Program-made: the position numbers and the translations under genes
In this document: piece by piece, positions 1-64,000 of the stretch
Layout: the number at the start of each line of letters is the position of its first letter
Position numbering within the stretch: position 1 is the first letter of the stretch
NCBI RefSeq assembly: GCF_900113175.1
Contig: NZ_FOOK01000003.1
Span: forward strand, 1-64,000
Source of the DNA: Planifilum fulgidum
Lineage (GTDB): Bacteria; Bacillota; Bacilli; Thermoactinomycetales; DSM-44946
Length of the DNA: 64,000 nucleotides
Direction: 5' to 3'
The notes under the pieces: generated by a model
What the model was told of the DNA's origin: nothing
Database searches by the model: none
What the model saw: only the letters and a program-made list of their open reading frames with translations

Positions 1-327
<327 letters not shown>

Positions 328-393
328 TGCACCTCCACGCACTTGATCCCGTAGCCAATTTTGAGGGTGCGGAGCATCCTCAGCCACAATGCC

Positions 394-511
<118 letters not shown>

Positions 512-515
512 GGCC

Positions 516-556
516 AAAAAAGACCCGGTCTTAGTGACCGGGTCTTTGATTTTTTG
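516..556 (+). terminator. Rho-independent terminator of the rRNA operon
   Basis: Hairpin AAAGACCCGGTC / GACCGGGTCTTT with a short TTAGT loop, then a T-rich run (GATTTTTTG), directly after 5S rRNA. Confidence 0.9.
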
Positions 557-1095
557 AAGAAAGACATCCAGGGAAAGCGGGAAATGCATCCCGTTTTTTT
601 GTCCGTTCCTTTAAGCCATCGTCCGCCAAATCCGGCAAGGTTTTCTTCCGATTTTCAAGGCCAAAACCTTCCCACTCCGCTGATCTATCGCGCCACTTCG
701 GCGGCGAAGCTGAGCGGAGTCGAACCGCTGACCTCACGTTTTCAGGACGGCTCAACGGCGCCGCAGCCCACATGCCAGCTTCCTTCAGGGGAAAAAAGGA
801 ATAAACCAGCGGCTTCCGCGTTTTACCGGGTGCCGGAGATGAAAAGGGCCGGCGGATCGCCGCCGAAATTCCCGGCGCGACCTGCCCTTCGAATGTCTCG
901 ATCCTCTGTGGTGAAGGAAAAGGTCCGGGGCTGGCAGGGACCTTCATCCTATGCCGCTCAGACCCGCAGTCTGACTTCCGGAAAGCGAGTCCGCTCCCTT
1001 CGAAGTTTGACTCGGCAGCTGGGGAGGTCCCCCTGCCCGGTGTTCCAGGTCATCTTTCTGCATCATCCGAGGCCGGAAAAATTTTGGGAAAGAAG
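557..1095. other. Intergenic region without a supported protein gene
   Basis: About 540 nt between the rRNA terminator and the promoter of the ArsR-type gene. Both strands contain open frames, but none has a convincing ribosome-binding site, domain or conserved motif. The only structured element seen is the tRNA-like sequence at 705-782 (minus strand). The rest looks like decayed sequence. Confidence 0.5.
705..782 (-). other. tRNA-like element, probably a decayed tRNA gene
   Basis: On the minus strand a 7-bp acceptor-like helix (GAAGCTG 782-776 with CAGCTTC 712-706) encloses a perfect T arm: AGCGG, loop TTCGACT, CCGCT. A discriminator G is followed by CCG instead of CCA. The overall length of 78 nt is right for a tRNA. 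The anticodon arm is poor: only about 3 bp, loop CCTGAAA with C at the position of the invariant U33. The D arm is 7 nt instead of 2 nt from the acceptor. It is most simply a tRNA pseudogene left beside the rRNA operon; a functional tRNA is unlikely. Confidence 0.45.
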
Positions 1096-1128
1096 TGGCA
1101 ATTTTCATTTCGTTCGATTATAATCGAA
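1096..1128 (+). promoter_or_regulatory. Promoter overlapping a 16-bp palindromic operator
   Basis: TTCGATTATAATCGAA (1113-1128) is a perfect 16-bp inverted repeat that contains a consensus -10 box TATAAT (1119-1124). A weak -35 (TGGCAA, 1096-1101) sits 17 nt upstream. The following gene encodes an ArsR-type winged-helix protein, so autorepression by promoter occlusion is the simplest reading. Confidence 0.7.
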
Positions 1129-1158
1129 TCAAGCATATTGTTCGATGGAGGACGAACG

Positions 1159-2142
1159 ATGGGCATCCGGATAGAGATCGATGCGGCGCCGGCCTATGAA
1201 TTGTATCCCAGCCTGTTGGCTTATCTGGGGAAAGACAAGAGTCTCGACCGGGGGCCGTCGTGGGCCCGGCAGGTCAGAAAGGGGTTGGACAAAGAACTTG
1301 CGGAAGACCTGAAATCCCTCGGGAAACCGGTGGCATTCAGCGAGCCGAAGAGGAAGTTTTCCGACAACCCCCTGTTTCAGCTGATCTGGCTGCTTCCTCC
1401 GCTGATCCGGGATTGTCCGGAGGATCGAAGCGTCTCCGGTTTTTTGCGCTGGTTGGAGGGACTCAGCTCCGGCGAGCTCTACGAGCGGGCGGCCGAACGG
1501 CTGCCGGAGGGAATGTTCCTGCCCGCCGGGATCGGGGTTGTGCGGGATCGGGCCGTGTCGCTGTTGAGGCGATGGGACCGTCAGTATTTGAGCCGGCTGG
1601 ATTCCGCCGTCTGGGAACATCTACAGCGGGATGCCGAGCGGAAGCGCCGGCGGTTCGACTCCCTGAAACCCGTAGAGTTGATCGAAGAGGCGACCAATGG
1701 CCTGTGGCTGTCTCCCGCAGAGAAGGATGTCACGGTGCTGCTGGTGCCCCAGGTCCATTGCGTTCCCGCAAACCTTTATGAGAGGTACAAAGACCTGCTC
1801 TTTATTCAATATCCCTGTGAATTGCCCTCCGGCGAGGGAAATCCTCCCACTTCCCTCCTCCGGATGGCCCGCAGCCTGGCGGACAAAAACCGCCTGCGCA
1901 TCCTCCGCTATCTGTCCGGAGGCCCCCGCAGCTTTATGGAAATCGTCCGCCATACGGGACTGGCCAAGAGCACCGTGCATCACCATATGGTTTCGCTGCG
2001 GTCGGCGGGTCTGGTCCGAATGATGCTGGAAAAGGAGCGAAACGAGGCCCGCTACGCCTTGCGAAGGGAGGTGCCGGATCGCCTTCATGGCCTGCTTGCG
2101 GAATATCTGAAGGGGGAAAATCGTCCTTCCGATCCGCCTTGA
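1159..2142 (+). CDS. ArsR-type winged-helix transcriptional regulator
   Basis: A 327-aa protein with an ArsR-like winged-helix domain at about residues 236-300. It contains a helix-turn-helix with TGLAKSTVHHHM and the ADKNRLRILRYL lead helix typical of the family. The N-terminal 230 residues resemble the uncharacterised sensor half of long ArsR-like regulators (DUF5937 type, from memory). Start chosen at ATG 1159 because GGAGGA precedes it by 6 nt; an upstream in-frame ATG lies before the -10 box. It is followed after 67 nt by an MFS transporter, its probable target. Ligand unknown. No metal-binding CxC motif is evident, so metal sensing is not indicated. Confidence 0.85.
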   Translation: MGIRIEIDAAPAYELYPSLLAYLGKDKSLDRGPSWARQVRKGLDKELAEDLKSLGKPVAFSEPKRKFSDNPLFQLIWLLPPLIRDCPEDRSVSGFLRWLEGLSSGELYERAAERLPEGMFLPAGIGVVRDRAVSLLRRWDRQYLSRLDSAVWEHLQRDAERKRRRFDSLKPVELIEEATNGLWLSPAEKDVTVLLVPQVHCVPANLYERYKDLLFIQYPCELPSGEGNPPTSLLRMARSLADKNRLRILRYLSGGPRSFMEIVRHTGLAKSTVHHHMVSLRSAGLVRMMLEKERNEARYALRREVPDRLHGLLAEYLKGENRPSDPP

Positions 2143-2209
2143 TGTTTCGGTCCTGCTGAACCGGCACGCATCTTCCCGCACGCATCTTCCCGGGGGTGAG
2201 AGGGAAACG

Positions 2210-3451
2210 ATGAAGGAATTGATTCGAAACCGCAGGTTTCTTCTGGTCTGGCTGGCCCAGGCCGCATCAGGACTCGGCGGAATCTTCGCCATGTTTATCG
2301 AGGCGTGGTTGGTGTATTCCATCACCGGATCCAAGATGGCCATGAGCGGATTGGTCATGGCGTTCATGATCGCCTCCCTCACCGTTCAGTTGGGGGCGGG
2401 GCCGTTTCTGGACCGCTGGGACCGGCGCCTTGTGATGGCCCTTTCGCAGTGGTCCCGGGCCGTGGGATATCTGGTTCCCACTGCGCTGTATGTCCTGGAT
2501 TCCCTCTCCTTGTGGCATCTGTACCTGGCGGTCGTGATCGGAGGGATGGCCGAGCCCCTATTTCGGTCCTCCAGCATGGCTTACCTTCCGGATCTTCTTC
2601 CCGAAAAGCAGCTGGTCAAGGGAAACGCCGTGTTGGAAGGAACCATGAACGGGATGGCCCTGGTCGGCCCTCCCCTGGCAGGGGTGGCGCTGGGGTGGCT
2701 GGGCCCGGAGATGATCCTGTCCGCTTTGGTCTTTTTGCTGGCGCTGTCGGGAACTCTGCTCATCCTGTTGCCCGGGAGCCGTCCGGACGCCAAGGGCGAA
2801 AAACAATCCTGGATCGCCCAGTTCAAGGAAGGGTTGGGCATTTTCAGGGTGCATCCGATGCTGCTGGGGACGGCTCTGCTGATCATGACGAGCAATTTCG
2901 CCTACGGGGCGATCGAACCCCTGTTTCTTCCCTATGTGTCGGAACTTCTCCACGGCACACCGGTGCAATTCGGCCTGCTCACCTCCGCCTTCTCCCTGGG
3001 CATGCTGTTGGGTTCCGTGTGGATGAGTTTTCGGGAGGAACCCCGAAACCGCCGCATGTACATGATTTTGTCCAACGGGGTGGCGGGGGTGGCCATTGCC
3101 GTGATGGGCGCTGTTCACCTGTTCCCCGTCGCACTCTTGATGGGCTTCGTGTCCGGGATCTGCGCCATCGTTTTCAACGTGCTGAACACCACCCTTTACC
3201 AGCGCTTTGTTCCCAAGGAGATTCGCGGTCGCGTCTTCACCGTCCGCATCCTGCTGGCCCAGTCGGCCATTCCCCTCGGCGCGTTTTTGGGCGGCGGATT
3301 TGCGGAGCTGTGGGGTCTTGCCCCCCTGTTTCTCATCGCGGGAGGGGTGGTGATCCTGGTGACGGTGGTCGCCTGGTTCCATCCGGTGTTCCATCGATTG
3401 AACCAGCAGGTGTCCGCCCCGCAGAAGGAGGAAATCTCCTTGTCGGGCTGA
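2210..3451 (+). CDS. MFS transporter (drug-efflux-like, MFS_3/enterobactin-exporter type)
   Basis: A 413-aa, 12-helix major facilitator. The MFS motif between helices 2 and 3 appears as GPFLDRWDRR near residue 65, and the second-half counterpart near IRGRVFTVRILLAQ is typical of the MFS_3 family of small-molecule exporters. Start ATG 2210 is preceded by GGGGTGAGAGGG. It lies just downstream of the ArsR-type regulator and upstream of a decayed paralog, so the three probably formed one regulated efflux unit. Substrate cannot be told from sequence. Confidence 0.88.
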   Translation: MKELIRNRRFLLVWLAQAASGLGGIFAMFIEAWLVYSITGSKMAMSGLVMAFMIASLTVQLGAGPFLDRWDRRLVMALSQWSRAVGYLVPTALYVLDSLSLWHLYLAVVIGGMAEPLFRSSSMAYLPDLLPEKQLVKGNAVLEGTMNGMALVGPPLAGVALGWLGPEMILSALVFLLALSGTLLILLPGSRPDAKGEKQSWIAQFKEGLGIFRVHPMLLGTALLIMTSNFAYGAIEPLFLPYVSELLHGTPVQFGLLTSAFSLGMLLGSVWMSFREEPRNRRMYMILSNGVAGVAIAVMGAVHLFPVALLMGFVSGICAIVFNVLNTTLYQRFVPKEIRGRVFTVRILLAQSAIPLGAFLGGGFAELWGLAPLFLIAGGVVILVTVVAWFHPVFHRLNQQVSAPQKEEISLSG

Positions 3452-3667
3452 GGTCACTGGCTGCCGAAGGCTTGGGAACGCGATGAGACGTGCGCAGGGC
3501 GCGGAGGGCTGCCGTGTCGTGCCCCGAGCGTGTGAACCGGAAAATGCGGCGGAACTTGCCGGCTTTCGGCCGGGGCGTTTTTTGATCGGAGAGAGGTTTG
3601 CGGGAAGGGGGTGAAGAAGAGAAATAAAACCGAAAATATGTTCCTGTTCCTGGAGGCCGGGCTGTCG

Positions 3668-4920
3668 ATGCATTCCTTCTTTATTCACACGGCCTTATCT
3701 TCCGATCTGGATCGGCCAGGCGGCCGCCGGGATGGGCGGCAGTTTCGCCACCTTTGTCCAGTCCTGGCTGATGTATGAACTGACGGGCTCCAAACTGGCG
3801 ATGGGGAGCCTGTGGCTGGTGTTTATGCTGCCGGGCGTTTTGGTGAAGCTGGTGTCGGGGCCCTGTCTGGACCGGTGGGATCCGAAGCGGCTGATGATCG
3901 CCGTCCAATGGTCGAGGGCGGCGATTTTTCTCCTGCCTTTCGGGATGTTGGCGCTGCATGCGCTGGAGGTATGGCACCTGTGCCTGACGACGATCGCCGC
4001 GGGCATGACGGAGCAGCTCTTTCGCCCGGACGGCATGGCCTATGTGGCCGGGACCTTTCCGGGGGAGAAGATGGCGAGGGTCAATTCCCTCCTGGAAGGA
4101 ACCATGCAGTTGACGCAGCTGACGGGACCGGCGCTGGCGGGCTGGGCGTTGGCGGAAGCGGAGGGGGACAGTTTACCCGTCTTGGCCGCTCTGGTCGCGA
4201 TGACCGCCGGTTCGGGAGCGGCGCCCCTTCCTCTGCCCCGGGCGGAGGGAGGAGTGCGGAGAAAAAAAGCCGGTTGGTTGGGGCAGTTGATCGAGGGATT
4301 CCGCTTTTTCCGGCTGTCTCCCCTTTTCTGTGGACCGGGTTGCTCATGACGGCGGTCAACTTCTGCACCGGGGCGTTTCTTCCGATGATCCTCCCCTTTG
4401 TGACGGAGCGGCTGGGGGGATCATCGGCGGAATATGGCTTGTATATGGCCGCCTATCCCTTGGGCTTCATGTTGGGGGCCCTTTACACCGGGTGGATCGG
4501 GGAACCCTCGGACCGACGGCGGCGGATGCTCGGTGCGCTGTTCTTCCAGGGCGGCTTTATGTGCCTTCCCGCATGGACCCGCTCCTTTCCCGTCGCGCTG
4601 GTGCCGGAGACCGGTGTCGGCGTCTGCGCGCCCTGTTTACCGTTCAGAACACCCCCTTTTACCGGAGGCACGTCCCGGCGGATCTGCGCGGAAGAGTCTT
4701 CGCCCTGCGCATGTTGATCGCCCGGTCCGGTTTTCCCCTGGGTGCGCTGTTTGCCGCGGGATTTACGGAATGGATGGGCCTTTCGCTTCTGTTCACCCTT
4801 CTCGGAGGGATTGTTTTGACGGCGGCGGCATCGGCCTGGTTTTCCCCCGTGTACCGGGAGTTAAACCGGGCGGCGATGCGGAATTCGGAGGAGGGAGCGC
4901 GGCGGGTGAGGATCAGATAA
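3668..4920 (+). pseudogene. Second MFS transporter, frameshifted paralog of the upstream gene
   Basis: Three reading frames together spell an MFS protein similar to the one at 2210-3451. Segment one is LFTRPYLPIWIGQ... (about 3675-4325, including GPCLDRWDPKR). Segment two begins WTGLLMTAVNFCTGAF (about 4328-4620). Segment three is FTVQNTPFYRRHVP to the end (about 4625-4919). The first junction is explained by one missing T in the T-run near 4324-4327; the second lies around 4590-4630. The N-terminal start is also out of frame (MHSFF at 3668). Several independent lesions argue for a true pseudogene rather than a single sequencing error. Confidence 0.85.
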
Positions 4921-4951
4921 TTTCTTTTATTCGGTAAAAAATGCGAAAACT

Positions 4952-4981
4952 TTCCTTCCTCATCAATATAAATGGTATACT
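4952..4981 (+). promoter_or_regulatory. Candidate promoter of the dicarboxylate symporter gene
   Basis: -10 TATACT (4976-4981) with a weak -35 TTCCTT (4952-4957) and 18-nt spacing, about 80 nt before the start codon. Confidence 0.45.
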
Positions 4982-5062
4982 AAAGAAGTGGTGTAAAACC
5001 GCTGCTTTCGTGAAAAATTCCTGAAGTTCCGGGGAGGTTCCCTTTGAAAAAGGAGTGATGGG

Positions 5063-6304
5063 ATGAAGTTAACCACCAAGATCTTGATCGGGATTGTGCT
5101 CGGCCTCATTGTAGGTGCGGCGCTTCATTTGTACTTTCCGTCGGTCTTTGACGTTTTGAATGAATATATCTTCGATCCCGTTGCGGTGTTGTTCATCAAG
5201 GCGATCAAGATGATCGTGGTTCCGCTGGTTTTCTTCTCGATCGCGTCGGGAGCGGCGGGAATCGCAGATCCCCGGAAGCTGGGGCGGATCGGGGGAAAAA
5301 CGATCTTATTGTATCTTTTGACGACGGCGGTGGCGATCACCGTCGGGTTGATGCTGGCCAACGTCATCGCTCCCGGCGAGGGAGTCCACATCGGAGAAGC
5401 CTCGGAAAAACCCGATATCCAAGAAGCTCCTCCGATCAAGGAGACGCTGCTTAACATCATTCCGGAAAACCCGGTCCAGGCGATGGCGGAGGCGGAGATG
5501 CTTCAAATCATCTTTTTCGCCCTGTTCTTCGGGATCGCCATGGCACTGCTGGGTGAAAAGGCGGACCGGGTGAAAGCGGTGATCGAACAGGGGAACGAAG
5601 TGACCATCAAGATGGTGGATCTGGTGATGAAAACCGCCCCCTATGCCGCCTTCGCCCTGATGGCCCGGGCCATCGGTCAAGCGGGGATCGAACTGATCGG
5701 ATCCATGGCCTGGTATATGGTCACCATCCTCGGGGCGCTGCTTTTGCATATGGCCATTATCTACAGCTTGCTGATCTGGGCATTGGGGAAAATGAATCCG
5801 CTTCAATTCTTCAAGGCGATGGGGCCGGCCATGGAAGTGGCCTTCACCACCAGCAGCAGCGCGGCAACCCTTCCGGTCACGATGGAGTGTGTGGAAAGGG
5901 ATCTGAAGGTGCCCAAAAGCATCAGCAGCTTTGTCCTGCCCCTGGGCGCGACGGTGAACATGGACGGCACGGCGATCATGCAGGGGGTGGCCGCCGTATT
6001 CATCGCCCAACTGTACGGCATCGATCTATCGCTGGTGGAGCAGGGAATGATCCTTCTGACCGCCACCCTGGCCTCCATCGGAACGGCGGCGGTCCCCGGG
6101 GCGGGTCTGGTGATCCTGTCGATGGTGCTCACCTCCGTCGGATTGCCGGTGGAGGGAATCGCCATCATCATGGGCGTGGACCGGCTTTTGGACATGAGCC
6201 GGACCGTGACCAACATCACCGGCGACGCCTGCGTGGCCGTCTGCGTGGCGAGGACGGAGGAACGACGTGCGGAGGCGGCTTCCGCGGCGGAACTCAGTGC
6301 GTAA
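5063..6304 (+). CDS. Dicarboxylate/amino acid:cation symporter (DAACS family, GltP/DctA-like)
   Basis: A 413-aa membrane protein that imports glutamate/aspartate or C4-dicarboxylates with H+ or Na+. The family hallmarks are all seen: the serine-rich re-entrant loop FTTSSSAATLPVT, the HP/TM7 motif ATVNMDGTAIMQG, and the substrate-site helix DMSRTVTNITGDACVA. Length is normal. Start ATG 5063 follows AGGAG by 7 nt. It is monocistronic, with its own promoter upstream and a strong terminator downstream. Substrate choice is not resolvable by eye. Confidence 0.93.
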   Translation: MKLTTKILIGIVLGLIVGAALHLYFPSVFDVLNEYIFDPVAVLFIKAIKMIVVPLVFFSIASGAAGIADPRKLGRIGGKTILLYLLTTAVAITVGLMLANVIAPGEGVHIGEASEKPDIQEAPPIKETLLNIIPENPVQAMAEAEMLQIIFFALFFGIAMALLGEKADRVKAVIEQGNEVTIKMVDLVMKTAPYAAFALMARAIGQAGIELIGSMAWYMVTILGALLLHMAIIYSLLIWALGKMNPLQFFKAMGPAMEVAFTTSSSAATLPVTMECVERDLKVPKSISSFVLPLGATVNMDGTAIMQGVAAVFIAQLYGIDLSLVEQGMILLTATLASIGTAAVPGAGLVILSMVLTSVGLPVEGIAIIMGVDRLLDMSRTVTNITGDACVAVCVARTEERRAEAASAAELSA

Positions 6305-6307
6305 ATC

Positions 6308-6338
6308 AAACCCGGCGCCTCATGGGCGCCGGGTTTCT
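6308..6338 (+). terminator. Rho-independent terminator
   Basis: Perfect 12-bp stem AAACCCGGCGCC / GGCGCCGGGTTT with a 5-nt loop right after the symporter stop codon, then CTT. Confidence 0.85.
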
Positions 6339-6418
6339 TGGCTCTGGAAGGAGAGGCTGGATGGCTGACTTGATCCGTGGAAGGGGCGGATTCCGACGGA
6401 AGGGAAGGGCCGGGTGGT

Positions 6419-7402
6419 TTAATCCCCGAGCCTGTAGCGGAAGACGCCGCCTTTTTCCTCTTTTTTCACCGCCCCCCATTCCTCCAGCAGGTCCAGGTGG
6501 CCGAGGGTTTCCGACATGGCCAAGGGAAGCTGTTCCAAGTACTTGGAAGGGAAAAGTCGCTTGCAGAGCTCGAAGCAGGTCAGCGCTTCCCCCTCCGACA
6601 GGAAGTCGCGCAGGGTGAGGGCGCGCTTATCCTGCTGGGCAAGCCGCTCCCTAATCAGGGAATGGGCGTGGGAGATCTCTTTTCCGTGGCCGGCGAGGAC
6701 CAGGGCCAAATCCATATCGAGACAGCTCCTGAGGGACTGGCGATACTGAAGGAGCGGCTTCGCCCGCTCGTCCTCCCCGGGATAGGGCGGTTCGATTAAT
6801 GCATTGGAGGATACGTGCGCGATCAGATGATCTCCTCCGATCATCAGTCCGTCCGCCTCCCGGTAAAGGGAGATATGGCTTTGGGCATGGCCCTTCGTCT
6901 CCTTCACCCGCCATCCGGGCATCCCCGGGACCTCGTCTCCCTCGGCGATTTCCCCGTCCAGATCCGTCCGGCAATTGAATTGCTGCAGCAGTTTGTGCAG
7001 CTCGATGTTGGGTCCGATGAGGGATTCCGCCACGCCTCCGGAGTGGAACAGCTCTTCCATGTACCGGTACCATCGGCGGTAAAAGGATTCGTCTTGAAGG
7101 ATCCAGGGGCGGTTTCGCGGGTGGCCGATGAGGCGGAAATTTCCGTGTTCCCGGAGATAATCGAGCAGGCCCACATGGTCGATATGGTGATGGGTGAGCA
7201 CCACCTGTTCGATGTCCGAAGGGGAGTAACCCCGCTCCCGCAGCTGGGTTTTCAGGCTTTCCCACGCTTCGTCCGTTTTTGGCCCGGCGTCCACCAGGGT
7301 GAGCGATTCGCCCTCCACCAGATAAACGTTGACGGGGCCGATGGGAAAAGGCGTGGGCAGGGAGATCCGATGAATGCCTTTCAGTTTCGCGGAAGTGTTC
7401 AA
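6419..7402 (-). CDS. Metallo-beta-lactamase-fold hydrolase
   Basis: A 327-aa MBL-fold protein. The metal motif THHHIDHVGL is near residue 67; further ligands lie in TKGHAQSHIS and GGDHLIAH, and the C-terminal helix carries GHGKEI. The C-terminal 70 residues form a small helical/winged extension as in the YflN/LACTB2-like group. Start chosen at TTG 7402 because GGAGG lies 8 nt upstream; the frame stays open to 7507, but that would place translation across the operator. A FadR-consensus box lies about 90 nt upstream, which suggests a role linked to fatty acid degradation (for example thioester hydrolysis). Substrate is inference. Confidence 0.85.
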   Translation of the reverse strand: MNTSAKLKGIHRISLPTPFPIGPVNVYLVEGESLTLVDAGPKTDEAWESLKTQLRERGYSPSDIEQVVLTHHHIDHVGLLDYLREHGNFRLIGHPRNRPWILQDESFYRRWYRYMEELFHSGGVAESLIGPNIELHKLLQQFNCRTDLDGEIAEGDEVPGMPGWRVKETKGHAQSHISLYREADGLMIGGDHLIAHVSSNALIEPPYPGEDERAKPLLQYRQSLRSCLDMDLALVLAGHGKEISHAHSLIRERLAQQDKRALTLRDFLSEGEALTCFELCKRLFPSKYLEQLPLAMSETLGHLDLLEEWGAVKKEEKGGVFRYRLGD

Positions 7403-7492
7403 CGCCTTCGCCTCCGGTTCGCAAAATGATCGAGGGTCGTTGCTGCGGTTTCCGCCGGTTTCGCGGCGGAAGGCGGGGATGGAACCGAATTG

Positions 7493-7510
7493 TGAATGAA
7501 CGGTCATTCA
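7493..7510 (-). promoter_or_regulatory. FadR-type operator upstream of the MBL hydrolase
   Basis: TGAATGAACGGTCATTCA is an 18-bp inverted repeat with 7-bp arms. It matches the Bacillus FadR (YsiA) consensus TGAATGAMTANTCATTCA in every arm position. On the minus strand TATAAT lies directly upstream (about 7511-7516), so binding would cover the transcription start. Confidence 0.7.
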
Positions 7511-7577
7511 TTATATATTATCCATATTATAATGGATTTCGGGGAATTCGGCAACCCAGGAGGGAAGAGGGGCGTTG

Positions 7578-7623
7578 AAAAACGAACGCTTAGATATAAT
7601 TACCGTCTTAATGTTCGTCTTTT
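7578..7623 (+). promoter_or_regulatory. Paired PurR boxes of the purine operon
   Basis: AAAAACGAACGCTTA (7578-7592) and TTAATGTTCGTCTTTT (7608-7623) form two inverted CGAAC boxes about 16 nt apart, just upstream of the -35 element. This is the arrangement of Bacillus PurR control regions, where PRPP-sensitive repression occurs. Confidence 0.75.
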
Positions 7624-7626
7624 CCG

Positions 7627-7655
7627 TTGACTTCCCCTTTCGGGGCTGTTACACT
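7627..7655 (+). promoter_or_regulatory. purE operon promoter
   Basis: TTGACT (-35, 7627-7632) and TACACT (-10, 7650-7655) with 17-nt spacing, placed between the PurR boxes and the riboswitch. Confidence 0.75.
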
Positions 7656-7667
7656 GGGGGTGACGGG

Positions 7668-7746
7668 ATTTTTCTCATATATGCTCGGGAATAGGGCCCG
7701 AGTGTCTCTACCCGGAAACCGTAAATTTCCGGACTATGGGAAAAAT
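7668..7746 (+). promoter_or_regulatory. Purine riboswitch, guanine class
   Basis: Three-way junction with P1 (ATTTTTCTCAT with ATGGGAAAAAT), P2 (CTCGGG/CCCGAG) and P3 (CCGGAAA/TTTCCGG). The conserved junction strands GTCTCTAC and ACTATGGG are intact. The specificity position (C74 of xpt) is C at 7734, the guanine/hypoxanthine type; U would indicate adenine. Ligand binding should favour the terminator downstream. Confidence 0.92.
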
Positions 7747-7823
7747 CCTCCTTTCGGCGTGCGCAAAAGCGCCCGGACGGTGGATTTTTCGGAGGTCCGA
7801 AATCCTTGTCCGGGCTCTTTTTG
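7740..7823 (+). terminator. Riboswitch-controlled terminator and antiterminator
   Basis: Long hairpin: GCCCGGAC (7771-7778) pairs with GTCCGGGC (7808-7815), with an inner GGATTT...AAATCC extension, followed by TCTTTTTG. GAAAAATCC (7740-7748), which is part of riboswitch P1, is complementary to GGATTTTTC (7782-7790). Antiterminator, P1 and terminator are therefore mutually exclusive: guanine bound should mean termination. Confidence 0.85.
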
Positions 7824-7905
7824 TGAGAAGGAGAAGGGAAGATCCCTCTGCTCATTCATATCGGATCCTTCCGTTGAAAATACTTGCGGATAGGGGAGAA
7901 GGCGC

Positions 7906-8403
7906 ATGGAGAAGCCGCTGGTGGGAATCATCATGGGATCGACGTCCGACTGGCCGACGATGAAACGGGCCGCGGAGGTGCTGAAAGAACTGGAGATTCC
8001 CCACGAGAAGCGGGTGGTGTCCGCCCACCGGACGCCCGACGAGATGTTTCGTTACGCGGAGGAAGCCGCGGACCGGGGCATCGAAGTAATCATCGCCGGC
8101 GCGGGCGGGGCGGCTCACCTGCCGGGGATGGTGGCGGCGAAGACGGTCTTGCCCGTCATCGGTGTGCCGATCAGGACATCGGCGTTGAACGGCCTGGATT
8201 CGCTGCTCTCCATCGTGCAGATGCCCGGCGGCGTGCCCGTGGCCACGGTGGCCATCGGGGAGGCGGGGGCCATAAATGCCGGTCTTCTGGCGGCGGAGAT
8301 CCTGGGCGTCAAGGATCCGTCCATCCGGCAGCGCCTGATCGCCCGGCGGGAGGCGATCCGCCGGCGCGTGCTGGAGGCGGCCGATCCGGAGGCGCAGGGA
8401 TGA
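7906..8403 (+). CDS. purE: N5-carboxyaminoimidazole ribonucleotide mutase
   Basis: A 165-aa class I PurE that converts N5-CAIR to CAIR in step 6 of IMP synthesis. The N-terminal nucleotide-binding motif GSTSDWPTM and the active-site SAHRTPDEM are present. Normal length for the family. Start ATG 7906 follows GGGGAGAAGG. It is the first gene of the 12-gene purine operon, behind the PurR boxes and guanine riboswitch, and works with PurK encoded next. Confidence 0.96.
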
Positions 8404-8481
8404 TGGGACAAAAGGACATGCCGGGGGATGCCGCATGGGCGTCCGGTGACGGCAAACCACATGCGAAGTGAGTGATCATCC

Positions 8482-9642
8482 GTGAAAGCGACAACGGAGA
8501 GAAAGCGGTCCACCGGCCGGGTGTTCCTCCCCGGGAGCGTGGTGGGCATCCTGGGCGGGGGACAGCTGGGGCGCATGGTGATCCTGGAGGGGCGCAAGAT
8601 GGGATACCGCTTCGTCACCCTGGATCCCGCCTCCGATTGCCCCGCAGGTCAGGTGGCCGACCGGCACATCGCCAGGGGATTCGATGACCCGGAGGGAGCG
8701 GAAGCCCTGGCGGAGGCCGCCGATGTGATCGCCTACGAGTTTGAGAATGTCAGCGCGGATGTCGTCAAGCGTCTGGAGCGGAAGGCGGCGCTTCCCCAGG
8801 GGAGCCGGCTGCTGGAGGTGACGCAGCACCGCTTGCGGGAAAAGGAGACCCTCGCGGCGGGCGGTCTCCCGGTGACTCCCTTCCGGGCGGTGAGGAGCCC
8901 GCAGGAGGCGGAGCGGGCAGCCAAAGAACTGGGCCTCCCCTGTGTCATGAAGACGGCCACGGGCGGATACGACGGCAAGGGACAGCGGCTGATCCGCTCC
9001 GCCGAGGAAGCGGCGTCCAGCTGGACCGAACTTTCCGCCGGCGGCCGGGAACTGATATTGGAAGCGTTCGTCCCCTTTCGGAAAGAACTGTCCGTGGTGG
9101 TGGCCCGGGGGATCGGAGGGGAGACGGCCGCCTTTCCCGTGGCGGAGAACATCCACCGGGACCACATTTTGCACATGTCCATCGTACCCGCCCCTATCGA
9201 CGGGGAGATCGCCCGGCGGGCGGAAAAGCTCGCCCGGGATGTGGCCCGGCACTTGGGGGTTGTGGGCTTGATCGCCGTCGAGATGTTTCTTCTGGAGGAC
9301 GGGCGCCTCCTGATCAACGAGCTGGCGCCCCGCCCGCACAATTCGGGCCATTACACCTACGACGCCTGCGCCACTTCTCAATTTGAACAATTTCTGCGGG
9401 CGATATGCGGGCTGCCCCTGGGTTCACCCCGGCTGCTCACTCCCGCCGTCATGGTGAATGTCCTGGGACAGCACCTGCCCGGCCTGCTGGAAAAGCTGCC
9501 CTCCCTGCCTCCGCAGGTGAAGGTGCACCTGTACGGAAAGCGGGAGGCCCGGCACGGAAGAAAGATGGGACATGTGACCATTTTGGCGGACGCGGCGGAA
9601 GCGCTTGAAATCATCCAACAAATCGGCCTTTGGGAAAGGTAG
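8482..9642 (+). CDS. purK: N5-carboxyaminoimidazole ribonucleotide synthase
   Basis: A 386-aa ATP-grasp enzyme that makes N5-CAIR from AIR, bicarbonate and ATP. The N-terminal [11 protein letters not shown] dinucleotide-like fold lies at about residue 22. The ATP-grasp catalytic segment [19 protein letters not shown] and the PurK signature [10 protein letters not shown] are present. Start taken as GTG 8482; GTG 8539 is an alternative. It lies 78 nt after purE, a longer gap than between most genes of the operon, with no terminator in it. Confidence 0.95.
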
Positions 9643-9658
9643 AAAGGGTTGGGACATC

Positions 9659-10960
9659 ATGATCGAACGTTACACCCGCCCCGAAATGGGAGAGATCTGG
9701 ACGGAGGAAAACCGGTTCCGCGCCTGGCTGAAGGTGGAGATTCTCGCCTGCGAGGCCTGGGCGGAGCTGGGGGTGATTCCCCGGGAAGACGTGGAGAAAA
9801 TCCGGAAAAACGCCCGGATCGACGTCGCCCGCATTCACGAGATCGAGCGGGAGACCCGGCACGATGTGGTGGCCTTCACCCGGGCGGTGTCGGAAACCCT
9901 GGGTCCCGAGTCCAAATGGGTCCATTACGGTCTCACCTCCACCGACGTGGTGGATACGGCCTTATCTTATCTGCTGCTTCAGGCCAACCGGATTTTGCTT
10001 AAGGATATTGACCGCTTTCTGGAGGTGCTGAAGAAGAAGGCCCTCCGCTACAAGGACACCGTGATGATGGGGCGCACCCACGGGGTGCACGCGGAACCCA
10101 CCACCTTCGGCCTGAAAATGGCCCTGTGGTACGCGGAGATGAAGCGAAACCGGGAGCGTTTCGTCCGGGCGATGGAGGAGGTGCGGGTGGGGAAAATCTC
10201 CGGCGCCGTGGGCACCTACGCCAACGTCGATCCCTTTGTGGAGGAGTATGTGTGCCGGAAGCTGGGCCTTGAGCCCGCGCCCATTTCGACCCAGACCCTG
10301 CAGCGGGACCGCCACGCGGCGTACATGGCCACCCTGGCCCTGATCGCCACCTCCCTGGACAAGTTTGCCACCGAAATCCGCGGCTTGCAGAAGAGCGAGA
10401 CCCGCGAGGTGGAGGAGGCCTTCAAGGCGGGACAAAAGGGCTCTTCGGCCATGCCCCACAAGCGGAATCCCGTCGGTTCGGAAAATGTGAGCGGCTTGGC
10501 CCGGGTGATCCGGGGACACATGATTTCCGCCTACGAAAACGTCCCCCTGTGGCACGAGCGGGACATCTCCCACTCCTCCGTGGAGCGGGTGATCCTGCCC
10601 GATGCGACGATCCTCCTCAATTACCTCCTCAACCGCTTTGCGGGAATCGTGGAAGAGCTGACCGTGTTCCCAGAAAACATGAAGCGGAACATGGAGCGCA
10701 CCTTCGGCCTGATTTATTCCCAGCGGGTCCTCCTCACCCTCATCGACAAGGGAATGAAGCGGGAAGAGGCCTACGACCGGGTGCAGCGCCTGGCGATGCG
10801 GGCCTGGGAGGAGCAGCGCCCCTTCCGCCCGCTGGTGGAGGCGGACGAGGTGATATCCAAGGTGCTCACGCCGGAGGAGGTCGCCGACTGTTTCGACTAC
10901 CGGTACCATCTGAAACACGTGGACACTCTGTTCCGCCGGCTGGGCCTGTTGGACGAGTGA
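9659..10960 (+). CDS. purB: Adenylosuccinate lyase
   Basis: A 433-aa fumarase/aspartase-superfamily enzyme that acts twice in purine synthesis, cleaving SAICAR and adenylosuccinate. The superfamily signature [15 protein letters not shown] is at about residue 262, and the T-x-H histidine region is [14 protein letters not shown]. Start ATG 9659 gives the canonical [15 protein letters not shown]-terminus; the frame opens earlier inside purK but that start overlaps 38 nt without a ribosome-binding site. Confidence 0.96.
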
Positions 10961-10997
10961 TCGGGCCGGCCAAACCTGTGGAGAGGAGTCGGAAAAC

Positions 10998-11717
10998 ATG
11001 AACCGGGGTGAACTGCTGTACGAGGGGAAGGCGAAAAAGCTGTTTAGGACGGAGGACCCGGATGTGGTGCGGGTGGTGTACAAGGATGATGCCACCGCCT
11101 TTGACGGAAAGAAAAAGGGGCATCTTCCGGGCAAGGGGGAGATGAACAACCGGATCAGCGCGTTCTTTTTCCGCTATTTGGCCGAGAAGGGAGTGGACAA
11201 CCACTTTGTCCGCCGCCTTTCGCCGACGGAGCAGCTGGTCCGGAGGGTGAGGATTCTTCCCCTGGAAGTGGTGGTGCGGAACCGGGCGGCCGGCTCCCTC
11301 GCCAAGCGGCTGGGGCTGGAGGAGGGGACGTCCCTGCCCCGGCCGGTGGTGGAGTTTTATTACAAGAACGATGAGCTGGGGGATCCCCTGGTCAACGAGG
11401 ATCACATCGCCGCCCTTCAGCTGGCGTCTCCGGATCAGCTGGAGGAGATGAAGCATATCGCCCTGCGCGTCAATGGGCTCCTGAAGGAGCTGATGGAGGA
11501 GCGCGGGGTGATTCTGGTGGATTTCAAGCTGGAGTTCGGCCTGGACCGGGAGGGCCGGCTTCTGCTGGCGGACGAGATCTCGCCGGATACGTGCCGCTTT
11601 TGGGATGCCCGGACGGAAGAGAAGCTGGACAAGGATCGCTTTCGCCGGGACCTGGGGGGCGTCGTGGAGGCGTACCGCGAAATTTGGCGACGGCTGGGAG
11701 GAGAAATCCGTGATTAA
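10998..11717 (+). CDS. purC: Phosphoribosylaminoimidazole-succinocarboxamide (SAICAR) synthase
   Basis: A 239-aa enzyme that joins CAIR and aspartate using ATP. The N-terminal LYEGKAKKLF motif, the central VVVRNRAAGSLAKR and the C-terminal EISPDTCRFWD signature are all present. Start ATG 10998 lies 9 nt after GGAG. Its last codons overlap the GTG start of purS by 8 nt, which suggests translational coupling. Confidence 0.96.
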   Translation: MNRGELLYEGKAKKLFRTEDPDVVRVVYKDDATAFDGKKKGHLPGKGEMNNRISAFFFRYLAEKGVDNHFVRRLSPTEQLVRRVRILPLEVVVRNRAAGSLAKRLGLEEGTSLPRPVVEFYYKNDELGDPLVNEDHIAALQLASPDQLEEMKHIALRVNGLLKELMEERGVILVDFKLEFGLDREGRLLLADEISPDTCRFWDARTEEKLDKDRFRRDLGGVVEAYREIWRRLGGEIRD

Positions 11718-11961
11718 GGCCACGATCACCGTGAAACTGAAACCGGGCGTGCTGGATCCCCAGGGGGAGGCGGTCAAGAAAGCGCTGCACACCCTGGGAT
11801 TTGATGAAGTGTCCGATTTGCGCATCGGGAAGACGATGGAGGTTTGGCTAAGCGCCGATGATCCGGCGCAGGCGGAGGAACGGGTGCAGGCCATGTGCGA
11901 GAAACTGCTGGCCAATCCGGTCATCGAGACCTATTCCTTCTCGGTGGAGGAGGGGCTCTGA
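11710..11961 (+). CDS. purS: Phosphoribosylformylglycinamidine synthase subunit PurS
   Basis: An 83-aa small subunit that bridges PurQ and PurL in the three-part FGAM synthase of Gram-positive bacteria. The alternating beta-alpha pattern with [13 protein letters not shown] and the C-terminal NPVIETYSF is diagnostic. Start GTG 11710 sits inside the end of purC, and the stop overlaps the purQ ATG by one base. Confidence 0.94.
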
Positions 11962-12631
11962 TGCGCTTCGCCGTTCCCGTGTTTCCCGGTTCCAACTGCG
12001 ACGTGGATTGCGTGAAGGCGGTGGAGGAGGTTCTGGAGCAGCCCGTGGATCTGGTGTGGCACACCCAAACTGATCTGTCCGTCTATGACGCCATCATCCT
12101 CCCCGGCGGCTTCTCCTACGGGGACTACCTGCGGACGGGGGCCCTGGCCCGCTTTTCCCCGGTGATGGAAGGGGTGAGGGAGGCGGCCGAAAAGGGCAAA
12201 CTGGTCGTCGGCATCTGCAACGGCTTTCAGATCCTGCTCGAGGCGGGGCTGCTTCCCGGAGCGATGAGGCGGAACGATCATCTGCAGTTCCGCTGCGACA
12301 TTCAGCTTCTGCGGGTGGAAAAACGCCCGGCTTCCCTTCACCCGGGATTACCGGGAGGGGGAGACGATCCGCATCCCCATCGCCCACGGCGAGGGAAACT
12401 ATTACTGCGACGAGGAAACCCTGGCGGAGATCAAGCGAAACAATCAGATCGTCTTCCGCTACGCCGGGGAAAACCCGAACGGTTCGGTGGACGACATCGC
12501 CGGGATCGTCAACCGGGAGGGGAATGTGCTCGGCATGATGCCCCATCCGGAACGGGCGGTCCACCGCTGGATGGGTTCGGCGGACGGAGTGCGATTCTTC
12601 ACTTCGATGCTGAAATATTGGAGGGAGAGCG

Positions 12632-12642
<11 letters not shown>
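11961..12642 (+). pseudogene. purQ: FGAM synthase glutaminase subunit PurQ, one-base frameshift
   Basis: The class I glutamine amidotransferase subunit of FGAM synthase. The nucleophile-elbow GICNGFQIL is read in the first frame. The remaining triad, MMPHPERAV, lies in the next frame. The break maps to the A5 run at 12319-12323: removing one A turns GAA-AAA-CGC into GAA-AAC-GCC and restores [13 protein letters not shown] through to a TAA at 12640-12642, giving a normal 227-aa protein that overlaps purL by 11 nt. Without correction the ORF runs to 12716 as nonsense. Everything else in the operon is intact, so this may be a sequencing error, a recent mutation or programmed slippage. Confidence 0.88.
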
Positions 12643-14893
<2,251 letters not shown>

Positions 14894-16274
14894 AGGAAGA
14901 ATGCGGGGTGTTCGGCATCGCCGGCCATCCGGAGGCGGTCCGGCTCACCTATTACGGGCTGCACGCGCTGCAGCACCGGGGACAGGAAAGCGCCGGCATC
15001 GCCGCCACCGACGGGGGGGCTTTCCGGCACCACCGCGGCATGGGGCTGGTGACGGAAGTGTTTGATGACGACGGGCTGCGAAAATTGTCGGGGCACACCG
15101 CCATCGGCCACGTCCGCTACTCCACCACCGGGGAGAGCGGCCTCCTCAACGCCCAGCCCCTGGTTTTCAACTATCCCTTCGGGCCCTTGGCCCTGGCGAC
15201 CAACGGCAACCTGGTGAACGCGGGACGCCTGAGGGAGGAACTGGAGCGGGCGGGCTCCATTTTCCAGACCACCACCGACACCGAGGTGATCGCCCATCTG
15301 ATCGCCCGCTCCCGCCGGGAGCGGCTGGAGGATGCCGTCGTCGACGCCCTGGCGCAGCTGACGGGGGCTTTCGCCCTGTTGATCCTGACCAAGGACCGGC
15401 TGCTGGTGGCCCAGGATCCCCACGGCCTGCGCCCCCTCTCCATCGGCCGGCTGGGAGACGCCCACGTCTTTTCCTCGGAAACCTGCGCCTTTGACGCCAT
15501 CGGGGCGGAGCTGATCCGGGAAGTGCGGCCCGGCGAGCTGATCATCCTGGACCGAAGCGGGCTGCGGAGCCGAACCTTCGCCCCGCCGGCCCGGAGGGCG
15601 GTCTGTTCCTTCGAATATATCTACTTCGCCCGTCCCGACAGCGAAATCGGAGGCATCAACGTGCACGCGGCCCGGAAGCGGCTGGGGCGGCAGCTGGCCA
15701 AGGAAGCCCCCGCCGAAGCGGACGTGGTGACCGGCGTGCCCGACTCCAGCATTTCCGCGGCCATCGGCTATGCGGAGGAGGCGGGCATCCCTTATGAGCT
15801 GGGACTGATCAAAAACCGGTACGTGGGCCGGACCTTCATTCAGCCCAGCCAGGAGATGCGGGAACAGGGAGTCAAGATGAAACTGTCCGCGGTGCGCAAG
15901 GTGGTGGAGGGGAAACGGGTGGTCATGGTGGATGACTCCCTTGTCCGGGGAACCACCAGCCGCCGGATCGTAAGGATGCTCCGGGAGGCGGGAGCCGCGG
16001 AGGTGCACGTTCGCATCAGTTCCCCGCCGGTCCGGTTTCCCTGCTTTTACGGGATCGACACCTCCGACCGGGATCAGCTGATCGCCGCCGGCCATTCGGT
16101 GGAGGAGATCCGGAAAATCATCGGCGCCGACTCCCTGGCCTTTTTGAGCGCCGAGGGGATGCTGGAGGCCATCGGACGCCATCCGGGCGAACCGAACCGC
16201 GGCCACTGTCTGGCCTGCTTCGACGGAAGGTATCCGACAAAAATCGGGGACGCCCTGGTGATGGAGGGGAGACG

Positions 16275-17315
16275 ATGAGCGAAGCGTATCGCGCGGCCGG
16301 AGTGGACATCGACGCCGGCAACGAGGCGGTTCGGCGGATCAAAGAACATGTCCGGCGCACCCGCCGCCGAGAGGTGATCGGCGACATCGGCGGTTTCGGC
16401 GGACTTTTCGCCCTGAAATCCTTCGATCAGCCCGTGCTGGTTTCCGCCACGGACGGGGTGGGGACCAAGCTGAAAATCGCCTTTGCCCTGGACCGCCACG
16501 ACACCATCGGCATCGACTGCGTCGCCATGTGCGTCAACGACGTTGTGGTGCAGGGGGCGGAGCCCCTGTTTTTTCTCGATTATCTGGCCACCGGAAAGCT
16601 GGTTCCCGAACAGGCGGAAGCGGTGGTCAAGGGGGTGGCCGACGGATGCGTGGAGGCGGGCTGCGCCCTGATCGGCGGGGAGACGGCGGAAATGCCGGAC
16701 ATGTACGCCCCCGGTGAATACGACATCGCCGGCTTTTGCGTCGGCGTCGCGGAACGGGAACGCCTGCTCACGGGAACGTCCATCCGTCCCGGGGACGTTT
16801 TGCTCGGCCTCTCCTCCAGCGGATTGCACAGCAACGGGTTTTCCCTGGCGCGGAAGGTGTTGTTAAGCGGCGGCCCGGATCGGCTGGGGGAAAAACTCCC
16901 CGAGGAGGGTTGCACCCTGGGGGAGGAGCTGCTTAGGCCGACGCGGATTTATGTGAAAACGTTTCTCTCCCTGCTCAGGCGCTTCGACGTGAAGGGGGGC
17001 GCCCACATCACCGGCGGCGGCCTCGTCGAAAACGTCCCCCGGATGTTGCCGGAAGGGTGCCGGGCCGTCATCGACCGGGGCAGCTGGCCGGTTCCGCCCA
17101 TTTTTCGGCGGATCGCCCGGGAAGGGGGCATCGGCGACGAGGACATGTTCCGCACCTTCAACATGGGGATCGGCATGGTCCTCTGCCTGCCGGCGGGCCA
17201 GGCGGAGGAGGCCAAAGCCCGGGCCGAGTCGCTGGGGGAGCGGGCCTGGATCATCGGCCGGGTGACGGAAGGAAGCCGCGGGGTCGCCTGGACCGGAAGG
17301 GAGGACCGTCGATGA
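16275..17315 (+). CDS. purM: Phosphoribosylformylglycinamidine cyclo-ligase (AIR synthase)
   Basis: A 346-aa PurM that closes the imidazole ring, FGAM to AIR. Motifs: [14 protein letters not shown], the metal/ATP loop [16 protein letters not shown], and [11 protein letters not shown]. Start ATG 16275 shares ATGA with the purF stop, and its own stop overlaps purN in the same way. Confidence 0.96.
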
Positions 17316-17899
17316 GCATCGCCGTGTTTGCCTCCGGGAGCGGGAGCAATTTTCAGGCCCTGGTGGAGGCTTCCCGCGCCGAGGACTGGCCGGAGCCGAT
17401 TCGACTCCTCGTCTGCGACCGCCCGGGGGCGCGGGTGCTGGAGCGGGCCGAGAAGTTGGGCGTTCCTTCCCTTCTGGTCGACCCGAAGGAATTTTCCTCC
17501 AAGGCCGACTACGAGGCGGAAATTCTGGCCCGCCTCCGGCGGGAGGGGATTCGGCGACTGGTGCTGGCGGGATACATGCGGCTGATCGGACCGACCCTTC
17601 TGGACGCCTACCGGTGGCGAATCGTCAACATCCATCCCTCCCTTTTGCCGGCCTTTCCGGGGAAGGATGCCGTCGGGCAAGCGCTGGATTACGGCGTGAA
17701 ATGGACCGGGGTCACCGTTCATTTCGTCGACGAGGGGATGGACACCGGGCCGATCATCGCCCAGGAGCCGGTCCGCGTCGACGAGGGGGACGACCGCGCA
17801 TCGCTCACCCGCAAGATCCAGGCGGTGGAGCACCGGCTTTATCCATCGGTGATCCTCGACTGGATCAGCGGCCGGATCAAGGAGCCCGCCGGCAGATGA
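17312..17899 (+). CDS. purN: Phosphoribosylglycinamide formyltransferase (GART)
   Basis: A 195-aa 10-formyl-THF-dependent enzyme that formylates GAR. The P-loop-like GSGSNFQAL lies at the N-terminus, the catalytic [12 protein letters not shown] follows, and [15 protein letters not shown] contains the catalytic Asp. Start ATG 17312 overlaps the purM stop by 4 nt. A gap of about 190 nt without a gene or clear hairpin follows before purH. Confidence 0.96.
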
Positions 17900-18088
17900 C
17901 GGGTTTGTTCAAAAGGATGGGAAGTTTCCCGCTAAAAAAAGAGGCTTCCTGGGTGCCGGCCGGGGGAGGCGGGGCCGATATGCGCCCCTTTTCGGAAAGG
18001 ACGGATTGCCCGGCCTGCCCGCGGGAGGGCGGAAGCCGGATTTAGGAAATTTCATCCCACACCGTAGCGGAAGGTAAAGGAGGAAGCC

Positions 18089-19642
18089 ATGCTTACCATC
18101 CGACGCGCATTGATCAGTGTGTCCGACAAGACCGGAGTCGTCTCGTTGGCCCGGGAGTTGGCCGCAAGGGGCATCGAGATCGTCTCCACGGGCGGAACCG
18201 CCCGGCTGCTGAAGGAATCCGGCGTTCCGGTCACCGGCGTTTCCGACGTGACCGGTTTTCCGGAGATCCTGGACGGGAGGGTGAAAACCCTGCATCCGAA
18301 GATCCACGCCGGGCTCTTGGCCCGTCAGGATGAGGAGGAGCACCGCCGACAGCTCCGGGAGCACGGGATCCAACCCTTCGAGCTGGTGGTGATCTCCCTC
18401 TACCCCTTCCGGGAGACGGCGGGGCGGCCGGGGGTGTCCTTTGAGGAAGTGATCGAAAACATCGACATCGGCGGTCCGGCGATGATCCGGGCGGCGGCCA
18501 AGAACCACCGCCATGTGACGGTGTTGGTGGACCCGGAAGATTACGGGGTCGTGCTTTCCCAGATCCGGGAGCGGGGGAGCGTGGATGATGAAACCCGCCT
18601 TCGCCTGGCGGCCAAGGCGTTTCGCCACACGGCGGCCTACGACGCCCTGATCGCCCAATATCTCAGCGGACGGGCGAAAGAAGCGTTTCCGGAAAAGCTG
18701 ACGGTCACCTTCGACAAGGTCCGGGATCTTCGATACGGGGAAAATCCGCACCAGAAGGCCGCCTTTTACCGGGATCCCTTCGCGGGGCCGGGGCGGATCG
18801 CCACCGCCGAAAAGCTGCACGGCAAAGAGCTTTCCTACAACAACATTCAGGATGCCGGCGCCGCCTGGGAGGCGGTCCGGGAGTTTGCGGAGCCGGCGGC
18901 GGTGGTGGTGAAACACACCAACCCCTGCGGGGTGGGGTTGGGCTCCTCCCTGCCGGAGGCCTTCCGGAAAGCCCATGAGGCGGACCCGGTTTCCATCTTC
19001 GGGGGCATCGTCGCCCTGAACCGGCCCGTCGACCGGGAGACGGCCGAGCAACTGAAAGGCATCTTCCTGGAGATCGTCCTCGCCCCCGATTTCACCCCGG
19101 AGGCGCTGGAGGTGCTCAAGCAGAAGAAAAATCTGCGCCTGCTCCGGATGGCGGGGGAAGGAGAGGAAGCCGGGACGGAGGGGGCCCCTTGGCGCTTCAC
19201 GGCGGCGGATGGGGGCCTGTTGATGCAGGAGGCGGACCGGAAGGGTCTGGACCGCGCCGAATGCCGGGTCGTCACCCGGCGGGCCCCCTCGGAGGGGGAG
19301 TGGAAGGAGCTCCTCTTCGCCTGGAAGGTGGTCAAGCACGTCAAGTCCAACGCCATCGTCCTGGCCAAGGATCAGCGGACCGTCGGGATCGGCGCCGGAC
19401 AGATGAACCGGGTGGGCGCGGCGGAGATCGCCATCCGGCAGGCCGGCGATCGAGCCCGGGGAGCGGTCCTCGCCTCCGACGCCTTTTTCCCGATGAAGGA
19501 TACGGTGGAGGCGGCGGCCCGGGCCGGGATTGCGGCCATCATCCAGCCCGGGGGATCGATCCGGGATGAGGAGTCGATTGCCGAAGCGGATCGGCACGGG
19601 ATCGCCATGGTGTTCACGGGGATCCGCCATTTCAAACATTGA
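18089..19642 (+). CDS. purH: Bifunctional AICAR transformylase/IMP cyclohydrolase
   Basis: A 517-aa enzyme for the last two steps to IMP. The N-terminal MGS-like IMP cyclohydrolase domain (about 1-195) has STGGTARLL and [12 protein letters not shown]. The C-terminal AICAR transformylase domain has [13 protein letters not shown] and the catalytic KHTNPCGVG. Start ATG 18089 follows a strong AAAGGAGG. It is 13 nt from purD. Confidence 0.96.
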
Positions 19643-19655
19643 GGGAGGAAGAGGG

Positions 19656-20921
19656 ATGCGCGTCCTGGTGATCGGAAGCGGCGGACGGGAACATGCGCTG
19701 GTGTGGAAACTCCGGCAGAGCCCCCGGGTTTCCCGGGTGTACGCCGCCCCGGGCAACGGGGGGATGGCGGAAGGGGCGGAGTGCCTGCCCTTTTCGGCGA
19801 CGGCGGTGGATGAGCTGGTGCGCTTTGCGGAGGACGAGGGGATCGACCTGACGGTGGTCGGCCCCGAGGCGCCGCTGATGGCCGGCTTGGTCGACCGGTT
19901 TGAGGAGCGGGGACTGAAGGTGTTCGGACCGCGCCGGAAAGCGGCGCTCATCGAGGGGAGCAAGCGGTTTGCCAAGGAGCTGATGGCCCGGCACGGCATT
20001 CCGACCGCCCGTTTCCGCGCCTTCAACGATGCGGAGGAGGCCAAGCGCTACGTTCGGGCGCAGGGGGCACCCGTCGTGGTGAAGGCGGACGGATTGGCGG
20101 CGGGGAAAGGCGTGGTGGTGGCCCGCACCGTCGAGGAGGCCGAGGAGGCGATCCGGCAGGCGATGGAGGAGCGGGTATTCGGTGCGGCGGGCGAGGAAGT
20201 GGTGATCGAGGAATGCCTTTTCGGACAGGAGATGTCCCTGATGGCCTTCGTCGACGGGGAGACGGTCCGCCCGATGGAGCCGGCCCAGGATCACAAGCCC
20301 GTGTTCGATGGAGACCGCGGTCCCAACACGGGCGGCATGGGGGCCTACTCGCCGGTCCCGCAGATTCCCCGGGAGGTGGTCCGCCGGGCGGTGGACAAGA
20401 TCCTGAAGCCGACGGCCCGGGCGCTGGCGGAGGAGGGGATTCTTTACCGCGGCGTGCTGTATGCGGGGCTGATGATCACGCCGGAGGGGCCCAAGGTGAT
20501 CGAGTTTAACGCCCGCTTCGGCGATCCGGAGGCCCAGGTGATTCTTCCCCGGCTGGAGTCGGACCTGGTGGAAATCCTCCTGGCCACGGCGGAGGGTCGG
20601 CTGGCGGAGGTGGAGATCCGCTGGAGGGAGGAGGCCGCCGTCTGCGTGGTGATGGCCTCCGAAGGGTATCCGGGTTGTTATCGCACCGGGCTGCCCGTCA
20701 CCGGATTGCCGGAGCCCGCCGCCGACCGGATCGTCTTCCACGCCGGCACCCGGCGGGAAGGGGACCGGATCGTCACCGCCGGCGGCCGGGTGCTCGGCGT
20801 GACCGCCCTTGGCTCCGACATCGCGGAGGCCCGGAACAAAGCCTACGACGCGGTGGAGGCCATTCGCTTTGAAGGGGCCCACTTCCGCCGGGACATCGCC
20901 GCCCGGGCGCTGAAGGGGTAG
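19656..20921 (+). CDS. purD: Phosphoribosylamine-glycine ligase (GAR synthetase)
   Basis: A 421-aa ATP-grasp enzyme that couples phosphoribosylamine and glycine. VIGSGGREHAL at the N-terminus, PVVVKADGLAAGKGVVVA (ATP binding) and IEFNARFGDPEAQ (metal ligands) are canonical. Start ATG 19656 follows GGGAGGAAGAGG; the frame opens earlier inside purH. Last gene of the operon. It faces a minus-strand operon, and no clear hairpin terminator is seen in the 28-nt gap. Confidence 0.96.
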   Translation: MRVLVIGSGGREHALVWKLRQSPRVSRVYAAPGNGGMAEGAECLPFSATAVDELVRFAEDEGIDLTVVGPEAPLMAGLVDRFEERGLKVFGPRRKAALIEGSKRFAKELMARHGIPTARFRAFNDAEEAKRYVRAQGAPVVVKADGLAAGKGVVVARTVEEAEEAIRQAMEERVFGAAGEEVVIEECLFGQEMSLMAFVDGETVRPMEPAQDHKPVFDGDRGPNTGGMGAYSPVPQIPREVVRRAVDKILKPTARALAEEGILYRGVLYAGLMITPEGPKVIEFNARFGDPEAQVILPRLESDLVEILLATAEGRLAEVEIRWREEAAVCVVMASEGYPGCYRTGLPVTGLPEPAADRIVFHAGTRREGDRIVTAGGRVLGVTALGSDIAEARNKAYDAVEAIRFEGAHFRRDIAARALKG

Positions 20922-20949
20922 AATGCGCCTCCGATGATCCGGGAGGGTT

Positions 20950-21282
20950 TCAGCTTTGGAGAACCCGAAAGAACCAGGTGATGACCCCCCACAAACCGAT
21001 GCCGAACAACAGGGACCAATGGAACGAAACATGATGTCTCAGACAAATCACGATGATCAGTAAGAGAAAGGCCGTGGGAATCAATCCCCACAACACCCCG
21101 GTTAAAAAATCGGCGATTTCCCGGGATTTTGGCTGTTCCAGGGACAGCCAGAAAGCCGACAGCAAACTCACCAGCGGGAGCGCCGCGATCCATCCCCCGA
21201 GCACGGGGGATTTTTTGCCGAACCAGGTGACGAGCAGGATGATCAGGGCGGAGGCGATCGCTTTGGTCAAGGTGTAGAGCAT
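20950..21282 (-). CDS. DUF3147 family membrane protein
   Basis: A 110-aa protein with four hydrophobic helices (about 5-19, 29-46, 62-83 and 92-107). The early motif TWFGKKSPVLGGWIAALP is characteristic of DUF3147. No function is established for the family. It overlaps the 3' end of the MarR-type gene upstream on the same strand by 16 nt, so the two are co-transcribed and probably share regulation. Confidence 0.85.
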   Translation of the reverse strand: MLYTLTKAIASALIILLVTWFGKKSPVLGGWIAALPLVSLLSAFWLSLEQPKSREIADFLTGVLWGLIPTAFLLLIIVICLRHHVSFHWSLLFGIGLWGVITWFFRVLQS

Positions 21283-21695
21283 TCCGGCGCCTCCTCCTTC
21301 AATCGCCTGAGAAGAAGCGAAAACCCTTGAAAAATGACGTCTTTTTCCTCCTTCGGAATGCGGGTGAGAAGGCGCTCCAATTTCGCAATGTCCAGTCCCG
21401 TGTGTTCCTCCAGGACTTTCCGGCCTGAAGGGGTAAGGTTGAGCTCCACGACCCGCTCGTCGTCCCTTCTCCGTTTCCGAAAGATCAGTTTTTTATCCTC
21501 CAGGCGGCGCAGGATTTCGGAAGCGGTGTTGTGGGCACACCCCAGATGTTCCGCCACCGCCCGGACGGTTGTTCCGGGATTCATGGCGATGCAGTGGAGG
21601 GCCCGGACCGAAGAGTGGGAGAGCGGCACGGTGAAATGCGGGTGGCAGTGATAATAAATGGAAGAAAACAGTTGGGAAAGTTCCCTTGCATCCAT
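21267..21695 (-). CDS. MarR family transcriptional regulator
   Basis: A 142-aa winged-helix protein. The recognition region is AEHLGCAHNTASEILRRLEDKKLI and the wing carries RRRDDERVVELNLTPSGRK, both standard MarR features. Start ATG 21695 follows AGGAGG by 7 nt; a longer open frame upstream would translate the operator. Inverted repeats lie immediately upstream. The likely targets are itself and the overlapping DUF3147 gene. Inducer unknown. Confidence 0.88.
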   Translation of the reverse strand: MDARELSQLFSSIYYHCHPHFTVPLSHSSVRALHCIAMNPGTTVRAVAEHLGCAHNTASEILRRLEDKKLIFRKRRRDDERVVELNLTPSGRKVLEEHTGLDIAKLERLLTRIPKEEKDVIFQGFSLLLRRLKEEAPECSTP

Positions 21696-21710
21696 AAGGA
21701 TCCCTCCTAT

Positions 21711-21745
21711 ATCGGTTATAACGATTATATCGTCTAAAACGATAT
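21711..21745 (-). promoter_or_regulatory. Two inverted repeats upstream of the MarR-type gene
   Basis: ATCGGTTATAACGAT (21711-21725) is a near-perfect dyad. ATATCGT (21727-21733) and ACGATAT (21739-21745) form a second perfect dyad with a 5-nt spacer. Both share the ATCG/CGAT half-site and begin about 16 nt upstream of the start codon, consistent with autoregulation. Confidence 0.6.
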
Positions 21746-21841
21746 ATTTGCAACATGCTTTCGGCGATGGGGACTGCATGTCCAAAAGGTGTGAACATAT
21801 CACGACCGGGCCTTGCCGGTCCGTCGGCATGTCGGTGAATC

Positions 21842-21867
21842 AAAAAGGGCGCGGAATGTCTCCGCGC
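21842..21867 (-). terminator. Rho-independent terminator of the nrd operon
   Basis: On the minus strand: GCGCGGA / TCCGCGC stem with a 5-nt loop, then CCCTTTTTG. It lies 130 nt beyond the nrdB stop codon. Confidence 0.7.
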
Positions 21868-21994
21868 GGGCTGACTCGGAAGGGAAGCGATTTTTCGCCC
21901 GGGTCGCGCATTGGCCAGTCGTTTGGCGAAAAACCGCCTCCCGTTTCCGTTTGTTGAGGTTATTAAGCTGCTGCGCGGAAGCCGCTTTGCGACT

Positions 21995-23059
21995 TTACAG
22001 CTCGTCGAAGCCGTTTAAATCCCCCACCTTTACGTATTGACGGGATTTCTGCTCGAAAAAGTCCGTCTTGGTCCCGTCGAAGTTGTCCGCGTACGCGCGA
22101 ATCCATTTCATGGGATTCTCCGTGCGGTTTTCATAGAGATCGCTCAAGCCGAGGAGGCGGAGCATCTTGTTGGCCCGGTATTGGATGTAGCCTTCCATTT
22201 CGCCGAGGTCGATGCCCTCGATATCCTGCAAAATATAGCGGCTCCAGGTCGTTTCCTGTTCCACGGCGTGCCGGAATTGATCGTACACCCAGCCGGCAAA
22301 CTCCTCCGTGTTATGTTCCGGATGTTCCGCCAGGGTGGCCCGGAACAGTTCGCCGATGAAGCGCCCGTGCTGCAGTTCGTCCCGGTTGATGTAGGAAATC
22401 ATCGTCGACGTGCCGACCATCTTCTGATGCCGGGCCAAGTGATAGAAAAAGGCGAAACCGGAGTAGAAGAACAGCCCCTCCAGCAGGGCGGAGTAAACCA
22501 TGGCCTTCAACACGTTCAAGAGGGTGGGGCGGCTTGCGAATTCGTTGTATACCTGCTTGATCCGTTCGTTCCGCTTGAGCAGGACGGGATCTTTCCGGCC
22601 GTACTCAAAGGTTTCGATCTGCTGATCGTAGGTGGCGACGGAGGAGAGCACATAGGCGTAACTGTGATTGTGTTCGCTCTCCTGGTCGGCGATGGTGGCC
22701 ATGATCGCCTTGACCGAGGGGTCCGTCGAGTAATGGGCGATGCGCAGGGCGATGTCCGTTTGCGGCCCGTCCAGGGTGGCCAGCAGACCGATGATTTTCA
22801 GAAAAGCGTTTCGTTCAGCGGGGGAGAGTTCGGGAAACTGCTTGATGTCGTGGGTCATGTCCACTTCGCTCGCCCGCCAGAACAGGGACCGGATCTGCTC
22901 CCGAAAATCATAGAAATGGGGATAGGCGAGATCGTTCCAGTTCAAAATGCCGCTCGCCTTGCCGCCGAAGAGGGCGGTGGATTTGTTGGGGTTTTCCGGC
23001 TCCAGCACGGTCACTTTTTTGAGGAGCTGATCCAATGTTTCAGCACTCCTTCCGTCCAT
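21995..23059 (-). CDS. nrdB: Ribonucleoside-diphosphate reductase, beta (radical) subunit
   Basis: A 354-aa ferritin-like R2 protein that generates the tyrosyl radical or metal oxidant for aerobic class I RNR. The metal-ligand segments VDMTHDIKQFPELSPAE (helix with Asp/Glu) and ADQESEHNHSYAYVL (Glu-x2-His) are visible, as is the second-half block FAFFYHLARHQKM. Length fits. The start lies inside the end of the flavodoxin gene (49-nt overlap); the order is nrdA, flavodoxin, nrdB. Class Ia versus Ib cannot be settled by eye. Confidence 0.93.
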   Translation of the reverse strand: MDGRSAETLDQLLKKVTVLEPENPNKSTALFGGKASGILNWNDLAYPHFYDFREQIRSLFWRASEVDMTHDIKQFPELSPAERNAFLKIIGLLATLDGPQTDIALRIAHYSTDPSVKAIMATIADQESEHNHSYAYVLSSVATYDQQIETFEYGRKDPVLLKRNERIKQVYNEFASRPTLLNVLKAMVYSALLEGLFFYSGFAFFYHLARHQKMVGTSTMISYINRDELQHGRFIGELFRATLAEHPEHNTEEFAGWVYDQFRHAVEQETTWSRYILQDIEGIDLGEMEGYIQYRANKMLRLLGLSDLYENRTENPMKWIRAYADNFDGTKTDFFEQKSRQYVKVGDLNGFDEL

Positions 23060-23457
23060 TTGGTCACGGTTTCTTCCTGCGCCCCCCGGGGGCTCTGTTC
23101 GATCTTCAGGGGCGCATAGGTCGAACCGTAGAAGGTTGCCAGTTTGTCGCAGGCTTTGCAGAAGAGATCGTCCCCGCCGAACTGGGTGTCACCGGTGCCG
23201 AAGACGAAGACGTTGGGGGGCTTGCAGCCGATCTGCCGGACAAAATCCTTGACGATGTCCGGGGTGTCGCCCCTTCCCCAGGTGAAGGTTCCGAGAAGAA
23301 AGAGATCAAATTGCGAAGGATCGGGGATTCTCCGGTTCAGCCGGCGGATCCGGTGCATCTCGACGGCACAGCCTTCCTTCGTCAATCGCTGTTCGATGAT
23401 TTCGGCGACCTCCTTGGTGTTTCCGCTGAAACTGGCGTAACTGATCAGGATGCGCAC
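23011..23457 (-). CDS. Flavodoxin-like protein of the nrd operon (NrdI-like role possible)
   Basis: A 148-aa flavodoxin-fold protein. The FMN phosphate loop SYASFSGNTKEV is at residues 5-16, followed by TFTWGRGDTPDIV and FGTGDTQFGGD, which form the isoalloxazine-binding loops. Start GTG 23457 overlaps the last codons of nrdA. Its place between the alpha and beta RNR genes suggests it supplies electrons or oxidant for cofactor assembly, as NrdI does for class Ib enzymes; it resembles ordinary short flavodoxins more than classical NrdI. Confidence 0.85.
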   Translation of the reverse strand: MRILISYASFSGNTKEVAEIIEQRLTKEGCAVEMHRIRRLNRRIPDPSQFDLFLLGTFTWGRGDTPDIVKDFVRQIGCKPPNVFVFGTGDTQFGGDDLFCKACDKLATFYGSTYAPLKIEQSPRGAQEETVTKWTEGVLKHWISSSKK

Positions 23458-25712
23458 CAGGTGCACTCCTCGACGTCCGAGGCGGTGGACCGCACGTAAT
23501 AGGTGGATTTGAGCCCCGATTTCCATGCCTTTAGGTGGAGGTCCAGCAGCACCTTTGCGTGGATGTTGTGGGGGACGTAGAGGTTGAAGGAGATCGCCTG
23601 GTCAATATGCCTTTGCCGGGCCGCGTTCTGCCGGATCGACCAGCGCTGGTCGACGATATGGGCCGAGCGCCGGTAGATCGCGTAGGTGCGATGGTCCAGG
23701 TCGGGGGCGACGACGGGCAGTTTGTAATCCTTTTTCTCCTCGTAATAGAAGGGTTTGAACACCGGGTCGATGCCGGCGGTGGAACCGGCGATGACGGACG
23801 TGCTGGAATTGGGGGCGACGGCCATCAGATAGCCGTTGCGGATGCCCCACCTCCGGATCATGTTTCGGATTTCTTTCCACTCTTCGGCGCTGTTCCCCGA
23901 GAGGTATCCTCTCTTCTCGAAGTACGCCCCGGTCTGCCAGTCGCTGCCTTCAAACAGCGGGTAAGCTCCCTTCTCCTTTGCCAGTTCGCAGCTCGCCCGG
24001 ATTGTCAGGCGGGCGATGGTTTCATACAGCCGGTCCGCCAGCCGGACCGCTTCCTCCGATTCCCAGGGAATCTCCTCAAGGGCCAGCAGGTGATGCCACC
24101 CGAAGGTGCCGAGGCCGATCGCCCGGTATTTTTTGTTGGTCAGGGCCGCTTGCTTGACGCCGATCTTGTTCAGGTCGATCGCGTTGTCCAGCATCCGGAC
24201 CTGAATGGGGATCAGGCGCTCCAGGACGCCGGCCGGAACCGCTTTTCCCAGATGGATCGAGGACAGGTTGCAGACGACGAAATCCCCCGCCTTCTTGTAA
24301 GTGATGATGGTGTCCCCGTCGACCGTTTCCTCGTATTGAACGGTGGGCGACATGTTCTGGGCGATCTCGGTGCACAGGTTGCTGGCATAGATCATGCCGG
24401 CGTGCCCGTTGGGATTCATGCGGTTGGCCTGATCCCGGTAAAACATGAAGGGGGATCCCGTCTCCAGCTGGGATTTCATGATCCGGATCATGATTTGAAT
24501 GGCCGGAACCTTCTGTTTCCTCAGCCGGTCATTCCGGACGCAGGCCTCGTATCTTTCCCGGAAGCTCCCGCCGCCCGGCCGCTCGTCATAATAATCCTCC
24601 AGGGAAAATCCCATGACCCGCCGGACTTCGTGGGGGTCGAACAAATACCAGTCCCCCCGCTCTTCGACCCGTTCCATGAACAGGTCGGGGATGCAGACGC
24701 CGGTGAAGATGTCGTGGGCCCGCTGCCGTTCATCTCCGTTGTTCAGTTTCAGGTCCAGGAAGGAAAGGATGTCGGCGTGCCAGACGTCCAGATAGACGCA
24801 GACAGCCCCCTTTCTCCTCCCGAGCTGATCGACGCTGACGGCGGTGTTGTTGAGTTGCCTCGTCCAGGGGACGATGCCGGAGGAAGCGCCCTTGAAACCT
24901 TTGATGTCGCTGCCGCGGCTCCTCACCTTTCCCAGGTAGACGCCGATGCCCCCGCCGTCTTTGGAAAGCCGGGCCACGTCGGTGTTGCTGTTGTAGATGT
25001 CGATGAGGGAATCGGAGACCGTGTCGATGAAGCAGCTGGACAGCTGGCCGTGGGAAAGCCCGGCGTTGGCCAGGGTGGGGGTGGCCACCGTCATGTAAAG
25101 GTTGGACAGGGCCCAGTAGGCTTCCTGAACCAGGAGGTGTCTCCGCTCCTTCGGCTCATCCTGCATCAGGTGCAAAGCGATCGTCAGCCAGCGCTCCTGG
25201 GGGAGTTCATAAATGTTCTTTTCGTGGTCGGTCGCCAGATAGCGGGTGGCCAGCATATGCAGGCCGGGATAATCGAACAGAAGGTCTTTGTCGGGATCGA
25301 TGAGACGGGCGAGCTGCCGGATCTCCTCCTCCGTGTATTTTTCCAGGATATTGGGGGAGTAGATCCCCTTTTCCGTCAGCGTCCGTTGCAATTGATAGTA
25401 ATCGCCGTATTTTTTCCCCGCACAGCCCCGGTTTTCCCCCGCTTTGCGATAGAGTTGGTCCAGAAAAATTCTCGCCGCGGCAAAACTCCATGGGGCGTTG
25501 GCTTCATCCACGTTTTCCAGGGCGGTCGCGATCAAGAGGTTCGTCAGCTGGTCCCTCGAAAGGCCGGGTTTTTGGGAGACCCTCCGGAAGATCTTTTCTT
25601 TGAATTCCGGAAGGCCCTTCAGCCGGAGCCCCGAGAGGACCCGGTCGATGTATGATTCCAACGCTTTTTGGTCAGATGCCGGATTTTGCGATGCCGGGAT
25701 GGATCGGCTCAA
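23445..25712 (-). CDS. nrdA: Ribonucleoside-diphosphate reductase, alpha (catalytic) subunit
   Basis: A 755-aa class I RNR large subunit. The substrate-site cysteine region is GQLSSCFIDTV and the catalytic loop is NLCTEIAQNM. The paired tyrosines precede the C-terminal redox pair CTWC (last residues ECTWCAS). Start TTG 25712 is chosen because AAGGAGAGG lies 6 nt upstream; the frame stays open to 25805 across the terminator of the leader. Expression is preceded by a cobalamin riboswitch and NrdR boxes, so the B12-independent reductase should be switched off when B12 is plentiful. Confidence 0.94.
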   Translation of the reverse strand: MSRSIPASQNPASDQKALESYIDRVLSGLRLKGLPEFKEKIFRRVSQKPGLSRDQLTNLLIATALENVDEANAPWSFAAARIFLDQLYRKAGENRGCAGKKYGDYYQLQRTLTEKGIYSPNILEKYTEEEIRQLARLIDPDKDLLFDYPGLHMLATRYLATDHEKNIYELPQERWLTIALHLMQDEPKERRHLLVQEAYWALSNLYMTVATPTLANAGLSHGQLSSCFIDTVSDSLIDIYNSNTDVARLSKDGGGIGVYLGKVRSRGSDIKGFKGASSGIVPWTRQLNNTAVSVDQLGRRKGAVCVYLDVWHADILSFLDLKLNNGDERQRAHDIFTGVCIPDLFMERVEERGDWYLFDPHEVRRVMGFSLEDYYDERPGGGSFRERYEACVRNDRLRKQKVPAIQIMIRIMKSQLETGSPFMFYRDQANRMNPNGHAGMIYASNLCTEIAQNMSPTVQYEETVDGDTIITYKKAGDFVVCNLSSIHLGKAVPAGVLERLIPIQVRMLDNAIDLNKIGVKQAALTNKKYRAIGLGTFGWHHLLALEEIPWESEEAVRLADRLYETIARLTIRASCELAKEKGAYPLFEGSDWQTGAYFEKRGYLSGNSAEEWKEIRNMIRRWGIRNGYLMAVAPNSSTSVIAGSTAGIDPVFKPFYYEEKKDYKLPVVAPDLDHRTYAIYRRSAHIVDQRWSIRQNAARQRHIDQAISFNLYVPHNIHAKVLLDLHLKAWKSGLKSTYYVRSTASDVEECTWCAS

Positions 25713-25738
25713 GGTTTCCCTCTCCTTTCGGTTCAAAT

Positions 25739-25766
25739 AAAAAATCCGCCCGGGATGGAGCGGATA
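25739..25766 (-). terminator. Leader terminator between the cobalamin riboswitch and nrdA
   Basis: On the minus strand ATCCGC...GCGGAT forms a stem followed by TTTTTTATTT, about 27 nt before the nrdA start. It is the likely expression platform of the B12 riboswitch. Confidence 0.7.
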
Positions 25767-25835
25767 AGCGGCCTGAAAAAGGCACAAGAATTCCCCCGCT
25801 TCCACTTCTCACCCCCCGAAGAAGTGTCCAGCCGG

Positions 25836-26023
25836 GCGGGAAGGCAGGTCTCCTGACTCATGCGTCATCCGGCCGGGTCCCTTCCCGCATCGGCAGCCGG
25901 TGGCACGCGCCGCCGACCTTTCCGATGCAGTGGATATGACCCGGTCGTCCGCATTCACAGTTGCGGGGACAGTTCCGGATTTTCACCGGATTCCCTTTTA
26001 AGCCTTTACCAGGCACCTTCCCG
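25836..26023 (-). promoter_or_regulatory. Cobalamin (B12) riboswitch
   Basis: Read on the minus strand: GGGAAGGTGCC at the 5' end, the core GGTGAAAATCCGGAACTG, CCCCGCAACTGTGA, and the B12-box end GAGTCAGGAGACCTGCCTT, closed by the GCGGGAAGG/CCTTCCCGC basal stem. These are the canonical AdoCbl aptamer blocks in order. Downstream lies a terminator and nrdA. Confidence 0.95.
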
Positions 26024-26028
26024 CCGTA

Positions 26029-26076
26029 ACTCAATATGTTGTAGTATACTCATCGAGTTACAACAAAATATAGTGT
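26029..26076 (-). promoter_or_regulatory. NrdR box pair and nrd promoter
   Basis: On the minus strand ACACTATATTTTGTTG (26076-26061) and CTACAACATATTGAGT (26044-26029) match the NrdR consensus acaCwATATwTwGtgt at about 12-13 of 16 positions each. They are separated by 16 bp, the usual three-turn spacing. TATACT between them (26050-26045) is a plausible -10 for the nrd operon. Confidence 0.7.
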
Positions 26077-26252
26077 CTGATTTAAGATACCACGGGGGAT
26101 CGGAGGTTGTCAATACTTGCAAAACAAAAGGTGAGCGCAGGGAAAAGGCGCGGATGGATCCCGGATTTGCGGATGAATCCCGTTGAAACCGCTTCTGCAA
26201 ATGTTTATGATGAGTGAAAAACGCGGCTGAACGCCTTTCGAGGAGGATTCCG

Positions 26253-27422
26253 ATGCGCATTCAACCGTCAAAAAATATCCAACAGTTGCCCTTGGGTGTT
26301 TTTAACCAATTGTTGCGGGCGAAGCGACGGGTGATGGAGAGCGGAAAACCGGTGATCGATCTGAGCGTGGGCAGCCCGGACCTGCCGCCTCCCCGGGAGG
26401 TGATGGAGGAGATCCGGAAGTGGTCGATGGACGGGAGCAAGTACGGCTACACCCTGGAGGCGATTCCGTCCTTCAACGGCAAGGTGGCGGCCTTCTACGA
26501 GGAGCGGTACGGGGTTCGGCTCAATCCCCGGGACGAGGTGCTGCAGCTGATCGGCTCCCAGGACGGGCTGGCCCATCTGGCCATGACCGTGATCGATCCC
26601 GGCGATGTCGTCCTCGTTCCCGATCCCGGCTACCCCATCTACGAGGCGAGCGTGCGGATTGCCGGCGGGGTTCCTTATCCGATGCCCCTGGAGGAGGAAA
26701 ACGGGTTTCTGCCCCGGCTGGAGGCGATTCCCGAAGCGGTCCTCGGGCGGGCCAAAATGATGCTCCTCAACTATCCCGGCAATCCGGTCACCGCCATGGC
26801 GGATCGCGCCTTTTTCGAGGAGTTGGTCCGCTTTGCGAAAAAACACGAGATCCTGATCGCCCACGATTTCACCTATTCCGAGCTGGTCTTCGACGGGCGG
26901 CGGGCGGTCAGCTTCCTGTCCGTTCCGGGGGCGAAGGAGGTCGGCGTCGAGTTCAATTCCTTCTCCAAGACCTTCAACATGGCCGGATGCCGCATCGGCT
27001 ACGTGGTCGGGCATCCGGAGGTGCTTCAGGCCCTCGGCCGGCTGATGTCCCACACCCAATACGGAATCTTTTATCCGATTCAAAAGGCGGCCGAGGCGGC
27101 GCTGGACACGGGGGACGCCTTTATCCGGAGACAGGTGGAGACGTATCAGGCGCGGCGGGATGCGCTGGTCGAGCGGCTCGCCGCAGGCGGATGGGAGGTG
27201 GCCAAGCCCCCGGCCACCATGTACGTGTGGGCGAAAATTCCCGAGGGGTGGAGTTCCGAATCCTTTGTGTTCCGGGTGCTGGAGGAGACCGGGGTGGTGC
27301 TCACCCCCGGCCGGGCTTTCGGAGAAAAGGGGGAAGGATATGTCCGGATCACCCTCGTCCAGCCCGAAGACCGGCTTAAGGAGGCCGCTGATCGGATCGG
27401 GCGGTTTTTAGAGGGCAGGTAG
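26253..27422 (+). CDS. Class I/II PLP-dependent aminotransferase (LL-DAP aminotransferase/PatA-like)
   Basis: A 389-aa fold-type I aminotransferase. The N-terminal DLSVGSPDLPPP, the PLP ring-binding LLNYPGNPVTAMA, and the Schiff-base lysine motif SFSKTFNMAGCRIGY are present. Start ATG 26253 follows GAGGAGG by 6 nt; the frame opens 13 codons earlier. Divergent from the nrd operon. Similar proteins are called LL-diaminopimelate, alanine or methionine aminotransferases; the substrate cannot be fixed from sequence. Confidence 0.88.
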   Translation: MRIQPSKNIQQLPLGVFNQLLRAKRRVMESGKPVIDLSVGSPDLPPPREVMEEIRKWSMDGSKYGYTLEAIPSFNGKVAAFYEERYGVRLNPRDEVLQLIGSQDGLAHLAMTVIDPGDVVLVPDPGYPIYEASVRIAGGVPYPMPLEEENGFLPRLEAIPEAVLGRAKMMLLNYPGNPVTAMADRAFFEELVRFAKKHEILIAHDFTYSELVFDGRRAVSFLSVPGAKEVGVEFNSFSKTFNMAGCRIGYVVGHPEVLQALGRLMSHTQYGIFYPIQKAAEAALDTGDAFIRRQVETYQARRDALVERLAAGGWEVAKPPATMYVWAKIPEGWSSESFVFRVLEETGVVLTPGRAFGEKGEGYVRITLVQPEDRLKEAADRIGRFLEGR

Positions 27423-27514
27423 AGCGACTGTCCGGTTACTGCGAAAGAAGGATGCCGGCGGAAGGGGAACAGGCCCTTCCTGCCGGCGGCAACCGCGTCG
27501 GAAGGAGATGAGCC

Positions 27515-27721
27515 ATGGAGGAGTTGCTGGAAGGCTTGTGGCGGCTGATTACGGGATTTTTCCGGTTTTTGTCCGCCCTGTTGCGAGTGGGGGAGATTAT
27601 CGGAACCATCTTGGATTTTTTCGATATGATCAGGGACTTCTTCAAATGGTTGTGGCGGAAGCTGTTTCGCCGCTCCGAAGATCCCGCCGAAAATAAAAAG
27701 AACCCCGGCGATGGTTCTTGA
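27515..27721 (+). CDS. Small amphipathic/membrane-associated protein, unknown
   Basis: A 68-aa protein with two hydrophobic, aromatic-rich helices (about 5-22 and 26-48) and a basic/acidic C-terminal tail. Start ATG 27515 follows GGAAGGAGATG, an excellent ribosome-binding site. No family recognised. It lies 92 nt downstream of the aminotransferase and ends about 130 nt before a strong terminator, so it may be the last gene of that unit. Confidence 0.65.
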   Translation: MEELLEGLWRLITGFFRFLSALLRVGEIIGTILDFFDMIRDFFKWLWRKLFRRSEDPAENKKNPGDGS

Positions 27722-27854
27722 CGGGGACGTTTAGAGGCGGTGACGTTGACCGGGAACGGTCGGACGGGAGCTTTACGCCGGGCCGGGACATCAGCGTCGA
27801 GGCAGGGCGGAGTGCCGCTCGCCAGTCCCGGTTTTCAGCGCCAACCTGCTGATT

Positions 27855-27880
27855 GGGGCCGGAAGGCCCCGGTTTTTTTT
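27855..27880 (+). terminator. Rho-independent terminator
   Basis: GGGGCC GGAA GGCCCC followed by GG and eight T residues. Confidence 0.88.
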
Positions 27881-27893
27881 CGGTTTCACCCCT

Positions 27894-28112
27894 TCAGCTG
27901 CCGCTGGCGGTTGGGGTCAGCTTTTCTCCCTGAATGCTCATGGCATCGAGGGGGATTTCGAACCACCAGCCGCCCGGGGTCTTCTTGATCGGCCGGTAGC
28001 CGGCCCGCCTCACCCTGCGGGCGACGTTCCAGCTGGCCGTGTACAAAATGGCCTTGTCCCGGGATTCATCGAACTGGATGACCGTTTCTTTTTCTTCGTC
28101 GGTGAGCGCCAT
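27894..28112 (-). CDS. Small hypothetical protein
   Basis: A 72-aa soluble protein with an acidic N-terminus and the patterns NVARRVRRAGYRPIKK and GGWWFEIPLDAM. Start ATG 28112 follows GGGAGTGAGG by about 4 nt. No family recognised. A perfect 18-bp palindrome lies 33 nt upstream in the promoter region. Convergent with the preceding unit. Confidence 0.6.
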   Translation of the reverse strand: MALTDEEKETVIQFDESRDKAILYTASWNVARRVRRAGYRPIKKTPGGWWFEIPLDAMSIQGEKLTPTASGS

Positions 28113-28529
28113 GTTACCTCACTCCCGCATGGAAAATGATCACAAACATACGATCGTATGTTCCCCTTTATATTATTCTACCATGTTTTCTCCGGTTTGC
28201 CATCCTCCCTTCGGTTTTCCCGAAAGAATGTTCATGATCCGCTCCCATCCGGCGTGCGGCCGGATCCTTGCCGATCGGCCGGCGCAAGGGCAGGAAACGG
28301 AATTTTCTGTATACAACCGATAGGGTAATCACATGGTCTAAAGTATCTATCCCACAAAAAGAATTGGGGTAAACATATTTTTCTTTTGAAACTGCGAAGA
28401 TCGCCATCTCCCTGCAGGGGCGGGGATGTCCGCGGGAGACCGCGGCCTGTTCTAAAAGAAAAAATACCAATCGTATATTTGAAAAAAGGGTTTTCCAACC
28501 AGACGCCTCGGCGGGAAGGGGGTGGGCCC
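28113..28529. other. Intergenic region with palindrome; promoter area of two divergent units
   Basis: About 415 nt with no supported gene. It contains the 18-bp palindrome AACATACGATCGTATGTT (28145-28162). On the minus strand an AT-rich ATAATATAAA lies just upstream of it (about 28166-28176). Near 28301-28309 TGTATACAA is a small dyad that may serve the plus-strand amine operon. Confidence 0.5.
28145..28162 (-). promoter_or_regulatory. 18-bp perfect palindrome, candidate operator
   Basis: AACATACGATCGTATGTT is a perfect inverted repeat located just downstream of an AT-rich -10-like stretch and 33 nt before the 72-aa gene. It is not a LexA box, since the GAAC-N4-GTTC spacing is wrong. The regulator is unknown. 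Confidence 0.5.
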
Positions 28530-28715
28530 GTGACGCTCCTCGGCATCCTGCTCATACTCTTCACTTGTCTGGTGGCTGTCGGCATCGGATACGTGGCCAA
28601 TGAAAATGTTCGCCGCTTTGATGAAAGGGAACACGTCGATTTCCTGGGGCGGGAAGACGGAAAGGAGGGGGACGGCGGTGAAGAGGGATTACGCCAAGGA
28701 GAAACAACGGGATGA
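28530..28715 (+). CDS. Small membrane protein overlapping the permease start
   Basis: A 61-aa protein: one N-terminal transmembrane helix (about residues 2-24, TLLGILLILFTCLVAVGIGY) and a highly charged tail. Start GTG 28530 follows AAGGGGGTGG. Its last 38 nt overlap the permease gene in another frame, so translation is probably coupled. The position recalls small accessory subunits of some transporters, but no family is recognised. Confidence 0.6.
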   Translation: MTLLGILLILFTCLVAVGIGYVANENVRRFDEREHVDFLGREDGKEGDGGEEGLRQGETTG

Positions 28716-30216
28716 GGACAAAAGGGATTTGCACAAGTTCGGGTATGCCCAGGAACTGTTCCGGGATATGGGGGGCTTTTCCAATTTCGCGATTTCCTTC
28801 TCGATCATCTCGGTCCTGACCGGTGCCGTTTCCCTATACGGACACGGTCTCACCTACGGCGGCACCGGCATGATGGGTTTCGGCTGGCCCCTGGTCGCCC
28901 TGTTCGTCCTGCTGGTGGCGGCGGCGATGGCGGAATTGGCATCGGCGATTCCCACCGCGGGCGCTTTGTACCACTGGGCCTCCCTGCTCGGGAACAAGCG
29001 ATGGGGTTGGTATACGGCCTGGATCAACCTGATCGGCCAGATCGGCATCGTGGCCGGGATCGACTATTCGGCGGCCATTTTCATCGACGGCCTCCTGTCG
29101 CCGGTGCTGGGCTACCGGATGACGGAGACCTCCACCCTGATCGTTTTCGCTTTGGTCCTCCTCTCCCACGGTCTGTTCAACCACCTGGGGATCCGCATCG
29201 TCGCGCGGTTGAACGATTTTTCCGCCTGGTATCACATCGGGGTCGTCCTGATCCTGGTGTTCAGCCTCGCCTTTTTCACCCGGGGAGGACTGCAGCCGGT
29301 GGAGACGCTGTTCCGGGTCGGGGAGACCTTTTCCGACAAACCCTACGCCCTGGCCTTCCTGATCGGTCTCCTGCAGGCGCAGTGGACCTTCACCGGTTAT
29401 GACGCCTCCGCCCACACGATCGAGGAGACCCTCCATCCGCGGGTCCGGGCGCCCTGGGGGATTTTCACCTCCGTCGCTTTCTCCTTCGTGACCGGAATGA
29501 TCATGCTCGCCTTCGTGACGCTGGCCATCAAGGACGTCGGCGCGGCGGTCGCCGCGGACAATCCCTTCATCCACGTCATCAGCCAGGCCTTGGGCGGCGT
29601 GTTCGGGCAGACGCTCCTGTGGCTGATCACCCTTGCCATGTGGTTCTGCGGCCTTTCCTCGGTCACCTCCTTTTCGCGGATGATGTTCGCCTTCTCCCGC
29701 GACAAGGGGATGCCCCGGAGCGACCTGTGGGCCCGCATCAGCAAAAAATACCGCACGCCTGCCCACGCCATCTGGCTGTCGGTCATCCTTTCCTTCGGCC
29801 TGGCTCTGATCGATTACGTCATCAAGCGGATCCATCCGGATACGTCCTACACCACCCTCACTTTTTTGACGGGAGTCAGCGTGGTCGGTCTGTATGTGGC
29901 CTACGGCATTCCGGTGCTGCTGCGCCTTAGGGCCGAAGCGAAGGGGAAGTTTTCCCGGAAGCATCTGGGCCCGTGGAATCTGGGAAAATGGGGCCGGCCC
30001 ATTTCGGTCGTCGCCCTGCTGTGGATCGCCTTCATCAGCATCATCATGGTGATCCCTCCCAATCAGAACGCCGGGTACACCCTCGCCGTCATGATGCTCC
30101 TGCTGCTCATCATGGATTTCTCCTATTACCGCAAACATTTCCGGGGACCGCAGGCCGCCCTGGGCACGACGGAGGAGGAGCTCCGGCGCCGGGAAGCGGA
30201 GCTGGAAGGATCGTGA
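28678..30216 (+). CDS. APC-superfamily amino acid/amine permease
   Basis: A 512-aa protein with 12 predicted helices. The first helix region GGFSNFAISFSIISVLTG and the conserved TGYDASAHTIEETLHPR near residue 240 place it with the amino acid/GABA/choline-type APC permeases (BAT1/Uga4-like). Start GTG 28678 follows AAGGAGGGG by 7 nt; the frame opens earlier. It heads the catabolic operon with M20 peptidase, aldehyde dehydrogenase, GS-like ligase and SDR genes, so it probably imports the amine or amino acid they degrade. Confidence 0.88.
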   Translation: MKRDYAKEKQRDEDKRDLHKFGYAQELFRDMGGFSNFAISFSIISVLTGAVSLYGHGLTYGGTGMMGFGWPLVALFVLLVAAAMAELASAIPTAGALYHWASLLGNKRWGWYTAWINLIGQIGIVAGIDYSAAIFIDGLLSPVLGYRMTETSTLIVFALVLLSHGLFNHLGIRIVARLNDFSAWYHIGVVLILVFSLAFFTRGGLQPVETLFRVGETFSDKPYALAFLIGLLQAQWTFTGYDASAHTIEETLHPRVRAPWGIFTSVAFSFVTGMIMLAFVTLAIKDVGAAVAADNPFIHVISQALGGVFGQTLLWLITLAMWFCGLSSVTSFSRMMFAFSRDKGMPRSDLWARISKKYRTPAHAIWLSVILSFGLALIDYVIKRIHPDTSYTTLTFLTGVSVVGLYVAYGIPVLLRLRAEAKGKFSRKHLGPWNLGKWGRPISVVALLWIAFISIIMVIPPNQNAGYTLAVMMLLLLIMDFSYYRKHFRGPQAALGTTEEELRRREAELEGS

Positions 30217-30248
30217 GACGTTGCCGGACTGCTGAAGGAGGCGATGTG

Positions 30249-31418
30249 ATGGAATCCCTGGCGAAACGGATGAAGGATGCGGCGGAGCGGGTTTCCCGGG
30301 ATTGGGAGGACCGCCTGCGCCGGCTGGTGGAAGTGGATTGCGGGACGCACAACCTGTCCGGCGTCACCGCCGTCGGCGAACGCTTCGCTTCCTGGCTCCG
30401 GGAGGCGGGTTTTTCCGTGGAGCACCTTCCCGCTCCGGGATGCGCCGGGGTGTGGGTGGGACGGCTCCCCGGGAGGGGAAAGGGGCGAATCGGACTCCTG
30501 GGGCATTTGGACACGGTGTATCCCGACGGCACGGCGGCGGAGCGGCCCCTCCGACGGGAGGGCAGCCGCTTGCTCGGGCCCGGCGTATCCGACATGAAGG
30601 GCGGATTGCTCGTCGGCCTCTACGCGGTGCGCACCCTTTCGGAGGTTTTGCCCGGCGCGTGGGGGGAGATCCGCTTCGTCCTCAACAGCGAGGAGGAGAG
30701 GGGCTCCCCCCACACAAAGGAGGCGATGCTGGGAGCCCTGGAAGGTTCCGATGCGGTGTTCGTGCTGGAGGCGGCCCGGGTCGACGGGAGCCTCGTCAGC
30801 GCCCGCGCCGGCGTCGCCTCCTTTGTCCTGGAATCCTTCGGCAAGGCGGCCCACGCCGGGGTGGAGCCGGAAAAGGGGAGAAATGCCATCGTCGACCTGG
30901 TCGCGCGTCTCTCCGCCCTGCAGGAACGGGCCGCCGGCCAAAGGGGCTTTCGCATCAACATCGGAAGAATCGAAGGGGGGACGGTGTCCAACGTGGTTCC
31001 GGACCGGGCCCGGGCGGAAATCGACGTCCGCCTCTTCAGCGCAGGCGGGCTGCAGGCTGCGACCCGGCTGTTGGAAGAGGTGGCCGCCCTCCCGTCCGTG
31101 ACCGGCGGAGAGGCCCGGGTGGAGGGCATGCTGTGGTTTCCGCCGATGGAGAAGACGGAAGGGAACCGGCGCCTCGCCGAACTGGCCAAGCGGTGCGCCC
31201 GGTCTCTGAATTTCTCCGTGGAGGATGTTTGGACGGGAGGCGGTTCCGACGCCAACTGGGTTTCGTCCCGGGGGATCCCCTGCCTCGACGGGCTGGGGCC
31301 GGTGGGCGGATCGGACCACAGCCCCGGCGAATACCTGGAAGCGGACAGCATGGTGCCCCGCATCGCCCTTTTGGCCCTTCTGATGGCGGAGGTCGCCGGT
31401 GACGCCGCGGAGGGATGA
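30249..31418 (+). CDS. M20 family metallopeptidase (glutamate carboxypeptidase/CPG2-like)
   Basis: A 389-aa dinuclear-zinc hydrolase. Metal ligands are in GHLDTVYP (His), SDMKGG (bridging Asp) and the catalytic NSEEERGS. A dimerisation insert (about 185-290) includes the AHAGVEPEKGRNAI motif. The C-terminal GGSDANWVSS and GGSDHSPGEYLE complete the family pattern. Start ATG 30249 follows AAGGAGG. CPG2 enzymes remove C-terminal glutamate, but here the neighbours suggest cleavage of a gamma-glutamyl amide, which is inference. Confidence 0.88.
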   Translation: MESLAKRMKDAAERVSRDWEDRLRRLVEVDCGTHNLSGVTAVGERFASWLREAGFSVEHLPAPGCAGVWVGRLPGRGKGRIGLLGHLDTVYPDGTAAERPLRREGSRLLGPGVSDMKGGLLVGLYAVRTLSEVLPGAWGEIRFVLNSEEERGSPHTKEAMLGALEGSDAVFVLEAARVDGSLVSARAGVASFVLESFGKAAHAGVEPEKGRNAIVDLVARLSALQERAAGQRGFRINIGRIEGGTVSNVVPDRARAEIDVRLFSAGGLQAATRLLEEVAALPSVTGGEARVEGMLWFPPMEKTEGNRRLAELAKRCARSLNFSVEDVWTGGGSDANWVSSRGIPCLDGLGPVGGSDHSPGEYLEADSMVPRIALLALLMAEVAGDAAEG

Positions 31419-31625
31419 TCACGGGTTTGGACGGGAAGCCGGCGGGGGCGACTATTTCGCCGGAGACAAGCATAAGCATGGAGCAGGGGCGGGAACTTCC
31501 CGGTCCGCCCCCCGGAGTCTGCAGTTCCTTGAGACACCGCGAAAAGCGTTTGGGCATGCCGCGGGCGGAGCGGCCAGGGCCATGTCCTGCCGCGGCATGG
31601 CAGACAGAGAGAAGGGGGGAGAGCG

Positions 31626-33092
31626 ATGGGCGAGTTGACATCCGCCGTCCTGGGCGGCGAAAGCCGGATGTGGATCGGCGGGCGGTGGGTGGAAGCCGTC
31701 TCGGGTGAATTTGTCGATGTGACCGATCCGGCCACGGGGGAGGTGGTGGGCCGGGTTCCGAAGGGCGGAGGAAAAGACGCCGCCCGGGCGATCGACGCGG
31801 CCTTTTCGGCCTTTCCCGGCTGGTCCCGGCGCACGGGAGCGGAGCGGGCGTCGGTGTTGAAGCGGTGGGCGGAGGCGATCCGAAACCATCGGCAGGAAAT
31901 TTCCCGGATCCTGACCCTGGAGCAGGGAAAGCCCCTCGCCGAGTCGCTGGAGGAGGCGGACGGGGCGGCCGACTTCGTGGAATGGTACGCCGAGGAGGCG
32001 AAGCGGATCTGCGGCGAGACCTTGCCCGGATCCCGAGGGAATCAGCGCATCCTCGTGATCCGCCAGCCCGTCGGGGTGGCGGCCCTGATCACTCCCTGGA
32101 ATTATCCCGCCACGATGGTGACGCGCAAAATGGCGGCGGCCCTGGCGGCGGGATGCACCGTCGTGCTGAAGCCGGCCAGCCAGACCCCCCTTACCGCCGT
32201 CGCCTTGCTGAAGCTGCTGGAGGAGGCGGGCCTTCCGCCGGGAGCGGCCAACCTGGTCACCGGAGAGGCGGGGGCCATCGGCCGGGAAATGATGGCCGAT
32301 CCGCGGGTTCGCAAAGTGTCCTTCACCGGTTCGACGGAGACGGGCAAGAAGCTGATCCGCGCTTCGGCGGAACGGGTGAAGCGCCTCTCCTTGGAATTGG
32401 GAGGCAACGCTCCCCTGATCGTCTTTCCCGACTCCGACCTGGAGCGGGCGGTGGAGGCGACGATCGGGAACAAATTTGAAAACGCGGGGCAGATGTGTAA
32501 CGGCATCAACGTCCTGTACGTCCACGAGTCGATCGTCGACCGTTTTTCCGAACGGCTGGTGAGCCGGGTGCAAAGTCTCCGGGTCGGGCGGGGGACGGAA
32601 CCGGGGGTGAGAATGGGGCCGCTGATCGACGAGCGGAATTTGCGCAAGGTGGAGGCCCTCGTCGAAGATGCGGTCCGGAAGGGCGCCCGGGTCCTGACCG
32701 GTGGATGCCGCCTCACCGGGGAGCCCCACCGCTCGGGAACCTTTTATGCTCCGACGGTGATCGGCGATGTCACTCTGGAGATGCGCCTGGTTCATGAGGA
32801 GATTTTCGGGCCGGTGGCTCCCGTCGTCCCCTTCCGGGAGGAAGGGGAGGTGCTGGCGCGCGTCAATGCCACTCCCTACGGCTTGGCCGCCTACGTGTTC
32901 ACCCGGGACGTCGGGCGGGTGTTCCGCATGGCGGAGAATCTGGAGTTCGGCATGGTGGCCGTCAACGGCACCTCCCTCAGCGTGCCCCAGGCACCCTTCG
33001 GGGGCATCAAGGAGAGCGGCCAGGGGAGGGAAGGAGGCCGGCACGGCATGGAGGAGTTTCTCCATTTGAAGTACATTTCCCTGAATTTGTAA
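31626..33092 (+). CDS. NAD(P)-dependent aldehyde dehydrogenase (semialdehyde type)
   Basis: A 488-aa ALDH. The general-base glutamate motif LELGGNAPLIVF is at about residue 255 and the catalytic cysteine is in AGQMCNG. The Rossmann cofactor strand FTGSTETGKKL and the C-terminal PFGGIKESGQGREGG are typical of succinate-semialdehyde/aminobutyraldehyde dehydrogenases. Start ATG 31626 follows GGGGGGAG. In this operon it would oxidise the aldehyde formed from a gamma-glutamylated or free amine. Confidence 0.9.
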   Translation: MGELTSAVLGGESRMWIGGRWVEAVSGEFVDVTDPATGEVVGRVPKGGGKDAARAIDAAFSAFPGWSRRTGAERASVLKRWAEAIRNHRQEISRILTLEQGKPLAESLEEADGAADFVEWYAEEAKRICGETLPGSRGNQRILVIRQPVGVAALITPWNYPATMVTRKMAAALAAGCTVVLKPASQTPLTAVALLKLLEEAGLPPGAANLVTGEAGAIGREMMADPRVRKVSFTGSTETGKKLIRASAERVKRLSLELGGNAPLIVFPDSDLERAVEATIGNKFENAGQMCNGINVLYVHESIVDRFSERLVSRVQSLRVGRGTEPGVRMGPLIDERNLRKVEALVEDAVRKGARVLTGGCRLTGEPHRSGTFYAPTVIGDVTLEMRLVHEEIFGPVAPVVPFREEGEVLARVNATPYGLAAYVFTRDVGRVFRMAENLEFGMVAVNGTSLSVPQAPFGGIKESGQGREGGRHGMEEFLHLKYISLNL

Positions 33093-33222
33093 GGAGCGGG
33101 AGAAAAACACTCAGCGACCGAAGCCATCCGGACGGGGCCGCCCGGTCCTCCCGCCCGAAGGCGTCTTCGCCGGGGATCCCGTCCGAGAAAAGGGGATGGA
33201 CTGCGGATAAGGAGGAGGGAGC

Positions 33223-34593
33223 ATGGCGGAAGCCGGGAAGGTGACGCTGGACCGGCTGAAGGAGCTGATCAAAGCGGGAGAGGTGGACACCGTCGCCGTC
33301 GGGTTTTGCGACATGCAGGGGCGGTTGATGGGGAAGCGGTACACCGGCGAGCATTTCCTGCGCATCGCCGATGAGGGCAGCCATTTCTGCGACTACCTCC
33401 TGGGGACCGACATGGAGATGACCACGCCCCAGGGATTTTCCGTCGTCGGCTGGGAGAAGGGTTACGGCGATTGGACCGCCAAGCCGGACTGGAATACCCT
33501 GCGGGTGATTCCTTGGCTGGAGAAGACCGCCTGCGTGCTGGCGGACGTGGTGGATGAGGAAGGAAAACCGGTGATGGTCGCCCCGCGCTCGGTGCTGAAG
33601 CGGCAGGTGGGGCGGGCGGCGGCCCTGGGATTCGAGGTGATGATGGCCAGCGAGCTGGAGTTTTACCTGGTGCGGGACTCCTATGAGGAGGCGTTCCGGA
33701 AGGGGTATGCGGGTCTGGAGCTTGGCGGCCATTACAACGAGGATTATCACCTGCTTCAGGGGATGCGCAACGAAGGGCTGTACCGTCGGTTCCGGGAACA
33801 GTTTTCCCGGGCGGACATCCCCATCGAATGCACCAAGGGGGAGGCCGGCATCGCCCAGCACGAGATCAATGTGCGCTATGCCGACGCCCTGGAATCCGCC
33901 GACAGGCACGTTCTGCTGAAGCACGGGATGAAGGAGATGGCCATCCAGAGCGGCGTGTCGGTCACCTTCATGGCCAAGCCCGACCATTCCTGGACCGGTT
34001 CCAGCTGCCACATCCACCTGAGCCTCCGGGACAGGAAAACCGGCCGGAACGCCTTTTACGATCCGGCGGCGGAGGGGGGCATGTCGAAGACGATGCGGAG
34101 TTTTCTCGCCGGCGTGATGCGCCACATGCGCGAAACGGCGATTCTGTTCGCCCCCAACGTCAATTCCTACAAGCGGTACATCGCCGAAAGCTGGGCGCCC
34201 ACCCACATCGTGTGGGGCTGGGACAACCGGACCTGCGGCCTGCGGATCGTGGGCAGCGGGGAAAGTCTGCGCATCGAGAACCGCTTCCCCGGGGCGGACG
34301 CCAACCCCTATCTGGCCTACGCGGCGATGATCGCCTCCGGCCTGGAGGGGCTCGTGAACGGTTACGAGTTGGAGGAGCCCTGCGAAGGCAACGGTTACGC
34401 CCGGCAGGGGTCCGAAACCCTGCCCGCATCCCTGGCCGAGGCGATCGAAGCCTTTGCGGGCAGCACCTTCGTCAGGAGGGCTTTCGGCGAAACGGTGTCC
34501 GATCACTACTTGAACGCCGCCCGGGTGGAGCAGCGGTTCTATGACCAGGTGGTCACCGATTGGGAAAAGCGGCGGTACTTTGAGCGGATCTGA
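33223..34593 (+). CDS. Glutamine synthetase-family ligase (gamma-glutamylamine synthetase-like)
   Basis: A 456-aa GS-fold protein. The N-terminal beta-grasp (about 1-110) has FCDMQGRLMGKR, the catalytic domain has ASELEFYLV, and the ATP/glutamate site is TFMAKPDHSWTGSSCHIHLS with HIHLSL matching the GS signature. The C-terminal block RIENRFPGADANPYLAYAA is as in PuuA/IpuC-type enzymes rather than GlnA. It probably attaches glutamate to an amine before oxidation. Start ATG 33223 follows AAGGAGGGAG. Confidence 0.87.
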   Translation: MAEAGKVTLDRLKELIKAGEVDTVAVGFCDMQGRLMGKRYTGEHFLRIADEGSHFCDYLLGTDMEMTTPQGFSVVGWEKGYGDWTAKPDWNTLRVIPWLEKTACVLADVVDEEGKPVMVAPRSVLKRQVGRAAALGFEVMMASELEFYLVRDSYEEAFRKGYAGLELGGHYNEDYHLLQGMRNEGLYRRFREQFSRADIPIECTKGEAGIAQHEINVRYADALESADRHVLLKHGMKEMAIQSGVSVTFMAKPDHSWTGSSCHIHLSLRDRKTGRNAFYDPAAEGGMSKTMRSFLAGVMRHMRETAILFAPNVNSYKRYIAESWAPTHIVWGWDNRTCGLRIVGSGESLRIENRFPGADANPYLAYAAMIASGLEGLVNGYELEEPCEGNGYARQGSETLPASLAEAIEAFAGSTFVRRAFGETVSDHYLNAARVEQRFYDQVVTDWEKRRYFERI

Positions 34594-34617
34594 TCCGTAG
34601 ACTGGAGGGAAGCATTC

Positions 34618-35385
34618 ATGCGCTTGAAGGACAAGGTCTGCATCATCACCGGCGCCGGAAGCGGCATGGGGAAGCGGGCCGCGGAGATGTTCGCCGCCGA
34701 GGGGGCAAAGGTGGCGGTGTTTGAGCTGAAGGAAACCGCCGGGCGCTCCGTCGCGGAAGCGATCAACCGCGCCGGGGGAGAGGCCGCCTTTTTTCCCTGC
34801 GACGTTTCCGATGAGGCCAGCGTCCGGTCCGCCGTCGAAGCGGCCCGCCGGCGGTTCGGCCGGCTGGATGTCCTGTACAACAACGCCGGGATTATGCCCG
34901 AGGAGGACCACTCGGTGATCGACACCTCCGTCGAGGTGTGGGACCGGGTGATGGCCGTCAACGTGCGGGGGATTTTCCTCACCTGCAAATATGTGATACC
35001 GGTCATGATCGAGCAGGGGAAAGGCTCCATCATCAACATCGCTTCCTTCGTCGCCTTCGTCGGCTGCAGCGTGCCCCAGGACGCCTATACGGCCTCCAAG
35101 GGAGCCGTCGTTTCCCTGACCAAATCCCTGGCCATCCAGTTTCGGCCCAAGGGCATCCGCTCCAACGCCATCTGCCCGGGACCGATCGAGACCCCGCTGC
35201 TCACCGAGTGGCTCCTCCGGGACGAGGAGGCCCGCAAACTCCGACTCAGCCGGCAGCCCAGCGGACGCTTCGGCCGGCCGGAGGACATCGTCTACTGCGC
35301 CATCTATCTTGCCTCCGACGAATCCGACTGGACCAACGGCGCCATCATCACCATCGACGGGGGAATCACCAGCAATTATTTTTGA
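34618..35385 (+). CDS. Short-chain dehydrogenase/reductase (classical SDR)
   Basis: A 255-aa Rossmann oxidoreductase. Cofactor motif TGAGSGMGKR at residues 11-20, NNAG at about 87-90, and the catalytic YTASKGA. The acidic residue after beta-2 (FELKE) suggests NAD(H). Start ATG 34618 follows GGAGGG. It ends the operon and is followed by a terminator. It could oxidise an alcohol or amine-derived intermediate; substrate unknown. Confidence 0.88.
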   Translation: MRLKDKVCIITGAGSGMGKRAAEMFAAEGAKVAVFELKETAGRSVAEAINRAGGEAAFFPCDVSDEASVRSAVEAARRRFGRLDVLYNNAGIMPEEDHSVIDTSVEVWDRVMAVNVRGIFLTCKYVIPVMIEQGKGSIINIASFVAFVGCSVPQDAYTASKGAVVSLTKSLAIQFRPKGIRSNAICPGPIETPLLTEWLLRDEEARKLRLSRQPSGRFGRPEDIVYCAIYLASDESDWTNGAIITIDGGITSNYF

Positions 35386-35393
35386 AGGGGCAA

Positions 35394-35424
35394 AAGGGAA
35401 TTCCACCCGGCGGGATTCCCTTTT
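35394..35424 (+). terminator. Rho-independent terminator of the amine operon
   Basis: AAGGGAAT / ATTCCCTT stem with a GC-rich loop and a TTTTT run, starting 9 nt after the SDR stop codon. Confidence 0.85.
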
Positions 35425-36034
35425 TCGCCGTCCTTCTTGATCATTGCGGGGTTTTTTTCCGACACCGGGGTTTTTGCCGCTGTCCGGGAGTGTTTGACGG
35501 CCGACTGGGGACTTGGGGGGTTTTCAACGACACTTGGATCACATATTTTTCATCCGTTATGGGTTTCGCCGTCACGTTCCCCTTTTTCGATGGATGGAAG
35601 GATGGGATGGGGATCGGATCGTCCGATCCGGGGCTTTTGAACGGTTCATTTTCCGTTTCCGCTGCGGCTGGCTTCCGACAAGGGCAACCCGTCTTGGTAT
35701 TGCATGGTTGACAGGGGACGTTTCAGGTCGGCATGCTTTTTCCGATTCGACACAGCCGGGCCAAGAAAAATCATCAGACGTCCGTTGATCATTCCCCCGT
35801 TTGGATGCAACAGGAGGATGGGCGGGTTCCCGCGCCTTACAATGCATTGGCATGTATCGCAAGGATTTCCAAAAAAGTTTTCCTTTCCTGGTTGGCAACC
35901 CGCAGCGAGATGCCGAAGGTCTGAAAAAAACCGTTGACTCTGCCGATCACTGACTTTTCGTATTTGCATGCAATTGCCATCGACCTCTCCATGTGCCACA
36001 ATCCCTGTTAAGAACCCCGTCTTGAGATGATCGG
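35425..36034. other. Gene-free intergenic stretch
   Basis: About 600 nt with no ORF that has a convincing start, ribosome-binding site or motif. Composition is more A+T-rich and irregular than the flanking operons, as expected for decayed sequence. No clear promoter is identified for the lipoprotein gene that follows. Confidence 0.5.
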
Positions 36035-36719
36035 ATGAAGAAAGGATGGATCCTGCCCCTCTCCGCTGTCCTGATCTCTGCACTTTTCGGCTGTTCTCAG
36101 GTAGAACCTTGGAAGCCGCAGATGCTTCCAAAACAATCGCTCGAAAGCGGGAACCGATCCGAGCTCCGCGAGATCCGAGCTCCGCGAGAAAAAAGAAATT
36201 CACCCGAGCGAGCCGCTGATTCGTCCCGGACAGATCACGAAGATCAACGGGTTCGGCACCTTTGAGCTCCTGTACAACGTTCATCCCTTCGAAGAGGTCC
36301 ATCTTTCCCCCCTGAAAATCGATCTGGATAGGATCAAAATCTTCAAAGTGACTGACATCACCTCGCCGTTTCGGGAAGATCTGAAGAAGTTTGGTTGGAA
36401 GGGGAATAAAGCGGCATACATGGTTCAAATCGAGTATTCCATTGAAAATCCGGGGGATGCCGCGCTCCGGCTGGAACCGGCTCCCTTTCAGTCCCTCGTC
36501 CTGTCCGGCGGCGGACAGGCAACCGGGCGGCCAATGCAAAGTGATTCCGACAGCAGGTTTGAGGGGAAAGGGAAGAAAAACCGTCAGGTCATCTGGTTTG
36601 TCTTGGATCGAAAACCCGGAAAGGTCCGATCCCTTCGGCTGACAACCGGAAAAGTTTATAATCTGGATGCTGCCCGCTGGCACGGCGAATCCAAAAGGGT
36701 TGAGATTTTCATAAATTGA
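36035..36719 (+). pseudogene. Lipoprotein of unknown function, frameshifted by a 16-bp tandem duplication
   Basis: The N-terminus MKKGWILPL...LISALFGC is a lipoprotein signal with a lipobox cysteine at residue 20. The body (INGFGTFELLYNVHPFEEVH to the C-terminus) lies in another frame. The cause is visible: the 16-bp unit GATCCGAGCTCCGCGA occurs twice in tandem (36156-36171 and 36172-36187). Removing one copy restores a continuous protein of about 222 residues. The second half resembles extracellular beta-sandwich domains that bear on telokin-like DUF4352/DUF5067 proteins, a weak impression only. Confidence 0.8.
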
Positions 36720-36843
36720 TGATGGGAAGTTGATATTCTCCAGGCGTCGCCGCGGTTTGATTTTTTTGGTGGGGGCAGGTGAATCCCGAAAGAGGAGACG
36801 GAATGCACGTTTCAAGGAAGCGGTTTTTCGCGAGGTGATTTTA

Positions 36844-37344
36844 TTGCGCGTGGTGATCGTTTCCGACACGCACATCCCCAAGCGGGCGAAGCGCTTGCCT
36901 TCGGCGTTGATCCGGGGGCTTGAGCGGGCGGACGCCATCCTGCACGCCGGCGACTGGGTGGATGAGGCGGTCATCGAGGAGTTGGAAGCGTACGCGCCGG
37001 TGTACGGGGTGGCCGGAAACTGCGATCCCCCGGAACTCCGCCGGCGATTGGGGGAGAGGCGCATCGTCCGGCTCGGGGGATACCGGATCGGGTTGGTGCA
37101 CGGGGAGGGGCGAAAGGGCACCACCCTTGAAAGGGCCTTCGCCGCCTTCGCGGGGGAACCTCTCCATCTGCTCGTCTTCGGGCACACGCACCTTCCCTAC
37201 AAGGGAAGGCACGGGAACACCCTGGTCTTCAACCCGGGTTCCCCCACCGACCGGCGGCGCAGTCCCCGCTTCTCCTACGGCGTGGCCCTGCTGGGGAAAA
37301 GGGGGATCCGCGTGCGCCACGTCTGGTTTTCCAGTCGGGAGTGA
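36844..37344 (+). CDS. Metallophosphoesterase (YfcE/MJ0936-type)
   Basis: A 166-aa calcineurin-like phosphodiesterase. Motif I SDTHIPKRA (residues 8-16), motif II HAGDW, motif III GVAGNCD, and the C-terminal GHTHLPYKGR give the full set of metal ligands. Start TTG 36844 is chosen because it gives the standard LRVVIVSDTH N-terminus and follows GAGGTGA; an ATG 38 codons upstream adds an unusual arginine-rich leader. Natural substrate unknown for most family members. Confidence 0.87.
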   Translation: MRVVIVSDTHIPKRAKRLPSALIRGLERADAILHAGDWVDEAVIEELEAYAPVYGVAGNCDPPELRRRLGERRIVRLGGYRIGLVHGEGRKGTTLERAFAAFAGEPLHLLVFGHTHLPYKGRHGNTLVFNPGSPTDRRRSPRFSYGVALLGKRGIRVRHVWFSSRE

Positions 37345-37597
37345 GGAAGTGGAATACCTACATTAGGGTGAGTCGGGTTCCCGGCCCTATTTTTATATCA
37401 GGGTTTACCGATTCAGTTGGTGGTACTGTGCCCAGGAGTAATTGGGCGATTCTGATCCGTGGGAAGCAAGGGGTGGAGGCATTTCTCCTTCACCGGCTCG
37501 CGTTCGTCCCTGAGAACAGTGTTTCTATCCGAGCGCTGGAGGATCAGGTTCTGGAAGGTCTACAAGATGGCGACGCGTTTTCACATGTCGTTCCGAT

Positions 37598-38200
37598 TCA
37601 TGGAAGAAGGTCCGGGAAGTTTTCATCCAGTTCGACGACCTTTTTTCCGATCAGATAGCGTTTCCCGCCGGGGTACGTTTCGAAGCGCAGCACGTACACA
37701 ACCGGCTGATACTTGCCGGATGTCAAGTGAATGTATTGGACCCTTGCCGGTTTAAGGTTTTCCGGCAATTTCGCCGTTGGCTGTTCCGACATCGCCCGGA
37801 CCAAACGGCCAATTTTCCCCTTGTCCCGAATCGTGGCCCGTTGCTTTTCCTCCGGGGCATACTCAAGCAGAATCATCTTTGTCGGGGCAAATTCCTCCAG
37901 GCTGATCTCGCCGAGACTTTTTTCCGTGTACACCGAACATCGGTTGGTATGGCCGTTGCGAATGGCCAGCCATCGGTCTTGAGGCAATCCTTTGATGGTT
38001 CGAATGGCTTCCCCTGAATCCGTTTCGGCGACCGCTTTCCCGGCGGCCTCTTCTTTTATTTCCAACTGAGGGTGCAGGTTGTACTCGGCGTTGTTGTAAA
38101 GAAACCTCCGTCCGTCAAAGGGGACCTCCGGCAACGGAGAGCAGCCGGCGATCCACAGGAGCGAAGCGAGCAACAGACCTGAAACGGATCCTTTGAACAT
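37598..38200 (-). CDS. Lipoprotein of unknown function
   Basis: A 200-aa exported protein: MFKGSVSGLLLASLLWIAGC is a lipoprotein signal peptide with the lipobox cysteine at residue 20. Start ATG 38200 follows GGGGGAG by 7 nt; another ATG two codons upstream is too close to that site. No family recognised in the mature part, which has alternating beta-like segments (VQYIHLTSGKYQPVVYVLRF). About 250 nt of gene-free sequence separates it from the convergent phosphoesterase. Confidence 0.75.
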   Translation of the reverse strand: MFKGSVSGLLLASLLWIAGCSPLPEVPFDGRRFLYNNAEYNLHPQLEIKEEAAGKAVAETDSGEAIRTIKGLPQDRWLAIRNGHTNRCSVYTEKSLGEISLEEFAPTKMILLEYAPEEKQRATIRDKGKIGRLVRAMSEQPTAKLPENLKPARVQYIHLTSGKYQPVVYVLRFETYPGGKRYLIGKKVVELDENFPDLLP

Positions 38201-38539
38201 GTGCATTCTCCCCCGAACCAATTTTTCCTTAAATCTACAATAAAGGCAAGCGCGATGGGAATCCTTTTTTCTCATCGCGATGCGCGAAGGTCCGGCTCCC
38301 GGGCGCTTAAGACCAGTCGATGGTCCTTGGGCGGCAAACGTCCACCCTTCCGGCACCGTCCATCTATGCCGAAAAAACCCGTCCTCTCCGCGATTTTCAT
38401 GAAAATCCTGACCGCCGGACGGTCAGAGGCCCTCCGGGCCCACTGTCGGGACCGGGGGGCATTTGTTAAAATGAAACCAGATTTTCTTTTTTGATGGACA
38501 AAATCCTGATTGTAATTTCGCTCGCGGGAGGGAGAAAGG
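38201..38539. other. Intergenic region between divergent lipoprotein and YedE-type genes
   Basis: About 340 nt; nothing is recognised beyond possible promoters. The AT-rich ATTTTCTTTTTTGATGG around 38482-38497 could be part of the promoter of the yedE-type gene. Confidence 0.4.
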
Positions 38540-39787
38540 ATGCCCAAAGGCCTTTACAATAAACTGTTCGGCACCTATTGGAACCCGTATTTGGCTGTCG
38601 GCCTGGCGGGAGTGCTGAGCGCCCTCTACTTCGGCGCGACCGGCACCGTCTGGGCGGTGACCGGCGAGTTTACCCGTTTCGGCGGACATCTCCTGGAGGC
38701 GGTGGGGGTGGACATTTCCCGATGGGCATACTTCGAGATGGTGAAGATGGAGGGAATGCCCTGGATGCGCACCGATGGCTGGATCGTCTTCGGCATGCTG
38801 TTCGGTGCGCTGATCACCGTTTTGTTGGGCAATCATTTCAAGCTGCGCGTCCCGCAGTTGAAGCGCCGCCTCGTGCAGGGGTTCGTCGGCGGAGCGATCG
38901 CGGGCTTCGGGGCGAGGATGGCGCTGGGCTGCAATCTGGCCGCCTTTTTCACGGGAGTGCCGCAGTTCTCCTTCCATTCGTGGATCTTCATGGTGTTTAC
39001 GGCGGCGGGAACTTATCTCGGCGTCAAGGTGGTGCAAACCCCCTGGTGGAGGGGAAAGCCCAATTTGAAGCGCGTTTCGGCGGGGAAAAGCGCCCTGCCC
39101 GGGAAGAAGGCGCCGCGGCGGAAGGTGCAGCCCGTGCTGGGACTGCTGGTGATGATCCTGTTTGCCGCCATCGTCGTCCACTATTTTCTTTCGGGAAAGC
39201 CCCTTTTGGCCGTGGCCGCCCTGTTCGGAGCCGGCTTCGGGATCCTGATTGAGCGGGGGCAGATCTGCTTCACCTCCGCCTTTCGGGATCTCTGGGTCAG
39301 CGGGCGCGCCGTGATGACCAAGGCGCTGGCCGTGGGGATGATGATCTCGGTGGTGCTGACCTTCTGGCTCATCCAGTCCGGGATGACGCCGATCATCAAG
39401 GTGGCCGCCCCCAGCACGGCGCTGGGAGGTCTCCTGTTCGGATTGGGCATCGTGCTCGCCGGCGGCTGCGAAACGGGCTGGATGTACCGCGCCATGGAGG
39501 GGCAGGTGCTCTTTTGGGTGGTGGGAGCGGGCAATATCGCCGGGGCGACGTTCCTGGCCTATGCCTGGGACCACCTGGGCCTGTACGACGTGCTGACGAA
39601 GGGATTTGCGCCGATCAACCTGCTGGAGGAGTGGGGTTCCTGGGGAGCCCTGTTCGGAACCCTGGCGATGTTGCTCTGCTGGTTCCTGCTCGCCTCCTGG
39701 TGGGAGAAGTTTTACCGGTTCGGCAAGGGACTCAGGGTGGAAAAACCCCGGGTGGCCCTTGGCAGGATGGCCGGAAAACATCAATAA
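38540..39787 (+). CDS. YeeE/YedE family membrane transporter (selenium/sulfur uptake, YedE-like)
   Basis: A 415-aa polytopic protein with about nine hydrophobic helices. The paired family motifs ARMALGCNLAAF (first half) and VLAGGCETGWMYR (second half) carry the conserved cysteines of the thiosulfate/selenium transporter family, with FGILIERGQICFTSAFRD between them. The gene start is in a good context (GGAGGGAGAAAGG). The next gene, 15 nt downstream, is a TusA-like protein, the common YedE-TusA pairing. Known homologs import thiosulfate (YeeE) or are linked to selenium metabolism (YedE). Confidence 0.88.
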   Translation: MPKGLYNKLFGTYWNPYLAVGLAGVLSALYFGATGTVWAVTGEFTRFGGHLLEAVGVDISRWAYFEMVKMEGMPWMRTDGWIVFGMLFGALITVLLGNHFKLRVPQLKRRLVQGFVGGAIAGFGARMALGCNLAAFFTGVPQFSFHSWIFMVFTAAGTYLGVKVVQTPWWRGKPNLKRVSAGKSALPGKKAPRRKVQPVLGLLVMILFAAIVVHYFLSGKPLLAVAALFGAGFGILIERGQICFTSAFRDLWVSGRAVMTKALAVGMMISVVLTFWLIQSGMTPIIKVAAPSTALGGLLFGLGIVLAGGCETGWMYRAMEGQVLFWVVGAGNIAGATFLAYAWDHLGLYDVLTKGFAPINLLEEWGSWGALFGTLAMLLCWFLLASWWEKFYRFGKGLRVEKPRVALGRMAGKHQ

Positions 39788-39801
39788 GGAGGTGTGGAGA
39801 G

Positions 39802-40059
39802 ATGGAGCGTCGCAAAGAGGATCTGGTGGACTATATCCTCGATATCCGCGGGGAGCCTTGACCCTATCCGGTGATTTACGCGCTGGATGCGCTGGGTCAG
39901 ATGAAAGCCGGAGAAGTGTTGCTGGTGATCGCCGACTGTCCGCAGTCATTCCGCAGCGTGCCCGAAGAGGTGGTCAAGCACGGGTACGAGCTGCTAAGCG
40001 AACCGGAGCAGCAAGGGCAGGATCTCTATTTTTACATCCGGGTGCCCGGAAGCGGATAA
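39802..40059 (+). CDS. TusA/SirA-like sulfur carrier with in-frame TGA at the catalytic Cys (candidate selenoprotein)
   Basis: One reading frame of 86 codons encodes an 85-aa TusA-fold protein if the TGA at 39859-39861 (codon 20) is read through. The context is IRGEP-[TGA]-PYPVIYALDAL. In TusA proteins this position is the invariant cysteine of the CPxP motif, so the natural reading is selenocysteine. Start ATG 39802 follows AAGGAGGTG. A hairpin begins at the TGA. The alternative is a TGC-to-TGA nonsense mutation, but frame, ribosome-binding site and downstream codon quality are all preserved. No selA/selB/selD/tRNA-Sec genes lie in this window, so decoding capacity is unproven. Confidence 0.75.
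39859..39899 (+). promoter_or_regulatory. Candidate bacterial SECIS hairpin
   Basis: TGACCC (39859-39864) can pair with GGGTCA (39894-39899). Inside, GCGC (39880-39883) pairs with GCGC (39889-39892) around a TGGAT apical loop. The loop starts 22 nt after the TGA, within the 16-37-nt window of known bacterial SECIS elements, and contains G residues. The left internal loop of 15 nt is large, so the fold is only suggestive. Confidence 0.45.
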
Positions 40060-40065
40060 AAAGGC

Positions 40066-40091
40066 GGCACCTTCGCCCGGGCGAAGGTGCC
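40066..40091 (+). terminator. Strong hairpin after the TusA-like gene
   Basis: GGCACCTTCGCC / GGCGAAGGTGCC, a 12-bp perfect stem with a 2-nt loop, followed only by TTC. It is either a weak terminator or a processing/attenuation hairpin before the PP-loop gene. Confidence 0.6.
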
Positions 40092-40111
40092 TTCAAAAAA
40101 GGTGGAATGTT

Positions 40112-40783
40112 ATGACCAAACCTGTCGTCTTGTCGTACAGCGGCGGCAAAGATTGCACCTACGCCCTTCACGTGCTGAAGCAGGATCCCGACTGGCAGGT
40201 CGTCCGCCTCCTCACCACGGCCGCCCGGCCTCACCGGCGCACTTCCATGCACGGCGTTCGGATTGAGCTGTTGAAGCGGCAGGCGGCGTCCCTCGGACTG
40301 CCCCTCGACATCGTCTGGCTGGATGAGGACGGCCGGGATTACGAGAGCCGCATGGCGGAGATGCTCGCAGGGTACAAAAAGCGGGGGATTGAGCGGGTCG
40401 CCTTCGGGGATCTCTATCTGGAGGACATCCGGGAATACCGGGAGCATCTGAACGCCTCCGTCGGCCTGGGATCGCTTTTTCCCCTCTGGGGCATTCCGGT
40501 CCGGGAACTGGCGAAGCGGTTTATCGACGACGGATTTCGCGCCGTCGTCGTCTGCGTCGACACCGAGCAGCTGGACGCTTCCTTCTGCGGCAGGGAATAC
40601 GATCTCTCCCTGCTGAAGGATCTTCCCGACTCCGTGGATTGGTGCGCCGAGAAGGGGGAGTTTCACACCTTTTGTTACGACGGCCCCGCATTCCGGAAAG
40701 CCGTCCCATTTTCCCGGGGAGAAAAGGTGCTGAGGGAGGGGCGGTTTTACTACCTCGACCTTCTGCCTGCAACGGGTCCGTGA
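40112..40783 (+). CDS. Adenine nucleotide alpha hydrolase / diphthamide-synthetase-like PP-loop ATPase
   Basis: A 223-aa protein of the Dph6/MJ0570 family. The PP-loop is SYSGGKDCTYAL (residues 8-19). The second family motif FGDLYLEDIREYRE and the C-terminal EFHTFCYDGPAF are diagnostic of this group. Bacteria lack diphthamide, so its role is not amidation of EF2; the family uses ATP to adenylate a carboxyl, amide or sulfur acceptor. It lies 52 nt after the TusA-like gene across a strong hairpin, so a link to sulfur/selenium transfer is conceivable but unproven. Confidence 0.85.
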   Translation: MTKPVVLSYSGGKDCTYALHVLKQDPDWQVVRLLTTAARPHRRTSMHGVRIELLKRQAASLGLPLDIVWLDEDGRDYESRMAEMLAGYKKRGIERVAFGDLYLEDIREYREHLNASVGLGSLFPLWGIPVRELAKRFIDDGFRAVVVCVDTEQLDASFCGREYDLSLLKDLPDSVDWCAEKGEFHTFCYDGPAFRKAVPFSRGEKVLREGRFYYLDLLPATGP

Positions 40784-40798
40784 CGGGGAGGGAATGTG

Positions 40799-40820
40799 GA
40801 AAAAGGCCCTTTCAGGGCCT
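40799..40820 (-). terminator. Rho-independent terminator (minus strand)
   Basis: Read on the minus strand: AGGCCCT GAA AGGGCCT then TTTTCC, starting at the stop codon of the 41-aa gene. Confidence 0.75.
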
Positions 40821-40945
40821 CATCGCGGTTGGCGCCGGCGGAAGCGGTCGGCGACCAAGCCGAGGACGACCAGTGCGCCGATCACCATCAGGATGACAAA
40901 GCCGTAATCCGTCAAGATTTCGCTGATAACCGGTCCCGGGTCCAT
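40820..40945 (-). CDS. 41-aa single-pass membrane protein
   Basis: An ORF below usual length limits: MDPGPVISEILTDYG, then a hydrophobic helix (VILMVIGALVVLGLVA), then the basic tail DRFRRRQPR. Start ATG 40945 lies 13 nt after the DUF2892 stop codon, and a strong terminator overlaps its own stop codon. Both facts support a real two-gene operon. No family recognised; positive-inside topology predicts an extracellular N-terminus. Confidence 0.6.
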   Translation of the reverse strand: MDPGPVISEILTDYGFVILMVIGALVVLGLVADRFRRRQPR

Positions 40946-40958
40946 CGCGATCCATCCT

Positions 40959-41225
40959 TCAGTGCTCCGCATAAGGAGCGGCGGTTTTCTCCGCCTCGTC
41001 CGCGGAGCCGTGTTGATCGGAATGGTTGGTTCGCGTTCCCAACAGGTGGAGCATGGGGCAAAACCGGGTGATCCCCTCGGCCACCTTCATTCCCGAAAGG
41101 ATCGCCACCAGAACCGGGAATCCCCGGTAGGGATGGCGGGCCATGCGGGCGGTGCTCCAGGCGAGGCCGACCAACCCGATGGTGATGCGCATGATGGCGT
41201 CCCATGTGCCGACATTTTTTCGCAT
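40959..41225 (-). CDS. DUF2892 (YgaP-type transmembrane) protein
   Basis: An 88-aa protein. MRKNVGTWDAIMRITIGL and GITRFCPMLHLLGTRT are the start and end of the DUF2892 two-helix domain, which is often fused to or encoded beside rhodaneses. Start ATG 41225 follows AAGGAGGG by 8 nt; the frame opens 43 codons upstream. The C-terminal 20 residues are histidine/acid-rich. A second DUF2892 gene lies at 43450. Probably a membrane partner in sulfur metabolism, inferred from family context. Confidence 0.82.
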   Translation of the reverse strand: MRKNVGTWDAIMRITIGLVGLAWSTARMARHPYRGFPVLVAILSGMKVAEGITRFCPMLHLLGTRTNHSDQHGSADEAEKTAAPYAEH

Positions 41226-41405
41226 GAAAAACCCTCCTTTGCAAGCATCGAGAGATCCTTCCGCTCCGGATTCCGGCAGGCGGCAGAAGAAAATCTTTCT
41301 TCCGGAAGTGGAAACATCTTTTTCTCGGGTTAGTATCTGTTCGATCCGCTTCATTATGCAATGCAGGTTTAATCACCCGACGACAGGGGAGGAGGGAACA
41401 AGCAA

Positions 41406-43169
41406 ATGATGTGGCAGGATTCCGGCGTTTTGTCCCGGATCATCGACGTGTCTGCCGGAAGGGAGGAACCGGATCTCCTGTTGACGGGAGGGCGGGTTCT
41501 CAATGTGTATACCGGCCGGCTGGAAGAGGCGGATGTGGCCATCGCCGCGGGGCGGATTGCCTATGTGGGTTCCCTGAAGGAGGCGAAGATTGAGCCGGGG
41601 GATGGGACCCGGATCATCGACGTGACGGGGCGGGTGTTGGTTCCGGGGTACATCGAGCCCCACGCCCATCCATTTCAGCTGTATCATCCGGTCACGCTGA
41701 CGGAAAAGGTGCTGCCCCTCGGAACGACGGCGATGATCTGCGACAATCTGTTCCTGTTCAGCCGAATGGAGACCGGCGAATTTCTTTCCCTGGCGGAGGA
41801 GCTCAGCCGCTTGCCGGTCCGTCTGTTCTGGTGGGCCCGGTTCGATTCCCAGGCCACGCTGCCCGACGAAGACAAGCTGTTTTCCGATGAGCGGATGCGG
41901 GATCTGCTGTCCCACCCGCGGGTGCTGCAGGGAGGGGAGCTGACCGCCTGGCCTTCCCTGCTGGCGGGGGAGGAGCGGATGGTGCGCTGGATCGAAGAGC
42001 TCCGCCGGCAGGGAAAGCGGGTGGAGGGGCATGCTCCGGGCGCTTCGCACAAAACCCTGGCCCGGCTGGCGGCGGCGGGGGTGACGGGAGACCACGAGCC
42101 GATATCCCCGGAAGAGGTGTGGGATCGTCTGCGCCTCGGCTACATGACAACCCTGCGCCACAGTTCCCTCCGGCCCGACCTGCCGACCCTTTTGGAAGGC
42201 CTTTTGAAGGAGGACGGCGTCCCTTGGCACCGGCTGATGATGACCACCGACGGCCCCACGCCGGCTTACCTGCGCCACGGCTTCGTCGATTACCTGATCA
42301 AGACGGCCCTTAAGGCGGGATGCGATCCGGTGGAGGCGTACCGGATGGTGACGATCAACCCCGCCGTCTATTACCGGCTGGATGAGCATCTGGGAGGGAT
42401 CGCCCCGGGCCGGGTGGCCGACATCAACGTGCTTTCCGGCCTGGATCAGCCGACTCCGGTGCAGGTGATCGCCGGGGGCCGCGTCGTCGCCGAGGAGGGC
42501 CGCCTGCTCATCCCCCTTCCCCGGGTGGACTTTTTCCGGTACCAAGGTCTGGTCACCTCCTTCTCCTGGCGGGCCGAGGAGGATCATTTTGCTCTCCCCC
42601 TCGAAGCCGGCGAGCCGTATCCGGTGATCCAGCTGCTCAACCCGGTGATCACCCGGGTCGCCGAGGAGGAACTGCCCGTGGCCGGGGGGCGGGTGCAGCT
42701 TTCGCCGGAGGATGACCGCCTGCTGGCCCATCTGGTGGACCGCGGCGGCGCCTGGATCACCCGGGGCGTCCTGCGGGGCTTCGGCCGGGGAATCGACGGT
42801 CTGGCATCCACCTACAACGGGTCCGGCGACCTGCTGGTGTTGGGGCAAAAGCCGGACGCCATGGCCCGGGCCGCCAACCGGGCGCTGGAACAGGGAGGCG
42901 GGATCGTCTGGATCCAGGGGGGCGAGGAGCGCTTCAACCTTCCCCTGCCGATCGCCGGAGCGATGAGCGAGCGGCCGGTGGACGAGCTGATTTCCCTGAC
43001 GGAACGGCTGACCCGGGAACTGAAGGCCTTCGGCCACCCCTTTCACGACCCGATTTACACGTTTTTGTTCCTCTCCTCCACCCATTTGCCGCAGGTCCGC
43101 TTGACCGCCCGCGGCTTGCTGAGGATCAAGGACGGGCGGGTCCTGGTCCCGTCGGAGCCGCTGAAGTAG
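41406..43169 (+). CDS. Adenine deaminase-like amidohydrolase (YerA type)
   Basis: A 587-aa metal-dependent amidohydrolase. The N-terminal small beta domain carries LLLTGGRVLNVYTG, the metal motif is PGYIEPHAHPF, and the later metal aspartate segment is TTDGPTPAYL. The second half has the ade-type C-terminal domain (VYRMVTINPAVYYRL...). Length equals that of Bacillus YerA (about 580 aa), annotated as adenine deaminase-related. True adenine deaminase activity is not proven for this subfamily. Start ATG 41406 or 41409. Confidence 0.85.
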   Translation: MMWQDSGVLSRIIDVSAGREEPDLLLTGGRVLNVYTGRLEEADVAIAAGRIAYVGSLKEAKIEPGDGTRIIDVTGRVLVPGYIEPHAHPFQLYHPVTLTEKVLPLGTTAMICDNLFLFSRMETGEFLSLAEELSRLPVRLFWWARFDSQATLPDEDKLFSDERMRDLLSHPRVLQGGELTAWPSLLAGEERMVRWIEELRRQGKRVEGHAPGASHKTLARLAAAGVTGDHEPISPEEVWDRLRLGYMTTLRHSSLRPDLPTLLEGLLKEDGVPWHRLMMTTDGPTPAYLRHGFVDYLIKTALKAGCDPVEAYRMVTINPAVYYRLDEHLGGIAPGRVADINVLSGLDQPTPVQVIAGGRVVAEEGRLLIPLPRVDFFRYQGLVTSFSWRAEEDHFALPLEAGEPYPVIQLLNPVITRVAEEELPVAGGRVQLSPEDDRLLAHLVDRGGAWITRGVLRGFGRGIDGLASTYNGSGDLLVLGQKPDAMARAANRALEQGGGIVWIQGGEERFNLPLPIAGAMSERPVDELISLTERLTRELKAFGHPFHDPIYTFLFLSSTHLPQVRLTARGLLRIKDGRVLVPSEPLK

Positions 43170-43400
43170 GTCGAGGGGCGCGGAGCCCTTTCGAGGATTT
43201 TTCTAAATCAGGAAAACCGGGAGCCTAGAGCGTTTTTCGCCGCCCTCCCGGGAAAACCGCTCTGGCATGCGCCAATTTCTGCGACGGCCGATTTCCCGGC
43301 CTTTCTTTTTTGGGTCATTTTCGTGGCAACTTTGATGAAGCTTGCGTGACAGCTCTGTTGAGAAACGGTGACACCGATTGACACGGGTGAATCCGGCACC

Positions 43401-43431
43401 CTAAATATAGCATAGGGGGTATCCTATTTAG
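43401..43431 (+). promoter_or_regulatory. Candidate CsoR/CstR-type operator
   Basis: Inverted 7-bp arms CTAAATA (43401-43407) and TATTTAG (43425-43431) flank CATAGGGGGTAT. The G5-TAT core resembles operators of CsoR-family repressors, including persulfide-sensing CstR. It lies about 20 nt before the DUF2892 gene that begins the sulfide-linked operon. Assignment to CstR is inference; no csoR-like gene is in the window. Confidence 0.4.
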
Positions 43432-43449
43432 ACCGGGAGGTGAACTCGC

Positions 43450-43653
43450 ATGGATCAAAACGTCGGGCGCGTCGATCGCTGGATTCGGATCCTTGTCGGC
43501 CTGGCCCTCCTGTCCTTGCTGGTGTGGGCGGAAGGGAACCTCAAGTGGCTGGGCCTTGTCGGCCTGATCCCGCTGCTGACGGCGGCCGCGGGCCGGTGTC
43601 CTTTGTATTCCCTGTGCGGGATTTCCACGTGTCCCGTGAAAAAAGGGAAATGA
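43450..43653 (+). CDS. DUF2892 (YgaP-type transmembrane) protein
   Basis: A 67-aa protein: MDQNVGRVDRWIRILVGLAL, a second helix around KWLGLVGLIPLLTAAAG, then RCPLYSLCGISTC with three cysteines, the standard DUF2892 end. Start ATG 43450 follows GGGAGGTG. It precedes the CoA-disulfide reductase-rhodanese gene by 33 nt, the common arrangement in sulfide/persulfide operons. Confidence 0.88.
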   Translation: MDQNVGRVDRWIRILVGLALLSLLVWAEGNLKWLGLVGLIPLLTAAAGRCPLYSLCGISTCPVKKGK

Positions 43654-43686
43654 GGAGGCGCCTTTCAAAAGGGGATGGGGAAACCG

Positions 43687-45339
43687 ATGCGAAAGATCGT
43701 GATTGTCGGAGGAGTGGCGGGCGGAGCGACGGCTGCCGCCCGCCTGCGCCGGTTGAGCGAAGGGTATCGGATCGTCCTGTTTGAAAGAGGGGAGTACATT
43801 TCCTTTGCGAATTGCGGCCTGCCCTATTACATCGGCGGCGTCATCCGGGACCGGAATCGGCTTTTGCTTCAAACCGCCTCCGGGATGTCGAAGCGCTTTC
43901 GGATCGACCTTCGCCCGATGACCGAAGTGACGGCCATTCATCGGGACCGGAAGGCGGTGACGGCCAAAGATCTCCGCACGGGGGAGGAATACGAGGAAAC
44001 CTACGATGTGCTGATCTTGTCCCCCGGCGCCCGGCCGATCCTGCCGCCGATCGAGGGCATGGATCGGGCGAAGTCCGTGTTTACGCTTCGGACCATTCCC
44101 GATGCGGACCGCATCAAAGCCTATGTCGAGGAAGAAAAGTCGGCAACCGCCGCGATCATCGGCGGCGGTTTCATCGGCCTCGAGATGGCGGAGAATCTGG
44201 TCGAACGGGGCGTGAAGGTGTCGCTGGTGGAGATGGCGGATCAGGTGCTGCCGCCCCTGGACTATGAGATGGCGTCCATCGTTCATGACTATATGAGAAA
44301 GCGCGGCATCCGCCTGCACCTGGGGGACGGGGCGAAGGCTTTGGATCGGGGAGGCCGGCGTCTGATTCTGAGGAGCGGGAAGACCCTTGAAGCCGACATG
44401 ATCATCCTGGCGGTCGGGGTGGAGCCGGAAAGCGAACTGGCCAGGGAAGCCGGCCTCGAACTGGGCGTCCGCGGCGCCATCCGGGTGAATCGGCGCCTGC
44501 AGACCTCCGATCCCGACATCTATGCGATCGGGGATGCCGTCGAAGTGAAGGACTACATCCACGGCTTTCCGACCCACGTCCCCCTCGCCTGGCCGGCGAA
44601 CAGGCAGGGACGTCTGGTGGCCGACATCATTCACGGCTTTGACGTGCAATACGCGGGAACCCTCGGCACCGCCGTGGTGAAGTTTTTGGGCCTGACCGCC
44701 GCGACGACGGGCAACAACGAGAAAACGCTGAGACGGCTCGGAATTCCCCATGAAGCGGTCCACGTCTTTCCGCCGAGCCACGCTTCTTACTATCCGAACG
44801 CGGCGCCGCTGGCGCTGAAACTGATATTTGATCCGAAAACGGGCAGGATCTTCGGCGCCCAGGCCGTCGGCGAAGAAGGGGTCGACAAACGGATTGACGT
44901 GATCGCAACGGCGATCAAGGGAGGTCTCACGGTCCGGGACCTGCCCGACTTGGAACTGGCCTATGCACCGCCCTATTCCTCCGCGAAGGATCCGGTCAAT
45001 ATCGCCGGTTATGTGGCGTCAAACATCCTCGATCGTCTGGTGGAGACCCTTCAGTGGCACGAGCTGGATGACCATCTCGCTTCCGGAGGCATTCTTCTCG
45101 ATGTGCGGACGCCGGAAGAGGCGGCAAGGGGAGGAATCGGCGGGGCCGTTCACATCCCGCTGGATGAACTGCGGCAGCGTTTGGCGGAGCTTCCGAAGGA
45201 CAAAACGATTTGCGTGATGTGCGGGGTGGGCCTGCGGGCTTATTTGGCGTGCCGGATCCTCACGGAAAACGGTTTTCGGGCGATAAACCTGGATGGGGGT
45301 CATCGGCTGTATTTCTATGCCAAGGGCGGGCAGTCTTGA
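43687..45339 (+). CDS. CoA-disulfide reductase with C-terminal rhodanese domain (CoADR-Rhd/Npsr-like)
   Basis: A 550-aa FAD/NAD(P) oxidoreductase. FAD motif GGVAGGATAAARLRR at residues 8-22. The single redox cysteine is Cys43 in SFANCGLPYYIGG. A central NAD(P) motif GGGFIGLEMAENL and a dimerisation domain follow. A rhodanese domain (about 455-550) has active-site Cys512 in CGVGLRAY. Such fusions reduce CoA-disulfide, CoA-persulfide or polysulfide. Start ATG 43687 gives MRKIVIVGG; ATG 43675 is four codons upstream but directly abuts the AAAAGGGG. Confidence 0.92.
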   Translation: MRKIVIVGGVAGGATAAARLRRLSEGYRIVLFERGEYISFANCGLPYYIGGVIRDRNRLLLQTASGMSKRFRIDLRPMTEVTAIHRDRKAVTAKDLRTGEEYEETYDVLILSPGARPILPPIEGMDRAKSVFTLRTIPDADRIKAYVEEEKSATAAIIGGGFIGLEMAENLVERGVKVSLVEMADQVLPPLDYEMASIVHDYMRKRGIRLHLGDGAKALDRGGRRLILRSGKTLEADMIILAVGVEPESELAREAGLELGVRGAIRVNRRLQTSDPDIYAIGDAVEVKDYIHGFPTHVPLAWPANRQGRLVADIIHGFDVQYAGTLGTAVVKFLGLTAATTGNNEKTLRRLGIPHEAVHVFPPSHASYYPNAAPLALKLIFDPKTGRIFGAQAVGEEGVDKRIDVIATAIKGGLTVRDLPDLELAYAPPYSSAKDPVNIAGYVASNILDRLVETLQWHELDDHLASGGILLDVRTPEEAARGGIGGAVHIPLDELRQRLAELPKDKTICVMCGVGLRAYLACRILTENGFRAINLDGGHRLYFYAKGGQS

Positions 45340-45348
45340 GGCCGTGAG

Positions 45349-45377
45349 GGTGCGGCGGCGATGCCGCGCCTTTTTTT
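45349..45377 (+). terminator. Rho-independent terminator
   Basis: GGTGCGGC / GCCGCGCC stem (8 bp with one G-T pair), 6-nt loop, then seven T residues after the CoADR-rhodanese gene. Confidence 0.85.
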
Positions 45378-45508
45378 CTTCGACTTTTTGTCCTTTTTTC
45401 TTCCCGTTTCCGTCAACGGATTGCCATGGACTGCGGAAATGGCGCGAATTCGTCGAGGTACAATGGAATTGGGAGGATTTAGGACAAAAAGGGGGGAGGG
45501 AAGCATTC

Positions 45509-46645
45509 ATGGGCAAGCGGATTGTTGTTCTCGGCGGGGGGACGGCCGGCACCATGGTGGCCAACCGGCTCGCGCGGCGGCTGATGGATTTGATCCGGTC
45601 CGGGGAGCTGGAAATTTTGTTGATCACCCGTTCCGGGCGGCATGTGTACCAGCCGGGGCTCTTGTCCGTCGTGTTCAGTGAGGCGTTCCCGGAACAGATT
45701 GTCCGGGAGGAAAAGAGCCTGGTTCATCGGGACGTGACGCTCGTGTTTGACGAGATCCGGCGGATCCGGCCCGACCAAAGCTGCGTGCAGTCCCGGACGA
45801 CGGAGTATCCATATGATTACCTGGTTATCGCCACGGGTTCCCGGCCGGATTTTGACGGCGTTCCCGGGCTGAAGGAAAGCGCCCGCCATTTTTACAACCT
45901 GGAAGGGGCCCTGCGGTTGAGGGATGCGCTGGCTTCCATGAAAAAGGGGCGGATTCTCGTCGTGGTGGAACATCCCCACAAGGGGCCGGGGGCTCCGGTG
46001 GAATTCGTCTTGATGCTGGACGACTATCTCCGAAGGCGGGGGCTCCGGGAAGGGATTCAGCTGACCTACGCCTTTTCCGACGGCCGCATCCACTTCCTGG
46101 AACCGGTGGCCGACTGGGCCTTGTCCCAATTCGAAAGGCGCGGCATCGCCCACCAGCCCTTTTTCCGGCTGGAAAAGGTGGATCCTTTTAAGCAAAGGGC
46201 CTTCACTTCGGATGGGGAAGAGCATCCCTTCGATGTGCTGATTGCCGTTCCCGCCCATCGGGGCGCTCCCGTCGTCATGCAGTCCGGGATCGGTGACGAC
46301 CGGGGATTTATTCCCACCGACCGCCACACCTTGAAAATGGAGGGCGACGATCGGGTGTACGTCATCGGGGATGCGGCCAATTTGCCGATTCCGAAAGGCG
46401 GTTCGGCCTATTACCAGAGCGAGATCGTGGCCCAGAACCTGGTCAGCCGGTTGAAGGGTTTGCCGGAAACCTCCGTCTACGACGGAAAAGGGACGTTCTT
46501 TTTGGGAAGCAGCCTTCGGGAAGCCGGTTTTATCGCCTACGATTACGGCTCCTTTCCGAAATTCGCCTTTGGCTCCGAAGTGTTGCGGTGGATCAAGGAC
46601 ATGCAGGGGCCGGCGTACTGGCTGAAGGTCCGCGCGATCCTGTGA
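45509..46645 (+). CDS. Sulfide:quinone oxidoreductase-like flavoprotein lacking the redox cysteines
   Basis: A 378-aa FAD protein of the SQR family: LGGGTAGTMVANRLARR at the N-terminus, ATGSRPDF, and the FAD-binding VYVIGDAANLP. It is closely similar along its length to the SQR at 57318-58457, but the two cysteines that form the SQR trisulfide/disulfide centre are replaced: HKGPGAP has Gly159 (Cys159 in the paralog) and KGTFFLG has Phe330 (Cys331 in the paralog). It is therefore unlikely to oxidise sulfide in the usual way. Start ATG 45509 follows GGGGGGAGGG. A DUF1641 gene follows after 12 nt, as for the paralog. Confidence 0.88.
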   Translation: MGKRIVVLGGGTAGTMVANRLARRLMDLIRSGELEILLITRSGRHVYQPGLLSVVFSEAFPEQIVREEKSLVHRDVTLVFDEIRRIRPDQSCVQSRTTEYPYDYLVIATGSRPDFDGVPGLKESARHFYNLEGALRLRDALASMKKGRILVVVEHPHKGPGAPVEFVLMLDDYLRRRGLREGIQLTYAFSDGRIHFLEPVADWALSQFERRGIAHQPFFRLEKVDPFKQRAFTSDGEEHPFDVLIAVPAHRGAPVVMQSGIGDDRGFIPTDRHTLKMEGDDRVYVIGDAANLPIPKGGSAYYQSEIVAQNLVSRLKGLPETSVYDGKGTFFLGSSLREAGFIAYDYGSFPKFAFGSEVLRWIKDMQGPAYWLKVRAIL

Positions 46646-46657
46646 GGGGGAAAAGGA

Positions 46658-47209
46658 ATGGAAGACATCACTCGGATAAGCGGGCGGGAGGGGGACCGGG
46701 AGGAGGACGCCCTTCGGTCGATGACCGCGGAGATGGCCGGACGGTTGGCCGAAAAGGGGGGCGTTGCCCTGGAATTGCTCGATGACATCCTGCAGCCCGA
46801 AACCCAGGCCCTTCTGCGCCGGCTGTCCGGGGCGAGCGACAGCCTGTGCCGCCTTCTGGACTTGGTGCAGCGGCTGGAAGAAAGCGGGGTGCTGAAAACA
46901 CTGGCCGAAATGGCGGAGCTTTTGGACCGGATCAAATGGGCCTGGACCGGTTCGATGGCCGCGGCCGCGGCGGAGAGGGCGGGAAAGGCGATCGAAGCGG
47001 CAGACGACCTGGTGCAGAAGGGTTATCCGGAGCTTGTGGACGGAGTTTTGACGGCCGTTGAGTCGGCGCGTGAAGAGCTGCGGGATACCGGCGGTTCCCC
47101 CTCCCTGTTTCGGCTCCTGAAGACGATGCGGGATCCGGAGGTTCGGGAAGGGATCTATTTCCTGCTCTCCTTTGCCAAGGCTTTGTCCAAAGGATTGAAG
47201 GGCGGCTGA
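46658..47209 (+). CDS. DUF1641 family protein
   Basis: A 183-aa, largely helical protein. The conserved DUF1641 blocks are present: LLDDILQPETQALLRRL, the RLEESGVLKTLAEMAELL repeat, and the C-terminal MRDPEVREGIYFLLSFAKAL. Start ATG 46658 follows GGGGAAAAGG. DUF1641 genes sit beside sqr or formate dehydrogenase genes in many Bacilli; a role as partner or anchor of the flavoprotein is inferred. Its paralog is at 58471-59013. Confidence 0.88.
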   Translation: MEDITRISGREGDREEDALRSMTAEMAGRLAEKGGVALELLDDILQPETQALLRRLSGASDSLCRLLDLVQRLEESGVLKTLAEMAELLDRIKWAWTGSMAAAAAERAGKAIEAADDLVQKGYPELVDGVLTAVESAREELRDTGGSPSLFRLLKTMRDPEVREGIYFLLSFAKALSKGLKGG

Positions 47210-47311
47210 CGGTGTGCCGCAACGCCCGCCACTCGCCCGGCTTTTTTCTGCCCTTTGTGAGGGCGGTGATTCGCTCCGGACGGCGGAGTGGGGGCGGGCA
47301 AGGTCTGGTGG

Positions 47312-47333
47312 CGCCCGAGGAGGGCTTTTTTTG
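47312..47333 (+). terminator. Short terminator-like hairpin
   Basis: GCCC GAGGAG GGC-type stem (GCCC 47313-47316 / GGGC 47322-47325) followed by a T7 run about 100 nt after the DUF1641 gene. Confidence 0.5.
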
Positions 47334-47639
47334 TTTGAAGCGATTGCGGTTGGTTTTGGCGTCAATTGCTTTTTCGAAATCTTTTTTCTGTATTTTAAAG
47401 AGAAAAACTTTTTTGTTTATAGTAACATGAAAGGATGAGATGACCGGAAGGGAGGGATTGGGGATGCGGCGGGACGCGCGCCTGTGGCACCATTGCTGAG
47501 GTTGGGTGGAGAGTGTGAATGTCCAAGGGCAATCGAACTCATTTTTCGTTATTTGCCGGATGATGAGAAGGCCGCGGCCAAGTGCCGTCGCCTTGGGATG
47601 TCTTTCATGGAAAAGTTTGGAATATAGAGGGGGAGAGAG
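47334..47639. other. Intergenic region before the biosynthetic cluster
   Basis: About 300 nt without a supported gene. An AT-rich segment (47390-47425) ends in TATAGT (47418-47423), a possible -10 box about 220 nt upstream of the ketosynthase. The rest holds short open frames without ribosome-binding sites. A purine-rich Shine-Dalgarno (AGAGGGGGAGAG) lies at its end. Confidence 0.45.
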
Positions 47640-48629
47640 ATGGAGAGATCCGTACAGATTGTGAGCACCGGCAAATATTTGCCGGAGAAGATCGTATCCT
47701 CGGAGGAGTTGGATGAGAAACTGGGGGTGCCGCGGGGTTGGAGCTATGAGCACTCCCTGGTGAAGACCCGGCGGTACGTGGCGGAGGAAACGGCGTCGGA
47801 GATGGGAGCCTTGGCGGCGGAGGAGGCGCTGAAGAAGGCAGGGCTTTCGATTGGGGACATAGACTGCATCGTATCGGTCAGCGGGACGATGGAGCAGGCG
47901 ATCCCCTGCAACGCCGCCCTGATTCACCGGCGGCTGACGGGGGGGAGCCGACCGATTCCCGCCTTTGACATCAACTCCACCTGTCTCGGTTTCATCACGG
48001 GGCTGGATCTCATTTCCCACGCGATCCAGGCGGGACAGTACCGCCGCGTTCTTCTCGTGGCCAGCGAAATTGCCTCCGTCGGACTGAACCCTGATCACAA
48101 GAAAAGCTGTGTCCTGTTCAGCGACGGAGCGGCGGCGGCGGTCGTGCAGAAGACCGATTCCGAAAGCCCTTCCCGGATCCTGGCGTCGGATATGGAAACC
48201 TACAGCCGGGGAGCCGAGTATATTCAGATCCGGGGCGGAGGCACCAAGCACCATCCCCGCACCAACCCGCCGCCGGAGTATTTTTTGTTCGAGATGAACG
48301 GATCGGCGGTGTACCGCCTGGTCGCCCGCCATCTGCCCTCCTTTGTGGAACGGCTGCTTTACCGGGCGGGCGTCGGGATGGAGGACGTCGATCTGGTGAT
48401 TCCCCACCAAGCCAGCGGGCTCGCGATGGAACTTATGCGGAAAAAGCTGGCCATCCCGAAGGAGAAGTTTCTGTCCATCCTGGCGGACCACGGCAACACC
48501 ATCGCGGCTTCCCTCCCGATGGCCCTGCATGAAGCCCTTCAACAGGGTCGCCTGCACCGGGGCTCCCTCGTGATGATGCTGGGGACATCGGCGGGCGCCT
48601 CCCTCGGAGGTGTCGTGTTTGTCTACTGA
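47640..48629 (+). CDS. 3-oxoacyl-ACP synthase III family ketosynthase (FabH/OleA-like)
   Basis: A 329-aa thiolase-fold enzyme with the complete Cys-His-Asn triad: Cys115 in NSTCLGFITG, His256 in IPHQAS and Asn286 in DHGNTIAAS. It performs decarboxylative Claisen condensation or acyl transfer. It is isolated from any fatty acid synthesis genes and heads a row of ligase and redox genes, so it is probably a secondary-metabolism starter or head-to-head condensing enzyme. Start ATG 47640 follows AGGGGGAGAG. Next gene overlaps its end. Confidence 0.9.
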   Translation: MERSVQIVSTGKYLPEKIVSSEELDEKLGVPRGWSYEHSLVKTRRYVAEETASEMGALAAEEALKKAGLSIGDIDCIVSVSGTMEQAIPCNAALIHRRLTGGSRPIPAFDINSTCLGFITGLDLISHAIQAGQYRRVLLVASEIASVGLNPDHKKSCVLFSDGAAAAVVQKTDSESPSRILASDMETYSRGAEYIQIRGGGTKHHPRTNPPPEYFLFEMNGSAVYRLVARHLPSFVERLLYRAGVGMEDVDLVIPHQASGLAMELMRKKLAIPKEKFLSILADHGNTIAASLPMALHEALQQGRLHRGSLVMMLGTSAGASLGGVVFVY

Positions 48630-49863
48630 ACCCACGGTTCTTTTGACTGGCGGACGGGCGCCGGTGGCGCTCCACCTGGCGCGGCTGTTCAGGGAAGCCG
48701 GGTTTCGGGTGCTTTCGGCGGAGAGCATGAAATATCCGTTGCTCTCCTTTTCCAACGCCGTGGATCGCTGTTTTTCCCTGCCGGGTCCCGCCGTCGATGA
48801 GGCCGGCTTTGTGGAGGGGCTTGCGTCCCTGATCCGGGAGCACGCCGTGGACTGGCTGATTCCCACCTGCGAGGAGACCTTCTATGTCGCCAAATACCGC
48901 CGGGAACTGGGATCTTTTTGCCGGGTGCTTGCGGACGACCTGGACACCCTGGCGCGGCTTCACCACAAGGGGGTTTTTATCGAGGAGCTGAATCGGGCGG
49001 GGGAGCTCGTTCCGAAAACCGCGGTGGTTTGCGACCTTTCGGATTGGCGGCGCGCCGTGGAGGAGATTCCCTTTCCCGCCGTGCTTAAGCCGGCTTATTC
49101 CCGGTTTGCGACGCAGGTGCACTTTTTGGAGGAGCCGGCGGCGGAGCCGCCCGTCTCCCTCGATCGGCCCTGGGTGCTTCAGGAGCGGATTCCGGGACCC
49201 CAGTTTTCCACCTACGCGGTGGCGCAACGGGGCCGGTTGACGGCGTACAGCTGTTACCGGAGGGTTTTCAGAGTGGGGACCGGTTCGTCGATCACGTTTC
49301 GTCACGAACCGGAACCGCTTTTGTACCGATGGACGGAACGACTGGTGAAGCGGTACCGCTACACCGGACAGATCGCCTTTGATTTCATTCGATCGGACGA
49401 GGATGGGAAGTATTATCCCCTGGAATGCAATCCCCGCGCCACCAGCGGGATTCACCTGTTTACGGACGCATCTTTGGTGGAGGCGATGACGGGAAATCCC
49501 CCCGCTTGTGCGTTTCCCGATCTCGGCGTGAAAGCGATGCTGGGAATTCCGGTGCTGTTGTACGGGTGGAGGCAGGAAAAGCCCCGCAAGTGGCTCAAAA
49601 CCCTCGCCACACACCGGGATGTGATCTTTGACCGGAGGGATCTGCTGCCTTCCCTGGGACAGGGGATTTCCCTGCTTTATCTGTTCATGACAGCCCTTCG
49701 GCGGCGGATCCCGCTGCTTAAGCTGACCACCTGGGATATCGAATGGGAAGGAGAAGAGGATGGCAAGGGCACTGATCACCGGAGGAACGGGATTTCTCGG
49801 ACAAGCCCTGGCCCGGCGCCTGAGGCGGTCGGGGCGGGAGGTGACCGTTTTCGGCCGGAATGA
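48619..49863 (+). CDS. ATP-grasp ligase
   Basis: About 414 aa. N-terminal Rossmann-like half begins TVLLTGGRAPVALHLARLF. The ATP-grasp segments are FPAVLKPAYSRFATQVHF, WVLQERIPGPQFSTYAV and the metal-binding YYPLECNPRATSGIH. Similar to carbamoyl-phosphate-synthase-like carboxylate-amine ligases. Start TTG 48619 is chosen because GGAGG lies 8 nt upstream; GTG 48610 is in frame. The C-terminus after DIEWEGEE runs 104 nt into the next gene, so the last 35 residues may be an artefact of a lost stop codon. Confidence 0.85.
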   Translation: MSTEPTVLLTGGRAPVALHLARLFREAGFRVLSAESMKYPLLSFSNAVDRCFSLPGPAVDEAGFVEGLASLIREHAVDWLIPTCEETFYVAKYRRELGSFCRVLADDLDTLARLHHKGVFIEELNRAGELVPKTAVVCDLSDWRRAVEEIPFPAVLKPAYSRFATQVHFLEEPAAEPPVSLDRPWVLQERIPGPQFSTYAVAQRGRLTAYSCYRRVFRVGTGSSITFRHEPEPLLYRWTERLVKRYRYTGQIAFDFIRSDEDGKYYPLECNPRATSGIHLFTDASLVEAMTGNPPACAFPDLGVKAMLGIPVLLYGWRQEKPRKWLKTLATHRDVIFDRRDLLPSLGQGISLLYLFMTALRRRIPLLKLTTWDIEWEGEEDGKGTDHRRNGISRTSPGPAPEAVGAGGDRFRPE

Positions 49864-50758
49864 GGCCGTCGGTGCGGAGCTGGAACGGGAGGGGATCCGT
49901 TTTGTGCGGGGCAGGCTGCAGGACCTGGAGTCGGTGATGGCGGCCTGCGCGGGGCAGGAAGTGGTGTTTCACTGCGGCGCCCTCTCCTCTCCCTGGGGAC
50001 GCTACCGGGATTTTTACGAGAGCAATGTGATCGGGACGAAACATGTGATCGAGGCGTGCTTCAAACACCGCGTGCGCCGCCTGATCCACGTGTCCACCCC
50101 GTCTCTCCTCTTCCGCTACAATGAAGGGCTGGACGTGTCGGAGGAGGCCCCGTTGCCGAAGCGGTTCGCCAACCATTACGCCAAGACCAAGTTCCTGGCG
50201 GAACAGCTGGCGGACCGGGCATTCCGGGACGGGCTGCCCGTGATCACCATACGCCCCCGCGCCCTGTTCGGTCCGGGGGACACCACCATCATTCCCCGCT
50301 TGATCGAGGCCAACCGGCGGCGGTTCATTCCCCTGATGAACGAGGGGAAGGTGTGGGTGGACCTGACATACGTCGAAAACGCCGTCGACGCTCTGCTCCT
50401 CTGCGAGACGGCGCCGGAATCCTGTCTGGGGCGGAAATATCACATCACCAACGGGGAGCCGGTGCTGCTGATCGATGTGTTGCGCCGGTTGTTTGAAAAG
50501 CTGGGCCTGCCCCTGCGCATCAAGCCGGTCTCCTATCGCACGGCCTTTTATGCGGCCTGGGCGATGGAGGGGATCGCCCGATGCCTCCCCTGGATGAAGG
50601 AGCCGCCCTTCACCCGCTATACCGTCAGCGTCCTGGGGAAAAGTCAGACCCTCAACATCGACCGGGCGCGCCGGGAACTGGGATACTCACCCCGCATCAG
50701 CGTCTCCGAAGGAGTGGATCGGTATGTCGAGTGGTACCGAAATCAAGGTGGAATGTAA
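49760..50758 (+). CDS. NAD(P)-dependent epimerase/3-beta-HSD-like dehydrogenase
   Basis: A 332-aa extended SDR. TGGTGFLGQALARRL at residues 7-21, the catalytic Tyr-x3-Lys in NHYAKTKFLAEQ, and IRPRALFGPGDTTIIP are typical of the 3-beta-HSD/OleD-like subgroup. OleD-type enzymes reduce beta-keto acids made by a thiolase partner, and a ketosynthase is encoded two genes upstream. Start ATG 49760 follows GGAAGGAGAAGAGG inside the end of the ATP-grasp gene. Confidence 0.88.
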   Translation: MARALITGGTGFLGQALARRLRRSGREVTVFGRNEAVGAELEREGIRFVRGRLQDLESVMAACAGQEVVFHCGALSSPWGRYRDFYESNVIGTKHVIEACFKHRVRRLIHVSTPSLLFRYNEGLDVSEEAPLPKRFANHYAKTKFLAEQLADRAFRDGLPVITIRPRALFGPGDTTIIPRLIEANRRRFIPLMNEGKVWVDLTYVENAVDALLLCETAPESCLGRKYHITNGEPVLLIDVLRRLFEKLGLPLRIKPVSYRTAFYAAWAMEGIARCLPWMKEPPFTRYTVSVLGKSQTLNIDRARRELGYSPRISVSEGVDRYVEWYRNQGGM

Positions 50759-51584
50759 GTTGTTTCGCACAGGATACTGCCGGCAACTCGAAAAGATGGC
50801 CCGGCGGGACGCCCCGCTGCGCCCGGCGTCTTTTTATTCGCTGGCCGCGCTGATCCGGCATCCCGAAGAGGGGCTCATCCTGTTTGACACCGGCTATTCC
50901 GCCCATTTTTTCAGGGAGACCTCCCGCCTTCCCTATCTGCTTTACCGCTGGGCCGTTCCGGTGGTATTCCGGAAGGAGGAGGCGCTGGCGGAGCAACTGA
51001 AGGCCCTGGGGATTTCCCCGGGAGAGATTCGGCACATCTTCCTGTCCCATTTCCACGGGGACCACATCGGGGGCGTCCGCGACTTTCCCGAAGCGTCGAT
51101 TCTCTGTTCCCGGGAAGCCTATGACCACATCCGGGAGATGCGGGGGTTGCGGGCGGTGCGGAACGGTTTCGTGCCCGGATTGCTCCCACCGGACTTTGAC
51201 AAGCGGGTTCAGTTTATTGAGGACAAGGAGCGCTTCCCCTTCCGGGAACGCTACGGCGTGTTCGATCCGGTGTTCGACTGCTTCGGGGACGGTTCGCTCC
51301 TCGCCGTCCGCCTGTCGGGGCACGCGCCGGGGCAGTACGGCCTCTTCTTCGTCGATGAGGAACGGGGCCCCACCCTGCTGTGCGCCGATGCCACCTGGTC
51401 GCTGGAGGCGCTCCGCCGGCAAGTGGAGCCCCATCCCCTCACCTTCGCCGTGATGGGAGGGCGGCGGGAGTTTCGCCGCAGTTTTCTTCAGCTGACGGAG
51501 TTTCACCGGTTGAACCCGTCGGTGCGCATTTTTCCCTCCCATTGCCCCGAAGCGGCGGCGTTGGCGGAGGGGGTGAAAGGATGA
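50724..51584 (+). CDS. Metallo-beta-lactamase-fold hydrolase (AHL-lactonase-like)
   Basis: A 286-aa MBL protein. The metal motif is SHFHGDHIGG (about residue 106); other ligands are in LSGHAPGQYG, ADATWS and FPSHCPE. The N-terminal half resembles quorum-quenching lactonases (FDTGYSAHF). Start ATG 50724 follows AAGGAG and overlaps the dehydrogenase end by 35 nt. Within this cluster it may release product by thioester or lactone hydrolysis, which is inference. Confidence 0.87.
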   Translation: MSSGTEIKVECKLFRTGYCRQLEKMARRDAPLRPASFYSLAALIRHPEEGLILFDTGYSAHFFRETSRLPYLLYRWAVPVVFRKEEALAEQLKALGISPGEIRHIFLSHFHGDHIGGVRDFPEASILCSREAYDHIREMRGLRAVRNGFVPGLLPPDFDKRVQFIEDKERFPFRERYGVFDPVFDCFGDGSLLAVRLSGHAPGQYGLFFVDEERGPTLLCADATWSLEALRRQVEPHPLTFAVMGGRREFRRSFLQLTEFHRLNPSVRIFPSHCPEAAALAEGVKG

Positions 51585-52924
51585 ACCTGTTCCGCATGGG
51601 GCTGGCTTACATCCAGGCCCGGCGGGCGATGGCGATCCGTTCCCGCCGGAAGCTGGAAGAGCGCCAGCTGCGCCTGCTCAGACGCCACTTCCGGTTTGTC
51701 CTGGAGCATTCGCCCTTTTACCGCCGCCGCTTTCGGGAGGCGATGAAGGGATGGGAGAGCCCGGAACTGACTTGGGAGCGGCTCGGGACGCTGCCCTTGA
51801 TGGACAAGGAGACGATGATGTCCCATTTCGATGAGCTGAACACCGCCGGCATCCGGAAGGAGGAGGCGTTTCGCGTCGCGTGGCGGGCGGAGGAGACGCG
51901 GGATTTCACGCCCCAGATCGGCGGCGTGACGGTCGGCCTCTCCTCGGGCACGACCCACAACCGCGGATTGTTTCTGGTCAGCAAGGAGGAGCGGGAGAGG
52001 TGGGCCGGCAACGTGCTCGCCAAGCTGTTGCCCCGGGGTGTCACGGGCCGGGAGAGCGTGGCCTTTTTCCTGCGGGCCAACAGCAATCTGTACACCACCG
52101 TTTCGCAGCGGTGGCTCACCTTCGCCTACTATGACCTGATGGAGGACCTTTCCGCCCATGTGGAGCGGCTGAACCGGCAAAAGCCCACCATTTTGGTGGC
52201 GCCTCCCGCCGTGTTGACCTTTTTGAGCGAGGAAAAGGAGCGGGGGCGGCTGGACATCGCGCCGGTGAAGGTGATCTCCGTCGCCGACGTCCTGGATGAC
52301 CGGGACCGGCAAAAGATCGAAGGGCAGTTCGGGAAGCCGGTTCACCAGATCTACCAGTGCACGGAGGGGTTTTTGGCCGCCACGTGTTCCCACGGGACCC
52401 TCCACCTCAACGAGGATATCGTCCACATCGAGCGGGAGTGGATCGACCGGGAAAGCGGCCGGTTCGTCCCGATCGTGACGGACTTTTGCCGTAAGACCCA
52501 GCCCATCATCCGCTACCGGCTGAATGACATCCTGGTGCTGGCCGACAAGCCGTGTCCCTGCGGCTCGGCGATGACCGCCATCGAACGGGTGGAGGGGCGC
52601 TGCGACGATATGTTTTATCTGAAGGATGAAGGCAGCGGGCGATACCGCCCGGTCTTCCCCGATTTCATCCGGCGTGCGATGTGGCAGGCGGGGGATGAGA
52701 TCCGTCACTATCAGGTGGTGCAAGAAGGGCCGGATCGGATCGCCGTCGCCTTTGAGGAGCGGAGGGGAACGGACCGCAAGCGGTTGGAGGCGGCGATCCG
52801 TTCCTCCTTTGCCCAGCTGTTTCGGCGGCTTGGGGTCGAGGAGGCGGCGATCCGTTTTGCGCCGTACCGGCACCCGCCGGCGGACAGAAAGCTGCGGCGG
52901 GTGAAGAGGGACTGGTCGCCGTGA
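51581..52924 (+). CDS. PaaK/F390-synthetase-like adenylate-forming enzyme
   Basis: A 447-aa ANL-superfamily enzyme of the coenzyme F390 synthetase-related group. The phosphate loop GLSSGTTHNRG lies at about residue 124; IYQCTEGFLAATC and VPIVTDFCRKTQPIIRYRLND are the adenylate-binding and hinge segments. It probably activates a carboxylic acid as an acyl-adenylate. Start ATG 51581 overlaps the MBL stop (ATGA) and follows GGGGGTGAAAGG. A decayed second copy of this type exists near 63.2 kb. Confidence 0.88.
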   Translation: MNLFRMGLAYIQARRAMAIRSRRKLEERQLRLLRRHFRFVLEHSPFYRRRFREAMKGWESPELTWERLGTLPLMDKETMMSHFDELNTAGIRKEEAFRVAWRAEETRDFTPQIGGVTVGLSSGTTHNRGLFLVSKEERERWAGNVLAKLLPRGVTGRESVAFFLRANSNLYTTVSQRWLTFAYYDLMEDLSAHVERLNRQKPTILVAPPAVLTFLSEEKERGRLDIAPVKVISVADVLDDRDRQKIEGQFGKPVHQIYQCTEGFLAATCSHGTLHLNEDIVHIEREWIDRESGRFVPIVTDFCRKTQPIIRYRLNDILVLADKPCPCGSAMTAIERVEGRCDDMFYLKDEGSGRYRPVFPDFIRRAMWQAGDEIRHYQVVQEGPDRIAVAFEERRGTDRKRLEAAIRSSFAQLFRRLGVEEAAIRFAPYRHPPADRKLRRVKRDWSP

Positions 52925-52929
52925 CGGCA

Positions 52930-54060
52930 ATGGCGGGAAAAAAAGCCCTGCCGAGGCGAGGGAAGGAAGGCGGTGGCGGGTGGCATAAGCGTCCCGGTTA
53001 CCGGCTCCGGATCCTGTGCCGCCCGAAAGATGGCCCGCCGCTTCAAGGAAGCCGGATGGGACGTCTGTGCGGGACAGCGAGAGGTTTCCCGCCTGCCGGA
53101 ACTTTAGGGCGATCGCCCAATCCCTTCTCCCGCCGTCGCCGCGGGGGAACTTGCGGGGGTTCGTCGACGGTCTGATCCGGGTGTCGAGCGGCGCGGCCTC
53201 GATTTTACATGCCCGGCAGCGAGGAAATTTTCCATGTTGTGGGCCTTGGATTCCTCCTTGGAACCATTGCCGGGCTTATTGCGACGCCCTGAAAAAGCTG
53301 CGCCTCCTTCACAACAAGCGGGGGGCGCGGCGCCCGTGACGATTCTCCTGCCGTCGCCGGAAGATATGGATCTCTTTGAAGGTTCCGGAAAGCGCTGTGT
53401 GCTGGGGCCGGTGTACGGCCGCTTCCCCGCCTGCAACCGGTTCGGGTTTCTGCGATGTCCGGCCCGGGGAGGGCGACCCTGGATCGCCAGGGGGGAGGTT
53501 CAGGGAGCGGAATGCAGCGATCATCTGGCGGCGGAGGCGGGATGATGCCCATGCCTGCCATCGGCCGGTCTATCGCTGGGGCAGGGTCTCCGGATGCTGT
53601 TTTCAGCCGGTGGAAAACCGGAATTCGTCCGGTTTGCGGAGGAGGTGGCGCGGAAACTCCGCTTCACCGGTCATCGGGCTTTTGATTTCAACCTCCTCGG
53701 GGAACCTGTACGTGCTGGAGCGCAATCCCCGCGCCACGGCGGGATGCACCTGCTGTCGCCAAAGGAGTTGACGGGTTCCTTTTCGTCGGGGGAGCGGGGG
53801 AGACGGTCCGCGCCGGCGGGCCCAAAATGATCGGCTGCGCGATGCCCCTGAGGCCCTTTGAACGCGGCATCTGGGGGCTGCGCCGCTGGGGGGCGGATTT
53901 TGCCCGGGCGCAGGCTGTGCTGTTTGAGCCCCTGTCCTGGGTGCCTTTCTATCACTTGGCCTTTTTGAAACCGTCCGCGCCAGCCGGTCCAGGGGCGGCG
54001 GTTTCAAGGATGCGGCCACCGCCGACATCGAATGGGATGGTGAGGATATCGAGCCATGCG
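52930..54060 (+). pseudogene. Second ATP-grasp ligase, heavily decayed
   Basis: Pieces of an ATP-grasp protein parallel to the one at 48619 appear in several frames. They are VTGSGSCAARKMARRFKEAG (about 52999-53061), DMDLFEGSGKRCVLGPVYGR (about 53367-53430), FVRFAEEVARKLRFTGHRAF (about 53627-53690), the metal-binding VLERNPRATAG in another frame (about 53710-53745), MIGCAMPLRP (53827 on), and a C-terminal ADIEWDGED just before 54056. At least four frame changes and an internal stop are needed. It occupies the slot between the adenylating enzyme and the GNAT, so the ancestral cluster had two ATP-grasp ligases. Confidence 0.75.
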
Positions 54061-55198
54061 GATTCAGCGATTCGGTCGAGATCATCCGGAACTGCAACAG
54101 TTGCGGCATCAACATCAGTGGAAGATGGAAACCGCCTATGCATTGCCGCTCATCCGGGAAGGCTCCTCCGCCTACGTCCGCAATGTGGAGACCGAGGTGC
54201 AACTTTTGCAGGCGGGCAGGCATCTTCTGCCGATCACCGTCAATTACGCGGAGTACTCAAATTCCTACGTGTGTTCGCCCTACTCCACCTATGTCCGCTA
54301 TGCGCAGGAGGAGCTGTATCTGCTTCAGTCCCGCCTCCTTAAAAAAAACCTCGGCACCGTGATCGGGGGAATCGGCCCCCTGCTGAAAAAGGCCGGAATC
54401 GACCAAAACGTCCACGTGAACAATTGGCTTTTGTCCACCAATTTGTACGAACCGATCGAAGGGGAAGTGCTTCGGGAACTGACCCGCCGCCTGACCGAGG
54501 AGTTTCCCGGTCACGCCCTGATTTTCCGCTCCTTGAACCGTGTGACCAATGCGGACATGATGGAGAAACTGCGCCGTCTGGGCTACATCCTGGTGCCCAG
54601 CCGGCAGGTGTATTTTTTTGACGGCCGGTCGCCCGATTATCTGCGGAAGAAGAACAATAAATGGGACCGCAAGCTGTTGGAAAACGCCCCCTATGACCTC
54701 GTCGAACATGAGGCGATTCAGCCGGAGGATTACCCCAGGATCAAGGAGTTGTACGATCTGCTTTACATCAAGAAGTATTCGCCCATCAATCCGCAGTTTA
54801 CGACGGCGTACATCGAGAACGCCCACCGGCAAAAGCTGATCCGCATGCGGGGCCTTCGGGACGGCGAGGGGGTTTTGCAGGGGGTTGTCGGCTGTTTTGT
54901 CAGGGGAGGCGTCATGACGGTGCCCATCGTCGGTTACAATACGGCGCTTCCGCAGCGGACCGGCCTGTACCGGATGCTGATGTCCATGGTGTTGCAGGAG
55001 GCGGCGGAGCGGAGCATGCTGCTTCATCTGAGCTCCGGAGCCGCCCACTTCAAACGTCTCCGCGGCGGGAAGCCCGCCATCGAGTACAGCGCCGTCTATG
55101 TCCGGCATCTGCCGGCCGGGAGAAGGATTGTCTGGGAGCTTTTGAGCTTCCTGCTGAACCGGGTGGGGGTTCCGATCATGAGGAGGTACCGGTTATGA
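54056..55198 (+). CDS. GNAT-fold acyltransferase (uncharacterised, biosynthetic cluster)
   Basis: A 380-aa protein. The C-terminal half (about 200-350) has GNAT character (GVVGCFVRGGVMTVPIVGYN, then LYRMLMSMVLQEAAER). The N-terminal half is unusual and rich in tyrosines, as in FemAB/BioF2-like double-GNAT proteins. Start ATG 54056 lies inside the end of the ATP-grasp pseudogene. Its stop overlaps the Rieske gene by ATGA, so the two are coupled. It would transfer an acyl or aminoacyl group within the cluster pathway. Confidence 0.7.
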   Translation: MRIQRFGRDHPELQQLRHQHQWKMETAYALPLIREGSSAYVRNVETEVQLLQAGRHLLPITVNYAEYSNSYVCSPYSTYVRYAQEELYLLQSRLLKKNLGTVIGGIGPLLKKAGIDQNVHVNNWLLSTNLYEPIEGEVLRELTRRLTEEFPGHALIFRSLNRVTNADMMEKLRRLGYILVPSRQVYFFDGRSPDYLRKKNNKWDRKLLENAPYDLVEHEAIQPEDYPRIKELYDLLYIKKYSPINPQFTTAYIENAHRQKLIRMRGLRDGEGVLQGVVGCFVRGGVMTVPIVGYNTALPQRTGLYRMLMSMVLQEAAERSMLLHLSSGAAHFKRLRGGKPAIEYSAVYVRHLPAGRRIVWELLSFLLNRVGVPIMRRYRL

Positions 55199-56265
55199 AG
55201 AACCACTACGCGCGGATGAAGGAAGTGCTGAAGCGGTACTGGCTCGTGGCCTGCCGGGAAAGCGAGCTGAGGCGCAAACCGGTGGGGGTGACCGTGCTCG
55301 ATGAACCCGTCGTCCTGTTTCGGACCGAGCGGGGAATCCACGCCCTCAGGGACGTTTGTCCCCACCGCAGGGTGCCGCTGTCGAAGGGCTGGGTGAAGGG
55401 GGACGCGATCGTGTGCCCCTATCATGGCTGGGAATTTGACGGGGAAGGCGCCTGCCGGCGCGTGCCGGGGCTGGTGGACGATGCCTGCAAAGAGCGGATC
55501 CGGGCGACGGCTTTGCCGGTCCGGGTGCGGGACGGATTCGTCTGGATCCAATTGCAGGGGGAGACTGACGGGACCGGTGAAACGGAAGGGAAAGAGAAAG
55601 GCGAGGTTGCCGACGGATTCAAGGAACCCGTTGATCTGTCCTTCCTGCGGGACCCCTCCCTGTACTCCTTCGTCTGGAAAGTGAAGGTGAAGGGGAACCT
55701 GGTCAATGCCTTTGAAAACCTGCTGGACGGAACCCACACCCACTATGTCCATGCCGGACTCATCCGGACCGATGCATACCGGCAGAAGGTCAGCGCCAAA
55801 CTGACCGCCCACCGCGACCATGTGGAGATCGAATACAGCGGGGAATCGAAGCAGGCCGGCCTGATCTCCCAATTGCTGGAACGGGACCGTCAGACGAGTT
55901 ACGGGCGGTTTTTCATGCCGGGGATCGCCCAGATCGAATACCGGTCCAGCAAAGGGTTGAGCATGCTCATCACGGCGGTGGCCCGCCCCGTCTCCGAGTT
56001 CGTCCAGGATGTGTACGCCATCATCACCGTCAAGCGGGGGATCGTCCCCAATTTCATCAAGCGGCTGGTCATTTCCCCCTTTTTCAAGCGGGCCCTGAAA
56101 CAGGATCTCCGCATCGTCGAACTGCAGCAGGAGTGGATCGAGCGGCACGGGGAAGGAAGGTTGGTGTCCACCGAAGCGGACCTGATGCGCCCGTTCATCG
56201 AACAGCTGACAAGGGGGCGGTACTACGACAAACCCCTTGAACGGAAAGTGCAGCTTTTGCTGTGA
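55195..56265 (+). CDS. Rieske non-heme iron oxygenase
   Basis: A 356-aa oxygenase alpha-type subunit. Rieske [2Fe-2S] ligands: Cys55 and His57 (CPHRRVP), Cys74 and His77 (CPYHGW). Mononuclear iron site: Asp178-x2-His181-x4-His186 in NLLDGTHTHYVH. A lysine/arginine-rich tail follows. It needs a separate reductase, none of which is encoded nearby. It resembles aromatic-amine or methyl-oxidising single-component members (PaO/KshA-like). Probably a late tailoring hydroxylation or desaturation in the cluster pathway. Confidence 0.9.
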   Translation: MKNHYARMKEVLKRYWLVACRESELRRKPVGVTVLDEPVVLFRTERGIHALRDVCPHRRVPLSKGWVKGDAIVCPYHGWEFDGEGACRRVPGLVDDACKERIRATALPVRVRDGFVWIQLQGETDGTGETEGKEKGEVADGFKEPVDLSFLRDPSLYSFVWKVKVKGNLVNAFENLLDGTHTHYVHAGLIRTDAYRQKVSAKLTAHRDHVEIEYSGESKQAGLISQLLERDRQTSYGRFFMPGIAQIEYRSSKGLSMLITAVARPVSEFVQDVYAIITVKRGIVPNFIKRLVISPFFKRALKQDLRIVELQQEWIERHGEGRLVSTEADLMRPFIEQLTRGRYYDKPLERKVQLLL

Positions 56266-56346
56266 TCTGAAGGTCGGATTCTCCCGGATGCGGTCGCGGA
56301 CTGCCGGGAAAACCGCCTTATGAATCCGCATATCAGGAGTTTGACT

Positions 56347-56374
56347 CCCTTTTCCTTTGGGAAAGGGCTTTTTT
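56347..56374 (+). terminator. Rho-independent terminator of the biosynthetic cluster
   Basis: CCCTTTTCC TTT GGGAAAGGG hairpin followed by CTTTTTT, 80 nt after the Rieske gene. Confidence 0.85.
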
Positions 56375-56544
56375 ATTGAACCGGCGGCGTCCGGAGATGT
56401 CCGGGCGAGCCGAAAATCCGAACGGGGAAACGAGGAGGCGCTTTTTTTGGAACGCCGCCGGACGCTCCGTGGATGTCCCCGGCCGACGGGATCGCGGTTC
56501 GAACATTTTTCTCCGATTCGTCAAGGAATGGACACCAAATACAT

Positions 56545-56563
56545 ATACCCGTAATAGTATAAT
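56545..56563 (+). promoter_or_regulatory. Promoter of the DsrE-TusA-SQR operon
   Basis: A consensus -10 TATAAT (56558-56563) just downstream of ATACCCGTAATAGTAT. No good -35 at 17 nt was seen. Because the -10 overlaps an in-frame ATG at 56562, translation most likely starts at GTG 56604. The ATACCC...GTAT pattern may be related to the GGGGGTAT operator before the other sulfur operon. Confidence 0.5.
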
Positions 56564-56603
56564 GGAGGCGCAACACGCACAAAAAGCACAGGGGGGATGG
56601 TCC

Positions 56604-57008
56604 GTGAACCAGCAACAGGCGCCAACTCTGGCCATCATCCTTTTGTCCAAGGATCTGGAGAGGTTGCACGCCGGATCGCTGGTGGGCTCCGTGGCGGCGA
56701 TGTCCGGGATGAGCGTCCGCCTGTTTGTCACCATGAATGCCCTGGAAGCCTTCCTGAAGGAAAACGTGGAAAAGAGAGCGTTTCAGACCGGAACCGTCGG
56801 AGCGGAAATGCTCAGCAAAAACATTCCCTTGTTTTGCGATCTCCTTCGGGAAGGAAAAGAGAACGGCGACCTCCGCCTCTACGCTTGCTCCATGGCGATG
56901 GATGTGATGGGGTGGAAGCGGGAAGATCTGATCGATCTCTTCGACGACGTGATCGGAGTGAGCTCCTTCCTGGGGATGTCGCAGGGGGCTCAAGTCATCA
57001 CGATGTGA
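56604..57008 (+). CDS. DsrE/DsrF-like sulfur-transfer protein
   Basis: A 134-aa protein of the DsrE/peroxiredoxin-like fold. A conserved cysteine lies in RLYACSMAMDVMGW (about residue 99), the position of the sulfur-carrying cysteine in DsrE/TusD proteins; GSLVGSVAAMSGMSVRLFVT is the N-terminal Rossmann-like core. Start GTG 56604 follows GGGGGGATGG; ATG 56562 lies in the promoter. It is followed by tusA, sqr and DUF1641 genes and probably relays sulfane sulfur from SQR. Confidence 0.87.
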   Translation: MNQQQAPTLAIILLSKDLERLHAGSLVGSVAAMSGMSVRLFVTMNALEAFLKENVEKRAFQTGTVGAEMLSKNIPLFCDLLREGKENGDLRLYACSMAMDVMGWKREDLIDLFDDVIGVSSFLGMSQGAQVITM

Positions 57009-57047
57009 TGCGGCAAGGGGAAAACGAGGTGAAGGGGAGGCGAAATC

Positions 57048-57287
57048 ATGTCGGAGGTGGAAGTGAAAACGTCGATCGATGCCAGGGGCTCCTTTTGCCC
57101 CGGGCCGCTGATGGAACTGATCAAAGCGATGAAACAGGCCCAAACGGGAGACGTGATCGAGGTGCTGTCCAGTGACACCGGATCCGCCAAAGACATTCCC
57201 GAATGGGCGAGGAAAATGGGACACGAAGTGGTCTATTGCGAACAGGCCGGCGATCATTGGAAAATCGCCGTTCGCAAGGCGAGGTGA
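57048..57287 (+). CDS. TusA-like sulfur carrier protein
   Basis: A 79-aa TusA-fold protein with the intact motif DARGSFCPGPLMELIKAMK; Cys17 is the persulfide-carrying residue. Compare the TusA-like gene at 39802, in which this codon is TGA. Start ATG 57048 follows GGGGAGGCG. Lies 39 nt after the DsrE-like gene and 30 nt before sqr, giving a DsrE-TusA-SQR relay. Confidence 0.92.
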   Translation: MSEVEVKTSIDARGSFCPGPLMELIKAMKQAQTGDVIEVLSSDTGSAKDIPEWARKMGHEVVYCEQAGDHWKIAVRKAR

Positions 57288-57317
57288 GCGGCGGAAGCCT
57301 GGGAGGGAGGGAGATTC

Positions 57318-58457
57318 ATGCCCCGAAGGATTGTGGTCCTTGGCGGGGGGACGGCCGGCACCATGGTGGCCAACCGGCTGGCCCGACGCCTGACGGATCA
57401 GATCCGGTCCAAGGAAGTGGAAATCCTGTTGATCACCAACACCGAGAAGCACATTTATCAGCCGGGATACCTGTCCATCGTCTTCAACGAACAGGCCCCG
57501 GAGCATTTCATTCGGGAGGAAAAGGATCTGATCCGCCGGGATGTCCACCTGATCGTCGACGAGATCCAAAGAATCGAACCGGAACAAAATCGCGTCCTGT
57601 CTGATCGGGCCGAGTACCCTTACGATTACCTGGTGATCGCCACGGGCTCCCGCCCCGACTTCGGCAGCGTCCCCGGCCTGAGGGAAAGCGCCCACAACTT
57701 TTACACCCTGGAGGGGGCCATCCGCCTCCGGGACACCCTGGCCGGAATGAAAAGGGGGAGGATACTGATCACCGTCGACATCCCCCACAAGTGTCCGGCG
57801 GCGCCCCTGGAGATCGCCCTCATGCTGGACGACTATTTCCGGAGGCGGGGTGTCCGGGAGCAGGTGGAGATCAAATACACCTACCCCATCGGCCGGATTC
57901 ACGCCTTAGAATCCGTGGCCGAGTGGGCCTTGCCCCGGTTCGAGGAGCGGGGCATCCTGCATGAGACCTTTTTCAACCTGGAGAGGGTGGATCCGGAGCG
58001 AAAGGCGGTCATCACCATGGACGGGGAGGAGCATCCCTTCGATGTGCTGATTTCCGTCCCGGCTCACAAGGGCGCCCAGGTCATTCTGGATTCCGGGATC
58101 GGCGACGGGATGGGGTTCGTCCCCACCGACCGGCATTCGCTGAAGATGAAGGGTTTCGACAATGTCTACGCGATCGGCGATGCGACCGATCTGCCGATCA
58201 GCAAGGCCGGTTCCACCGCCCATTACCAAAGCGAGCCCTTGATCCGCAATCTCGTCAGCCGGCTGCGGGGCCTGCCCGAAACCGCCGTCTATGACGGCAA
58301 AGTGGCCTGCTTTTTGGAAAACAGCCTGCGGGACGCCAGTTTCATTGTCTTCGATTACGAGCACCCTCCGAAACCCGCCGCCGCTTCCGAACTTCTGCAC
58401 TGGATGAAGATGGCGTACGGGGAGATCTACTGGCTCAACGTCCGCGGAATCCTGTAA
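57318..58457 (+). CDS. sqr: Sulfide:quinone oxidoreductase
   Basis: A 379-aa membrane-associated flavoprotein that oxidises sulfide to sulfane sulfur or polysulfide and passes electrons to quinone. FAD motif LGGGTAGTMVANRLARR, ATGSRPDF, and VYAIGDATDLP are present. The redox cysteines Cys159 (HKCPAAPLE) and Cys331 (VACFLEN) are both there, unlike the paralog at 45509. Start ATG 57318 follows GGGAGGGAG. Followed after 13 nt by a DUF1641 gene. Confidence 0.93.
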   Translation: MPRRIVVLGGGTAGTMVANRLARRLTDQIRSKEVEILLITNTEKHIYQPGYLSIVFNEQAPEHFIREEKDLIRRDVHLIVDEIQRIEPEQNRVLSDRAEYPYDYLVIATGSRPDFGSVPGLRESAHNFYTLEGAIRLRDTLAGMKRGRILITVDIPHKCPAAPLEIALMLDDYFRRRGVREQVEIKYTYPIGRIHALESVAEWALPRFEERGILHETFFNLERVDPERKAVITMDGEEHPFDVLISVPAHKGAQVILDSGIGDGMGFVPTDRHSLKMKGFDNVYAIGDATDLPISKAGSTAHYQSEPLIRNLVSRLRGLPETAVYDGKVACFLENSLRDASFIVFDYEHPPKPAAASELLHWMKMAYGEIYWLNVRGIL

Positions 58458-58470
58458 GGGGGCGAAGCCC

Positions 58471-59013
58471 ATGAGCAATTCCATGACAAGGATGGGGCCT
58501 GGGGCGGAATGGGGGGAAGCCGTCCTGCAGTCCCTGACGGCGGAGATGGTGGCGGATTTGGCCGCCAAATTGGCTTCCGCCCTGGAGTCGGCCGACGAAC
58601 TGCTGAAGCCGGAGACCCTGGCCCTCCTGCGCAGTCTGTCCGATGCGAGCGAAAGCCTGTCGAACGTTTTGGCCGAAGTGCGGCGGCTGGAGGAAAGCGG
58701 CACGCTGAAAAGCCTGGCGGAGTTGGGCGAGCTGTTGGCCGGCATGAAGGGGGCTTTGACCGGCCCCATGGTTGCGGACCTGATGGAACAAGGGGTGAGG
58801 CTTCTCGAGTGGGCCGATCTCCTGGGGCAAAGGGATGTGCGGGAGCGGATGACGGGCCTTTTGGCCGCCCTGGAGTCGGCCCGGGAAGAAAGCCGGAAAG
58901 CCGACGCCCCCCTGACCCTCTTCCGCATGTTCCGGGCCTTGTCCGATCCGGAAGTTCGCGAGGGGATCCGCTTTTTCCTCGCCTTCGCCCGGGCCTTGCC
59001 CAGGAAACTGTGA
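58471..59013 (+). CDS. DUF1641 family protein
   Basis: A 180-aa helical protein, paralog of the one at 46658. Shared blocks are SLTAEMVADLAAKLA, LLKPETLALLRSLSDASESL, RRLEESGTLKSLAELGELL and the C-terminal LSDPEVREGIRFFLAFARAL. Start ATG 58471 follows AAGGGGGCG. It closes the DsrE-TusA-SQR operon; a terminator follows about 115 nt later. Confidence 0.88.
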   Translation: MSNSMTRMGPGAEWGEAVLQSLTAEMVADLAAKLASALESADELLKPETLALLRSLSDASESLSNVLAEVRRLEESGTLKSLAELGELLAGMKGALTGPMVADLMEQGVRLLEWADLLGQRDVRERMTGLLAALESAREESRKADAPLTLFRMFRALSDPEVREGIRFFLAFARALPRKL

Positions 59014-59128
59014 GGATTGCGGAAAATATTGCTTGGAAGGCGGTTCCGTCCCGCTCCGCGCGGCGAGACGCCCGGCGAAATCGCCTTCCTCTGACGGCTT
59101 GCGGGCGGCTTCGGGCCCCGATACTGAT

Positions 59129-59152
59129 CCCTGCCTCAAGGCAGGGCTTTTT
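59129..59152 (+). terminator. Rho-independent terminator
   Basis: CCCTGCC TCAA GGCAGGG then CTTTTT, downstream of the DUF1641 gene. Confidence 0.85.
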
Positions 59153-59156
59153 CCGT

Positions 59157-59868
59157 CATGCGGACGGTTGCAGCTGCTGCTTGGCCAGCCGCCGGTACAG
59201 ATCGTGGGAGGTCATCAGTTCCTCATGGGTGCCTCTGCCGGTGATCCGTCCCTCCTTAAGGCCCAGGATCCGGTCGGCTTCCACACCGTGGACAGGCGGC
59301 GGGCGATGATCAGGGTGGTCCGGCCCTTCATCAGGTTTTTCAGCGCCTGCTGGACGTACATCTCCGATTCGCTGTCCAGATTGGAGGCGGCTTCATCCAA
59401 CAGGAGGATCCGGGGATTTCGGAGAAAGGCCCGCGCGATGGCGATTCGCTGTCTCTGCCCTCCGGACAGCTATCCCCCTTTGTCCACTTCGGTTTCGTAC
59501 CCCGCGGGAAGTTTCTCGATGAATTCGGCGGCGTTGGCCAGCAGGGCGGCCTTCCGGATTTCATCCTCTCCCGCCTCTCTGCCCAGGCCGTAACAGATGT
59601 TTTCCCGGATCGTCCCGGACATGATCGGGCTCTCCTGGGAGACGTGGCTGATCGCCCGGCGCCAGGCGGTCAGATCCAGTTTCTCGATGGGCACGGCACC
59701 CAGCCGGATCTGGCCCGCGTCGGGGGAAAAAACCGCTCGATCAGCGAAAAGATGGCGGTTTTGCCGCCGCCGCTCGGCCCCACGATGGCCACGGTTTCCC
59801 CCGGCTTGACGGTGAAATCGATTTCCCGCAGGACCGGTTTGCTTCCCGATTCCCGTCCCTTTCGCCAA
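59157..59868 (-). pseudogene. ABC exporter ATP-binding domain, truncated and frameshifted
   Basis: On the minus strand the remains of an MsbA/LmrA-type nucleotide-binding domain can be read: Walker A VGPSGGGKTAIFSL, the Q-loop region ISHVSQESPIMSGTIREN, then a TAG stop just before [17 protein letters not shown] (signature), Walker [15 protein letters not shown], and [20 protein letters not shown] at the end in a further frame. At least two frameshifts and one stop are present. The whole transmembrane domain is missing; the 5' truncation falls at the palindromic operator 59875-59890. Confidence 0.85.
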
Positions 59869-59874
59869 AAAATA

Positions 59875-59890
59875 AAGTGAGTACTCACTT
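59875..59890 (+). promoter_or_regulatory. 16-bp palindrome, TetR-type operator candidate
   Basis: AAGTGAGTACTCACTT is a perfect dyad of the type bound by TetR-family drug-efflux repressors. A plausible promoter for the rph-like gene (TTCACT 59889-59894, TACAAT 59913-59918, 18-nt spacing) overlaps it. No TetR gene is in this window; it may have been lost with the ABC exporter. Confidence 0.5.
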
Positions 59891-60001
59891 CACTGTTTGA
59901 GGTGATTCGTATTACAATGGATTTGGAATGACGCTCCTCGGCAACCGACCGGAAAAGCGCTTCATCATCCGCCGAATCCTTCTGAAAAGGGTGATTTCTG
60001 C

Positions 60002-62623
60002 ATGAAACCCCGCGTTCTGTTTTTTGAAGAAGTTGACCGCTCCCGCCTGCCCGAAGTCGGGGGAAAGGGAGCCAACCTGGGGGAACTGGCCAGGGCAGGC
60101 TTTCCCGTCCCGGAAGGCTTTTGCGTGACCACCTCCGCCTACCGGGAATTCGTCGCCACCAGTTCCGAAATGGAGGAGCTGCTGGAGGAACTCGATGCCC
60201 TGGATCCGGAGGATGTGGAGGGTTTGCGGGCGCTGGGCGGGCGGATTCGCGCCCATCTGCTGGAGATGGAGATTCCCGCATCCCTCAAGCGGGAGATCAC
60301 GGAAGCCTGGAGGAGGGCCGGGGAAGAGCACGCCTATGCCGTCCGTTCCAGCGCGACGGCGGAGGATTTGCCCACCGCTTCCTTCGCCGGGCAGCAGGAC
60401 ACCTATCTGAACGTGAAGGGGCGGGAAGAGCTGCTTTGGCACATCCGAAAATGCTGGGCTTCGCTGTTTACGGACCGCGCGATCGCGTATCGGATGAAAA
60501 ACGGCTTTGACCACCGGCAGGTGTTTTTGTCCGTCGTGGTGCAGCGGATGGTGAACCCGGAGGTTTCCGGCATCCTCTTCACCGCCGATCCGCTGACCGG
60601 AAACCGGCGGGTCGTCTCCATCGACGCCAGCTTCGGGCTGGGGGAAGCGATCGTGTCCGGAAAAGTGTCGGCGGATTTGTACAAGGTGAAGGAGGGGCGC
60701 ATCCTTCAGCGGGAGATTTCCGAGAAAAAAATCAGGATCCGCCCCCGGCCGGAGGGGGGAACGGTCACCGAGGACGTGCCGCCGGAGGAAAGGAACCGGC
60801 CGGCTCTCGCCGACGATCAGGTCCTGCGCCTGGCGGAGATGGGCAAGCGCATCGAAAAACATTTCGGCGCGCCGCAGGATATCGAGTTTTGCGTGGAAAA
60901 GGGACGGATCTATGTCGTGCAGAGCCGTCCGATCACGTCCCTGTATCCCCTGCCCGCCGACCTGCCGCAGGAACCCCTCGGCGTCCTGATTTCCTTCGGC
61001 CACATTCAGATGATGACCGATGCCATGAAGCCCCTTGCCCTTTCCATCTTTCGCAGCGTTTTTCCAAAGACGTTCCTGTATGAAGCGGGAGGGCGCCTGT
61101 TCATCAACCCCTCGGCGGTGCTCCGGACCCGGCCGGGCCGCAAGCTGTTTCCCAAGGTCCTGAAGAACCTGTTTGACGAGTCCCTCGGCCGGGCCGTCGA
61201 AGAGGTGATCCGGCGCCCCGAATTTCACCGCGTTCCCCCGCCGCCGGGGACCGGTCGGTTTTTTCGCAGGCACGTGCTTCCCATTGCGAAGAATCTGTGG
61301 AGAAACCTCTGGGCAAACGATCCGTCGGCGGTGAAGGAGGAAGTGGAGCGCTTCATTCGGGAAAAAAGGGAGGAGGTTCGCGGGGCCCTTCAGGGGGTGA
61401 GCGGCCACCGCCGCCTGGAGGAAGTCCGGCGGCAGATCCAAGGGCTGCCCAGGGAAGCGGTACCCAGACTTCTGCCCTATGTGCTCAGCTATCCGGTTTC
61501 CTTCCTGCTGCTCAGGCGGCTCCTGGGGGACGTGGACGAACTAAATCAGCTGAACAAATCCCTTCCCGGCAACGTCACCAGCGAGATGGGGCTTGCGATC
61601 GGCGATCTGGCCGACCTGCTCCGGGAACTGCCGGAGGTGGAGGCGTACCTGGCGCGGGCGGAGGATGAGACGTTTTTCGAAGGATTGCAGGAGGTGGAGG
61701 GCGGGACGCGGTTCAAAGAGGCCTTTGAGGAATTTCTCGACAAATACGGCCACCGCTGTCCGGGGGAAATCGACCTGACCCGGCCCCGCTGGCGCGAGGC
61801 GCCCACCCTGCTCGTTTCCGCCATTTTGGGGCACATGCGCAGCGTAAAGCCGGGGGAGCACCGGCTGCGGTTTAAAGAGGGAGAAAGGGAAGCCCGGGAA
61901 GCGGCGGAGCGGATCCTGGACCGGGTGGGAAGGCGCGGGTTCCGCGCCCGGCGGGTGCAGCGGTTGATGGTGGTGTTCCGCGAGATGGGCGGGCTCCGGG
62001 AGCATCCCAAATACTTGATCACCGCCGTTTTGGACGAATGCAGGAAGGCGATTTTGGCCGAGGCGGAGAGGCTGGCATCCGAGGGAGTGCTGGGGCGGCC
62101 CGAAGACGCGTTTTTCCTGACCCTGGACGAGTTGATCCGTCTGGCCAAAGGGGAGCCGTTCCGGGATGTTTCCGCGCTGATCGAGGAGCGGAAAGGGCGG
62201 CACGAATGGCAACAAACCCTGAAACCTCCCAAGGTGATGACCAGTGAAGGGGAGATCGTGACCGGCACCCCCCGCCGGGGCGAATATCCCGAGGGGGCGC
62301 TGGTGGGGATGCCCGCTTCCGCCGGCGTGGCGGAAGGGAAGGCCCGGGTCATCCTGAGCCCGGAGCGGGCGTCGCTTTCGGAAGGGGAGATCCTGGTCGC
62401 CCCCCACACCGATCCCGGCTGGACCCCCTTGTTTCAATCGGCCAGGGCCTTGGTGACCGAAGTGGGCGGGCTGATGACCCACGGCTCCGTGGTGGCGCGG
62501 GAATACGGAATTCCCGCCGTGGTGGGGGTGGACGATGCCACCCGGAAAATCCGGGACGGACAGCGCATCCGGGTGGACGGAAACCGGGGATATGTGGAGA
62601 TTGTGGAGGACGCAGGTGAATAA
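60002..62623 (+). CDS. rph: Rifampin phosphotransferase / PEP synthase-like enzyme
   Basis: An 873-aa three-domain protein: N-terminal ATP-binding domain (about 1-320; VGGKGANLGELARAGF and YAVRSSATAEDLPTASFAGQQ), a long central domain that is the antibiotic-binding domain in RPH, and a C-terminal phosphohistidine domain with His827 in GGLMTHGSVVAREYG. Length and the lack of a C-terminal PEP-barrel match rifampin phosphotransferase and Bacillus Pps rather than true PEP synthase (about 790 aa with TIM barrel). RPH phosphorylates rifamycins at the cost of both ATP phosphates. No rifampin-associated element was recognised upstream. Confidence 0.85.
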   Translation: MKPRVLFFEEVDRSRLPEVGGKGANLGELARAGFPVPEGFCVTTSAYREFVATSSEMEELLEELDALDPEDVEGLRALGGRIRAHLLEMEIPASLKREITEAWRRAGEEHAYAVRSSATAEDLPTASFAGQQDTYLNVKGREELLWHIRKCWASLFTDRAIAYRMKNGFDHRQVFLSVVVQRMVNPEVSGILFTADPLTGNRRVVSIDASFGLGEAIVSGKVSADLYKVKEGRILQREISEKKIRIRPRPEGGTVTEDVPPEERNRPALADDQVLRLAEMGKRIEKHFGAPQDIEFCVEKGRIYVVQSRPITSLYPLPADLPQEPLGVLISFGHIQMMTDAMKPLALSIFRSVFPKTFLYEAGGRLFINPSAVLRTRPGRKLFPKVLKNLFDESLGRAVEEVIRRPEFHRVPPPPGTGRFFRRHVLPIAKNLWRNLWANDPSAVKEEVERFIREKREEVRGALQGVSGHRRLEEVRRQIQGLPREAVPRLLPYVLSYPVSFLLLRRLLGDVDELNQLNKSLPGNVTSEMGLAIGDLADLLRELPEVEAYLARAEDETFFEGLQEVEGGTRFKEAFEEFLDKYGHRCPGEIDLTRPRWREAPTLLVSAILGHMRSVKPGEHRLRFKEGEREAREAAERILDRVGRRGFRARRVQRLMVVFREMGGLREHPKYLITAVLDECRKAILAEAERLASEGVLGRPEDAFFLTLDELIRLAKGEPFRDVSALIEERKGRHEWQQTLKPPKVMTSEGEIVTGTPRRGEYPEGALVGMPASAGVAEGKARVILSPERASLSEGEILVAPHTDPGWTPLFQSARALVTEVGGLMTHGSVVAREYGIPAVVGVDDATRKIRDGQRIRVDGNRGYVEIVEDAGE

Positions 62624-62689
62624 ACAGGCCCGCCCGGGTGCTCACGAGGATCTTGCCGGGGGCGGCGGCGAACCGATGATGAAAGACGT

Positions 62690-63060
62690 CCGCGGCCGCC
62701 ATTTTGCCGCAGATCGTGGACCTGTTGGGAAGCTTCCAGCTGTTCGGATGGGTCTTGAGGGCGGAGTGGATCCCGCTCTTCGCCCGGATGGCGGATCTGT
62801 ATGGTTATCGGCGGTTTTGCATTCAGGGGACGGCCCGGGATTTTGGAGCCGTCCCTTTCGTTTTTCCTCCTTGCCCGGCTGATCCAGGGCGCCGGCGTTC
62901 TCGGCCCTACATCGCTGGCTCGGCGTCTTGTTCCCCTGCGCCGTCCGGGGCAGTGCCCTGAGCGCCTTTGCCGCCGTCCAGATGCTCTCCCATCTATTGG
63001 AATCCGTCGCCGGCGGACTTGTCACCGCCTCCTTCGGCTGGCCCTTTGCCGATTCACTAA
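62690..63060 (+). pseudogene. MFS drug exporter (EmrB/QacA type), decayed N-terminal half
   Basis: LPQIVDLLGSFQLFGWVLRA followed by PLFARMADLYGYRRFCIQG corresponds to TM1-TM3 and motif A of 14-helix DHA2 exporters. After a frame change LLARLIQGAGVLGPTSLARR (motif C-like) follows, then SALSAFAAVQMLSHLLE and VAGGLVTASFGWPF in a third frame. Multiple frameshifts and lost C-terminal half make it a pseudogene. Confidence 0.7.
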
Positions 63061-63185
63061 CCCCCTTGGAGGAGCTTGTCTCCGTCTTTCGCACAGTTTT
63101 CCCGGTTCCGGAAGCGGCGCCTCGGACCCCCGAGCTGAAAAAAATGTCCTTTTGGGCGCACTGCTCTTCCGACGCGGCTTTTCGG

Positions 63186-63330
63186 CCGGCAGCGGACGAT
63201 GGGCTGGGTCCCCTTCGGCAAAAGTCCGTCACGATCGGGACGAACCGGCCGCTTTTTCGCTGGACCTTAAGCGGCGTCTGGTCGATCGGCGGCTCCATTC
63301 CGACCCCGTCATATTCCCTGCATGAAGAAG
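63186..63330 (-). pseudogene. Fragment of a second F390/PaaK-like adenylating enzyme
   Basis: The minus strand encodes VQRKSGRFVPIVTDFCR, nearly the same as ESGRFVPIVTDFCRKTQP in the enzyme at 51581-52924. At DNA level 63216-63255 is identical (inverted) to 52452-52491 over 40 bases. The flanking bases 63187-63211 match the following codons (QPIIRYR) with about two differences plus a small indel. Upstream MEPPID... fits the homologous position weakly. Only about 100-150 bp are left. Confidence 0.7.
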
Positions 63331-63923
63331 ATCCGGAACGGGCCAAGGAGGCTTTGTTCTGCTTTCCAAGAAAGCCAAACGACCGCCCGTCTCGGATTTC
63401 CGTACGCGAAGCGGTCACGTCAGGCGTGCCCCCAGGCGGCCGGCCGATGACGGCAATTATGGCGAGGGCTGCATCCCTCCAGCCGGCCTCGATGATTCCC
63501 CGGTCGGGAGGTTGGCTGGGCAGCTTCAGCGCCGCACCTCTGGCGAAACGATTTCGCCGGGGATTTTATGCGGGTGTTGCCCTTTGCCGGCATGGCGGGG
63601 TTTCGCTTGGTGTCGTGAAGGGCTCCGGTAAGCTGGAAGATGGTTATTTTGCGACGGCCTGCAGTGGGGCGTGAAACGCCATCCTCCACGCGGTGCGTCG
63701 GAAGACCGCTCCCCCGGATATGCCGGGGAGCGTATAAACCCCGGATGATGACTCGCCCGGGCATGCCCTCGGGTGCGATGAGGGCGGGCTGAATTCGTTT
63801 TGATCCGGCGGCGGTTTTCGAGTTTTGAGAGGATGGTATCCATGCTGTGTTTGACGGATGTAACAACATCAAAAACCCTTGCGTTTTTCAAGGATAAACC
63901 ATCTGCTCTACAAGGTGATTCTG
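63331..63923. other. Gene-free or decayed sequence
   Basis: About 590 nt downstream of the adenylase fragment. Open frames exist on both strands but none has a recognisable motif or good ribosome-binding site. It is most likely more degraded coding sequence. Confidence 0.45.
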
Positions 63924-64000
63924 ATGGATTATTTGCGGCTCGTTGCAATTTCCAGAGTAATTCCGGCCTTTTATTTATTGCTCCCAACAATGCTTTTTCT
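63924..64000 (+). CDS. Possible start of a membrane protein, truncated by the window end
   Basis: ATG 63924 follows AAGGTGATTCTG and opens a frame that continues to the window edge: MDYLRLVAISRVIPAF, then YLLLPTMLF, hydrophobic and signal-like. Only 25 codons are visible, so this is tentative. Confidence 0.3.
   Translation, partial: MDYLRLVAISRVIPAFYLLLPTMLF

Follow-up and report, generated by a model that had tools for sequence, protein, structure and literature searches.

The yedE-yedF locus

The window, that is, the whole stretch of 64,000 nucleotides of Planifilum fulgidum DNA analysed here, carries a pair of genes, yedE (fdhT) and yedF, which encode a membrane protein and a small protein of the TusA/SirA fold (Table 1). 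The frame of yedF runs from an ATG to the TAA at 40057-40059 and comprises 85 codons, the twentieth of which is TGA, in the context LDIRGEP-TGA-PYPV. The strong ribosome-binding site and the single frame interrupted just by this TGA, both pointed out in an earlier sequence-only reading of the window, are confirmed from the sequence. The two genes are translationally adjacent, the ribosome-binding site of yedF overlapping the stop codon of yedE.

Table 1. Features of the yedE-yedF locus, with the related genes discussed in the text
Feature	Position	Strand	Basis
yedE/fdhT, membrane protein	38540..39787	+	profile and alignment
Ribosome-binding site of yedF, AAGGAGGTG	39786..39794	+	sequence; overlaps yedE stop codon
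yedF, TusA/SirA fold, ~85 aa, predicted Sec at codon 20	39802..40059	+	profile and ortholog evidence
In-frame TGA, predicted Sec codon at the CPxP cysteine position	39859..39861	+	TGA in 55 loci, TGT/TGC in 26
SECIS-like hairpin core, GCGC stem / UGGAU loop / GCGC stem	39880..39892	+	comparative
Cys-containing TusA-family paralog, outside the yedE-yedF pair	57048..57287	+	identity and profiles
selD (with TGA), selA, tRNA-Sec, selB	G000 contig 2, 64377-66914 and 80016-85333		L126, L125, L001, L121

The family assignment of both products is clear from curated profiles. The yedE product scores 556 bits with the YedE/FdhT model NF033796 (cut-off 350). When the TGA is filled with a residue, the yedF product is matched by Pfam TusA (PF01206; 2.8e-19), and with C standing for U it passes the NCBIfam model of single-domain YedF (NF008242; 103.6 bits, cut-off 79). 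The latter is the sole curated family passed among those compared, as the scores with TusA (NF001423; 36.7 bits), TsuB/YeeD (NF041048; 31.6 bits) and two-domain YedF (TIGR03527; 22.5 bits) are under the respective cut-offs of 78, 147.5 and 110. Two-domain YedF shares a SirA-like N-terminal domain and the link to selenium, but its DsrE-like C-terminal domain is absent from the protein encoded here.

The closest solved relative is E. coli YedF (FdhU; PDB 1JE3), which is ~43% identical, also has a single-domain TusA fold, also adjoins YedE (FdhT) and also passes NF008242. Its tie to selenium comes from co-occurrence and from formate dehydrogenase (FDH) phenotypes in Campylobacter. The motif GEPCPYP of the E. 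coli protein aligns with GEPUPYP here, so that the CPxP motif reads UPYP at a position that is conserved and is Cys in sister genes; unlike the protein predicted here, E. coli YedF has Cys at CPxP and is not a selenoprotein.

yedE is the upstream neighbour of yedF in 81 of 81 loci, the window included, and no neighbour beyond yedE is conserved among the other yedF loci compared. Since yedE alone is widely shared, the diphthamide-synthase-like (Dph6-type) ATP pyrophosphatase encoded immediately 3' of yedF (40112-40783) is regarded as a local neighbour. The gap between these two genes holds a 26-base perfect palindrome, GGCACCTTCGCCCGGGCGAAGGTGCC (40066-40091), with a run of T behind it solely when it is read on the minus strand.

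Decoding of codon 20

Among 84,980 species genomes scanned, 80 relatives were detected, 79 of them with the motif. The codon equivalent to codon 20 is TGA in 53 of these other-species orthologs, TGT or TGC in 26, and nothing else in any. A genome of the same genus likewise has TGA at this codon, which together with the window brings the TGA set to 55 loci against 26 in the Cys set. The ortholog comparison proposed in the sequence-only reading thus bears out its claim that the TGA replaces the invariant TusA cysteine of CPxP. Genera with TGA include Neobacillus, Bacillus, Cytobacillus, Mesobacillus, Robertmurraya, Schinkia, Calidifontibacillus, Litchfieldia, Siminovitchia, Aneurinibacillus, Brevibacillus and Tumebacillus; those with Cys include Paenibacillus, Cohnella, Oceanobacillus, Heyndrickxia, Pullulanibacillus and Pelosinus. 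Judged by this comparison, the recurrence of TGA at one codon in 55 loci of many genera far exceeds chance. No TGA-containing YedF was found outside Bacilli among 398 genomes of the phylum, where 7 more YedF-like genes (E <1e-17) all have Cys. Among the TGAs counted there, those of L137 and L149 stand at the gene end, and that of L140 lies just ahead of the conserved part.

Translation table 11 assigns TGA to stop, and mechanical ORF callers yield just a 62-aa fragment, as they would if the TGA were a real stop or a sequencing error, or the gene a pseudogene, with the frame from the GTG at 39871 a leftover; this reading is already refuted by the recurrence of the TGA at 55 loci spread across numerous genera, by strong conservation of the protein 3' of the TGA and by the frozen hairpin described below. 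An internal start at that GTG was likewise rejected, because the conserved frame spans the TGA.

The second line of evidence is the presence of the complete selenocysteine machinery. The search proposed earlier for selA, selB, selD and tRNA-Sec with anticodon UCA found all four in the Planifilum fulgidum genome. The tRNA-Sec gene lies on contig 2, with selB (361 bits) ~3.4 kb past it; selD stands immediately ahead of selA (623 bits) and has an in-frame TGA of its own within the GUGCK motif. A tRNA 2-selenouridine synthase is encoded as well.

Across genomes, selB is present in 54 of the 55 with TGA-yedF vs 8 of the 26 with Cys-yedF (Fisher p 1.4e-6 on a subset of genomes; the counts ignore kinship), the one TGA genome in which selB was not found, L053, being a metagenome bin. 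Of 50 genomes tested, 47 have SelD, among them every one of the 18 Cys genomes without SelB, and 45 have tRNA selenouridine synthase. Furthermore, selD itself contains an in-frame TGA in 20 of the 22 TGA-YedF genomes having selD and in 0 of the 18 selB-less Cys genomes. Taken with the selB counts, the frequencies of SelD and selenouridine synthase indicate that the YedE-YedF pair tracks selenium use generally; the selB and selD-TGA counts indicate that Sec at the YedF active site tracks the ability to make Sec.

The third line of evidence is a hairpin behind the TGA, with the consensus GCGC-UGGAN-GCGC or a compensated version of it. Its core, a 4-bp stem with a 5-nt loop, occupies positions 21-33 counted from the U of UGA, the loop beginning 23 nt past the UGA, and it forms in 55 of 55 TGA genes and in 0 of 26 Cys genes. 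Codon choice reflects this conservation: Leu+8 is CTG in 55/55 TGA genes, as compared with 6/55 and 13/55 at the invariant leucines -7 and +20 (p 8e-28), and the alanines at +7 and +10 are encoded by GCG in 104 of 105 cases vs 14 of 95 at other alanines (p 6e-40). Two of the four base pairs vary on both sides, that is, with compensatory changes. The stem ACGC/GCGU occurs in L042, L049 and L053 and, separately, in L090; GCAC/GUGC occurs in L114, where the compensating change turns Ala into Val.

In bacteria, the SECIS element follows the UGA directly and carries a G in a small apical loop (PMC1088965); the hairpin has both features, with G at position 2 of its loop. It should be noted that the lowest-energy fold of the window sequence alone is a longer alternative stem rather than the conserved hairpin, and that single-sequence folding is weak evidence here (mean z -0.92 for the TGA genes and 0.04 for the Cys genes); the SECIS assignment therefore rests on comparison. 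On these comparative grounds, the conserved, covarying hairpin downstream of the TGA is a SECIS element.

Suppression or a recoded genetic code, by which the TGA would be read as Trp or Cys, is so improbable as to be negligible: no evidence favouring such readthrough was found, the genome has the Sec machinery, whose occurrence tracks the TGA, all relatives without TGA have Cys at this position, and the hairpin accompanies TGA exclusively.

Since an in-frame UGA aligned to the conserved Cys of homologs, Sec machinery, co-occurrence with selB and the hairpin all coincide, yedF is, in our opinion, a true selenoprotein gene, and it is next to certain that UGA codon 20 is decoded as Sec by SelB and tRNA-Sec with the aid of the SECIS hairpin. 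The explanation preferred here, which takes in the supply role proposed below and is held at a probability of roughly 0.8, is that yedF encodes the selenoprotein form of YedF (FdhU), the TusA-fold partner of YedE (FdhT).

The tree of 79 YedE genes requires 3 state changes, which fits one gain and two losses of Sec. Within the TGA clade, L043 (Aneurinibacillus) has a Cys yedF; it has kept selB and lost the hairpin stem. Its sister in the YedE tree is the TGA gene of L071, from a second Aneurinibacillus species: L043 5040 has Cys without the hairpin, L071 5034 Sec with it. From the sequences, the pair is a natural Sec-to-Cys change that took place without loss of selB from the genome.

SirA-like proteins and YedE/YedF have been linked to selenium through gene neighbourhood and co-occurrence (PMC2432076, PMC5322559). 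The sequence-only reading had gone further, stating that certain selenoproteomes include SirA-like proteins with Sec; this was not borne out, as the links in the literature concern neighbourhood and co-occurrence, not selenoproteins. The inventory of May 2026, with 119 prokaryotic selenoprotein families and subfamilies, includes rhodanese, DsrE-like and YeeE/YedE selenoproteins, and TusA, SirA or YedF is absent from it (PMC13188914). No report of a Sec-containing TusA, SirA or YedF was found in the open literature; subscription papers were mostly outside the scope, and an earlier report is possible. The gene thus apparently represents a selenoprotein variant of a known family that has not been listed previously and is present in at least 55 genomes. 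Such genes are readily overlooked, because gene callers end at UGA.

Two known selenoproteins are instructive for comparison. The YeeE/YedE-family selenoprotein of the 2026 inventory (motif GUxSG) carries Sec in the transporter half of such a pair, that is, in the membrane protein, whereas here it is the TusA-like partner that has Sec, YedE retaining Cys. Sec-SelD, which is also found in the Planifilum fulgidum genome, likewise serves selenium supply while being a selenoprotein, but it has another fold and enzymatic activity and is already among the known selenoproteins.

A possible role in selenium supply

Precisely three cysteines of YedE, C131, C310 and C243, are invariant, being present in 79 of 79 genes. 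C131, C243 and C310 align with C293, C22 and C91, respectively, of YeeE from S. thermophila; the two halves of YedE stand in reverse order relative to YeeE/TsuA, with the relay cysteines kept. In YeeE, the cargo is handed along C293, C91 and C22, and C17 in the CPxP motif of YeeD, located beside C22, is the fourth, catalytic cysteine (PMC11073785). The alignment and the YeeE-YeeD structure together thus suggest that Sec20 of YedF stands for this fourth cysteine, and Sec20 most likely accepts, on the cytoplasmic side, the chalcogen relayed through the three YedE cysteines, passing selenium towards SelD.

The YeeE-YeeD system of thiosulfate uptake (TsuA-TsuB; 8K1R, 8J4C) resembles YedE-YedF in combining a membrane protein that has three relay cysteines with a TusA-like partner that supplies the fourth chalcogen. 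It belongs to another subfamily, and YedE-YedF differs from it by its selenium-linked genomes, its swapped halves and Sec in place of Cys.

We infer the following mechanism, which as a whole we hold to be somewhat more likely than not. A selenium species, possibly the selenium counterpart of thiosulfate or selenide held in persulfide form, would cross the membrane through YedE along the three cysteines. The selenolate of Sec20 would dock at the cytoplasmic exit of YedE, take over the selenium, forming a perselenide or selenosulfide, and give it to SelD, which would feed the synthesis of Sec and of tRNA selenouridine. A selenolate is a stronger nucleophile than a thiol at neutral pH, a property that would suit the capture of trace selenium. 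In species without Sec machinery, the Cys form of YedF would perform an equal job. Cys evidently suffices in genomes that lack SelB while having SelD and, in most cases, selenouridine synthase; Sec would thus be an improvement or a regulatory link rather than a strict need.

According to the literature, the form and donor of the selenium supplied to SelD have been worked out incompletely (PMC13188914), and a transporter dedicated to selenium has yet to be firmly identified (PMC11097638). The cargo and direction assigned to YedE here are putative, an exporter having been proposed too (PMC5322559). In Methanococcus maripaludis, deletion of yedE had no clear effect on selenium transport (PMC11097638), and loss of fdhT in Campylobacter lowered FDH activity in part only (PMC11237541). 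As regards a Sec-containing formate dehydrogenase as a client, the two molybdopterin oxidoreductases found in the Planifilum fulgidum genome are both without TGA.

The occurrence of Sec in Sec-using species and of Cys in SelB-less species that keep SelD links the YedE-YedF pair to selenium and points to residue 20 of YedF as a selenium carrier. Part of the selenium-supply line thus appears to need selenium for its own synthesis, in this genome and in at least 54 others. A succession from YedE to Sec-YedF to Sec-SelD, in which YedF of Bacilli acquired Sec and later exchanged it for Cys, mostly with loss of SelB (Paenibacillus and kin), is put forward tentatively, at slightly less than even odds. 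If it is true, selenium supply would be self-reinforcing, with two successive steps before selenocysteine synthesis performed by selenoproteins.

The same dependence could mean that the Sec codon serves chiefly to sense selenium: YedF would be made only when Sec-tRNA is plentiful, the supply line would be set by selenium status, and Sec would bring no catalytic gain. UGA decoding is indeed selenium-dependent, and the next enzyme, SelD, bears Sec in the great majority of TGA genomes that have it, so that both steps would react together. The sensor reading is quite improbable nevertheless, for Sec is placed precisely at the catalytic residue and not elsewhere in the frame, and an importer made solely at selenium plenty would fail when needed most.

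A somewhat better, though still unlikely, alternative accepts the selenoprotein and assigns it a sulfur cargo, Sec serving as a faster acceptor of sulfane sulfur or thiosulfate in the way that YeeD uses Cys. It agrees with the match of fold and partner relation to TsuA-TsuB and with SQR-like, TusA and DsrE-like genes ~17 kb off in the window. Against it, YedE and YedF are assigned to selenium-metabolism families and not to TsuA/TsuB, and SelD and selenouridine synthase are nearly always present, even where Sec is absent. Of the two roles suggested in the sequence-only reading, in which the protein carries selenium or uses Sec for faster sulfane-sulfur chemistry, the evidence favours selenium handling as the probable one; the premise of Sec in the protein is supported by the machinery, the orthologs, selB and the hairpin.

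TusA paralog and other sulfur-related genes of the window

The Cys-containing TusA-family gene at 57048 had been taken to show that the organism keeps both the Cys and the Sec type. The gene exists, but its product is only 33% identical to that of yedF and falls under every curated cut-off; as a Cys ortholog of yedF it was rejected, being a paralog from another TusA subfamily, and it is therefore no proof of Cys and Sec forms of one protein.

Two paralogous flavoproteins without TGA are encoded at 57318-58454 and 45503-46642, one of them adjoining TusA and a DsrE2-like gene (56376-57008). The best family of both is NF049943, "type III sulfide quinone reductase, selenoprotein subtype", with scores under the cut-off. 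The region 43675-45336 encodes a CoA-disulfide-reductase-like protein (TIGR03385, slightly under cut-off), followed by ~105 residues in which a rhodanese-like stretch, CVMCGVG, occurs.
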